A stretch of 44,056 bases of DNA, taken from Arenimonas composti TR7-09 = DSM 18010. Its GTDB lineage: Bacteria; Pseudomonadota; Gammaproteobacteria; Xanthomonadales; Xanthomonadaceae. Positions 1 through 44,056 of this stretch are shown in pieces (the stretch's first letter is position 1; every line of letters begins with the position of its first letter). The notes beneath the pieces are model-generated. The model was given only the letters and a program-made list of their open reading frames with translations, made no database searches and was not told the DNA's origin. The stretch covers positions 1 to 44,056 of the forward strand of contig NZ_KE384525.1 in assembly GCF_000426365.1 (NCBI RefSeq). Reading direction: 5' to 3'. The translations under genes were made by a program, and so were the position numbers.

Positions 1-51
1 CGCCGCGCGGCCGCGTGGAGGCTGCGGGGCGGCGGGCGCGACGACTATTTC

Positions 52-495
52 TTATTTGTTATCCACTACTTCTTGAGCAGCCCCCGGGTGCTGCCACGCC
101 TCACTTCCGTCCCCATAGCTCTCGCGCTTCCAGATCGGCACGCGCTCCTTGAGGGCGTCGATGATCCAGCGGCAGGCATCGAAGGCCGGGCCGCGGTGGG
201 CGGCGATCACGCCGACCCAGACGGCGGGGTCGCCGATCGCCAGGTCGCCGGTGCGGTGCACCGCACGGGCGTCGAGGATGTCGAAGCGGCTGAGGGCTTC
301 GGCGAGGATCGCCTCGCCCTCGGAGTCGGCGAGCGCCGGATAGGCCTGGTAGTGCAGCGCGCGCACGGTGCGGCCGGCATGGTGGTCGCGCACGCGGCCC
401 TCGAAGCTGGCGAAGGCGCCTGCGGCCGGGGACTGCAGCGCCGCCTGCAGGGCGACGGTGTCCAGCGCGGTGTCGGTGAGGGCGAAGCGCTTCAT
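52..495 (-). CDS. moaE: Molybdopterin synthase catalytic subunit MoaE
   Basis: The large subunit of molybdopterin synthase inserts the dithiolene sulfurs, donated by the thiocarboxylated MoaD tail, into precursor Z (cPMP) in the cytoplasm. The 147-residue product is the usual family length. It shows the substrate-binding segment around residues 98-106 (AAHRGPAF) and the C-terminal block ALKERVPIWKRE, whose two lysines (K116 and K123) match the catalytic lysines of E. coli MoaE. The ATG overlaps the moaD stop codon by ATGA, so the two subunits are translationally coupled. It is the last gene of the moaA-C-D-E run. The 51 bases downstream of its stop to the window edge hold no recognisable gene or clear terminator. 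Confidence 0.96.
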   Translation of the reverse strand: MKRFALTDTALDTVALQAALQSPAAGAFASFEGRVRDHHAGRTVRALHYQAYPALADSEGEAILAEALSRFDILDARAVHRTGDLAIGDPAVWVGVIAAHRGPAFDACRWIIDALKERVPIWKRESYGDGSEAWQHPGAAQEVVDNK

Positions 496-728
496 CCGCC
501 GGAGACCGGCGGAATGAAGGCGACCTCGGCGCCGTCGGCGAGCGGCGTGTCCCAGGCGACGAAAGCGCCGTCGACCGCGACACGCAGGCGTTCCGCCGGC
601 AAGGCGAAGCCATGCCGCGCGCGGAGTCCAGCGTAGAGCGCGCGCAGGGACGCCGGCTGCGGCAGCGTTTCACTGTCGCGGCCGGCAGCGTCGCGCAGAC
701 TCGCGAAATACAGCACGGTGACCGCCAT
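492..728 (-). CDS. moaD: Molybdopterin synthase sulfur carrier subunit MoaD
   Basis: A 78-residue ubiquitin-fold sulfur carrier. Its C-terminal Gly-Gly is adenylated and thiocarboxylated (by MoeB in known systems), then inserts into the MoaE active site. The sequence begins [13 protein letters not shown], typical of the first beta strand of MoaD, and ends PPVSGG with the required di-glycine. The ATG at 728 shares a base with the moaC stop (TGATG), and the stop overlaps the moaE start. The start was chosen because it yields the normal family length and the classic N-terminus. An upstream extension in the same frame would run into moaC and is not credible. Confidence 0.95.
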   Translation of the reverse strand: MAVTVLYFASLRDAAGRDSETLPQPASLRALYAGLRARHGFALPAERLRVAVDGAFVAWDTPLADGAEVAFIPPVSGG

Positions 729-1213
729 CAGCCGGCCTCGCCGAAATCGCGGCGGCCGCCGCGCTTGCCGAGCAGCTTCGCCGGGCCGATCACGATCGCG
801 TGGCTCAGCGCCTTGCACATGTCGTAAACCGTCAGCGCGGCGACGGTGGCGCCGGTCAGCGCTTCCATTTCGACGCCTGTGCGATGCGTCGTGCGCACGC
901 CGCATTCGATGCGCAGCGTGCGCTCGTCGTGCCAGCCGACATCGAAGCGGCAGCCGTCGATCGGCAGCGGATGGCAGAACGGGATCAACTCGTGGGTGCG
1001 TTTGACCGCCATCGTGCCGGCGACGATCGCGGTGTCGATCACCGCGCCCTTCTTCGTCGCCATCCCGCCGGCGCGCAGGCTCGCGGCCACGGCCGCCGGG
1101 AAGCGGAGCCGGCATTCGGCGGCCGCGGCGCGGGCGGTGACCGCCTTGTCGCCGACGTCGACCATCGAAGGCCGGCCACGGGCGTCGACATGGGTGAGTT
1201 TCTTCGCGGACAT
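728..1213 (-). CDS. moaC: Cyclic pyranopterin monophosphate synthase MoaC
   Basis: MoaC converts the 3',8-cyclo-GTP made by MoaA into cyclic pyranopterin monophosphate. The 161-residue protein has the family signature blocks: [14 protein letters not shown] near residue 17, [18 protein letters not shown] near residues 71-88, and [20 protein letters not shown] near residues 113-132, which carry the conserved Lys, His, Glu and Asp residues of the active site. It starts [10 protein letters not shown], seven bases after the moaA stop, and its stop overlaps the moaD start, so it is in the middle of a tight operon. No moaB or mog homologue is present in the window. Confidence 0.96.
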
Positions 1214-1220
1214 GCGGCCC

Positions 1221-2255
1221 TCAGCCACCGATGAAGTACATCTCGATGCGCCGGCCCTGCCCTGCCCGCCCGCGCGCCTCGCTGTAGCGGTCGGCGCGTG
1301 CCTGCCACAGCGCGGCGATGCGATCGGCCAGAGCTTCCTCGCCGGCGGCGATGAAGGGCCGCAGCGGCGCGCCGTCGGCGGCGAACAGGCAGGTGACCAG
1401 GCGGCCGTCGGCGGCCAGTCGCGCGCGATGGCAGTCACCGCAGAACGGCGCGGTGACCGAGCTGACGAAGCCCACCTCGCCGGCACCGTCGCACCAGGCG
1501 TGGCGCTCGGCGACCTCGCCGCGATAGGCCGGTTCCAGCGGCCGCAGGGGCCAGCGCGCGTGCAGGCGCTCGCGCAGTTCGGCGGAGGGAACGACACGCT
1601 CGCGCCGCCAGCCGTTGCAGTTGCCGACGTCCATGAACTCGATGAAGCGCACCACGTGGCCGCTGCCACGGAAGCGTTCGGCGATCGCCTCGACCTGGTG
1701 GTCGTTGATGCCACGCTGGACGACGCAGTTGAGCTTGATGCGGCGGAAACCGGCCGCCTCGGCGGCGGCGATGCCGGCGAGCACGTCGGCGATCTCGCCG
1801 CGCCCGCCCGAAAGCTGCCGGAACAGGTCCGCATCGACCGCGTCGAGGCTGACGGTCAGCCGGCGCAATCCGGCCTCGCGCAGCGCCCGCGCGTGGCCGG
1901 CGAGCAGGGAACCGTTCGTCGTCAGCGCCAGGTCTTCAATACCGGGAACCGCCGCCAGCCGCGCGACGAGCTCCGGAAGTCCGCGGCGCAGCAGCGGTTC
2001 GCCGCCGGTCAGCCGGACCTTGCGAACGCCGAGCCGGACGAAGGCGCGCACGGCGGTTTCGATCTCGGCGAACGACAGCCGGCCGGTGCTGCCCAGGCCG
2101 GCCTCGTCGGCGGCTTCCGCCGGCATGCAGTACGGGCAGCGGAAGTTGCAGGTCTCGATGACCGACACGCGCAGGTCGTGCAGGGGGCGGCCGAGGCGGT
2201 CGTGCGCCGGACCGATGGCCGGCGCCGCGGCGAAGCCTGCAGGTACGGCGTTCAT
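1221..2255 (-). CDS. moaA: GTP 3',8-cyclase MoaA (radical SAM)
   Basis: A radical-SAM enzyme that, with MoaC, converts GTP into the first pterin intermediate of the molybdenum cofactor. In the 344-residue product the N-terminal cluster motif CNFRCPYC (C36, C40, C43) binds the SAM-linked 4Fe-4S cluster. The C-terminal [10 protein letters not shown]...VTC block (C272, C275, C289) binds the second, substrate-side cluster. The protein ends MYFIGG, and the terminal Gly-Gly is needed for activity in known MoaA proteins. The ATG overlaps the stop of the upstream MBL-fold gene by ATGA. The start was chosen for that overlap and for the normal length. Confidence 0.97.
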
Positions 2256-3004
2256 GCCGATCCCGGCAGCGGCGCCGCCAGCGTGAGCCGCTCGCCGGCC
2301 CGCGCGACGCGGTGGCCGCGCGCGCGCAGCGCCTCGCCGTCGGCGTCGCTGGCGTAGTGGTAGAGCACGCAGCGCGCGAGCAGCTCCGCCGGGTACTCGC
2401 GCTCGAGATCGTCGACGCCGCTGTGCGAGGGATTGCCGTGCAGCGCGCAGTCGTGCGCGACCACTTCGCCGGCGCCGGCGTGGTGCGCGAGCATTTCCGG
2501 GATCGGCCGGGTGTCGCCGGTCCAGACGACGCTGCCGCGCAGGCGCAGTCCGAAGGCGGTGTCCGGCAGGTGGTGGCGCACCGGGAACACGTCGTACCAC
2601 TGGCCGCGATGCCAGAAGCCGCGGCTCACCGGCACCAGCTGCCAGGCGTCCCACCAGTTCGCGTCGCCCTCGGCGACGACGCCGGGATAGTCGGCCAGCC
2701 GCGCCTGCAGGTGCGGCAGAACGGTGACCGGCACGTACAGGCGCACCTTGCCGCGTCGCGCCGGATCGAAATACGTCGCGAAGAACAGCCGCTCGAGGCC
2801 GGCGACGTGGTCCATGTGCACATGGGTCACGAACACCGCATCCGGCAACCTTCCGTAGGCGCGTTCGAAGCTGGTCAGCGCTTCCTGGCCGCAGTCGATC
2901 ATCAGCTCGGGGGCGCCGTCGCGCTCGATCACCGCCGCTGCCGAGCCGAGCGTCATCGCCGCCTGCGCGTTGCCGACGCCGAGGAAATGCAGCGACCAGT
3001 TCAT
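2252..3004 (-). CDS. MBL-fold metallo-hydrolase, RNase Z-like
   Basis: A 250-residue cytoplasmic protein (no signal peptide) of the metallo-beta-lactamase superfamily. The metal motif THVHMDH (H61, H63, D65, H66) lies after a first strand-loop LHFLGVGNAQAA. Later ligands are probably in the HH of VRHHLP, the TGDTRP motif and the histidine of LHGNPSHSG. The overall layout, with an early GxGNA-type loop and a late TGDT aspartate, resembles RNase Z or phosphodiesterase-like members more than beta-lactamases. It is too divergent to assign a substrate. It overlaps kdkA upstream and moaA downstream by 4 bases at each end, so it is co-translated with both. A role in cofactor synthesis is not established. 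Confidence 0.85.
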   Translation of the reverse strand: MNWSLHFLGVGNAQAAMTLGSAAAVIERDGAPELMIDCGQEALTSFERAYGRLPDAVFVTHVHMDHVAGLERLFFATYFDPARRGKVRLYVPVTVLPHLQARLADYPGVVAEGDANWWDAWQLVPVSRGFWHRGQWYDVFPVRHHLPDTAFGLRLRGSVVWTGDTRPIPEMLAHHAGAGEVVAHDCALHGNPSHSGVDDLEREYPAELLARCVLYHYASDADGEALRARGHRVARAGERLTLAAPLPGSA

Positions 3005-3753
3005 CGCGCCGGGCTCCGCAGGGCGCCGGCGTAGGCGGCATGCAGCAGCCGCCAGCCGTCGCGCCAGCCGCCGTCGTCACCGGCGATCTTGGCCAGCGAA
3101 CGCTGCAGGCGCGCGAGATTGGCTTCGCGCCAGCCGCCGTCGCCACCGTCGCGACGAACGCCGCGGTCGAGGTCGATCAGCCAGACCTCGCCGCCGCCGT
3201 CGACCAGGATGTTGTGGGCATTGAGATCGGCGTGGTCGAGGCCGCGGCGCTGGAAGCGCGCCAGCGTGCGCCCGACCGCGGCCCAGGGCGCTGCGGCGAC
3301 GCGGTCGGGCAACCATGCGGCGAGTGCCCGCGCGCCGTGGATGCGTTCGACCAGGATCGCCTGCCGGTAGAAGGCCCCGCGCCGCCACCAGCCCGCGACC
3401 AGCGGCGCCGGCACCGGCAGTCCCTCGGCCTTCAGGCTCGCGAGCAGGCGGAATTCGGCGACGCTGCGCACGCGCTCGCGGCCCAGCCAGACGTAGCGGT
3501 CGCGGCTCAGGTGGGCGGCGGCGCCACCACGGCGATAGCGGCGAAGCACGGCATCGCCGAAGCTGCCTCGCACGAACCACGCCGAACCGCGGCCGCCTTC
3601 ACGCACCGGCTCGGCGGCATCCAGCCAGTACGCGGGATCGAGCCATTCCGGCGTCGCTTGCCGCAGTCGCGCGGCGTCGAACACAATCCCGCCGGTTCCG
3701 CGGGTGTCGCGGAACGGCTGTACGCGCTCGAGAGTGGCGGCGGTCGTTTCCAT
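3001..3753 (-). CDS. kdkA: 3-deoxy-D-manno-octulosonic acid kinase KdkA
   Basis: KdkA is an inner-membrane-associated kinase that phosphorylates position 4 of the single Kdo residue on the lipid A precursor, as in Haemophilus and Xanthomonadales. The 250-residue product has the protein-kinase-like core: the catalytic loop HADLNAHN (H174, D176, N181), the metal-binding LIDLDRG (D194), and a lysine-bearing N-lobe. The start ATG at 3753 gives the family N-terminus. An ATG further upstream in the same frame would overlap opsX and adds unrelated sequence. It heads the kdkA-MBL-moaACDE run and is divergent from opsX, which acts next on the same LPS core. A GAGG stands directly against the ATG, too close to be an ordinary ribosome-binding site. 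Confidence 0.93.
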   Translation of the reverse strand: METTAATLERVQPFRDTRGTGGIVFDAARLRQATPEWLDPAYWLDAAEPVREGGRGSAWFVRGSFGDAVLRRYRRGGAAAHLSRDRYVWLGRERVRSVAEFRLLASLKAEGLPVPAPLVAGWWRRGAFYRQAILVERIHGARALAAWLPDRVAAAPWAAVGRTLARFQRRGLDHADLNAHNILVDGGGEVWLIDLDRGVRRDGGDGGWREANLARLQRSLAKIAGDDGGWRDGWRLLHAAYAGALRSPAR

Positions 3754-3769
3754 CCTCGGCAGTCTAACA

Positions 3770-4816
3770 ATGCCCAGCAGTCCCGCGCCGCGTTCACTCT
3801 GCCTGTTGCGCCTGTCGGCGCTCGGCGATGCCACCCATGTCGTGCCGCTCGTGCGCGCGCTGCAGCGAGCGTTGCCGTCGGCCGCGCTCACGTGGGTGAT
3901 CGGCCGCGGTGAGGCGAAACTGCTGGAAGGCCTCGACGGCGTCGAGTTCGTCGTCTACGACAAGAAGGCCGGCTTCGCCGGCTGGCAGGCGCTGCGGCGC
4001 GAGCTCGCAGGACGCCGCTTCGATGCCCTGCTGAACCTGCAACTGGCCCTGCGCGCCGGCCTGGTGTCCACCGCGGTGCAGGCAGACCGCCGGATCGGCT
4101 ACGACCGCGGGCGCAGCCGCGAAGCTCACGGACTTTTCGTGAACGAGCGCATTCCCGCCGGCGGCCACCACGTCGTCGATGCTTTCCAGCAGTTCCTGAT
4201 TCCGCTCGGCCTGCAACCGGGGGCGATCGAATGGCGGCTGCCGGTGCCGGAAGAAGCGCATGCCTGGGCCGCCGAAGCGATGCCCGGGGAACAGCCGACG
4301 CTGCTGGTGTCGCCCTGTTCCAGCCATCCGTTGCGCAACTGGCGCCCCGAACGTTACGCGGCGGTCGCCGACCACGCGGCTGCGGCCGGCTGGCGGGTGG
4401 TGATCGTCGGCGGCCGCAGCGCGCTGGAACGCGACACCGCCGATGCGATCCTCGCGGCGATGCGGGCGCCGGCAAGGGACCTCGTGGGCAAGGACACGCT
4501 GAAGCAGCTGCTGGCGCTGCTCGCCCGCGCCACGCTGGTGCTGACCCCGGACTCCGGACCGACCCACATGGCGAATGCGATGGGGACCGCGGTGCTCGGC
4601 CTGCACGCCTGTACCGATGCCGAGCGTTCCGGCCCCTATTCCGACCGGCGCTGGACGGTGAACCGTTTCGCCGAGGCCGCCGAGCGCTTCATGCACAAGC
4701 CGGCGTCGGCGCTGCGCTGGGGCCAGCGGATCGAGTTCCCGGGCGTGATGGATCTGGTGACCGTGGACGACGCGATCGCCCGCTTCGAGGCGTTCCGCGC
4801 CCACCGAGGGCTCTGA
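3770..4816 (+). CDS. opsX: LPS heptosyltransferase I, OpsX type (GT9)
   Basis: This glycosyltransferase family 9 enzyme adds the first heptose to phosphorylated Kdo of the LPS inner core at the cytoplasmic face of the inner membrane. The 348-residue protein starts with the SLCLLRLSALGDATH donor-site loop. It has the OpsX-like segments YDKKAGFAG, ALLNLQ and GRSREAHGLF, and the C-terminal nucleotide-sugar motif TPDSGPTHMANAMG near residues 262-275. These internal motifs match the OpsX branch, whose acceptor carries Kdo-phosphate, and the divergent neighbour kdkA makes that phosphate. ATG 3770 was preferred because the family begins just before this loop. No clear Shine-Dalgarno precedes it, and a start at 3704 would run antisense into kdkA. 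Confidence 0.92.
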   Translation: MPSSPAPRSLCLLRLSALGDATHVVPLVRALQRALPSAALTWVIGRGEAKLLEGLDGVEFVVYDKKAGFAGWQALRRELAGRRFDALLNLQLALRAGLVSTAVQADRRIGYDRGRSREAHGLFVNERIPAGGHHVVDAFQQFLIPLGLQPGAIEWRLPVPEEAHAWAAEAMPGEQPTLLVSPCSSHPLRNWRPERYAAVADHAAAAGWRVVIVGGRSALERDTADAILAAMRAPARDLVGKDTLKQLLALLARATLVLTPDSGPTHMANAMGTAVLGLHACTDAERSGPYSDRRWTVNRFAEAAERFMHKPASALRWGQRIEFPGVMDLVTVDDAIARFEAFRAHRGL

Positions 4817-4831
4817 AACCGCCGGCGGCGC

Positions 4832-5230
4832 TCAGGGCGCGCGATAGTCCTGGTAGCTCTTCTCCTCGACGTAGGCCGAGCCCAGCGCGAGGTTGATCTC
4901 CTTCTTCACCCGCGCGCGCTCGTCGTTCTCGAAGTAGACCGAGCGGGCGAGGCGGATGAATTCGTCGTCGAAGGCCTGCGCCTTCTCCTTCAGGCGGATC
5001 TCGTCCTCGATCACCCACAGGCGTTCGTTGACCGCCTTCAGTTCGGCACGCAGGCGGCCGATGTCGGTGGCGGCGACCGGATGCGCCATCCAGGTGTTCT
5101 CCAGCGCCGCGAGTTCCCTGCGGACGTTGGCGAGTTTGGCCTCGTCGGTCATGCGCTCCGACTTGATCTGCAGGATCGCGATCTTGTCGAGCAGTTCGCC
5201 GAAGGAGACGGGGACGAGGATTTCGGACAT
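4832..5230 (-). CDS. DUF6165 family protein
   Basis: A small 132-residue cytoplasmic protein of unknown function, starting MSEILVPVSFGELLDKIAIL. The central part (residues 20-95) is highly charged and helical with heptad-like spacing, suggestive of a coiled coil or helical hairpin. There is no signal peptide or membrane segment. I assign it to the DUF6165 family from memory of its N-terminal pattern, and no biochemical role is known to me. It is convergent with opsX (15 bases apart) and lies downstream of tRNA-Ser, separated by a strong terminator. The ATG at 5230 was chosen over one three codons upstream because the family begins at MSEI. A link to LPS assembly is only suggested by position. 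Confidence 0.8.
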   Translation of the reverse strand: MSEILVPVSFGELLDKIAILQIKSERMTDEAKLANVRRELAALENTWMAHPVAATDIGRLRAELKAVNERLWVIEDEIRLKEKAQAFDDEFIRLARSVYFENDERARVKKEINLALGSAYVEEKSYQDYRAP

Positions 5231-5283
5231 GGCGGCCATCCAGGCGGGAAGGTGGCCATTCTAGCCGGCGCCCGGCGGCGGCC

Positions 5284-5317
5284 GAAAAAGAAAGCCCCCG
5301 AGGTCGTCGGGGGCTTT
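5284..5317 (-). terminator. Rho-independent terminator of tRNA-Ser(CGA)
   Basis: An 11-bp perfect stem (AAAGCCCCCGA / TCGGGGGCTTT) with a 5-base loop lies at 5291-5317. On the minus strand it is followed by a T-rich run (TTTCTTTTT, 5290 downward). It lies just after the 3' end of tRNA-Ser and before the DUF6165 gene, so it ends the tRNA transcript. Confidence 0.9.
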
Positions 5318-5323
5318 CGGGTC

Positions 5324-5414
<91 letters not shown>

Positions 5415-5450
5415 GGACCCCGGCGCGGTGGTCGCGCACCGGGGCCGCGA

Positions 5451-5456
5451 AGTATA
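5451..5456 (-). promoter_or_regulatory. Probable -10 element for tRNA-Ser(CGA)
   Basis: On the minus strand TATACT stands about 37 bases upstream of the tRNA 5' end, followed by a GC-rich discriminator, as is usual for stringently controlled tRNA promoters. A matching -35 is weak (TGGCGA at 17-base spacing), so the call rests on the -10 and its position. Confidence 0.45.
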
Positions 5457-5482
5457 GGGGGCCGCGAACGAGTTCGCCAGCC

Positions 5483-7510
5483 TCAGGGCGCCCCCGCCGT
5501 GCCGCCGGCGCCGCGCGGCATGAAGAAGAATTCGCCGCTTTCGTGGCCCGCATAGCGGATCGGCGCGTATTCGGGCACCTGCGGCACCGGCGAGTTCAGC
5601 GCGCTCAGCGCCAGCGAACTGGACACCTCGCGGAACAGCCGCTGCCCCTCGAGCAGGCGGTTGTTGTCCTGCAGGGTGTTCAGGAACGCCCGGGCGAAAT
5701 AGCTGTGGCGGCCGCTGCCGGTGTCCGGCACCGGCATCACGCCGCCCGAGGTCAGCGCGGTGCGCGAGCGGCCGTCGACCATCGTCTTCACCCAGCCCGC
5801 CCACTTGTCCGCCGGCTGCGAGGCGTCGAAGACCGGCACCGCCGAACGCGTCATCGTGCCGGAGTAGCAGGAGTCGGCGACCACCATCACGTGTTTCGCC
5901 GCGATCGTGTTGAGGATGTCGCTGATCGCCGCGTTCGAGATCCAGCTGCGCTCGTTGCCGGCGACGCCATCGCTCGGCACCCAGTAGCCCTGCCCCTGCG
6001 CGTCGATCTCGCCGTGGCCCGCGTAATAGATCAGCAGGTTGTCCTCGGGCTTGAGCTTCTCGCGCATCGCATTGAGGGCCGTGAGGATCTCGAGCCGGCT
6101 GCCGTTGAGCACGAGGCTGGTCTCGTAGCCGTAGCGCGAACGCAGCAGTTGGGCGACCGCGTTGGCGTCGTTCGACGCGCTCGTCAGGGTCGCGTAGTTC
6201 GTATCGCGATAGGTGTTGTTGCCGATCACCACCGCGTAGTAACGGCCCAGGTTCACGCCGCGCGGCAGCGTGCCGTCCGACGCCGGCGCGCCGTTCGGGG
6301 TGGCGGGGCCGCTGCCGGCCTGCGGCAGCAGGGTGAAATCGAGGGCCGCCTCGCTGCCGTCCTTGCCGACCGCCGCGACTTGCACCTGGGCGCCGGCCGC
6401 CGGCACCTCGACCTCGGCGCTGAAACCGCCGCCGGAACTGAGCTCGGCCGGCTTGCCGTTCACGGTCACCGCCTGGATCAGCGACGGATTGGTGATGCGG
6501 CCGACGATCCGGCGCGTGCCCGGGCCGCCCCGGTAGACCGCGGTGTTGCGGCCGCGGGTGGCGACGAACACCGGATCGAGGATCTCCAGCGTCGGCACGC
6601 CGGCGTACATCGTTGCCGCGCCGGCGCTGCCGCCGGTCTGCCGTTCCAGCGCTGCCAGCTGCGCGCGCTGAGCGCCGATCTGTTCTTCCTGCGCGACCAG
6701 CTGGCTCTCCAGCAGTCGGGTCAGGCTGTCGTCCTGGGCGGCGCGCGCTTCGGCCAGCCGCTCGCGGGTCGCGGCGAGTTCGGCATTGGCGGCGTTGAGC
6801 GCGTTGCGTCGCTGCGCGAGTTCGCGCTGCAGCTGCTCGATGCGCTGCTGCAGGGCGGCGCGTTCCGCCTCGCCCTCGGCGACCTGGCCCTCGAGGGCGG
6901 TGATGGTGTCGTCCTTCGCCTTCAGCTGCACGGCGACGACCGAGGCGTACATCAGCTCGTCCTGGATACCGGCAGCCTCGCGGTAGAGGTTCAGCGCCAT
7001 CGCCCCGTCCTGCTGCACGCCGAGGCCCTGCTCGTACAGGAAGCCGAGGTTGATCTTGGCGCGGCCATAGCCCTGGTCGGCCGCCTTGCGGAACCACTGG
7101 AAGGCCATCGCGTAGTCGGGCGCGGTGCCGAGCCCCTTCGCGTAGATCTCGCCGACGTTGTTCTGCGCTTCCGGATCCCCGGCCATCGCGCCCTCGAGCC
7201 AGACGCGCAGCGCGGTCTGGTAGTTGGCGCGGTCGTAGGCGACGTATTCACCGCCGCGGATCTCGCAGTCGGCCTGGGTCGTGCGGATCGGCCGACGCGC
7301 GGTCATGTAGGTCGCCTGGCGTCCGAGCCGGCGCAGCTGACCGGGCAGCAGGCAGTCGACGATCAGCAGATCCTCGGCATTCCTGACCGCCGCGTAGCTG
7401 GGCTGCACCGGCAGGCCGGCGACCAGCACGGTCAGGGCGGCGACGAGGGTGATGAAGGTTCGCGAAACGAGGTTCTTGGGGCGGACCGGACAAGCTTTTC
7501 GCACGCTCAT
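5483..7510 (-). CDS. Exported caspase-fold (C14) peptidase with Sel1 repeats and coiled coil
   Basis: Residues are numbered from an ATG two codons upstream (7516). I prefer the ATG at 7510 because GGAG stands 8 bases before it but only 2 bases before the upstream one. Residues 1-43 form a signal peptide (hydrophobic FITLVAALTVLVAGL, then SYAA), so the enzyme is probably periplasmic or surface-exposed. Two Sel1-type repeats occupy about 105-182. A Gln/Glu/Ala-rich coiled coil runs about 195-292. A small beta-rich domain follows at about 307-395, and the caspase domain covers about 422-650. The catalytic dyad is visible: His501 in YYAGHGE and Cys550 in VADSCYSG. Known caspase-like bacterial enzymes cut after basic or acidic residues, and the specificity here is not readable. 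It is divergent from the giant autotransporter gene. Confidence 0.88.
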   Translation of the reverse strand: MSVRKACPVRPKNLVSRTFITLVAALTVLVAGLPVQPSYAAVRNAEDLLIVDCLLPGQLRRLGRQATYMTARRPIRTTQADCEIRGGEYVAYDRANYQTALRVWLEGAMAGDPEAQNNVGEIYAKGLGTAPDYAMAFQWFRKAADQGYGRAKINLGFLYEQGLGVQQDGAMALNLYREAAGIQDELMYASVVAVQLKAKDDTITALEGQVAEGEAERAALQQRIEQLQRELAQRRNALNAANAELAATRERLAEARAAQDDSLTRLLESQLVAQEEQIGAQRAQLAALERQTGGSAGAATMYAGVPTLEILDPVFVATRGRNTAVYRGGPGTRRIVGRITNPSLIQAVTVNGKPAELSSGGGFSAEVEVPAAGAQVQVAAVGKDGSEAALDFTLLPQAGSGPATPNGAPASDGTLPRGVNLGRYYAVVIGNNTYRDTNYATLTSASNDANAVAQLLRSRYGYETSLVLNGSRLEILTALNAMREKLKPEDNLLIYYAGHGEIDAQGQGYWVPSDGVAGNERSWISNAAISDILNTIAAKHVMVVADSCYSGTMTRSAVPVFDASQPADKWAGWVKTMVDGRSRTALTSGGVMPVPDTGSGRHSYFARAFLNTLQDNNRLLEGQRLFREVSSSLALSALNSPVPQVPEYAPIRYAGHESGEFFFMPRGAGGTAGAP

Positions 7511-7617
7511 GGGCATGGCTCCGTTGGAAGCGATGCGACCGCGCGCGGTGCTTGCAGCGGCGCGTCAGCCGCTAAATACTCGCGGCGGATTTATAGCCGC
7601 AATCCTGGGGAAAAGCG

Positions 7618-10600
7618 ATGACGTTCATGAGCAGCGCGGCATTCGGCCGACGGGCGGCGATGGGTCGTGCGGCCACCTGGCGGTGGCTCGCGACTTTGAT
7701 GCTCGCGTGCATCGCAGTCTTCTGGAGCGCGCCGGGTTCGGCGCAGTCCTGCAACCTGCAGAACACGGGTGTGTCCTGGGCCTCCGGCGCACCGGGCTCA
7801 ACGGTGACCCTGAGCTTCGCCGTCGAGAACAGCCCCGCCTGCCCGGCCGGAGGCGTCGGCGGCAACATCTCGATCCCGATCGACACCACCGGCGGTGCCG
7901 TACTGACGTCCACCGGGATCATTTCCGGAACATTCGCCGGAGCCACCGCCGGTTCGACCGTCACCGTCCAGGTGAACCTGGGCACGAACTACAACGGCGC
8001 TGGCCAGGTCGTGGTCCAGTGTCTTTCGACCGCCTGTACCAACCAGGTCGTCCTGGACTTCGAAACCTATGCCGATTGGGTGCTGACCGCGATCGATCCG
8101 ACGCGAGTGATCCATGAGGGCATGGCCACCACCCTCGAGGCAACGTTCCTGAAAAACGGCTTGCCGGCGGGCGACACCGTCGAATTCCACGATTCCGCCG
8201 GTACCCTCGTCGGCACGTCGACCGCGGGCCCCAGCGGCACCGTCGATGCCTTCGTCCAGCCGCTCGGTGCGACCACGCACGTCTATACGGGCGAGACGCT
8301 GTGCAACCTGGGCACTGCCGACGGTTGCGGTGCCTTGTTGCCGGTGCAGTGGTACGTCACCGTCGAGGCGACCGGTGTTGAACCGGCCTCGCCGCTGACC
8401 TTCGATGTCGAGACCGGGGAAACGGTGTCGATGGAGGTGTTCTACGGCAGCGCCTCGTTCCCCGGCGACGACGGCACCGACATCCGGTGGACCGATCCGG
8501 TCACTTCGGTGATCGTCGAGACGGACACCGGTCTGTCTGCCTACGACTACATCCCGGCCACTCCCGGCGTTCACCAGGTCACGGCCGAGGTGGTCACCGG
8601 CTTCGGCTGTACGAACACCAATTGCACCCTCGGCACGCAGGAAACGTTCACGATCACGGCCGTCGAGCGCGCGATCGCGGTCTTCTCCGGCCAGAACCAG
8701 GCGAGTACGCCCAACACGCCGTTCCCGCTCGAACTCGAAGTGGGCGTCTCGGACGACGACGGCACCGGCGCGACCCCGGCGGCCAATGTCCAGGTCGAAT
8801 GGATCGTCGTGAACGGCACCGCCTCGCCGGCCATTTCGGTCTCGGACGGCGGCGGTGTGGCGCGCACCGTCGTCACTCCGACGGCAGTCGGTCCCGTGCA
8901 GGTCACGGCGCGCCGTCTTGACAGTGCCAAGCCCGGCGTCGCCTTCGCCAACCTGCAGGCCGATCCCATCCCGGCCGTGGTGACCTTCGTTTCCGGGCCG
9001 CTGACGCTCCAGCAGGGCACGCAGGGTCAGTACGTCGTCGAAGTCGCCGACGCCACCGGCGTGCCGATGACGTCCTTCCCGGTGACCTGGGCCGTCTCGC
9101 CTGCCACCGGCCTGAACCTGCTCAATCCGACCGGCACCGATACCGACGGCACCGGCCGCAGCACCGCGATCTTCGACGGCGTCGATGTCGACCAGTACCT
9201 GGTCGAAGCCAGCGTCGACCCCGACGGCATCCCGAACAACGGTGACGAGGGCACCGCCAGCTTCACCGTCGACGTCGTCCCGGTGCCGCTGTTCGACCAC
9301 GAGCAAGGCGACGGTCAGACCACGATCGTCGGCGTCCCCTTCGCCGACGACCTGATGGTCTATGCCTACGACAGTGCAGGCGACCCGACCGCGAACCTGC
9401 AGATCGACTGGGAACTGGTGACGGGCAACGCCACCTTCCCGGCGAGTTCCCAGACCAGTGTGGATGGCTTCGCCAGCATCGCGGTCACCCCGACCCAGAC
9501 CGGAACGCTGCAGATCCTCGCGCGGCGCAGCGACGAACCGAACCTGACGGTGCTGTTCACCCTGCAGGTGGATCCGCGGCCGGTGACGATGACGGCGGTG
9601 TCGCCGAACCCGAACCCGGGCTTCGTCGGGGTGCAGCAGCTCTATCGCGTCTACGTCGAGGAGGGCGGCGTCGCACGCCCGGCCACCACCGTTACCTGGA
9701 CCGCGGCGACGCCCGACATCACCGTCCTGAGCCCGACCAGCCAGACCAATGGCGCGGGCGAAGCCGAAGTCGCCGTCGTGCCGAACACGCCCGGCCTCCT
9801 CGCCGGCGTGCTGACTGCCAGCGTCGACCCCGACGGCGTCCCGGCCAGCGGCGACGAAGCCTCGTACATCTTCGATGCCAATATCCTGGGCGCCCCGGTG
9901 CTGACCAAGGAGGCCGGCGACAACGGCCAGGCCCTGCCCGGCGATGACTTCCCGGAACTGCAGGTCAGGACCCAGACCGGCACCTCGAACTTCTCCGCCA
10001 ACATCACCTGGACCGTCCTCAGCGGCGACGCGACCCTGTCCACGCCCGCGGTGGTCACCAGCAACCCGACCGACGGCCTCGCCCGCGCGACCATCACGGC
10101 CGGCACCAACGCCGGCCCGGTGCAGGTGGCCGCGACCTGGACCGACGTCGGCCTGCAGGTGGTCTTCGACCTCGAGGTGCGCGCCAACGCGACCACGATG
10201 AACGCGGTCAGCGACGACCCCGCCAACCTGCTGGTCGGCGTGCCGCGGATGTTCACGATCCACCTCGAGCAGAAGGGCCTGCCGGCGGCGCTGGTGCCGG
10301 TGACCTGGACGGCGGTGCCCGGCATCACGGTGACGGGCGGCGCGAGCGTCACCCTCGCGAGCGGCAATGCCAGCATGCAGATCCGCGGTGACATCGCCGG
10401 CGATTACCCGGACGGCGTCATCGCCAGCGTCGACCCCGACGGCAGGCCGGGCAGCGGCGACGAATCCGAGCACCGCTTCCACGTGATCGTCGACGTGCAG
10501 CGCGAACTCACCGTCGTTTCCGGCCAGAACCAGACCGGCATCGTCGGCGTCGCACTGGCATCGCCGCTGGTCGTGAATGCGGACGACAGCGGCACGCCGG

Positions 10601-13578
10601 CGGTGGGTCTCGCGATCGACTGGCAGGTTTCGCCGGCCGGTGCCGCCACGGTCAATCCGGGCGGCCCCACGGACGGCCTGGGCAATGCCCAGGCGAGCGT
10701 GGTACCGGGGGCGCCCGGCACGCTGACGATCGTCGCCAGCCGCAGCGATGACCCGTCGGTGCAGGTGGTCTTCACCGCCGACATCGTCGCGGCCGGCACC
10801 AGCCTGAGCGCGGTCACGCCGAATCCGGTGACGATCGGCGACGGCGTGGCCACCGTGTTCACGGTCGAGGCCACGCAGGGCGGCGCCCCGCTGGCCGGCG
10901 TGGTCGTCGACTGGAGTTCGGTGGCCGGGCTGACGATCGGCGGCGGCACCAGCCTCACCGGCGCCGATGGCCGCGCCAGCGCCACGGTCGCCGGCACGGC
11001 CCCCGGCAGCTATCCCGGCGGCGTGACCGCGGCGATCGACCCGGACGGCATCCCGGCTTCCGGCGACGAGTCCAGCGTGGCCTTCACCGTCGACGTCAGT
11101 TCGGCGCCGACGCTGCGCATCAACGGCGGCCAGGGCCAGACCGGCACGGTGGGCCAGACGCTGGCGCAGGTGCTTTCGGTGGTTGCCGAGGACAGCGGCG
11201 TGCCGGCCGCCAGCGAGCCGATCTCCTGGCAGGTGGTCACCGGCACCGCGACCCTCAATGCCAGCGGCGACACCGACGGCAACGGTGAGGCGCACGTCAG
11301 CGTGATCCCCACCTCGCCCGGCCCGCTGGTGATCACCGCCGAGCGTCTCCTGCATCCCGGGGTCATGGTCACCTTCAACCTCAATGCGACCGCGGAGGCG
11401 ACCATCACCCGAGCATTGACACCGAACCCGGCGCAGCTCGAGGTCGGCGTGCCGACGACCTTCTCGGTCCAGGTCGAACAGGGTGGCGCCCCGCTGCCGG
11501 GCGTGACGGTCACCTGGAACGCCGCACCCGGCATCCTGATCCAGAAGCTCGATACCACGACCGATACCGACGGCGAGTCCTCGGTGACGGTCACCGCGAC
11601 GACGGTCGGAAACATCGCCAATGCCCTGCAGGTCGAGGTCGATCCCGACGGCATTCCCGCGAGCGGCGACGAGTCGTCGCTGACCTTCTCGGTCACCGCG
11701 GCGACGGTGCCGACCCTGGCGATCGCCGGCGGCGACAACCAGGCGACGGTGGTGGGCAGCGCGTTCGCGGCGCCGCTCGAGGTGCTGGCCAGTGACAGCG
11801 GCACGCCGACGGCCGGCCTGGTGATCGACTGGACCTCCACCGGCAACGTCATCGTGACCGCCGGCGGCCCGACCGGGAGCGACGGCAAGGCGAGCGCCAC
11901 GGTGGTCGCCGGTTCGACGCCGGGCACCGCGACGGTCACCGCGTCCCGCAGCGACGACCCGTCGGTATCGGTGACCTTCCAGCTGACGGTTTCGCAGTTC
12001 GGCACGCTGACCGTGACCGGCGGCGACGAACAGGTGCTGCAGCCGAACGAGCCGTCGGCCCCGCTCGAGGTCACCCTGCACGACGGCGGTGGCCTGCCGG
12101 TCGCGGGTGCGGTGATCCAGTGGTCGGCTTCGTCCGGCACGCTCGCGAGCGCGACCTCGACGACCAATGCCGCCGGCGTCGCCACCAACACGGTGACGGT
12201 GTCGGTCGCGGGTGCGATCGAGGTCACCGCGACCTCGCCGATCGCCGCCGCGCCGGCGGTGTTCTCGCTGAACGGCGCGCTGGCCGGGCTGCCGGGCCTC
12301 GACCCGATCCAGCAGCAGGTCGCCATCGCCATCGACAACGCCTGCCCCGCGCTGGCGGCACTCGCCGCACCGAGCGCGGAACAGGCCGACCTGCTGGCAC
12401 GCTGCCGGGAGCTGCTCGACTCCGCCGGTGTCGATCCCGACGCGGTCGTCGGCGCGCTCGACGAGCTGATGACTCCGCTCGCCCTGGCCCAGGGTCAGGC
12501 GTCGCTGGCCGCGGTGCAGGCGCAGTTCCAGAACCTGAAGGCGCGCATCGCCGCGCTGCGCAGCGGCACGATGGGCACAAGCTTCGGTGGCCTGGCGCTC
12601 AACACGCGTTCCGGCCCGCTGTCGCTGGAGGCCCTGTCCAGCGCGTTCAGCCAGGCCGAGGATCCGGCCGCGGGCGGTGAGATCGGCAGCGATTTCAGCC
12701 GCTGGGGCTTCTTCGCCTCGGGCAACATCGGCCGCGGCGAGTTCGACGAGGGCAGCCTCGATCCGGCGTTCGACTTCGACATCGAGGGGCTGACCTTCGG
12801 CCTCGACTACCGCTACAGCGATTCGTGGATCTTCGGCGCCGCCCTCGGATACACGCGGCAGGACACCGAACTCGCCGACAACCGCGGCAGCGTCGACACC
12901 ACGGGCTGGTCGGTCTCGGCCTACACCACCTACTACAAGTCCGACTCCTGGTATGTGGACGGCGTGCTCACCTTCGGCCAGAACGATTTCGGCCTGGTGC
13001 GCAGGATCGACTACTCGCTGCCGCTGCCCGGTGGCGGCATGAGTTCGATCTCGCAGGTGGCGAAGTCGGATTCCAGCGGCGACCTGCTCTCGGCCGCGTT
13101 CACCTTCGGCCGTGACTTCAATCGCGGCGCGTTCGGCATCGGTCCCTACGGCCGTCTGCTCTATACGCGCCTGGACTTCGACGCGATCGACGAACAGCTC
13201 GCGCCGGGCGCCGGCAGTGGCCTCGGCCTGCACATCGACGAGCGCACGATCACGTCGCTGGCCTCGACCGTCGGCGCCAAGCTGACCTATACCCACAGCG
13301 CCGAGTGGGGCGTGCTGATTCCGCACTTCCAGCTCGAATGGGAGCACGAGTTCCGCGACGACCCGCAGGCGCTGCAGGCGCGCTTCCTGCACGACCCGAC
13401 CGCGACCCCGATCATCGTGAGCGGCGATGCGAGGGACAGCGACTACTTCCGGATCGGCGTCGGCCTGTCGCTGGTGCTCACCAAGGGCCGCTCGGGCTTC
13501 CTCTACTACGAACAGCTGCTCGGCCGGAACGGCGAGTCGCAGTACAACGTCGCACTCGGTCTGCGGATGGAGTTCTGA
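7618..13578 (+). CDS. Giant Ig-like-repeat autotransporter (surface adhesin-like)
   Basis: A 1986-residue type Va secretion protein. A long signal peptide (residues 1 to about 43: positive start, hydrophobic LATLMLACIAVFWSA, then GSAQ) leads to a Cys-rich head (about 44-350). About twelve Ig-like modules follow (about 358-1555): five two-domain units repeating every ~202 residues, each with a DPDG-x-P-x-x-GDE motif, then two single modules. A helical linker (about 1558-1685, with a CPAL...LLARC pair) precedes a beta-barrel translocator of about 300 residues that ends in Phe (GLRMEF). The ATG is preceded by GGGGA at good spacing. Such proteins usually mediate adhesion or biofilm formation. Ligand and function are unknown. 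The PP2C gene lies 113 bases downstream on the same strand. Confidence 0.92.
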   Translation: MTFMSSAAFGRRAAMGRAATWRWLATLMLACIAVFWSAPGSAQSCNLQNTGVSWASGAPGSTVTLSFAVENSPACPAGGVGGNISIPIDTTGGAVLTSTGIISGTFAGATAGSTVTVQVNLGTNYNGAGQVVVQCLSTACTNQVVLDFETYADWVLTAIDPTRVIHEGMATTLEATFLKNGLPAGDTVEFHDSAGTLVGTSTAGPSGTVDAFVQPLGATTHVYTGETLCNLGTADGCGALLPVQWYVTVEATGVEPASPLTFDVETGETVSMEVFYGSASFPGDDGTDIRWTDPVTSVIVETDTGLSAYDYIPATPGVHQVTAEVVTGFGCTNTNCTLGTQETFTITAVERAIAVFSGQNQASTPNTPFPLELEVGVSDDDGTGATPAANVQVEWIVVNGTASPAISVSDGGGVARTVVTPTAVGPVQVTARRLDSAKPGVAFANLQADPIPAVVTFVSGPLTLQQGTQGQYVVEVADATGVPMTSFPVTWAVSPATGLNLLNPTGTDTDGTGRSTAIFDGVDVDQYLVEASVDPDGIPNNGDEGTASFTVDVVPVPLFDHEQGDGQTTIVGVPFADDLMVYAYDSAGDPTANLQIDWELVTGNATFPASSQTSVDGFASIAVTPTQTGTLQILARRSDEPNLTVLFTLQVDPRPVTMTAVSPNPNPGFVGVQQLYRVYVEEGGVARPATTVTWTAATPDITVLSPTSQTNGAGEAEVAVVPNTPGLLAGVLTASVDPDGVPASGDEASYIFDANILGAPVLTKEAGDNGQALPGDDFPELQVRTQTGTSNFSANITWTVLSGDATLSTPAVVTSNPTDGLARATITAGTNAGPVQVAATWTDVGLQVVFDLEVRANATTMNAVSDDPANLLVGVPRMFTIHLEQKGLPAALVPVTWTAVPGITVTGGASVTLASGNASMQIRGDIAGDYPDGVIASVDPDGRPGSGDESEHRFHVIVDVQRELTVVSGQNQTGIVGVALASPLVVNADDSGTPAVGLAIDWQVSPAGAATVNPGGPTDGLGNAQASVVPGAPGTLTIVASRSDDPSVQVVFTADIVAAGTSLSAVTPNPVTIGDGVATVFTVEATQGGAPLAGVVVDWSSVAGLTIGGGTSLTGADGRASATVAGTAPGSYPGGVTAAIDPDGIPASGDESSVAFTVDVSSAPTLRINGGQGQTGTVGQTLAQVLSVVAEDSGVPAASEPISWQVVTGTATLNASGDTDGNGEAHVSVIPTSPGPLVITAERLLHPGVMVTFNLNATAEATITRALTPNPAQLEVGVPTTFSVQVEQGGAPLPGVTVTWNAAPGILIQKLDTTTDTDGESSVTVTATTVGNIANALQVEVDPDGIPASGDESSLTFSVTAATVPTLAIAGGDNQATVVGSAFAAPLEVLASDSGTPTAGLVIDWTSTGNVIVTAGGPTGSDGKASATVVAGSTPGTATVTASRSDDPSVSVTFQLTVSQFGTLTVTGGDEQVLQPNEPSAPLEVTLHDGGGLPVAGAVIQWSASSGTLASATSTTNAAGVATNTVTVSVAGAIEVTATSPIAAAPAVFSLNGALAGLPGLDPIQQQVAIAIDNACPALAALAAPSAEQADLLARCRELLDSAGVDPDAVVGALDELMTPLALAQGQASLAAVQAQFQNLKARIAALRSGTMGTSFGGLALNTRSGPLSLEALSSAFSQAEDPAAGGEIGSDFSRWGFFASGNIGRGEFDEGSLDPAFDFDIEGLTFGLDYRYSDSWIFGAALGYTRQDTELADNRGSVDTTGWSVSAYTTYYKSDSWYVDGVLTFGQNDFGLVRRIDYSLPLPGGGMSSISQVAKSDSSGDLLSAAFTFGRDFNRGAFGIGPYGRLLYTRLDFDAIDEQLAPGAGSGLGLHIDERTITSLASTVGAKLTYTHSAEWGVLIPHFQLEWEHEFRDDPQALQARFLHDPTATPIIVSGDARDSDYFRIGVGLSLVLTKGRSGFLYYEQLLGRNGESQYNVALGLRMEF
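8689..12288 (+). repeat. Coding tandem repeat: ~606-bp Ig-like double-module units
   Basis: Within the autotransporter gene, modules starting with a GxxQ motif recur at about residues 358, 565, 767, 967 and 1170, then 1371 and 1468. The DPDG motif recurs near 534, 736, 939, 1141 and 1342. The roughly 202-residue period equals about 606 bp of DNA. Copies are diverged at the amino-acid level (most similar among units 4-6) and are not exact DNA repeats. Confidence 0.8.
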
Positions 13579-13589
13579 CCGGTGCCAGT

Positions 13590-13615
13590 GCCGCGGCCGG
13601 CCCATGCCGGTCGCG
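13590..13615 (+). other. Imperfect hairpin after the autotransporter gene
   Basis: Arms CCGCGGCCGG and CCGGTCGCGG pair with one mismatch around a 6-base loop, 12 bases after the autotransporter stop. No T-run follows, so it may be a stabilising 3' structure or a weak attenuator before the PP2C gene rather than a clear terminator. Confidence 0.4.
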
Positions 13616-13691
13616 GCTTGCGGCCCGAACCAGCACGGTCCCATGATGGGAAACCCATGAGTCGCACGACCTCCGCCCTGCAGGCCACGCA

Positions 13692-14393
13692 ATGATCGAA
13701 TTCGGGCACCTCAGCCATGTCGGCCTGCGCCGCGAGCTGAACGAGGACACCTACTTCGGCGATGCCGAACTCGGCCTGTGGCTCGTCGCCGACGGCATGG
13801 GCGGTCACGAGTTCGGCGAAGTCGCCAGCGCGCTGGCCCGCGACGCGGTCGTGCGCGAGGTGCGCGCCGGCCGGTCGCTGACCGATGCGATCCGCCGCGC
13901 CGACGAGGACATCATCCGGCACAGCCGGCAGCGCGCGGAAAGCCTGCCGATGGGCACGACCGTCGTCGCGCTGCGCATCCAGGACCACCGCTTCGAACTG
14001 GCCTGGGTCGGCGACAGCCGCGCCTACCTGTGGAACGGCCAGCTGCGCCAGCTGTCGTCGGACCACAGCTATGTGCAGGAACTGATCGACCAGGGCGCGA
14101 TCACCGCCGAACAGGCGCGCGCACATCCGCACCGCAATGTCGTCACCCAGGCGCTCGGCGTCACCGATCCGCAGAACCTCAAGGTCGAGGCGCTGTCCGG
14201 CGAGCTGAAGCCGGGCCAGCAGCTGCTGCTGTGCAGCGACGGCCTCACCGAAGAAGTCGACGATGCCGGCATCGCCGCCCTGCTCGCCCGCACCGAACTG
14301 ACCGCGCAGGAATGCGTCGACCACCTCGTGTCGGCCGCACTGGACGGCGGCGGCTCCGACAACGTCACGGTGCTGTTGCTGCGCCGCGTCTGA
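13692..14393 (+). CDS. PP2C-type serine/threonine protein phosphatase
   Basis: A 233-residue metal-dependent (PPM/Stp-type) protein phosphatase that removes phosphate from Ser/Thr residues. The metal-binding motifs are all present: the N-terminal RELNEDTYF (E18, D19), VADGMGGHEFGE (D34, G35), the central WVGDSRAYL, and the C-terminal GSDNVTVLLL. Length matches the single-domain bacterial family. There is no signal peptide or membrane anchor, so it is cytoplasmic. It follows the autotransporter on the same strand and converges on the Ser/Thr kinase gene 25 bases away. The kinase is its obvious partner, with the phosphatase presumably reversing its phosphorylations. A CAGG stands 7 bases before the ATG. 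Confidence 0.95.
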   Translation: MIEFGHLSHVGLRRELNEDTYFGDAELGLWLVADGMGGHEFGEVASALARDAVVREVRAGRSLTDAIRRADEDIIRHSRQRAESLPMGTTVVALRIQDHRFELAWVGDSRAYLWNGQLRQLSSDHSYVQELIDQGAITAEQARAHPHRNVVTQALGVTDPQNLKVEALSGELKPGQQLLLCSDGLTEEVDDAGIAALLARTELTAQECVDHLVSAALDGGGSDNVTVLLLRRV

Positions 14394-14418
14394 GCGGCGC
14401 CTGGGTCGACCGGATCGC

Positions 14419-15945
14419 TCAGGTGGCCGGCGGCGCCGGCGGCAGCGCCGGTGCTTCGCCACGATCACCCCGACCGGCGATGTCGACCAGCTGCAGCAGG
14501 TATTCGTCGGCAGCATCGATGTCCAGGCCCTTGCGCGCGAGCTGGCCACAGGCCGACCACAGGGTGCGCTCGCAGGCCTCGTAGGCGTTGCGGCGATAGA
14601 AGGCGACCAGGGCGGCGATGCCGGCGCGGGCACGCGCGTTCTCCGGATCGAGCACCAGCGCCTGGCGGAAATAGCCGAGCGCGCTGTCGTCCGGCGGCCA
14701 GTCGAGCTTGCGGCCGTAGTCGTTGTTGCTCTTGTCGGTGCCGTAGGCGAGCAGGGCTTCGCCGGCATTCAGCGCCTGGTCGATCTGCGCCTGCTTGTCG
14801 GCATCGACCGGCACCGGCATCTCGAAGCCTTCCGGCAGCCGGCCGTCGACCGGCGGCGGGGTCGGGTTCGTGACGACCGGGCGCGGCGGTTCGGGCGTCG
14901 GCACCGGTTGCGGCGAGGGGGACAGCAGCCACCAGGCGCCCAGGGCGATCACCAGCAGGCCGGCGGCGCCGGCCGCCGGAATCACCCAGCCCGGACGCTG
15001 CGTCTGACCGCCGCGGGCGCTGATGCGGGTGCGCTGCTGGGTCGCGGCGCCACCGGCGATGCGGTTGCCGCTGCCCGGCTTGCGCTGGGTGGTTTCCTGC
15101 AGCACGGCGCCCTGCGGCGCGGCGTCGACGAGCTTGTGCAGCGCGTCGATGAAGGCCTTGCCGTTGTTGTAGCGCTGCCCGGCTTCCTTGGCCATCAGGC
15201 CGTCGACCAGCGGCTGCAGCCAGGCGTAGCGGTCCGACAGTTTCGGCACCGGATGGGTCACGTGCATCAGCGCGACCGTGAACGGATCGCCCGACTGGTA
15301 GGGCGGATGGCCCTCGAGCATCTCGTAGAGCACGGTGCCGAGGCTGTAGAGGTCGGAGCGGCCATCGACCGGCTCGCCGCGCGCCTGCTCCGGACTCATG
15401 TAGTCAGGCGTGCCGATCGAGGCGCCGGCGACGGTGGAACTGTTGCTGCCGTCCATCGCCTTGGCGATGCCGAAGTCGGCGAGCACGACCCGGCCGTCGT
15501 TGCGGAACAGCACGTTGCCCGGCTTGACGTCGCGGTGCACGAAGCCCTTCTCGTGCGCGAAGTCGAGGCCATTGGCGATGTCGGAAACGATGTCGAGGAT
15601 GTGCGCGACGCTGAGCCCGCCCTCGGTGATGCGGTCCTTCAGCGTGCCGCCGGGGATGTACTCGGCCGCGAGGTAGTAGACGCCGGCGTGGCTGCCGATG
15701 TCGTAGACCGTGACCAGGTTCGGGTGCTGCAGCTTCGCGGTGATCTTGCCTTCGATCAGGAAGCGGCTGGCGAACTCGGAATTGGCCGCGAGCGCCGGCG
15801 ACATCACCTTCAGCGCGACCTCGCGCTCGAGCGATTCCTGCACCGCGAGGAAAACCGAGGCCATGCCGCCCTCGCCGATCGGGCGAAGGATCTTGTAGCC
15901 GGGGATGTTGATGTCGACCGAAGTCAGCAGGACGGTGGCGTTCAA
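14419..15945 (-). CDS. Transmembrane serine/threonine protein kinase with periplasmic TPR-like domain
   Basis: A 508-residue Hanks-type (PknB-like) kinase. The kinase domain covers about residues 14-275, with the glycine loop GEGGMASV (24-31), ATP-binding lysine K46, catalytic HRDVKPGN (D139) and DFG (157-159). An activation loop rich in Ser/Thr ends GTPDYMSPEQ. A basic linker precedes one membrane span (about 319-341), then a Pro-rich stretch and a C-terminal helical, TPR-like domain (about 365-490) with two cysteines, probably periplasmic. The topology fits a sensor that relays envelope signals inward. The start is TTG, preceded by GAGG at 5-base spacing. No ATG or GTG lies nearby before the glycine loop. 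It faces the PP2C gene. Confidence 0.94.
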   Translation of the reverse strand: MNATVLLTSVDINIPGYKILRPIGEGGMASVFLAVQESLEREVALKVMSPALAANSEFASRFLIEGKITAKLQHPNLVTVYDIGSHAGVYYLAAEYIPGGTLKDRITEGGLSVAHILDIVSDIANGLDFAHEKGFVHRDVKPGNVLFRNDGRVVLADFGIAKAMDGSNSSTVAGASIGTPDYMSPEQARGEPVDGRSDLYSLGTVLYEMLEGHPPYQSGDPFTVALMHVTHPVPKLSDRYAWLQPLVDGLMAKEAGQRYNNGKAFIDALHKLVDAAPQGAVLQETTQRKPGSGNRIAGGAATQQRTRISARGGQTQRPGWVIPAAGAAGLLVIALGAWWLLSPSPQPVPTPEPPRPVVTNPTPPPVDGRLPEGFEMPVPVDADKQAQIDQALNAGEALLAYGTDKSNNDYGRKLDWPPDDSALGYFRQALVLDPENARARAGIAALVAFYRRNAYEACERTLWSACGQLARKGLDIDAADEYLLQLVDIAGRGDRGEAPALPPAPPAT

Positions 15946-16007
15946 CGTGGCCTCGCCGGTCGGAACTCGCCCCGATTATCCACGATGGCCGCCACCTGCG
16001 CGCGCCT

Positions 16008-16733
16008 TCAGGCGGGCTCGGGCACGTCGGCCGCGACGGCCTCGGGCCAGAGCCGGCGGCCGGACTTCGCGGCGATCTTCGCGATCCGCGCCTCGTGTGC
16101 GGCGAGTTCCGCGGCGTTGGCGTGCAGCACCCGCGCCCGGGCCTGCACCGTCGGGTCGAAGTCGATCCGCACGCCGACCGCGGCGGGCTCGACCACCGCG
16201 AAGCCGAGGTCGCCCTGCCCCGAGGTCATGCCGAGGTAGACCTCGGCCAGCAGTTCGGCGTCGAGCAGGGCGCCGTGCAGCTTGCGGTGGCCGTTGTCGA
16301 TGCCCAGGCGGCGGCACAGCGCGTCCAGGGAGTTGCGCTGGCCCGGCCAGCGCTCGCGCGCCATCGCCAGGGTGTCGAGCACGCTGGCGTGGTCGACGAT
16401 GCGGCCGTAGTGCGGACCCGCCAGCGACAATTCGTAGTCGAGGAAGCCGACGTCGAAGCCGGCGTTGTGGATGACCAGCTCGGCGCCTTCGATGAACGCG
16501 AGGAACTCGTCGATCGCGCTCGCGAACGGCGGTTTGTCCTGCAGGAATTCCAGGGTCAGCCCGGTCACTTCCTGGGCGCCGGCTTCCATCTCGCGACCGG
16601 GATTGAAGTAGCGATGGAAGTGGCGGCCTGTCGGGCGCCGCTCGATCATTTCGATGCAGCCGATCTCGACGATGCGGTTGCCCTTCTCCCAGGCCAGGCC
16701 GGTGGTCTCGGTGTCGAGGACGATCTGCCGCAT
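16008..16733 (-). CDS. dnaQ: DNA polymerase III epsilon subunit, 3'-5' exonuclease
   Basis: The proofreading exonuclease of the replicative polymerase. The 241-residue product has the DEDDh exonuclease motifs: LDTETTGL near the start (D7, E9), HNAGFDVGFLD near residue 90, and a late H-x4-D pattern in LHGALLDAELLAEVYL. The C-terminal part, which contacts the polymerase subunit alpha in E. coli, is less conserved. The gene lies one base after the rnhA stop, so the two are co-transcribed in this genome, whereas in E. coli dnaQ and rnhA are divergent. The ATG at 16733 gives the standard MRQIVLDTETTGL N-terminus. Confidence 0.97.
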   Translation of the reverse strand: MRQIVLDTETTGLAWEKGNRIVEIGCIEMIERRPTGRHFHRYFNPGREMEAGAQEVTGLTLEFLQDKPPFASAIDEFLAFIEGAELVIHNAGFDVGFLDYELSLAGPHYGRIVDHASVLDTLAMARERWPGQRNSLDALCRRLGIDNGHRKLHGALLDAELLAEVYLGMTSGQGDLGFAVVEPAAVGVRIDFDPTVQARARVLHANAAELAAHEARIAKIAAKSGRRLWPEAVAADVPEPA

Positions 16734-16734
16734 C

Positions 16735-17184
16735 TCAGTTCCTCAGCTTCTCGGCTTCGGCCCGGGCCAGACGGTCGACGCGCTCGTTCTCCGGGTGGCC
16801 GGCGTGGCCCTTCACCCAGTGCCAGCGGACCCGGTGCGGGGCGCAGGCGGCCTGTAGCCGCAGCCACAGGTCCTGGTTCTTCACGGCGCCGCCGCCGGCG
16901 GTCTTCCAGCCCCGGCGGATCCAGTTCGGCAGCCACTCGCCGATGCCCTTCTGCACGTACTGCGAGTCGGTCGAAAGATCGACATCGCAGGGCGTCTTCA
17001 GCGCCTCGAGTGCCATGATCGCCGCCAGCAGTTCCATCCGGTTGTTCGTGGTGTTGGCCTCGCCACCGGTGAGCTCGCGCTCGTGGCCGGAGTGGCGCAG
17101 CAGCGCCGCCCAGCCGCCGGGGCCGGGATTGCCGAGGCAGGCGCCGTCGGTATGGATCTCCACCTGTTTCCTGTTCGCTTCCAT
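16735..17184 (-). CDS. rnhA: Ribonuclease HI
   Basis: This enzyme degrades the RNA strand of RNA-DNA hybrids, clearing R-loops and primers. The 149-residue protein carries the acidic active-site residues in [15 protein letters not shown] (D13), the [12 protein letters not shown] helix (E51 region) and [11 protein letters not shown], and the late histidine and aspartate in [20 protein letters not shown]. It is a normal E. coli-type length with the basic protrusion region ([16 protein letters not shown]). It lies between the YafS-like methyltransferase gene upstream (9 bases) and dnaQ downstream, and these probably form one operon. Confidence 0.97.
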
Positions 17185-17193
17185 GCGTTGCCT

Positions 17194-17889
17194 TCAACCT
17201 GGGGAAATGCCCGGCCGCAGGGCGACCGCGGGGGCGCCGACACGCAGCGGGGTGATGCCGGGGTCGCGCTTGCGGGCGATCAGCAGATGCGCCATCCGGA
17301 ACCCGGCGAACGGGCCGTCCGAGCCGGCCGGGGGGGCGGGATCGTAACGCGACGGCGGCGCCCAGTGGGGACCGACGTGACGCACGCGCTCGAGATCGAG
17401 CCCGGCCGCGGCCAGCAGCGCTGCCAGCCGGTGCCGCCCCGGCGGCGCCAGGCCACGGAAGGCCCAGCGCAGGCGCAGTGGCGCCAGCGGATTCAGGGTG
17501 ACGAGCATCGCCACCCCGTCCGGCTTCAGCACGCGCGCGAGCTCAGCGACGAGTGCGGCCGGATCCGGCGAGGTCTCGCAGACGAACAGGGCGTAGGCGA
17601 GGGCCAGGCTGCCGCCGGCGATCGGCAGCGCGGTGTCGCGGCAGGCCAGGTCGCCGGCGAACCGGTCCTCGTGGCGGTGCAGGCTGACGACCTCGGCGAG
17701 CATGTTGCCCGACAGCGACGGCGGCACCGCATCGGACGGCCGCAGGTACAGGCCACTGTGACCGAAGACGCGGGTGAGTTCAGGCAGCACCTGCCGCTGC
17801 ACCTCGTGCACCAGCGGCAGGTGGGAGGGGTTGCGGAACCAGGCGACGGCGGGGGAATCGGGTTGACGACGGGCGGGAGCCGCGGGCAT
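17194..17889 (-). CDS. YafS-like putative methyltransferase
   Basis: A 231-residue protein that resembles E. coli YafS. Matching features are the segment VLKPDGVAMLVTLNPLAPL near residues 125-143, equivalent to the post-motif strand of class I SAM-dependent methyltransferases, and the C-terminal LLIARKRDPGITPL pattern. Its position beside rnhA-dnaQ and mltD is also the E. coli arrangement. The usual glycine-rich SAM motif I is not recognisable: only PIAGGSLALAYALFVCE, the motif II-like region, can be seen. Methyl transfer is therefore presumed from the fold and is not shown. No substrate can be proposed. It reads away from mltD; the two start codons are about 70 bases apart. Confidence 0.78.
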   Translation of the reverse strand: MPAAPARRQPDSPAVAWFRNPSHLPLVHEVQRQVLPELTRVFGHSGLYLRPSDAVPPSLSGNMLAEVVSLHRHEDRFAGDLACRDTALPIAGGSLALAYALFVCETSPDPAALVAELARVLKPDGVAMLVTLNPLAPLRLRWAFRGLAPPGRHRLAALLAAAGLDLERVRHVGPHWAPPSRYDPAPPAGSDGPFAGFRMAHLLIARKRDPGITPLRVGAPAVALRPGISPG

Positions 17890-17960
17890 GGTCGGGATTC
17901 TGCGTCATCCGCGTGCCCCAGGTCATCCTGTGCGGCGTCGCCGACACCTCGCCGCCGCTG

Positions 17961-19181
17961 ATGAACTTCCGACGTCTCCGCCTGTCCGCCGCCGCCTGCC
18001 TGTCCGTCCTCATGGCGGCCTGCGCCGTGCCCGTGCGGCCGGTCGCCGACGAGGTGCCGGAGCCGGTCACCCCCGTCGTGGTGCGGCCGGAACCGCCGGT
18101 GCTTCCGCCGCCGCCACCGCCGCCGGAAGAACCGGCGCCTCCCGATCCGATCGACACCGGCGCCGAAGTCTTCGACCGCATGGTCGCGCGCTTCTCGCCG
18201 CCGGTCTGCGTGCGCGGCGAACACAACCGGGCCTGGCGGCGGCGCTATGCCGGCTACCCCGCCGGCTTCGCCCGCCACGTCGAGGAAATCCTGCCGCTGA
18301 TGGCCTACGTGCTCGAGGAGGTCGAGCGCCGCGACCTGCCTGGCGAATACGTGCTGATCCCGATCATCGAAAGCTGGTATCGCCCGAATGCCGTCGGTCC
18401 CGGTGGGCCGGCCGGGATGTGGCAGATGATCGCCAGCACCGCCCGCCTGCACGGGATCAAGGTGCAGAACGGTTACGACGGCCGGCTGTCGCCGGTGGAA
18501 GGCACCCACGCCGCGCTCGACCACCTGCAGCGGCTCGGCGGGATGTTCGAGCACGAGTGGCGGGCGACGGCGATGGGTTACAACGCCGGCGAGTACCGCA
18601 TCCTGCGCGCCTTCGCCGGCGGCGAGCAGCGGGTGTCGGGCGAGCGCCGGCTACCGCGCGGGCTTTCCGGCACGACCTACGACTACGTCGCGAAGATGCA
18701 CGCCCTCGCCTGCCTGTTCGCGAAGCCGGAGCGGCACCGGCTCGAGCTGCCGCGCGACGCGACCTTCCTGCCGCTGACCGAGCTCGAACTGCCCCCGGGC
18801 ATCCAGAGTCTGGATGTCGCCGCACGCACGCTCGGCATCGAACCAGCGACGCTGCGCAACCTGAATCCGGCCTACCGGCAGGGCCGCGTGGTGCCGGGCG
18901 TGCCGCGGGTGGTGCTGGCGCCGATGACGTCGCAGGTCGCGCTCGCGCGGTCGAATCCGGAGGCGGTGTGGTCCGCCGCCGACGCCAGCCCGTCGCGCGC
19001 CGAGGCCGCGCCGACCGGCAGTGGCGACGGCGCAGGTCGCGTGCACCGCATCGCCCGCGGCGACACGCTGTCGCGGATCGCCCAGCACTACGCCGTGCCC
19101 CTGCGCCAGCTGCTGGAACTCAATTCGCTCGAATTGCGCTCGGTCCTGCGCGTGGGCCAGCAACTGCGCATCGACCCCTGA
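17961..19181 (+). CDS. mltD: Membrane-bound lytic murein transglycosylase D, lipoprotein
   Basis: A 406-residue exported lipoprotein that cleaves peptidoglycan glycan strands to 1,6-anhydromuropeptides. It starts [21 protein letters not shown], with a lipobox ending in the lipidated cysteine. A Pro-rich spacer follows (residues about 45-70), then the SLT catalytic domain with the acid glutamate in [11 protein letters not shown] and the downstream GPAGMWQMI and [10 protein letters not shown] motifs. A degenerate LysM-like segment (about 265-310) precedes one clear C-terminal LysM ([14 protein letters not shown] to the end). A start 16 codons upstream is possible but would spoil the signal peptide. 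It borders the yafS-rnhA-dnaQ genes as in E. coli, but gloB, usual between them, is absent. Confidence 0.94.
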
Positions 19182-19260
19182 GTCCCCATGCTTGGCCGTA
19201 TGGCCACGCACGCGCCAAACTAACGGCTTCGCCGCCGCGTGGCGGCAAGCGGAGAACACC

Positions 19261-20055
19261 ATGGGATTCCTCAGCGGCAAGCGCGCCCTCATCGTCGGCA
19301 TCGCCAGCCAGCGCTCGATCGCCTCCGGCATCGCCGAGGCGATGCATCGCGAAGGCGCGGAACTGGCCTTCACCTACCAGAACGACAAACTGAAGTCGCG
19401 CGTGGAAGCGGCGGCCGCGGAGTGCGGCTCCGACATCGTGCTGCCGCTCGACGTCGCCGAGGATGCGCAGATCGACGCGCTGTTCGCAGCGCTCGGCGAG
19501 CGTTGGGGCGACGGCTTCGACGTGCTCGTGCACTCCGTCGGCTATGCGCCGCGCGAGGCGATCGAAGGCGAATTCCTCGACGGCCTGACCCGCGAGAACT
19601 TCCGCATCGCCCACGACATCTCCAGCTACAGCCTGGCGGCGCTGGCGAAGGCCGCGCGGCCGCTGATGCGGGGCCGCAACGGCAGCATCCTGACGCTGAG
19701 CTACCTCGGCGCCGAGCGGGCACTGGCGAACTACAACGTGATGGGACTGGCCAAGGCCAGCCTCGAAGCGAACGTGCGCTACCTGGCGATGAACCTCGGC
19801 CCGGAGGGCACGCGGGTTAACGCGATCTCGGCCGGTCCGATCAAGACGCTCGCCGCCGCCGGCATCGCCAACTTCCGGCGCATGCTCAACCACGTCGAGG
19901 AGACGGCGCCGCTGCGCCGCAGTGTGACCATCGAGGACGTCGGCAACGTCGCCGCGTTCCTGTGTTCCGACCTCGCCGCCGGTGTCACCGGCGAAGTCAC
20001 CTACGTCGACGCCGGCTACAACATCCTCGGCATGACGGGCATCGGCGGCGAGTGA
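19261..20055 (+). CDS. fabI: Enoyl-[acyl-carrier-protein] reductase FabI
   Basis: An NADH-dependent reductase that completes each fatty-acid elongation cycle by reducing trans-2-enoyl-ACP. The 264-residue short-chain dehydrogenase has the FabI-type nucleotide loop [15 protein letters not shown] and HSVGYAP near residue 92 (the region that meets triclosan in other FabI enzymes). The catalytic Tyr-x6-Lys pattern appears in [12 protein letters not shown], and the late motif [12 protein letters not shown] is present. The ATG is preceded by GCGGAGAACACC, a good ribosome-binding site. It stands alone between mltD and convergent ppiD; short inverted repeats around 19193-19242 lie in the leader but have no clear function. 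Confidence 0.96.
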
Positions 20056-20080
20056 TCGCCGCCGCACCGCGGGACCGGCC

Positions 20081-22015
20081 TTACAGCCGGTCTTCGGCGA
20101 TCTTCACGGTGTAATAGCTGCGCAGCGCCCGCAGGTACTGGCGGTACTCGACATCGCCGCGGGCCTGCGCGAACTGCTCGACGAGCATGTCGAGCATCGG
20201 CGCGATCTCCTCGCTCACCTCGCCCGGCGTCACCTTGGTCACCGCGAACAGGATGTACTGGTCCGGCGAGGTGGCGGCGATGCCGTAGCTGCGGCCGTCC
20301 GCGGCCGGTACCGGCAGCGAGAACACCGCCTGCGCGATCGCCGGCGGCAGCATGCCGCGGCGCGTCACCCCGGTCTGGGCGATCGGCGTCTTGTTCAGCT
20401 CCTCGGCGACCGCTTCCAGGGTTTCGCCGGCCTGCAGACGGGCGAGCAGCGATTCGGCCTGGGCCTTCGCACCCTTGGCCAGGCGGTCGGCGTTGTAGTC
20501 GGCGAGCACGCGATCGCGCACATCGGCGAACGGGATCGGCGCCTCCGGTACGTGTTCGATCACGTGCAGCGCGACGACGGTGCCGGGGCCGACCTCGATC
20601 GTGTCGCTGACCTGGCGATCGAGACGCTGTTCGTCGCGGAAGGCCACGCGGCGCACGTCGTCGATCGCGGCGATGCCGTCGCCCTGCGCGCGGGTGAACA
20701 GCCCGGTGCGCTGCACCGGCAGGTTCACCGCTTCGGCGGCCGGGGCCAGCGCGGTCGGGGTCTTGTAGATCTGTTCGAGCAGGCGGTTGGCGAGTTCGGA
20801 GAACACGCGCTCCTGCTCGGTGGTCAGGTACTCGGCCTCGAGCTCGGCGCGCACTTCCTCGAACGGCTTGCTCTGGCCCGGCGTGTACTGGGTCAGCTTG
20901 AGCACGTGCCAGCCGGCCGAGGTCCGCACCGGATCGCTGATCTGGCCCACCTCGGTCAGCGCCTCGAGGGCTTCCGACGGGAACAGGCCGTCGCCGACGA
21001 CACCGAGTTCGCCGCCGCTCGCCCTGGAACCGGCATCGTCCGAGCTCGCCGCGACCAGGGCCGCGAAATCGGCGCCCGGCGCACGCGCCTGCTCGGCCAG
21101 CGTCGCGGCCTTCTCGCGCGCGGCCGCATCGGCCGCGGCGTCGGCACCGGCCGGCACCTCGATCAGGAGATGGGCGACGCCGCGCACGGGTTCGCTGCCG
21201 AAGCGGGCCTTCTGCTCGGCGTAGCGCTGGCGCAGCGTTTCCTCGTCGGGCGCCGCCGGCGGCGGCAGCTTGCTGCTGTCGATTTCGACGTATTCGATCG
21301 CCACCTGTTCCGGCGTGCGGTAGAAGTCGGCGTGCGCCTCGTACCAGGCGAGAAGTTCGGCCTCCGCAGGTGCTTCCTCCGGCAACGACGGCGTCGACAG
21401 GTCGACGATCAGCAGGTCACGGCTCTGCTGGCCGAGTTCGATGACCTGCTCGACTTCCGCACGGCTGACGAAGGCCGTCTCGACGATCTGCGACGGCAGC
21501 ACGGCCGACGACCACTGCGCGCGCATCGCCGCCATGTACTGGGCATGCGTGCGGCCGGTGGCGGCCAGTTCCAGACGGTACTGTTCCGGGCTGTAGACGC
21601 CATTGACCTGGAAGCGCGGGTCCTGCTTCAGGATCTCGGCGATCTGCTCGTCGACCAGCACCAGGCCGTCGCGCTCGGCCGCCATCGCGGCGATCTGCTC
21701 GTCGATCATCTCGTCGAGCACGCGGCGCTTGTTCTCGAGGTTGTCGAAGCCGGCACTGTCGAAGGACTCGCCCTCGGCCTGGCGGCGCTGCGCTCGATAG
21801 GCCTCGAAGCGCTGGCGGAAGGCGTCGACCTGGATCTCGCGGGCCTGGCCACCCCAGCCGAGGAACTTCGCCGGCCCCTCGATACGCGCGGCATAGGTGT
21901 CGATTTTCGGCGTGAAGTAGTCGCCGATACCGAAGAACGCCATCGTGATGATGACCAGCCCGAGGATGACGCCGGCAACCCAGCCGGACGACTTTTCGCG
22001 GATTTTCTGCAGCAT
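20081..22015 (-). CDS. ppiD: Periplasmic chaperone / peptidyl-prolyl isomerase PpiD
   Basis: An inner-membrane-anchored periplasmic chaperone that assists proteins leaving the Sec translocon. The 644-residue protein starts MLQKIREKSSGWVAGVILGL, giving one membrane span (residues about 12-33) with the bulk in the periplasm. A SurA-like N-terminal chaperone region (about 40-190) is followed by a parvulin domain (about 265-365, with VRGVAHLLIEV, SGGELGVV and SAGWHVLKLTQ) and a C-terminal chaperone-like region. Parvulin domains of PpiD often lack activity, and this cannot be judged here. It follows the tRNA-Asp terminator and converges on fabI. Confidence 0.94.
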   Translation of the reverse strand: MLQKIREKSSGWVAGVILGLVIITMAFFGIGDYFTPKIDTYAARIEGPAKFLGWGGQAREIQVDAFRQRFEAYRAQRRQAEGESFDSAGFDNLENKRRVLDEMIDEQIAAMAAERDGLVLVDEQIAEILKQDPRFQVNGVYSPEQYRLELAATGRTHAQYMAAMRAQWSSAVLPSQIVETAFVSRAEVEQVIELGQQSRDLLIVDLSTPSLPEEAPAEAELLAWYEAHADFYRTPEQVAIEYVEIDSSKLPPPAAPDEETLRQRYAEQKARFGSEPVRGVAHLLIEVPAGADAAADAAAREKAATLAEQARAPGADFAALVAASSDDAGSRASGGELGVVGDGLFPSEALEALTEVGQISDPVRTSAGWHVLKLTQYTPGQSKPFEEVRAELEAEYLTTEQERVFSELANRLLEQIYKTPTALAPAAEAVNLPVQRTGLFTRAQGDGIAAIDDVRRVAFRDEQRLDRQVSDTIEVGPGTVVALHVIEHVPEAPIPFADVRDRVLADYNADRLAKGAKAQAESLLARLQAGETLEAVAEELNKTPIAQTGVTRRGMLPPAIAQAVFSLPVPAADGRSYGIAATSPDQYILFAVTKVTPGEVSEEIAPMLDMLVEQFAQARGDVEYRQYLRALRSYYTVKIAEDRL

Positions 22016-22058
22016 TGGCTTCGCCGATCAGTGCGTGGCACCGCACAGGCGGTGCCGG

Positions 22059-22087
22059 AAAAAACGAAGGCGCCCTTGCGGGGCGCC
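22059..22087 (-). terminator. Terminator of the hupB-tRNA-Val-tRNA-Asp transcript
   Basis: The stem GGCGCCC/GGGCGCC (22069-22087) is followed on the minus strand by TTCG and six T residues (22064 to 22059). It lies 10 bases after the tRNA-Asp 3' end and 40 bases before ppiD. Confidence 0.85.
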
Positions 22088-22097
22088 CTCGGGAACG

Positions 22098-22174
22098 TGG
22101 CGGAGTGGACGGGACTCGAACCCGCGACCTCCGGCGTGACAGGCCAGCATTCTAACCAACTGAACTACCACTCC
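22098..22174 (-). tRNA. tRNA-Asp(GTC)
   Basis: A 77-base cloverleaf with acceptor GGAGTGG/CCACTCC, anticodon arm CTGGC-CTGTCAC-GCCGG (anticodon GTC), and discriminator G followed by an encoded CCA. It is very close to E. coli tRNA-Asp. Confidence 0.98.
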
Positions 22175-22188
22175 GCGTATCACTTACC

Positions 22189-22263
22189 TGGTGGGTGCTG
22201 AGGGTTTCGAACCCCCGACCCTCGCCTTGTAAGGGCGACGCTCTACCGCTGAGCTAAGCACCC
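22189..22263 (-). tRNA. tRNA-Val(TAC)
   Basis: A 75-base cloverleaf with acceptor GGGTGCT/AGCACCC, anticodon arm TCGCC-CTTACAA-GGCGA (anticodon TAC), discriminator A and encoded CCA. It begins 16 bases after the hupB stop with no terminator between, so it probably shares the hupB transcript. Confidence 0.98.
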
Positions 22264-22279
22264 TTCCCAAGGAAGACGC

Positions 22280-22552
22280 TTAGTTTACGGCATCCTTGAG
22301 CGCTTTACCAGCCTTGAAGGCAGGATTTTTCGAAGCCTTGATCTTGATGGTGTCACCGGTCTGCGGATTGCGGCCCTGACGGGCGGCGCGCTTGCGCACG
22401 GAGAACGTACCGAAGCCGACCAGCGTCACGGTGTCGCCCTTCTTCAGCGCCTTCTTGATGACTTCGATCATCGCGTCGACGGCGCGGCCGGCATCGGCCT
22501 TGGACAGCTCGGCCTCGTCGGCGACGGCACTCGTAAATTCGGCTTTGTTCAT
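22280..22552 (-). CDS. hupB: DNA-binding protein HU
   Basis: A 90-residue histone-like nucleoid protein that binds and bends DNA as a dimer. It starts [20 protein letters not shown] and contains the HU signature [20 protein letters not shown], followed by the beta-arm residues that intercalate at proline ([13 protein letters not shown]). It ends ALKDAVN. GGGAG stands 7 bases before the ATG. It follows lon, as in E. coli, but has its own promoter after the lon terminator and reads directly into tRNA-Val and tRNA-Asp. Whether it should be called HupA or HupB cannot be told from sequence; the position beside lon suggests hupB. Confidence 0.96.
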
Positions 22553-22684
22553 TCTTGACTCCCTGGGCGGGTCGCTGCCCGCGTGCTGAAAAACGGATCG
22601 ACCCGGCGGCGTTCGCCCGGGCCTCGAATCCGATCCACCTGTACCGCGTGCGCGAGAATGACGAAGGGCGCATCGGCTGCCGGA

Positions 22685-22713
22685 TTTATACCAGTGGCCC
22701 CGCACCCGCGCAA
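22685..22713 (-). promoter_or_regulatory. Candidate sigma-70 promoter of hupB
   Basis: On the minus strand TTGCGC and TATAAA are 17 bases apart, directly after the lon terminator and about 130 bases before the hupB ATG. The -10 is good and the -35 fair. The GC-rich leader between promoter and ATG holds no small gene that I can support. Confidence 0.5.
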
Positions 22714-22741
22714 TAAGAAAACCCGCGCGGAGCGCGGGTTT
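22712..22741 (-). terminator. Rho-independent terminator of lon
   Basis: A 10-bp stem (AAACCCGCGC / GCGCGGGTTT, 22719-22741) with a 3-base loop is followed on the minus strand by a T-rich tail TTCTTATT. It lies 22 bases after the lon stop. Confidence 0.88.
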
Positions 22742-22763
22742 CCGAGGTTTTCCGACGCGCGAA

Positions 22764-25196
22764 TCAGTGCCTGACCGAAGCGCCGCCGACCGTCTTCCCC
22801 GACTTCTCGCCGGTGTTCTCCGTGCCCTGCCCCGCCTCCGGCTCCGGCGCCAGTGCACGCACCAGGGCGACGTCCAGAACCTCGTCGATCCACTTCACCG
22901 GGATGATCTCCAGGCCCTGGGTGACGTTCTTCGGAATGTCGGCGAGATCCTTGCGGTTCTCCTCCGGGATGAGCACGGTGCGGATGCCACCACGCAGCGC
23001 CGCGAGCAGCTTCTCCTTCAGTCCGCCGATCGGCAGCACGCGCCCACGCAGCGTGATCTCGCCGGTCATCGCGACGTCGGCGCGCACCGGCACGCCCGAC
23101 AGCACGGACACCAGCGCGGTCACCATCGCGATGCCCGCACTCGGACCGTCCTTCGGCGTGGCACCCTCGGGAACGTGCACGTGGGTGTCGAACTTCTGGT
23201 GGAACTCCGCGTCCAGACCCAGGCGCTCGGTGCGCGAGCGCACGACGCTGTAGGCGGCCTTGACCGACTCCTGCATCACCTCGCCGAGCTGGCCGGTGAG
23301 GATCAGCTGGCCCTTGCCCGGCAGCAGCGAGGCCTCGACCTGCAGCAGGTCGCCGCCCACCTCCGTCCAGGCGAGGCCGGTGACCAGGCCGACTTCCGGC
23401 TGCTGTTCGGCACGACCGAAGTCGTAGCGCTGCACGCCCAGGTACTTGTCGAGGTTCTTGGCCGACACGGTGATCGTCCGCGGCTTGCCCTTGCGCGGGC
23501 CCGCGAGCGCGATCTCGCGCACCACCTTGCGGCAGATCTTCGAGATCTCGCGCTCGAGGTTGCGCACGCCGGACTCGCGCGTGTAGTAGCGGACGATGTC
23601 GCGGATCGCCGATTCGGCGATCTTCAGTTCCTCCGGCTTCAGCCCGTTCGCCTTCAGCTGCTTCGGCACCAGGTAGTTCTGGGCGATGTGCAGCTTCTCG
23701 TCCTCGGTGTAGCCGGGGATGCGGATGACCTCCATGCGGTCGAGCAGCGGCCGCGGGATGTTCAGCGAGTTCGAGGTCGCGACGAACATCACCTCGGACA
23801 GGTCGAGATCGACCTCGAGGTAGTGGTCGTTGAAGGCGTGGTTCTGCTCCGGATCCAGCACCTCGAGCAGGGCCGACGACGGGTCGCCGCGGAAGTCCAT
23901 GCTCATCTTGTCGATCTCGTCGAGCATGAACAGCGGGTTGCGGCTGCCGACCTTGTTGAGGTTCTGGACGACGCGGCCGGGCATCGAACCGATGTAGGTG
24001 CGGCGGTGCCCGCGGATCTCGGCTTCGTCGCGCACGCCGCCGAGCGACATGCGGACGAACTTGCGGTTGGTCGCCTTCGCGATCGACTGGCCGAGCGAGG
24101 TCTTGCCGACGCCGGGCGGGCCGACGAGGCAGAGGATCGCACCCTTCATGTTCTTCACCCGCGCCTGCACCGCGAGGTATTCGAGAATGCGCTCCTTGAC
24201 CTTCTCCAGACCGTAGTGGTCGGCGTCGAGCACGTCCTGCGCCGCCTTGAGGTCCTTGCGGATCTTCGTGCGCTTCTTCCACGGCACGCCGACCAGCCAG
24301 TCGATGTAATTGCGCACGACGGTGGCCTCGGCCGACATCGGCGACATCTGCTTGAGCTTGTTGAGCTCGGCGCGGGCCTTCGCCTCGACCGCCTTCGGCA
24401 TCCCGGCCGCGGCGACCTTCTTGGTCAGCTCCTCGAGTTCGTTCGGCGCATCGTCCAGCTCGCCGAGCTCCTTCTGGATCGCCTTCATCTGCTCGTTGAG
24501 GTAGTACTCGCGCTGGCTCTTCTCCATCTGCGACTTGACCCGGCCGCGGATGCGCTTCTCGATCTGCTGGACGTCGATCTCGCCGTCGACCAGGCCGATC
24601 AGCATCTCCATGCGCTTGCCGACCTCGAGCATCTCGAGCAGCTGCTGCTTGTCGGCCAGGCGCGCGCCGAGGTGGGCGGCGATGGTGTCGGCCAGGCGGC
24701 TCGGATCGTCGATGCCGGAAAGCGTCGTGAGCAGTTCCGGCGGCAGCTTGCGGTTGGTCTTGACGTACTGCTCGAACAGCGTCATCAGCGAGCGCAGCGT
24801 GACCTCGATCTCGCGTTCGTCGCGCTCGTATTCGGATTCGACTTCGCGGCCGCGCGCGGTCAGCGCGCCTTCGCGTTCGCCGTAACCCTCGACGACGACG
24901 CGCGCCGAGCCTTCGACCAGCACCTTGATCGTGCCGTCGGGAAGCTTCAGCAGTTGCAGAACCTGCGCCAGCGTGCCGACCGAATGCAGGTCGTCGGCAC
25001 CCGGATCGTCGGTGTCGGGGCTCTTCTGGGCGATCAGCAGGATCTGCTTGTCGGCGGCCATCGCCAGGTCGAGCGCCTTGATCGAGCGGTCACGGCCGAC
25101 GAACAGCGGGATGACCATGTGCGGGTACACGACGACGTCGCGCAGCGGCAGTACCGGCAGGTCGTGCACGGTCGCGGTGGAAGTGGATTCGGACAT
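22764..25196 (-). CDS. lon: ATP-dependent protease Lon
   Basis: A hexameric cytoplasmic AAA+ serine protease that removes misfolded and regulatory proteins. The 810-residue length is normal for LonA. An N-terminal substrate-binding domain (about 12-205) and helical bundle precede the AAA+ module, with Walker [12 protein letters not shown] near residue 360 and Walker B MLDEIDKM near 424. The C-terminal peptidase domain has the catalytic serine in GPSAGIAM and the lysine in [13 protein letters not shown]. It lies after clpX in the usual tig-clpP-clpX-lon order, with its own terminator and a sigma-32-like promoter, so heat-shock control is likely. The last residues after [11 protein letters not shown] are a variable tail. 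Confidence 0.98.
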
Positions 25197-25238
25197 GGAG
25201 GACTCCGTCCGGGGCCGGTGCGGCCCCGCAGGCTCAGG

Positions 25239-25267
25239 TTATGGGGTTGCCGGGGGAGGCTTGCAAG
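25239..25267 (-). promoter_or_regulatory. Sigma-32-type heat-shock promoter of lon
   Basis: On the minus strand CTTGCA (25267-25262), a 15-base spacer and CCCCATAA (25246-25239) match the sigma-32 pattern CTTGAA / CCCCAT. The -10 lies about 43 bases upstream of the lon ATG, after the clpX terminator. This agrees with the known heat-shock control of lon in other proteobacteria. Confidence 0.75.
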
Positions 25268-25279
25268 CGGCTTTCGCCC

Positions 25280-25311
25280 GCAAAAGGAAAGGGCCGGCGA
25301 GGCCGGCCCTT
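25280..25311 (-). terminator. Rho-independent terminator of clpX
   Basis: The stem AAGGGCCGGC / GCCGGCCCTT (25289-25311) with a 3-base loop is followed on the minus strand by TTCCTTTTG. It lies about 35 bases after the clpX stop and just before the lon promoter. Confidence 0.88.
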
Positions 25312-25346
25312 CCGCTTCCGTCGCGCGGCCGGTGGCCGCGTGAAGA

Positions 25347-26633
<1,287 letters not shown>

Positions 26634-26666
26634 TCTTCAAGGCCCTGGTGGACGGGGTCGGAATCG

Positions 26667-26693
26667 AGAATATCACAGCGCGGACAGCGCCAA
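26667..26693 (-). promoter_or_regulatory. Candidate promoter of clpX
   Basis: On the minus strand TTGGCG (26693-26688) and TATTCT (26672-26667) are 15 bases apart, about 34 bases before the clpX ATG in the 124-base clpP-clpX gap. The spacing is short, so this is a tentative call. Read-through from clpP is equally possible. Confidence 0.4.
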
Positions 26694-26757
26694 TCGCCGG
26701 CCAGGGAGTACCGGCCGGACCGTGAAATCCGTCGCGGAATCAGGCGCGTAACGCCGT

Positions 26758-27378
26758 TCAGGACGCCTGGATCGACTCTTCCGGACGGCGGTCGAGCACC
26801 GCGTCGACCATGCCGTAGGCCTTGGCGACTTCGGCGTCCATGAAGTTGTCGCGGTCGGTGTCCTTGGCGATGCGCTCGACCGGCTGGCCGGTGTGCTTCG
26901 ACAGGATGCCGTTGAGGCGGTCACGCAGGGTCAGGATCTCGCGGGTGTGGATCTCGATGTCCGTGGCCTGGCCCTGGAAACCACCGAGGGGCTGGTGGAT
27001 CATCACCCGCGAGCTCGGCAGGCAGTAGCGTTTGCCCTTCGCACCGGCGGCCAGCAGCAGCGAGCCCATGCTCGCCGCCTGGCCGATGCAGATCGTGCTG
27101 ACGTCGGGCCGGATGAACTGCATGGTGTCGTAGATCGCCATGCCGGAAGTGACCACGCCGCCCGGCGAATTGATGTACAGGCTGATGTCCTTCTCGGGGT
27201 TCTCCGCCTCGAGGAACAGCATCTGCGCGACGATCACGTTCGCCATGTAGTCGTCGATGGGGCCGACGCAGAAGATCACCCGCTCCTTGAGCAGGCGCGA
27301 GTAGATGTCGTAGGCGCGCTCGCCGCGGCTGGTCTGCTCGACCACCATCGGCACCAGGTTCAGACCCTTCGTTTCCAT
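26758..27378 (-). CDS. clpP: ATP-dependent Clp protease proteolytic subunit ClpP
   Basis: The tetradecameric serine peptidase core of ClpXP and ClpAP. The 206-residue product shows the catalytic triad in context: Ser in [14 protein letters not shown], His in [12 protein letters not shown] and Asp in [11 protein letters not shown]. The N-terminal hydrophobic loop that docks the unfoldase ([20 protein letters not shown]) is present. The ATG at 27378 has a strong GAGGAGC upstream and was chosen over an in-frame start nine codons earlier that overlaps the tig stop. It is 26 bases after tig, so a tig-clpP operon is likely. Confidence 0.98.
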
Positions 27379-27404
27379 GCCCACGCTCCTCGTTGTCGGC
27401 CGCA

Positions 27405-28706
27405 TCAGGCGGTCGGACGCATCAGTTCGGTGAAGGACATCGCCTTCTCGGTGGCGTCGGCGCGCTCGGCGATCCAGTCGATCACCTGCTCCTCCATCAC
27501 CCGGTTGCGAAGCCCGGACATCAGGTTGGGATCGTTGCGGTAGAGTTCAATGACCTGCGCCGGATCCTCGTAGGTCGAGGCGATCAGCTGCAGGGTCTCG
27601 TTCAGGCGCTTGTTGTCCAGGCGCAGGTCGTTCTGGCGCGCGACCTCGCCGACCAGCAGTCCGGCGGCGACGCGGTTGCGAGCCGGCGCCATGAACTGCG
27701 TGGAATCGAACTTCGCGTTCGCCTGGCCCTGCTGGCGCGCCTGCTGCTCGGCGGCGGCGGCCATGTTGCGGGCCTCGGCCTCGATCAGGCGCGGCGGCAG
27801 CTCGACGTGGGCGTAGGCGGCGACCAGCTTGCCGGCGACTTCGGCGCGCAGTCGCTGCATCAGCGCGCCCTTCAGCTCGCGCTCGAGGTTGGCACGCACT
27901 TCGTTGCGGAACTGCTCGATCTTGCCGCTGCGGATGCCGAAGCTCTTGATGAAGGCCTCGTCGACTTCCGGCATGCGCGGCGCGGACACGCGCACCACCT
28001 TCAGCGCGACCTTGGCTTCCATGCCCGCCAGCTCGGCGATGCGCCAGTTGGCCGGGAACGTGACCTCGACTTCCTGCTCGTCGCCGGCCTTCATGCCGGC
28101 CAGCTTCGCCTCGAGTTCCGGCAGCATCACGTTGGAGCCGAGCACGGTGGCGCCGCGGTCGGCGCCTTCCGCCGGCAGGCGGCCATTGGCGGTCGTCGCG
28201 ATGGTCTCGACGTTCACCAGGTCACCGGTCTCGGCGCCGCGCTCGACCGGCTCCCAGGTGCGGCGCTGCTGGCGCAGCGTGTCGATCATCGTGTCGATGT
28301 CGGCGTCCTCGACGCTCGCGGTGACGCGCTCGATCTTCAGCGCCGCCGGGTCGACGGCGCCGAACTCCGGCACGACCTCGAAGGTGGCGGTGTAGCGGAT
28401 CTCGCCGCCCTCGCCGGCCGGCTCGGCCTTGATGTCCGGCGAACCGGCGACCTGCAGGTTCTCCTGGCGGATCGCCTCGCCGAAGCTGTCGCGGATCAGC
28501 TCGCCGTAGGCCTCGTTGCGCACCTGCGCGCCGAAGCGCTGCTCGATCACGCGGGTCGGCACCTTGCCGCGGCGGAAGCCCTTGATGTTCGCGGTGCGCG
28601 CGATCTCCTTCAGGCGCGCGCCGACCACGCCGTCGAGGCGTTCGGCCGGCAGGCTGACCGTGAGGCGGCGTTCCAGGCCGGCGGTGTTCTCGAGCGAGAC
28701 TTGCAT
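27405..28706 (-). CDS. tig: Trigger factor, ribosome-associated chaperone
   Basis: The chaperone and peptidyl-prolyl isomerase that meets nascent chains at the ribosome exit. The 433-residue protein has the ribosome-binding loop signature [17 protein letters not shown] (about residues 43-59), an FKBP-type PPIase domain around 150-240, and a long helical C-terminal cradle. The start [10 protein letters not shown] was chosen because AGGAG precedes it at 6-base spacing; an in-frame ATG eight codons upstream lacks this. It opens the tig-clpP-clpX-lon region. Just upstream is the terminator of the tRNA cluster, leaving only about 40 bases for a promoter. Confidence 0.97.
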
Positions 28707-28748
28707 GTCAACTCCTGCGATCGCGCCCATCTCCGGACGCTGAAAATG

Positions 28749-28783
28749 AAAAAACCCGCGGAGCTCCGGTCAGATCCTCCGCG
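28749..28783 (-). terminator. Terminator of the six-tRNA cluster
   Basis: The stem CGCGGAG / CTCCGCG (28757-28783) with a 13-base loop is followed on the minus strand by GG and six T residues (28754 to 28749). It lies 13 bases after the tRNA-Leu 3' end and in front of tig. Confidence 0.8.
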
Positions 28784-28795
28784 TCCGTTGCCGGA

Positions 28796-28880
28796 TGGTG
28801 CGAAAGGAGAGACTCGAACTCTCACGGGTTGCCCCACTGGAACCTAAATCCAGCGCGTCTACCAGTTCCGCCACTCTCGC
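28796..28880 (-). tRNA. tRNA-Leu(TAG)
   Basis: An 85-base class II tRNA with acceptor GCGAGAG/CTTTCGC (one G-T pair), anticodon arm CTGGA-TTTAGGT-TCCAG (anticodon TAG, reads CUA), a long variable arm, discriminator A and encoded CCA. Confidence 0.97.
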
Positions 28881-28911
28881 AACGCCGCGCGGATCGATTC
28901 TTCGGGAAGAT

Positions 28912-28987
28912 TGGTGGGCCGTGTAGGATTCGAACCTACGACCTATTGATTAAGAGTCAACTGCTCTACCAACTGAGCTAACGGCCC
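28912..28987 (-). tRNA. tRNA-Lys(CTT)
   Basis: A 76-base cloverleaf with acceptor GGGCCGT/ACGGCCC, anticodon arm GTTGA-CTCTTAA-TCAAT (anticodon CTT, reads AAG), discriminator A and encoded CCA. Confidence 0.97.
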
Positions 28988-29039
28988 TTGATCTTCCCGC
29001 CGAAGCGGTTGCGACGCGGCATTATGCCGTGCCTTGAAC

Positions 29040-29117
29040 TGGGGTGGAAGACGGGATTCGAACCCGCGACCCTCGGAATCACAATCCGATGCTCTAACCA
29101 GCTGAGCTACATCCACC
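29040..29117 (-). tRNA. tRNA-His(GTG)
   Basis: The anticodon arm CGGA-TTGTGAT-TCCG gives anticodon GTG. The extra 5' G (G-1) facing C73, the identity element for histidine, is encoded and included in these coordinates, as is CCA. The acceptor arms GTGGATG and CTTCCAC pair except for a T-T mismatch at position 6:67, which is unusual but not disabling. Confidence 0.96.
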
Positions 29118-29144
29118 AAACTGCAGTACTCGCCACGAACCTCA

Positions 29145-29221
29145 TGGCGCGCCCGGCAGGAATCGAACCTGCAACCGCCGGCTTAGAAGGCCGGTGCTCT
29201 ATCCGATTGAGCTACGGGCGC
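29145..29221 (-). tRNA. tRNA-Arg(TCT)
   Basis: A 77-base cloverleaf with acceptor GCGCCCG/CGGGCGC, anticodon arm CCGGC-CTTCTAA-GCCGG (anticodon TCT, reads AGA/AGG), discriminator G and encoded CCA. Confidence 0.97.
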
Positions 29222-29282
29222 CTGCAGCGATGATAGCGCGGCGCCTTTGGCCCGGATCCGACGGAGCGGGTATCGCTCGACC

Positions 29283-29359
29283 TGGTCGGGGCAGAGGGAT
29301 TCGAACCCACGACATCCAGCTCCCAAAGCTGGCGCTCTACCAGGCTGAGCTATACCCCG
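29283..29359 (-). tRNA. tRNA-Pro(TGG)
   Basis: A 77-base cloverleaf with acceptor CGGGGTA/TGCCCCG (proline-type C1-G72 pair), anticodon arm CCAGC-TTTGGGA-GCTGG (anticodon TGG), discriminator A and encoded CCA. Confidence 0.97.
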
Positions 29360-29409
29360 GCGGTCAAGCCCGGCAGCCATGCAAGCCTGCCGACGGGTTC
29401 TTGGAAAAG

Positions 29410-29486
29410 TGGCGCGCCCGGAGAGATTCGAACTCCCGACCACCAAGTTCGTAGCCTGGTGCTCTATCCAGCTGAGCTACGGGCGC
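29410..29486 (-). tRNA. tRNA-Arg(ACG)
   Basis: A 77-base cloverleaf with acceptor GCGCCCG/CGGGCGC and anticodon arm CCAGG-CTACGAA-CTTGG. The anticodon ACG is deaminated at A34 by TadA to read CGU, CGC and CGA. Discriminator G and CCA are encoded. It is the first tRNA of the cluster. Confidence 0.97.
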
Positions 29487-29500
29487 GCAGCAGAAGCGAA

Positions 29501-29529
29501 ATTATGAGGGGCGTCTTCGAATCCGTCAA
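29501..29529 (-). promoter_or_regulatory. Sigma-70 promoter of the six-tRNA cluster
   Basis: On the minus strand TTGACG (29529-29524), a 17-base spacer and CATAAT (29506-29501) form a near-consensus promoter, 15 bases before the 5' end of tRNA-Arg(ACG). It should drive Arg, Pro, Arg, His, Lys and Leu as one precursor, since the only good terminator lies after tRNA-Leu. Confidence 0.85.
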
Positions 29530-29575
29530 CAACCCGCACGAATTTCTTTTCCGTTTCCAGCTTCGTTCCTCACCG

Positions 29576-29600
29576 AAAAATCGCCGCCCTGCGGCGGCGA
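29576..29600 (-). terminator. Terminator of tRNA-Ser(GCT)
   Basis: A perfect 8-bp stem TCGCCGCC / GGCGGCGA with a 4-base loop (29581-29600) is followed on the minus strand by five T residues. It sits 8 bases after the tRNA 3' end. Confidence 0.88.
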
Positions 29601-29607
29601 TCGGAAC

Positions 29608-29700
29608 TGGCGGAGTGAGAGGGATTCGAACCCTCGATGGAGCTTTTGACCCCATACTCCCTTAGCAGGGGAGCCCCTTCGGCCTCTCGGGCATCACTCC
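29608..29700 (-). tRNA. tRNA-Ser(GCT)
   Basis: A 93-base class II tRNA with acceptor GGAGTGA/TCACTCC, anticodon arm CTCCC-CTGCTAA-GGGAG (anticodon GCT, reads AGC/AGU), a long variable arm, discriminator G and encoded CCA. It lies after csrA, as in other Xanthomonadales. Confidence 0.97.
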
Positions 29701-29745
29701 GGAAACTGGCCCGGTCGCACCACGACAGCGCGCGACCGGCCGCAT

Positions 29746-29774
29746 AGGATAGCGGTCACTCCCGCTCGGGTAAA
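29746..29774 (-). promoter_or_regulatory. Candidate promoter of tRNA-Ser(GCT)
   Basis: On the minus strand TTTACC (29774-29769) and TATCCT (29751-29746) are 17 bases apart, about 45 bases before the tRNA. The -35 lies inside the end of csrA. Each hexamer keeps about four consensus positions, so confidence is moderate. Confidence 0.4.
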
Positions 29775-29974
29775 CCCGCCGGCGCATCGTGTGCATCCGG
29801 CGCGGCACCATCGTCCTTCTGGATGCGCTGGAAGATCTCTTCGCGATGCACCGCGACATCCTTCGGCGCGGTGATGCCGATGCGCACCTGATTGCCCTTG
29901 ACGCCGAGCACGGTGACGGTGACCGCGTCGCCGATCATCAGGGTTTCTCCCACCCTTCGCGTCAGTATCAGCAT
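29756..29974 (-). CDS. csrA: Carbon storage regulator CsrA (RsmA)
   Basis: A dimeric RNA-binding protein that blocks or stabilises mRNAs by binding GGA loops in their leaders. The 72-residue product starts [20 protein letters not shown] and has the RNA-contact residues L4 and R44 in the conserved [15 protein letters not shown] block. The C-terminal tail is slightly longer than in E. coli and is rich in Asp, Ala and Pro. The ATG at 29974 is fixed by the family N-terminus. It follows alaS, the usual proteobacterial order. The 160-base alaS-csrA gap holds a GC hairpin at 30106-30124 with no T-run. Confidence 0.97.
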
Positions 29975-30133
29975 TGGCCCCACCTCCGGATACGTCCCTG
30001 CACCGGCCCGCGGCGGCGTGCGCTGCGGTTCCAGGGCCGCAATTGCGGCCTTGCCCGATGGTAGATCGCCCCCGGTCACCGCGCAAACGCGGCACCGGAG
30101 GCCTTCGCGCCGCTCGGCGGCGCGCGTTCGTGC

Positions 30134-32800
30134 TCAGCCGAGGCGCTCGCCGACCCAGCCTGGCACAGCCTCGAGCGCGGCCTTCAGCGCCGGGCCATCG
30201 TTGCCGCCGCCCTGGGCCATGTCCGGACGGCCGCCGCCCTTGCCGCCGATCTGCGCGGCGACGTGGCCGACCAGCTCGCCGGCCTTGACCTTGCCCAGCG
30301 GCGCGCCCTGCACGCCGGCGACCAGCGAGGCCTTGCCGTCGACCGCCGAGGCCAGAACGATCACCGCATCGGAAAGGCGCGACTTGAGCTGGTCGACGGC
30401 CTCACGCAGGGCCTTCGCGTCGAGGCCTTCCAGGCGCGCGGCGACGACGCGTGCACCGCCGACTTCCGGCGCGTTCGCGGCGAGATCGGCGGTGGCGCCG
30501 GCGGCGGCCTTCGCCTTCAGCGATTCCAGTTCGCGCTCGAGCTTCTTCTGACGCTCGAGCAGTTGCCGCACCTTTTCGGCGACGTCGGCCTCGCTGCCGC
30601 CGACCAGGCCGGCGATCCGCGCGAGCCGCTCCTCGGCCGCGGCCACTTCCGCCAGCGCGGTGGCGCCGGTCACCGCCTCGATGCGGCGCACGCCGGCCTG
30701 CAGGCCGCCTTCGGACACGATCTTGAACAGGCCGATGTCGCCGGTGCGGTGCACGTGGCAGCCGCCGCAGAGCTCGGTGGAGAACTCGCCCATGCGCAGC
30801 ACGCGTACGCGTTCGCCGTACTTCTCGCCGAACAGCGCCATCGCGCCGAAGTCGATCGCTTCCTGCATGCCCATGTGGTGCACTTCCGCCTCGGCATTGC
30901 GGCGGATCTCGTCGTTGACGATCGTCTCGACGCGGGCCAGTTGCTCCGGCGTGAGCGGCTGGAAATGCGCGAAGTCGAAGCGCAGGCGGTCCGGCGCCAC
31001 CAGCGAGCCCTTTTGGGTGACGTGCTCGCCGAGCACGCGACGCAGCGCCGCATGCAGCAGATGGGTCGCCGAATGGTTGAGCACCGTCGCCTGGCGGCGC
31101 TCGGCGTCGATGCGCGCGGACAGGTGGTCGCCGAGCGCGAGCGTGCCCGCCTCGAGGCGGCCGAAGTGGCCGTGGAAGGCGCCGGACAGCTTGCGCGTGT
31201 CGGTGACCGCGAAGCGATTACCGGCAGCATCGAGCAGCTCGCCGATGTCGCCGACCTGGCCGCCGGATTCGGCGTAGAACGGCGTGCGGTCGAGCACGAT
31301 CACGGCCTCGTCGCCGGCGGCGATCGTCTCCACCGGCTTGCCGTCGCGGAGCAGCGCGACGATGCGGCAGTCGTCGGCCTCGCGCTCTTCGTAGCCGACG
31401 AACTCGGTCGGGCGCAGACGCGCGATCAGTTCGGCCGGCAGCGCCACGCCGCCGCCGAACTGGCCGGCGCTGCGCGCACGCTGCTTCTGCTGGTCCATCA
31501 GCGACTCGTATTCGGCCAGCGCGCCCTCTGCGAGTTGCCAGCCCTTGTCGGTGTTCTCGCGCACGAGGTCGGCGATGAGGTCCGGCGGGCAGCCGTAGGT
31601 GTCGTGCAGCTGGAAGAGCTGATCGCCGCCGATGCGGTTGCCGGACTCGGCGAGGTAGCCCTGCAGACGGTTCATGCCCGCCTCCAGCGTCGTCGCGAAC
31701 GCGGCTTCCTCCGACCGCAGCGCCTGCTCGACCAGCGCGTGCTTCGCGCCGAGTTCCGGGTAGGCGTCACCCATCACGTCGATCAGCGGCTTGACCATGC
31801 GCCAGAAGCGACCGTCGGCGTGCAGGCCGTCGAGCTTCCAGAAATGGCGGATCGCGCGGCGGATGATGCGGCGAAGCACGTAGCCCCTGCCCTCGTTCGA
31901 CGGCAGCACGCCGTCGACGATCAGGAAGCTGCAGGCGCGGATGTGGTCGGCGATCACGCGCAGCGACTTGTGCTCCAGGTCCTGCGTCCCGGTCAGCTCC
32001 GCCGCTGCCTTGATCAGGTGCTGGAACAGGTCGATCTCGTAGTTGCTGTGCACGTGCTGCAGCACCGCCGAGATCCGCTCCAGGCCCATGCCGGTGTCGA
32101 CGCATGGCGCCGGCAGCGGCACCAGGCTGCCGTCGGGCTGGCGGTCGTATTGCATGAAGACGTTGTTCCAGATCTCGATGAAACGGTCGCCGTCTTCGTC
32201 CGGCGAGCCCGGCGGGCCACCCGGGATGTGCGCGCCGTGGTCGTAGAAGATCTCGGTGCAGGGGCCGCAGGGACCGGTGTCGGCCATCTGCCAGAAGTTG
32301 TCGCTGGCGTAAGGCGCACCCTTGTTGTCGCCGATGCGGATGATGCGATCGGTCGGCAGCCCGACCTCCCTGTGCCAGATGTCGAAGGCTTCGTCGTCGG
32401 TGTGGTAGACGGTGACGAGCAGGCGTTCCTTCGGCAGCTGCCAGACCCCGGTCAGCAGTTCCCAGGCCCAGACGATCGCGTCCCGCTTGAAGTAGTCGCC
32501 GAAGCTGAAATTGCCCAGCATCTCGAAGAAGGTGTGGTGGCGGGCGGTGTAGCCGACCTGGTCGAGATCGTTGTGCTTGCCGCCGGCGCGCACGCAGCGC
32601 TGGCTCGATACCGCGCGCCGGTAGCTGCGCTTCTCGGCGCCGAGGAAGACGTCCTTGAACTGCACCATGCCGGCATTGGTGAACAGCAGCGTCGGGTCGT
32701 TGCCGGGAACGAGCGGGCTCGAAGCCACCACCTCGTGGCCGCGGGAACGGAAGAATTCGAGGAAATCGCTTCGGATCTGGTTGCTGGTCTTGAGGGTCAT
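30134..32800 (-). CDS. alaS: Alanine--tRNA ligase
   Basis: A class II synthetase that charges tRNA-Ala and edits misacylated Ser and Gly. The 888-residue protein has the catalytic core with motif 2 [20 protein letters not shown] (about residues 67-86) and the GMGLERI motif 3 region (about 237). The editing domain has the zinc-site [12 protein letters not shown] (about 573) and [13 protein letters not shown] (about 676). A C-terminal coiled coil and C-Ala domain follow. The start [17 protein letters not shown] is standard. The 160-base recX-alaS gap contains an 11-base direct repeat (ggcatcgggcc at 32909 and 32920) and no T-box, as expected for this group. Confidence 0.98.
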
Positions 32801-32961
32801 GGCGGCGGCTGGCAGGGGGACGGCGACGACGCGCCCGCGGCCTCATCCGTCACGAAGGACGGGCCGGGCGAACGCGCGATCGCGGGGACGCAAGATTAGC
32901 AGGCCCGCGGCATCGGGCCGGCATCGGGCCCGCGGCTGCACGAACGCTGCGGATCCCGTCG

Positions 32962-33468
32962 TCAATCCCCGTCACCGCCCTGCCCGTGCAGCGCCGCCAG
33001 CGCCGCCGCGGCCTGGCCGCCGTCGAAACCCCGGCGCAGCAGGAAGGCCTGGGCCTTGCGCCGCCGGGCGGGGTCGACCAGGTCGGCGGCGCGGAACCGC
33101 CGCTGCGCCAGCTGCACGGCACGTTCAGCCCAGTCGGCCTCGCAGGCGGCCAGCGCGGCGGCCACCTGCCCCGCATCCATCCCGTGCGCCGCCAGTTCCG
33201 CACGGATACGCACCGGTCCATAGCCCGAGGCGGCCCGGTCACGGGCGAACGAGGCGGCGAATCGCGCATCGTCCTGCCAGCCAGCGGCGGCCAGGCGGTC
33301 GACCGCCGCCGCCGCCAACGCCGGGTCCACGCCGCGCTCGCCGAGCTTGCGCTCGAGACCACGGCGGGACTGCTCGCGCCGCACCAGCAGGCCGAGACCG
33401 CGCCGCCAGGCTTCGGCGGCTGCCTCGGCCTCGTCACGGCCGGCGCGGGAGTCTTCCTCGTCGATCAT
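32962..33468 (-). CDS. recX: Regulatory protein RecX
   Basis: RecX binds RecA filaments and limits their growth, restraining recombination and SOS induction. The 168-residue protein is made of repeated three-helix units with the RecX motifs [20 protein letters not shown] (about residues 29-48), the middle [20 protein letters not shown] and a late [15 protein letters not shown] unit. The N-terminus [20 protein letters not shown] is acidic. It lies 25 bases after recA, so it is probably translated from recA read-through message. Confidence 0.94.
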
Positions 33469-33493
33469 CGCCGGAGGACGCCGGGGCGAGCGC

Positions 33494-34534
33494 TTACTCG
33501 ACCACCTCGGCGTTCTCGTCGCCGATCACCAGGCCGGGCACGAACTTCTCGCGCAGCTTGGCCTCGAGATCCTTCGCGACCGCCGGGTTCTCCTTCAGCC
33601 AGGCGCGGACGTTCTCCTTGCCCTGGCCGATGCGCTCGCCGTTGTAGCTGTACCAGGCGCCGGCCTTCTCGATCAGCTTGGCGTCGACACCCATGTCGAT
33701 CAGCTCGCCTTCGCGGCTGATGCCCTGGCCGTAGAGGATCTCGGTGACGATGACCTTGAACGGCGGCGCCATCTTGTTCTTCACGACCTTGATCTTGGTC
33801 TGGTTGCCGATGACCTCGTCGCCCTTCTTGACCGAACCGATGCGGCGGATGTCCAGGCGCACCGAGGCATAGAACTTCAGCGCGTTGCCGCCGGTCGTGG
33901 TCTCCGGGCTCTGGCCCGGCATCATGATGCCGATCTTCATGCGCAGCTGGTTGATGAAGATCACCATGCAGTTGCTGCGCTTGATGTTGCCGGTGAGCTT
34001 GCGCAGGGCCTGGCTCATCAGGCGCGCCTGCAGGCCCGGCAGCTGGTCGCCCATCTCGCCCTCGATCTCGGCGCGCGGGGTCAGCGCGGCGACCGAGTCG
34101 ACGACGACCATGTCGACCGAGTTCGAGCGCACCAGCATGTCGGCGATCTCCAGCGCCTGCTCGCCGGTATCCGGCTGGCTGACCAGCAGGTTGTCGATGT
34201 CCACACCCAGCTTGACCGCGTAGGTCGGGTCGAGCGCGTGTTCGGCGTCGATGAACGCGGCGGTGCCGCCGGCCTTCTGGCATTCGGCGATCGCCTGCAG
34301 GGTCAGCGTGGTCTTGCCCGAGGACTCCGGACCGTAGATCTCGATCACGCGCCCCTTCGGCAGGCCACCGATGCCGAGCGCGATGTCGAGCATCAGCGAA
34401 CCGGTACCGATGACCTCGGCCGGCTCGGCGGACTTGTCGCCCATGCGCATCACCGCGCCCTTGCCGAACTGCTTCTCGATCTGGCTCAGCGCGGCGGTCA
34501 GGGCCCGCTTCTTGTTCTCGTCCATCGTGCTCAT
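33494..34534 (-). CDS. recA: Recombinase RecA
   Basis: RecA forms filaments on single-stranded DNA for homologous recombination and stimulates LexA self-cleavage. The 346-residue form starts [12 protein letters not shown], with AGGA 8 bases upstream, and has Walker [13 protein letters not shown] near residue 69, Walker B in [10 protein letters not shown], and the DNA-binding loops ([20 protein letters not shown] is split around L2). The acidic C-terminus GDENAEVVE is short. The frame stays open upstream for 62 more codons to an ATG that overlaps the lexA stop (ATGA at 34717-34720), so a longer translationally coupled form cannot be excluded. I see no LexA box in the 182-base lexA-recA gap, which suggests transcription from the lexA promoter. 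Confidence 0.97.
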
Positions 34535-34716
34535 CGTCGTCGTCCTGGAAGTCGTGGAGGGATTGCGGGCGATTGTGGCGGCGGAGAATCTCACGGACCG
34601 AGATGCTCCCGGCGATTCCGACTCTGCCTGTGCGGCCGGGGCCGCAGCAGCGGCGCCGGCGGTGGTTTCGGGTAGGGAAACAGCGCGTTCGGCCTGCGCC
34701 TTCTTCCTCGACCGGG

Positions 34717-35358
34717 TCATCGGTTCGGCCTGACGAGACCGCAGTACAGACCCTCGACCGCGAAGTCCTGGTCCGGACGCACGACGATCGGCGCGTAGTC
34801 GGGATTGCGCGGCAGCAGGCGCACGCCGTCCTTGCCGATCTTCAGCAGCTTCACGGTGATCTCGTCGTCGATGCGGGCGACGACGATCTGGCCACTACGT
34901 GCGTCACGGGTGCGGTGCACGCCGATCAGGTCGCCGTCGAGGATGCCCTCGTCGCGCATCGAATCGCCCTTGACCCGCAGCAGGTAGTCCGGCGCCGGCG
35001 AGAAGAACACGCGGTCGAGCAGGACCATGCCGTGCAGGTCGGGATCGGCGCCGATCGGCAGGCCGGCCGCGACCTGGCCGAGCACCGACAGCCGGAGCGG
35101 CTCGTCCCCGGCCGCCGGGACGAGGTCGGCGGCCGGGGACGGAACCGGAGGCTGCACCAGCCGGATCCCGCGCGCCTGGCCGGCGACGCGACGGATCAGG
35201 CCGGCCTGTTCGAGCGCCTCGAGGTGGTACTGCGCGGCACGCACGCCCTTGAAGCCGAAGGCGTGCGCGATCTCCACCTGGGAGGGAGGAACGCCGTCGT
35301 CGGCGATCCGTTGACGGATCAGCGCGAGGATCGCGTGCTGGGTTTCGGTGATGTCCAT
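34717..35358 (-). CDS. lexA: SOS repressor LexA
   Basis: Represses SOS genes and cuts itself when RecA is activated. The 213-residue protein has the N-terminal winged helix-turn-helix (residues 1-70, with [20 protein letters not shown]), a hinge rich in Pro and Ala, the cleavage site Ala-Gly in [10 protein letters not shown] near residue 93, the nucleophile Ser in KGDSMRDEG and the general-base Lys in [10 protein letters not shown]. The ATG at 35358 lies at the edge of a perfect LexA palindrome. No Shine-Dalgarno is visible between operator and ATG, so the message may be leaderless. lexA, recA and recX look like one transcription unit. Confidence 0.97.
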
Positions 35359-35376
35359 TAGTAGTAATACTACTAA
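35358..35376 (-). promoter_or_regulatory. LexA operator (SOS box), Xanthomonadales type
   Basis: The 19-base perfect palindrome TTAGTAGTAATACTACTAA matches the TTAG-N6-TACTA box described for Xylella and Xanthomonas LexA, and it does so on both strands. Its last base is the A of the lexA ATG, so LexA would cover the -10 region, the start point and the start codon. This gives autoregulation of lexA and probably of recA and recX downstream. Confidence 0.93.
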
Positions 35377-35397
35377 CCGACCCGCCGGGGCTGTCAA
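35367..35397 (-). promoter_or_regulatory. Probable lexA promoter
   Basis: On the minus strand a perfect -35 TTGACA (35397-35392) is followed after 19 bases by TAGTAT (35372-35367) inside the LexA palindrome. Transcription would start about 7 bases on, at or next to the A of the lexA ATG. The long spacer and imperfect -10 make the exact -10 uncertain. Confidence 0.55.
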
Positions 35398-35416
35398 GCC
35401 CCGCGTGCGACGAAGC

Positions 35417-35917
35417 TCAGGAAGCCAGAGCCAGCAGGCCTTCCAGCGCCGCGGCCACCGTCTGCCGGCGCACCGCGTCGCGGTCGCCGTCGAAATGGAA
35501 GACGTCGGCGCGCGGATAGTCACCCCGCCGCTTCCAGCCGATCCAGACCGTGCCGACCGGCTTGCCCGGCAGGCCGCCGGTCGGCCCGGCGATGCCGGTG
35601 ACGGCGACGGCGATCGACGCGCCGGACTTCACCAGCGCGCCGCTGACCATCTCCAGTACCGTCTCGCGGCTGACCGCGCCGTGCTCGGTCAGTGTTTCCG
35701 GGCGCACGCCCAGCAGCGCCTGCTTCGCCTCGTAGCTGTACGCCGCCATGCCGCAGTCGAACCAGGCCGAGCAACCGGGAATGTCGGTGATCATCTTGGC
35801 GATCCAGCCGCCGCTGCAGCTCTCGGCGGTGGCCAGCATCAGGTGGCGGGCCTGCAGGGACGCGCCGACCTGGCGGGCCAGGTCGTGCAGGGCTTCGTCG
35901 TCGTAGGCGGGGGGCAT
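35417..35917 (-). CDS. pncC: Nicotinamide-nucleotide amidohydrolase PncC (CinA C-terminal domain)
   Basis: Deamidates NMN to nicotinate mononucleotide in the pyridine nucleotide cycle; it was formerly annotated as competence/damage protein CinA. The 166-residue stand-alone CinA-C domain has the signature ATAESCSGGWIA near residues 29-40, GVRPETLTEHGAVSRET, and SIAVAVTGIAGPTGG near 101-115. There is no N-terminal nucleotide-binding (COG1058) domain, so this is the short form. It lies directly upstream of lexA, as in Xanthomonadales and enterobacteria (ygaD-recA-recX). Confidence 0.94.
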   Translation of the reverse strand: MPPAYDDEALHDLARQVGASLQARHLMLATAESCSGGWIAKMITDIPGCSAWFDCGMAAYSYEAKQALLGVRPETLTEHGAVSRETVLEMVSGALVKSGASIAVAVTGIAGPTGGLPGKPVGTVWIGWKRRGDYPRADVFHFDGDRDAVRRQTVAAALEGLLALAS

Positions 35918-35962
35918 GGCGCGAGGGTAGCCGCGCCACCACGCGCTGACCATCGGGGGGGC

Positions 35963-35990
35963 TTGACGGACTCGTCTACGCGTGTAGTCT
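35963..35990 (+). promoter_or_regulatory. Promoter with BlaI/MecI-type operator
   Basis: TTGACG (35963-35968) and TAGTCT (35985-35990) with a 16-base spacer form a candidate promoter. The inverted repeat CTAC-GCGT-GTAG (35976-35987) overlaps the -10, and a further half-site GTAGAC stands at 36009-36014. BlaI-family repressors bind palindromes of the TACA/TGTA kind, so autorepression is likely. Confidence 0.6.
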
Positions 35991-36023
35991 GCGCCCATGT
36001 TTACGGACGTAGACGAGAACCCG

Positions 36024-36392
36024 ATGCAGATCAGCGATGCCGAGAGCGTGGTCATGGAAGTCCTGTGGCGGACCAGTCCGCGCGGTTCCGACGAAATCAT
36101 CGCCGAGCTCGCCCGCGAGCCCGGCTGGCATGCCTCGACGGTGAAGACGCTGCTCAACCGGCTGGTGCGCAAGGGCGCGCTGGCGGTGGAGCGGGACGGG
36201 CGGCGCTTCCTGTACACGCCGGTACTGCGGCGTGCCGCCTGGGTCGCGGGCCAGAGCCGCGGCCTGCTCGACCGGTTGTTCGACGGCCGCCTGGCGCCGC
36301 TGGTCGCCCACCTCGCCGACGCCCGCGCCCTCAGCGCCGACGACATCGCCGAACTCAAGCGTCTCGTGGAGAACCTCGATGACGAGCACTGA
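36024..36392 (+). CDS. BlaI/MecI/CopY-family transcriptional repressor
   Basis: A 122-residue winged-helix repressor starting MQISDAESVVMEVLWRTSPR, with the recognition helix in HASTVKTLLNRLVRKGAL and the wing VERDGRRFLYTPVL. The C-terminal half is the dimerisation region and contains the site that its partner peptidase would be expected to cut. An upstream in-frame ATG at 35997 would add nine residues but has no ribosome-binding site and coincides with the predicted transcription start. The chosen ATG has GACGAG 8 bases before it. The stop overlaps the next gene by 14 bases. The regulon is unknown, and no beta-lactamase gene is nearby. Confidence 0.92.
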   Translation: MQISDAESVVMEVLWRTSPRGSDEIIAELAREPGWHASTVKTLLNRLVRKGALAVERDGRRFLYTPVLRRAAWVAGQSRGLLDRLFDGRLAPLVAHLADARALSADDIAELKRLVENLDDEH

Positions 36393-37593
36393 GCTGCTGT
36401 GCGAACTGCTCGAAGCCACCCTCGCCTCGTCGCTGGCCGCGCTGGCGGTGCTGGCGCTGCGCCGGCCGCTGCGCGACTTCGCCGGTCCCGGCGCCGCCGC
36501 CCTCGCCTGGGCCGCGGTGCCGCTGGCGGTGCTGGCGGTGTGGCTGCCGGCGCGGGCGGCCGGCCCCGGCGCCGCCGGGACCGCCGGTGCGATCACCGAC
36601 GCCGTGTTCGCGCCGGTGATTCAAGGCGCCGGCGCGACGTCCGCGGGGCCCTGGCTGCTGGCGCTGTGGGCGAGCGGCGCCGCGGCGGGGGCCCTCGTTT
36701 TCGCGCTGCGGCAGCGCCGGTTCCTGCGTGGGCTGCGCCCGATCGAGGGCACGCCCTGGCTGGCCAGCCCGGCCGGCGGTCCGGCGGTGGTCGGCCTGCT
36801 GCGTCCGCGCATCGTGCTGCCGGCGGATTTCCGCCTGCGCTACGACGCCGGCGAACTGACGCTCGTGCTCGCCCACGAGTGCATGCACCTGCGCCGCGGC
36901 GACCTGCCGGCGCAGGCGCTCGCGACGGTCCTGCGCTGCCTGTTCTGGTTCAACCCGCTGCTCGTCCGGGCCGAACGCCGCTTCCGCGAGGACATCGAAC
37001 TGGCCTGCGACGCCGCGGTGCTGCGGCAGAACCCACGCTCGCGCCGCCGCTACGGCAGCGCGATGTTGAAGACCCATCTGGCCGATGTCGGCCTCCCGCT
37101 CGCCTGCCACTGGCAGTCGGGCCATTCCCTCAAGGAGAGAATCCAGATGCTCGAACGTCCCCTCGCTTCCTCCCGGCGCCGGCGAACCGCCGCCGTCGCG
37201 GTTTCCGTCGCGCTGATCGCGTCCGCCGGCCTGGCCTGGGCCGCGCAACCGGCAGCGCCAGCCGCCGACGCAACCGCAGGTCCCGCGCAGATCGCGGCCG
37301 ATGAAGATGTGCTCACCGCGCCGGCCTATCCCGCGGCGGCCGTACGCGACCACATCAGCGGCCAGGTGCTGCTGGAGATCCTGGTCGGCGAAGACGGCGT
37401 ACCGCGCGAGGTGAAGGTCGTGAGTTCCTCACCGGAAGGCGTATTCGACGCCGCGGCGGTCGAGGCGGCGCGGAACTGGCGCTTCAATGCCGGCCGCAAC
37501 GGTGCCGGCGGCGAGAAGGTCGAGGGCTGGATCCGCGTGCCGGTGCGCTTCGAGGCCGAGGACCAGAATGCCGGGAGCCCCGGCACCACCTGA
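36379..37593 (+). CDS. BlaR1-like M56 peptidase with C-terminal TonB-like domain
   Basis: A 404-residue inner-membrane zinc peptidase. Three or four hydrophobic spans lie in about 10-120 and one more near 270-290. The M56 catalytic motif HECMH occurs near residue 171, followed by a second-shell EDIELACDAAVL helix. After the last span a Pro/Ala linker leads to a periplasmic TonB C-terminal-type domain (about 315-395, with YPAAAVRDHISGQVLL, GEDGVPREVKVVSSSPEG and AAVEAARNWRF). BlaR1 normally ends in a penicillin-binding sensor domain, so here that domain is replaced by a TonB-like one. It overlaps the BlaI-type gene by 14 bases and should inactivate that repressor on signal. The signal is unknown. 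Confidence 0.9.
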   Translation: MTSTELLCELLEATLASSLAALAVLALRRPLRDFAGPGAAALAWAAVPLAVLAVWLPARAAGPGAAGTAGAITDAVFAPVIQGAGATSAGPWLLALWASGAAAGALVFALRQRRFLRGLRPIEGTPWLASPAGGPAVVGLLRPRIVLPADFRLRYDAGELTLVLAHECMHLRRGDLPAQALATVLRCLFWFNPLLVRAERRFREDIELACDAAVLRQNPRSRRRYGSAMLKTHLADVGLPLACHWQSGHSLKERIQMLERPLASSRRRRTAAVAVSVALIASAGLAWAAQPAAPAADATAGPAQIAADEDVLTAPAYPAAAVRDHISGQVLLEILVGEDGVPREVKVVSSSPEGVFDAAAVEAARNWRFNAGRNGAGGEKVEGWIRVPVRFEAEDQNAGSPGTT

Positions 37594-37681
37594 GCCCTGA
37601 CCCGGTCGTCGCCGCGGACGCGACGGCCGAAGCGGCGGACGCTTCCGGCACAATGCCGGGGCGTCCGCCAGTTCCGAGCCC

Positions 37682-40267
37682 ATGTCCGTCCAGTCCCCGC
37701 CGTCCGCGCCCGCCCACACGCCGTTGATGAAGCAGTTCTTCGCCGCCAAGGCGGAGCACCCCGACATCCTGCTGTTCTTCCGGATGGGCGACTTCTACGA
37801 GCTGTTCTACGACGACGCCCGCAAGGCCGCGCGCCTGCTCGACATCACCCTGACCCAGCGCGGCAGTTCCGGCGGCGCACCGATCCCGATGGCCGGGGTG
37901 CCGGTGCATGCGTACGAAGGCTATCTCGCGCGCCTGGTGGCGCTCGGCGAGTCGGTGGCGATCTGCGAGCAGATCGGCGATCCCGCGCTCGCGAAGGGCC
38001 TGGTCGAACGCAAGGTGGTGCGCATCGTCACGCCGGGCACGGTCACCGACGAGGCGCTGCTGCAGGAACGCCGCGACACCCTGCTGCTGGCGGTCGCGCG
38101 CGGGCGCGCCGGCTGGGGCTTGGCCTGGGCCGATCTCGCCGGCGGTCGCTTCCTGGTATCGGAAGTGACGACCGATGAGCAGCTCGCCAGCGAACTCGCG
38201 CGGCTCGAGCCCGCCGAGCTGCTGGTGCCCGACGAGGATGGCCTGCCCGCCTGCCTGCTCGAGCGCGGCGGCCTGCGCCGGCGTCCGCCCTGGGGTTTCG
38301 ATGCCGACAGCTGCCGGCGCCAGCTGCTGCGCTTCTTCGGCCTGCACGACCTCAGCGGCTTCGGACTCGAAGAACGGCCGCTGGCGACCGCCGCCGCCGG
38401 CGCCCTGCTCGCCTACGTCGAGGAAACCCAGAAGCAGCGGCTGCCGCACCTGACCGCGATCGCGTTCGAGTCCGCCGACGACGGCATCGCCCTCAACGCG
38501 GCGACCCGCCGCCACCTCGAGCTCGACAGCCGCGTCGACGGCCGCAACGAACACACCCTGCTCGGCGTGCTCGATGCCAGCATCACCCCGATGGGCGGCC
38601 GCCTGCTGCGGCGCTGGCTGCACCGGCCACTGCGCGACCGCCACGTGCTCGCGGAACGCCACCAGGCGGTGGCGACCTTCGTGCACAGCGGTGCCCACGA
38701 TGCCCTGCGCGAGCGCCTGCGCGGCGTCGGCGACCTCGAACGCATCCTGTCGCGGGTCGCGCTGCGCTCGGCGCGCCCACGTGATCTCTCCACGCTGCGC
38801 GACGGCCTGGCGATGCTCCCCGACCTGCGTGCCCTGCTCGCGCCGCTGGACGCGCCGCGGCTCGGCGCCCTCGCCGGCGAACTCGGCGAACACGCGGACG
38901 CCGCCGACCTGCTGGCGCGGGCGCTGGTCGTCCAGCCGCCGGTGCTGCTGCGCGACGGTGGCGTCATCGGCGCCGGTTTCGACGCCGAACTCGACGAACT
39001 GCGCGTGCTGTCGACCAATGCCGACCGGTTCCTGATCGACCTGGAGGGGCGCGAACGCGCGGCCACCGGCATCGCCACGCTGAAGGTCGGCTACAACCGC
39101 GTGCACGGCTATTACATCGAGATCAGCAAGGGCCAGAGCGAGCGCGCGCCGGCGCATTACACCCGCCGGCAGACGCTGACCGGCGCCGAGCGCTACATCA
39201 CCGAGGAACTGAAGGCCTTCGAGGACAAGGTGCTCGGCGCCCGCGACCGTGCGCTGACCCGCGAGAAATTCCTCTACGAGCAGTTGCTCGACCGCCTCAA
39301 CGAAGGCCTGGAACCGCTGCGCCGCTGCGCCGCCGCCTTGGCCGAACTCGACGTGCTGGCCGCCTTCGCCGAACGCGCGCTGGCGCTGGACTGGACCGCG
39401 CCGGAACTGGTCGACGCGCCCTGCCTGCAGATCGAACGCGGCCGGCATCCGGTGGTCGAAGCCGTACGCGCCGAGCCCTTCGAGCCGAACGAGCTGCTGC
39501 TCGACGAACAGCGGCGGATGCTGGTGATCACCGGTCCGAACATGGGCGGCAAGTCGACCTACATGCGGCAGAACGCACTGATCGTGCTGCTCGCGCACAT
39601 CGGCAGCTTCGTGCCGGCGGCGAAGGCGGTGATCGGGCCGATCGACCGCATCCTGACCCGCATCGGCGCCGGCGACGACCTCGCCCGCGGGCAGTCGACC
39701 TTCATGGTCGAGATGGCGGAAACCAGCTACATCCTCCACCACGCGACCGCGCAGTCGCTGGTGCTCATGGACGAGATCGGCCGCGGCACCTCGACCTACG
39801 ACGGCCTCGCGCTGGCCGAGGCCTGCGCCCGGCATCTGGCGCAGAAGAACCGCGCCTGGACCCTGTTCGCGACCCACTACTTCGAGCTGACCGCGCTGGC
39901 CGAACCCGGCAGCGGCATCGCCAACGTGCATCTGGATGCGGTCGAACACGGCGACCGCCTGGTGTTCATGCACGCGGTCAAGGACGGCCCGGCGAACCGC
40001 AGCTTCGGCCTGCAGGTCGCGGCGCTGGCCGGGCTGCCCCGCGAGGTCGTCGCGCAGGCGCGGCGCACCCTGGCCGAGCTGGAAAGCCGCGGCGGCCCGC
40101 ATGCGGCCGCGGCGACCGCGCCGGCGGCGCTCGACGCACCGCTGCAGTTCGGTCTGTTCGCGCCGCAGACCTCGCCGGCGCTGGAGGAACTCGCCGCGAT
40201 CGAGCCCGACGAACTCAGCCCGAAACAGGCCCTCGAAGCCCTCTACCGCCTGAAAGCGAAGCTGTAG
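37682..40267 (+). CDS. mutS: DNA mismatch repair protein MutS
   Basis: Recognises mismatches and small loops and recruits MutL. The 861-residue protein has the mismatch-reading Phe-x-Glu in [13 protein letters not shown] near residue 37, connector and lever domains, and the clamp. The ATPase domain has Walker [12 protein letters not shown] near 618, Walker [17 protein letters not shown] near 693, and the signature [18 protein letters not shown]-terminal tail ([15 protein letters not shown]) matches the tetramerisation end. The last codons and the TAG stop lie inside the first copy of a REP-like repeat. The 88 bases upstream show no clear promoter. No MutL is present in the window. Confidence 0.98.
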
Positions 40268-40312
40268 GAGCGCCTTCAGGCTGAACGCGAAGCTGTAGGA
40301 GCGCCTTCAGGC
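40256..40312 (+). repeat. Tandem REP-like repeat spanning the mutS stop codon
   Basis: An identical 26-base unit occurs at 40256-40281 and 40287-40312 (31-base period). The core TGTAGGAGCGCCTTCAGG forms the small palindrome GCGCCTTCAGGCGC in the second copy. It belongs to the same family as the element at 41869-41892. The first copy supplies the mutS TAG. The two lie between convergent mutS and the S4-domain gene, where they may act as a transcript-end structure. Confidence 0.85.
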
Positions 40313-40316
40313 GCGA

Positions 40317-40724
40317 TCAGAGCGCGTCGAGGTCGCCGAGGGCCTGGATCAGCCGGCGCGCGCGCTTGTCGGGTTTGCCGGCCGGCGGCCGGTAACCGGT
40401 GGCGGTGGCGCGGCGCTGCGCCGCCGCGGCCTCGCGCGCCGCCTTCGATTCGGCAGTCTCCGCATACAGCCCCTGCGCGACCGGTGCCGGGCCGCGCTGG
40501 TCGCTGAGCCCGAGGACGTCGATCTCGAAGACGTCATCGCCGCGACGGACCCGCAGACGGTCGCCGACGCGCACGGCGCGCGAGGGTTTGCCCGCCTGGC
40601 CGCCGATCTCCACCCGGTGCGTCTCGATCGCCTGCTTCGCCAGCCCGCGCGTCCTGAAGAAGCGCGCCGCCCACAGCCAGAGGTCGAGGCGGACGCCAGG
40701 GTTCGGTTCGGGGTGCTCGGTCAT
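40317..40724 (-). CDS. hslR: S4-domain ribosome-associated heat shock protein (Hsp15/HslR-like)
   Basis: A 135-residue RNA-binding protein with an N-terminal S4 domain (VRLDLWLWAARFFRTRGLAK, then IETHRVEIGGQAGKPSRAVRVG, residues 11-54) and a basic, Lys/Arg-rich C-terminal tail (RPPAGKPDKRARRLIQAL). In E. coli, Hsp15 binds free 50S subunits carrying a stranded nascent chain and returns them to the cycle. Family length and layout agree. It converges on mutS across the REP-like repeats. The upstream gap to the esterase gene is 43 bases, so they may share a transcript. Confidence 0.9.
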   Translation of the reverse strand: MTEHPEPNPGVRLDLWLWAARFFRTRGLAKQAIETHRVEIGGQAGKPSRAVRVGDRLRVRRGDDVFEIDVLGLSDQRGPAPVAQGLYAETAESKAAREAAAAQRRATATGYRPPAGKPDKRARRLIQALGDLDAL

Positions 40725-40767
40725 CGGCGGAATTCTGCGCGCACGGGCGTTGCGGCGGGTGAACGTT

Positions 40768-41784
40768 TCACTCGGCCGGCGCCGTGTCCTGCGCACGCAG
40801 CGCCGGCAGCATGCGCCGCGCCAGTTCGACCGAGCGTGGCGCGGCCAGCCCGCCCCAGCGGTCGTCGATCGCGACCAGCGCGGTGCGCGCTGCCGCCACG
40901 TCGCCGGCGGCGAAGCGCGCCTCGGCCGCGTCGAGCGCCGCCGCGATTTCCGCGTCCAGTCGCGCCGCGCAGTCCGGATCGGGCCGTACCGGCGCGGCCA
41001 GCGCATCGAGCGCTTTCGCGAGTTCGCGCGCGTTCGGCACCCAGTGGTCGAGCCGCGCCGGCGAACGCACGATCACGTCGGCGAAACACAAGGCCTGCAT
41101 GGAAGCCCGTGCGCGGCCGTCGTTGCCGCGGTTGCGGGGGTCCTGCTGGCCGCTGACGAAGACGAACCGGGTCCGCTGCTGCAGCTGGCGCGCGAGTTCC
41201 GGCGGCGGCGGCGCCAGTCGCGCGCTGCCGACGATCACGCTGCCTGCGAACTGCAGGGTGCCGGTGAATTCGTCCGGCCACGCCATCGCGACCCGCTGGG
41301 CGACGCGGGCGCCGCCGGAGAAACCGCCGATCCACGTTCGCGCCGGGTCGATGCGCCAGCGCGCCTTCGCGTACGAATAGGCGTCGAGGATGCGCGGAAT
41401 GCGTCGCGGGAACAGCTCGACGTGATTTCCGGCGCCGCGCACGACGAGCAGCAGGATGCCGCGTTCGGCGAGCGGCCGCTTCCATTCCGGTGGCAGCGCG
41501 ACCGAATCGTCCGGCAGCACGAACAGCAGCAGCCCGAAGCCGGCGTCCGGCTCCGCCGGCGGGATCCAGGCGTCGACCTCGCCGCCGGCGAACTCCTCCG
41601 CGGCGAGCCGGCGGCCGCTGGCTTCGACGAACCGGCGCAGGTCGTCGGCGGCGATCGGCGACTGCAGGCGGCGGTTGTATTCGTCGCCGTCGAGCAGCGG
41701 CGACGGCGCGTCGACCGGCAGCCGGGCGACCGTCGTGGCGGCGGACACGGTGAGCAGCATCAGCGCGGCGGCGAGTGGACTCAT
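40768..41784 (-). CDS. Secreted alpha/beta-hydrolase, esterase-like
   Basis: A 338-residue protein with a signal peptide (MSPLAAALMLLTVSAATTVA) and an alpha/beta-hydrolase fold of the poly(3-hydroxybutyrate) depolymerase or feruloyl-esterase-like kind. The nucleophile elbow is GGFSGGARVAQR (GxSxG, about residue 155). A helper strand FVFVSGQQDPRNRG lies near 210-223, and the late histidine in LDHWVPNA (about 246) can complete the triad. The C-terminal about 80 residues are helical and Ala-rich. Aspartate or glutamate of the triad is not certain. The substrate cannot be read from sequence. It is a single gene upstream of hslR. Confidence 0.8.
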   Translation of the reverse strand: MSPLAAALMLLTVSAATTVARLPVDAPSPLLDGDEYNRRLQSPIAADDLRRFVEASGRRLAAEEFAGGEVDAWIPPAEPDAGFGLLLFVLPDDSVALPPEWKRPLAERGILLLVVRGAGNHVELFPRRIPRILDAYSYAKARWRIDPARTWIGGFSGGARVAQRVAMAWPDEFTGTLQFAGSVIVGSARLAPPPPELARQLQQRTRFVFVSGQQDPRNRGNDGRARASMQALCFADVIVRSPARLDHWVPNARELAKALDALAAPVRPDPDCAARLDAEIAAALDAAEARFAAGDVAAARTALVAIDDRWGGLAAPRSVELARRMLPALRAQDTAPAE

Positions 41785-41868
41785 GGCCGAAGCCTACGCT
41801 GGCCGGAAAGGGGGAACGAGAAGCCCGTTATGGCGGCGTGCACCCCGGGGCGCTCGCGAGGCGTGGGG

Positions 41869-41892
41869 ATCGCGGCTGAAGCCGCTCCTACG
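41869..41892 (-). repeat. REP-like palindromic element
   Basis: On the minus strand GTAGGAGCGGCTTCAGCC followed by GCGAT contains the palindrome GCGGCTTCAGCCGC. This form is widespread as a REP (repetitive extragenic palindromic) element in Xanthomonadales and Pseudomonas. It lies between the esterase gene and rplS, outside coding sequence. No RAYT transposase is in the window. Confidence 0.82.
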
Positions 41893-41917
41893 GGTGTGGC
41901 GTGCTGCGGAAATGCGA

Positions 41918-41939
41918 ACGGCCGCCCGAGGGCGGCCGT
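41918..41939 (-). terminator. Probable terminator of the rpsP-rimM-trmD-rplS operon
   Basis: A 9-bp perfect stem ACGGCCGCC / GGCGGCCGT with a 4-base loop lies 24 bases after the rplS stop. The following minus-strand sequence (TTCGCATTT) is only moderately T-rich. Confidence 0.65.
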
Positions 41940-41962
41940 CGCGGGGAAGCGGGAAGCGCGGC

Positions 41963-42331
41963 TCAGTCGGCCGAACGCGCCGCCAGGTCTTCCTTGATGC
42001 GCGCCTTCTTGCCTTCCAGCGCACGCAGGTAATACAGCTTGCTCTGGCGGACCTTGCCGCGGCGCTTGACCGTGACCGAGTCGATGATCGGGCTGTGGGT
42101 CTGGAACACGCGCTCGACGCCGAAGCCGTGCGAGATCTTGCGCACGGTGAAGGCCGAGTTCAGGCCGGCGTTCTTGATCGCGATGACCACGCCTTCGTAG
42201 GCCTGGACGCGCTCGCGGTTGCCTTCCTTGACCTTGACGTTGACGACGACGGTGTCGCCCTGGCCGAACTTCGGCAGCTCGCGCTTGACCTGCTCGGCTT
42301 CGAACTGCTGCAGCAGCTTGTGGATGCTCAT
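41963..42331 (-). CDS. rplS: 50S ribosomal protein L19
   Basis: A 122-residue large-subunit protein at the 30S-50S interface. It carries the L19 signatures [20 protein letters not shown] (about residues 25-44), [20 protein letters not shown] (about 61-80) and [13 protein letters not shown] near the end. The start [14 protein letters not shown] is standard. It is the last gene of the rpsP operon and is separated from trmD by 112 bases without a clear terminator. Confidence 0.98.
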
Positions 42332-42443
42332 GATGGGACGCCTCTGATGGTTGTTGTCGTGCGTGCCAGAGGCCCGGGAATCCGTGCGTGGCTCATGGGA
42401 AGCGCGGCAGTATAGCCGGGCAAGTGCTTGAAAGGGAAGCCGA

Positions 42444-43184
42444 TCAGTCGCGGTCGCCGGCGATCCACGCGGCCAGCAGGGCGCGGTCGGCCTTCGTCAG
42501 CGCCATCCGCGCCAGCAGATCCGGACGCCGCTGCCAGGTGCGGCCCAGGCTCTGCTTGCGCCGCCAGCGGGCGATCGCCGCGTGGTCGCCGGACAGCAGC
42601 ACCGGCGGCACGCCCTCGGTGCCACAGGCCCCCGAGCGGGTGTAGTGCGGGCAGTCGAGCAGGCCGTCCTCGAAGCTGTCCTGGCGGGCCGACTCGGCGT
42701 GGTTCAGGGCGCCGTCCTGCAAGCGCCCGACCGCGTCGATGACCACCGCCGCGGCGAGTTCGCCGCCACTGAGCACGTAGTCGCCGATCGACAGTTCCTC
42801 GTCGACGTGGCGGGCGACGAAACGCTCGTCGAGCCCTTCATAGCGGCCGCAGAGCAGGATCAGCCTCGGTAGCGCCGCGAGGTCGCGCACCTTCGCCTGG
42901 GTCAGCCGGCGGCCCTGCGGGCTCATCAGCAGCACCGGCGCCGGCGCCGGATCGGCGGCGCGCACCGCCGCCAGGCAGGCCTCGAGCGGCTCCGCCAGCA
43001 TCACCATCCCGGGGCCGCCGCCGAACGGGCGGTCGTCGACACGACGGTAGTTTCCGGTGGCGTGATCGCGCGGATTCCAGCCGTGGACGGTCAGCAGCGC
43101 GCGTTCCTGCGCCCGTCCGACGACGCCGAGGCCGGCGCTGTCGCGGATGAAGTCCGGGAACAGGGTGACGACGTCGATGCGCAT
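42444..43184 (-). CDS. trmD: tRNA (guanine37-N1)-methyltransferase TrmD
   Basis: Methylates G37 next to the anticodon of tRNAs such as Pro, Leu and Arg, preventing +1 frameshifting. The 246-residue SPOUT enzyme starts [13 protein letters not shown] and has the trefoil-knot SAM-binding loops ([13 protein letters not shown] near residue 110, [13 protein letters not shown] near 132-144) and the late [18 protein letters not shown] motif. Length is normal. It is 8 bases after rimM in the conserved order. tRNA-Pro(TGG) and tRNA-Leu(TAG), both likely substrates, are in this window. Confidence 0.98.
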
Positions 43185-43192
43185 CGGCGCGC

Positions 43193-43702
43193 TCAGAAAT
43201 CGGGGTCCCAGTCGACGGTCACCCGGCCGGCGTCGAGGTCGACGGCGGTGACGTACTGGCCGATCACGAACGGGATCAGGCGCTGGCGCTCGCCGTCGAC
43301 CACCATCACCGCATTGGCGCCGGTGTCGAACAGGTGCGAGACGGTGCCCAGGGCGAGGCCGTCGATGGTCTGCACCGCCAGCCCCTCGAGGTCGACCCAG
43401 TAGTACTCGCCCTCGGCGGGCGGCGGCAGCCGGTCGCGCGGCACCCAGATCTCGGCGCCGTGCAGCGCCTCGGCCTGCTCGCGCGTGGCGACGTCGGGGA
43501 AGCTGGCGATGACCGTCTTGCCGGTGTCGCGACCGCGCACGCCGGAGACCTCGCGCTCGCCGTCGGCGGTGCGCAGGATCCAGGGCTGGTAGCCGAACAG
43601 AGCGGCGCGGGGATCGGTCCAGGACAGCAGCTTGAGCTCGCCCCGGACGCCGAACGCGCCGGCAACCCTGCCCAGCAGGACGCGGCGCGTCGTCGTGGTC
43701 AT
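43193..43702 (-). CDS. rimM: 16S rRNA processing / 30S maturation protein RimM
   Basis: A 169-residue ribosome assembly factor for the 30S head, acting with S19. The N-terminal RimM domain starts [16 protein letters not shown], and the C-terminal PRC-barrel begins at [12 protein letters not shown] (about residue 92) and ends VTVDWDPDF. It lies between rpsP and trmD. A hairpin at 43710-43728 separates it from rpsP and overlaps the space where a ribosome-binding site would be expected. Confidence 0.97.
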
Positions 43703-43709
43703 CGCGAAA

Positions 43710-43728
43710 GGTCCCGCGGCGCGGGACC
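43710..43728 (-). other. Intercistronic hairpin between rpsP and rimM
   Basis: The stem GGTCCCGC / GCGGGACC with a 3-base loop lies 6 bases after the rpsP stop and 7 bases before the rimM ATG. The purine-rich GGGA part that could serve as ribosome-binding site lies in the stem. Only TTT follows, so it is a weak terminator at best; a translational control or processing element is possible. Confidence 0.5.
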
Positions 43729-43734
43729 GGAGGC

Positions 43735-43989
43735 TCAGGCCGAAGCCTGGGCCGAGGCTTCCTTGACCAGCATGCGGACCTTGTCGGTCAGCTGCGCGCC
43801 ATGGAAAACCCAGTGCTGAACGCGGGCGGTGTCGACCTCGACGCGCTTCTCGGCGCCGACGGCGATCGGGTTGTAGAAACCGACGCGCTCGATCGAACGG
43901 CCGTCGCGCTTGCTGCGCGAGTCGGTGACGACGATGTGGTAGAAGGGGCGCTTCTTGGCGCCGCCGCGGGTCAGACGGATCTTGACCAT
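43735..43989 (-). CDS. rpsP: 30S ribosomal protein S16
   Basis: An 84-residue small-subunit protein needed for 30S assembly. It starts [20 protein letters not shown] and contains the S16 motif [22 protein letters not shown]. The variable C-terminus ends [10 protein letters not shown]. It heads the rpsP-rimM-trmD-rplS operon. The 67 bases upstream to the window edge include a GC-rich imperfect inverted repeat (about 44020-44036) but no promoter that I can support. Confidence 0.98.
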
Positions 43990-44056
43990 GTGGTTTGCTC
44001 TGCGTTTGCGTGACAGGAACCGGCCGGGACCGGCTCGGGGAAGCCGCGCATTCTAG

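Follow-up and report, generated by a model that had tools for sequence, protein, structure and literature searches.

A caspase, a giant autotransporter and a membrane Ser/Thr kinase recur side by side across genera, families and phyla, and this repeated arrangement suggests an undescribed envelope signalling and protein-cutting system. That the three form a functional unit, with the kinase represented by a TPR-tailed subtype, we regard as very probable. ORF calling and Pfam searches located the block in Arenimonas composti TR7-09 = DSM 18010 (contig NZ_KE384525.1), within a 44,056-nucleotide stretch analysed as a whole (the window), and all four genes named in the original prediction are present and intact:

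5483-7516, minus strand: caspase, 677 aa, a C14 caspase-fold peptidase with a predicted export segment
5867-5869, minus strand: codon of Cys550 (ADSCYSG), invariant in a 56-row alignment
6014-6016, minus strand: codon of His501 (YYAGHG), invariant in the same 56-row alignment
7517-7617, no strand: 101-base divergent gap separating caspase and autotransporter, putative promoter region
7618-13578, plus strand: giant autotransporter, 1986 aa
12544-12561, plus strand: candidate basic cleavage site R-I-A-A-L-R, residues 1643-1648, a conserved Arg pair at a modelled helix end
12709-13512, plus strand: autotransporter beta-domain (PF03797), profile match
13692-14393, plus strand: PP2C phosphatase, 233 aa, Stp1/IreP-like
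14419-15945, minus strand: membrane Hanks-type Ser/Thr kinase, 508 aa, TTG start
14476-14808, minus strand: TPR-like tail of the kinase, common to caspase-adjacent kinases of other lineages

Kinase and phosphatase converge across 25 bases (14394-14418), as previously described, and the 107 bases given earlier for the divergent region hold if the caspase starts at its second in-frame ATG (7510), but shrink to 101 when counted from the first. The block is flanked by genes for an LPS kinase, a GT9 heptosyltransferase, DUF6165, tRNA-Ser(CGA), dnaQ and rnhA. Because the whole genome yields only 8 kinase and 6 autotransporter-barrel profile matches (and a single C14 match), chance alone would put a kinase within three genes of any one gene in about 1.6% of cases, and a barrel in 1.2%; a local background set, of only 29 genes, gave no match.

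Co-occurrence of caspase and autotransporter is very tight in the order Xanthomonadales. The caspase subfamily occurs in 73 of 299 genomes and the autotransporter subfamily in 77: the autotransporter accompanies the caspase in every one of the 73, vs 4 of the 226 non-carriers, and the two genes lie within 8 kb of each other in 60 of the 73. The control gene, encoding the type VI secretion system (T6SS) protein TssB, is found in 78 of the 299 genomes, 10 of which also carry the caspase vs 19 expected (overlap counted by hand). Within the genus the locus is syntenic, with the caspase present in 19 of 27 genomes, and the cultured species A. oryziterrae (L089) and A. donghaensis (L153) are among the carriers of the block. 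A tree-aware presence/absence test returned only four well-supported contrasts, all concordant (p 0.125). Further afield, we named 79 loci from the best 80 of at least 500 confirmed matches, a sample that leans towards relatives of the query; of 96 loci entering the neighbourhood analysis, a caspase could be called in 89, and dropping those at least 85% identical left 70, with locus genes called by a simple home-made caller and kinases accepted at a limit of 80 bits. For 45 of the non-redundant loci the stretch reaches three genes to either side of the caspase; inside that span 36 of them carry an autotransporter barrel and 33 a Ser/Thr kinase, against roughly 0.6 and 0.7-1.4 expected by chance; just one locus (L104) has nothing, and its kinase-like neighbour scores under the 80-bit limit. 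For 67 caspases, no autotransporter was recognised within three genes in 19 and no kinase in 28, some of these caspases sitting at contig ends. The matches listed extend to Beta- and Deltaproteobacteria and Nitrospira, and the best caspase tree implies no fewer than 5 changes of arrangement for the autotransporter and no fewer than 10 for the kinase.

The phosphatase behaves differently from its neighbours, and its inclusion as a specific member of the block did not survive comparison. The protein matches PP2C_2 (4.8e-15) and the NCBIfam Stp1/IreP model (7.6e-66, slightly below cut-off). In five relatives (G017, G025, G028, G031 and G034), kinase, caspase and autotransporter are jointly absent at the site of the block, and the PP2C gene is kept beside dnaQ or DUF6165; some PP2C match is present in 58 of 61 genomes, that of the most distant ones probably being a paralogue. 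The PP2C is thus an older resident of the dnaQ neighbourhood that is not module-specific, and its position in the block is likely a coincidence. In three further genomes (G039, G045 and G050) the caspase-autotransporter pair sits on a separate contig from a dnaQ-linked kinase-PP2C pair, and in G059 the two pairs are ~20 kb apart, so that the separation of parts in related genomes named beforehand as evidence against the neighbourhood was partly found; in G050 and G059 a different, short-tailed kinase adjoins the caspase. The idea of a non-coincidental neighbourhood consequently stands for caspase, autotransporter and kinase, linked in varying orders, but not for the PP2C.

The caspase combines, from N- to C-terminus, a hydrophobic stretch, a conserved VDCLLPGQ...IRGGEY region, Sel1 repeats, a coiled coil, a beta-rich domain and the C14 domain (Pfam Peptidase_C14, 1.3e-18, plus Sel1). 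With its caspase fold and His-Cys pair it has both hallmarks of C14 caspases and metacaspases, and H501, C550, D450 and D548 are all invariant in the 56-row alignment; Cys550 and His501 we take, from knowledge of the C14 family, to be the catalytic pair. Searched against the PDB as a single sequence, the C14 part gave no match, but as a profile it did, aligning D450 with the Asp of MALT1 in LKAPLVDVYEL. Metacaspases prefer a basic P1 residue, and the potential pocket of TbMCA2 contains two Asp residues (PMC4357240); as candidate S1 residues, the invariant D450 and D548 would fit metacaspase-type cutting after Arg or Lys. A hydrophobic N-terminal segment, present in 67 of 67 caspases checked, points to export to the periplasm, and a lipobox-like motif in 31 of those 67 suggests that the protein is probably lipid-anchored in many relatives.

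Its neighbour is built as a classical autotransporter, with a putative signal peptide (identified by eye), Big_1 Ig-like repeats (4.8e-56), a helical linker and a C-terminal 12-stranded barrel (PF03797, 1.3e-53); twelve long strands were counted in a predicted model of linker and barrel (mean pLDDT 85.9). A second autotransporter of the same subfamily is encoded in the A. composti genome, with no caspase adjoining. In the model, R-I-A-A-L-R closes the linker helix and is followed by a low-confidence stretch and then the barrel. Its first Arg (R57 of alignment A4) is conserved in 33 of 33 rows and its second (R62) in 32 of 33. Among 20 further caspase-linked barrels, the strict motif pattern occurs in 9 and a plain R-x4-R in the region in 16, the first pattern match in 5 of these 16 sitting a few residues ahead of the helix-end pair; R-x4-R is absent from the other 4. 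For comparison we took seven other autotransporters, three from the A. composti genome and four from caspase-less genomes. Two had no match to the barrel profile; the remaining five, which by eye resemble esterase autotransporters, did match this profile, which was trained largely on caspase-linked sequences, and R-x4-R is absent in four of them and placed elsewhere in the fifth (L198). Because classical autotransporters such as pertactin carry a motif resembling R-x4-R, we do not claim it as an established cleavage site, and it may be structural rather than cleavage-related.

The kinase (Pkinase, 3e-48) has one hydrophobic segment after its catalytic domain, from residue 319, consistent with the earlier placement of its C-terminal tail in the periplasm. 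Assignment as a PASTA kinase is not supported: Pfam found no PASTA family at E 0.001, and NF033483 covers residues 17-281 only, under its cut-off. The TPR-like tail matches its profile, likewise trained largely on caspase-linked sequences, at 2.1e-39, and one other of the genome's 8 kinases matches weakly (4.8e-6). The 25 best tail-scoring genomes (E 1.3e-25 or better) are all caspase carriers, with 48 of the 73 carriers falling outside this group, and the profile found no tail in some caspase-adjacent kinases (L071, L074, L102, L117, L122, L142 and L147). At E 1e-14 it matches 163 of 299 genomes and is thus unspecific at the genome level, for which reason we discarded it as a genome-wide marker and take only the 25 strongest genomes as informative.

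We consider it about an even bet that a single conserved envelope module operating by a caspase-autotransporter-kinase mechanism best explains these observations as a whole. In the scheme that we infer for its substrate, cleavage site, signal direction and output, the caspase would act in the periplasm after export, with a lipid anchor probable in many relatives, and would be an active protease cutting after Arg or Lys. It would act on the autotransporter, likeliest at the basic helix end between surface passenger and barrel, and the cut would shed or remodel the surface protein. The inner-membrane kinase would be coupled to the caspase through helical repeats, Sel1 on the caspase and the TPR-like tail on the kinase, and would either read the proteolytic event or control it; the neighbouring PP2C might then reset the kinase. 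For this particular mechanism, a periplasmic caspase that cuts the autotransporter and is coupled to the kinase, our confidence falls somewhat short of even.

Several other readings share part of this evidence. One is an envelope-damage alarm on the lines of the T6SS threonine-phosphorylation pathway. Here the caspase would work in the periplasm upstream of the kinase, as its sensor or activator, and kinase and PP2C would together control the phosphorylation of targets in the cytoplasm; the autotransporter would be displayed as a sensor or an output instead of being a substrate. Where a T6SS is present, it would be driven by this same pair of caspase and kinase. As a joint reading we judge this unlikely, if still the strongest rival. 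T6SS proteins occur in the fetched stretch of 8 of the 70 non-redundant loci, with TagF and PP2C (L090), TssA/B/C/E/F (L101), FHA/TssK/L/M/TagF (L114), TagF/TssM/L/K/J (L121) or VgrG (L132) around caspase and kinase, and outer-membrane breach triggers H1-T6SS assembly in P. aeruginosa (PMC11881912). This reading, however, leaves the tight autotransporter linkage and the conserved protease dyad unexplained, the TssB-caspase overlap in the order is below expectation, and the A. composti genome has no match to TssB (PF05591), the T6SS gene searched, which led us to reject T6SS membership for its block. Alternatively, the caspase might serve constitutively in maturation or quality control of this autotransporter subfamily, with the kinase co-located for other reasons. 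Such a role would accord with the 73/73 co-occurrence and with the 16 of 70 loci where, out of all the families sought, the autotransporter alone lies no more than three genes from the caspase; we nonetheless judge it improbable given 9 of 70 loci with a kinase within three genes and no barrel, PP2C or hydrolase, and a kinase arrangement that shifts repeatedly with adjacency retained.

Coincidence we reject for caspase, autotransporter and kinase on the strength of co-occurrence, neighbour tally, reordering and joint absence. A chance neighbourhood maintained by descent only draws on the inheritance of the four-gene order in Arenimonas and near families, and on the 4-5 independent presence/absence contrasts of the tree used, yet we judge it very improbable, given that other families and phyla have the genes in a different order and orientation and that five relatives lack all three together. 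Least credible of all is a cell-death or anti-phage defence system with the caspase as effector. In its favour, PADLOC models match the caspase fold at 4.2e-9 and, with PD-T4-6, a single-gene kinase system, the kinase domain at 1.3e-82; against it, these matches are limited to the catalytic domains (caspase 427-591, kinase 13-279). The locus is also syntenic in the genus, and the hydrophobic segment of all 67 caspases should keep them from cytoplasmic targets.

The proposed protease module has its closest conceptual parallel in Lap, where the periplasmic protease LapG cleaves the adhesin LapA and inner-membrane LapD links cytoplasmic state to cleavage (PMC3032553). Both combine a surface adhesin, a periplasmic protease and an inner-membrane transducer, with cleavage only proposed in the present module, whose parts are a C14 protease instead of a LapG type, an autotransporter adhesin and a Ser/Thr kinase instead of a c-di-GMP receptor; a domain search that covered the block's proteins plus four genes close by found no LapD-type HAMP-GGDEF-EAL receptor. 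With the T6SS threonine-phosphorylation pathway (PpkA, PppA, Fha, TagF) it shares a membrane Ser/Thr kinase and a PP2C, and some Pseudomonadales and Methylococcales relatives have the kinase/PP2C with TagF, FHA and T6SS core genes, whereas the partners here are a caspase and an autotransporter in a genome without a TssB match. Prokaryotic metacaspases and orthocaspases share the C14 fold, His-Cys pair and acidic residues at S1 positions; the invariant N-terminal region is an addition of the present subfamily. In the available text of a metacaspase survey (PMC3501461), Sel1 is one of the four additional domains met most often (6.0% of 671 sequences); the word 'autotransporter' is absent from its main text and no such kinase-autotransporter locus is described there. 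Other papers propose exported caspase-like domains as processors of surface or secreted proteins, including secreted polymorphic toxins (PMC3482391), and list a caspase family protein among hydrolases (PMC8929069); in the processing systems of PMC3482391 the peptidase is as a rule part of the very protein that it processes, whereas the present caspase is a separate gene beside autotransporter and kinase. We found no description of the caspase-autotransporter-kinase set in the accessible portions of openly licensed papers.

Bacterial caspase homologues have been discussed mainly as cell-death proteins. The present subfamily conserves its active site, carries an export segment and in several phyla is linked with a surface protein and a membrane kinase, which points instead to envelope proteolysis; the locus is small and occurs in environmental bacteria that are in culture, where the idea can be tested. 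We tentatively propose an envelope system, widespread and so far undescribed, whose periplasmic caspase cuts surface autotransporters under regulation and signals with a Hanks-type kinase through repeat domains, the same caspase-kinase core being wired to T6SS in some lineages. If so, the caspase would join the known means of regulating periplasmic adhesin cutting, T6SS control may gain a new input, and caspase-kinase signalling would operate across the bacterial envelope.

The original prediction placed four genes together in this block, and all four are present and intact as described:

5483-7516, minus strand: C14 caspase with an N-terminal hydrophobic segment, intact
7618-13578, plus strand: autotransporter of 1986 residues, intact
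13692-14393, plus strand: PP2C phosphatase, intact
14419-15945, minus strand: membrane Ser/Thr kinase, intact

In the caspase, Sel1 repeats, a coiled coil and a beta-rich domain all lie N-terminal of the C14 domain; the autotransporter combines Big_1 repeats with a C-terminal barrel, and the kinase has a single hydrophobic segment C-terminal of its catalytic domain, plus a TPR-like tail. The window's genome holds one C14 match, eight kinase matches and six autotransporter-barrel matches. Another member of the autotransporter's subfamily (G000:C1:100653-102557, locus L170; 46% identity over the matched part) lies elsewhere than the only C14 match. Directly downstream of the caspase gene, before DUF6165, is a tRNA-Ser(CGA) gene (5324-5414), a possible integration site. 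Also in the window, 36232-37593 encodes a TonB C-terminal domain fused to a BlaR1-type M56 peptidase.

Among 15 caspase loci examined in the family, 14 carried the four genes in identical order and orientation; part of the frames is broken within the block in genomes G011 and G003, and a contig end falls inside the PP2C gene of G019. The caspase occurs in 19 of 27 genomes of the genus (E 1e-60 or better), and the same gene order recurs in G040, G049 and G058, all from other families. In G038 the kinase is located elsewhere. Caspase, autotransporter and kinase are jointly missing from this site in five caspase-less relatives (G017, G025, G028, G031, G034), where PP2C is retained next to dnaQ or DUF6165. 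This indicates that PP2C is an older resident and that the remaining three genes form a unit in their behavior. The proposal that the genes belong together holds for caspase, autotransporter and kinase, also well beyond Xanthomonadales, but not for the phosphatase, which is kept without them. Six small genomes (1.5-2.2 Mb) assigned to the same genus (G001, G006, G007, G013, G014, G024) gave no C14-type match at the strength used and no autotransporter or kinase match.

Of the 61 genomes of the first survey, 34 contain the caspase (E 1e-60 or better), and exactly these 34 also contain the autotransporter (E 3e-40 or better); the strongest autotransporter match among the remaining 27 has an E value of 9.1e-12. 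Within 299 genomes of the order, 73 encoded the caspase, 77 the autotransporter and 73 both; of the four with the autotransporter alone, three are below 85% complete. The pair lies less than 8 kb apart in 60 of the 73, about 30 kb apart in one and on separate contigs in 12. The Fisher test on this co-occurrence ignores kinship, and a PP2C tree of 49 genomes yielded only four independent contrasts with good support. All four point the same way (p 0.125), which makes the tree-aware test concordant yet too small for significance. The control gene TssB showed no positive association with the caspase (10 shared genomes versus 19 expected).

A scan of named genomes, mostly metagenome-assembled, gave 79 loci from the best 80 of 500 confirmed matches, with record titles that include Gammaproteobacteria, Rhodocyclaceae, Nitrospira, a deltaproteobacterium and Desulfosarcinaceae; together with first-survey loci, these formed a non-redundant set of 70. 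Among the matches listed, 45 of these have three called genes on either side of the caspase; counting neighbors up to three genes away, 36 of the 45 have an autotransporter barrel, 33 a kinase, 19 a PP2C and seven an alpha/beta-hydrolase. Of 67 caspases among the matches listed, 22 have the autotransporter upstream in divergent orientation, 20 have it upstream in the same direction and six have it downstream; for 19 none was found. The kinase lies upstream in the same direction for 22 caspases, downstream in opposite orientation for 11 and in some other position for six; for 28 none was found. At least five changes of arrangement for the autotransporter and at least ten for the kinase are needed on the best tree of the caspases, a quick one. 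The strongest evidence for a common function is this linkage, which has persisted or been re-established across so many rearrangements. Outside Xanthomonadales, many of the partner autotransporters are short, at about 440-900 residues, indicating that the set does not depend on a giant Ig-repeat passenger.

Other genes also accompany the caspase. A lipoprotein-like alpha/beta hydrolase (L116:4503-5303 and homologues) lies within three genes of it at 11 of the 70 non-redundant loci, among the matches listed. Five loci encode a protein of 383-478 residues between caspase and kinase (for example L090:11970-13121 and L094:7226-8407), and a 1495-residue open frame adjoins a caspase at L157:12865-17349; neither this frame nor the L090 protein had a Pfam match at E 0.01.

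The TPR-like tail past the membrane segment is common to caspase-adjacent kinases in Xanthomonadales, Methylococcales, Thiodiazotropha, Hahella and Ketobacter records, and had no match in those of seven loci (L071, L074, L102, L117, L122, L142, L147). Among the eight kinases of the window's genome, it gave one strong and one weak match. The 25 strongest tail matches across the order all fall in caspase carriers; weaker ones are widespread (163 of 299 genomes at E 1e-14). In four genomes (G039, G045, G050, G059) the tailed kinase remains by dnaQ and the caspase-autotransporter pair is elsewhere.

We favor a model in which the autotransporter would be the target of regulated periplasmic proteolysis, with a link to the kinase. 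In the structural model of linker and barrel, the basic R-x4-R motif closes a helix right before a very-low-confidence stretch (model residues 65-103) that enters the barrel, a predicted position that would suit a protease; alternatively, the motif may be structural. No description of the caspase, autotransporter and kinase set was found in the openly licensed literature searched.

Among the matches listed, eight of the 70 loci had at least one type VI secretion system (T6SS) protein in the fetched stretch and three more had FHA alone; T6SS domains were Pfam-confirmed at L090, L101, L114, L132 and L151. At these five and at L092, L118, L120 and L121, in Pseudomonadales, Methylococcales and unclassified Gammaproteobacteria records, the caspase, mostly with the kinase, sits among T6SS-type genes (TagF, PP2C, FHA, Tss genes and VgrG), and L114:20088-21893 encodes a PP2C phosphatase fused to a TagF N-terminal domain. 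The window's genome gave no TssB match. A reasonable reading is that lineages differ in what a caspase-kinase core may be connected to, T6SS in some and an autotransporter in others.
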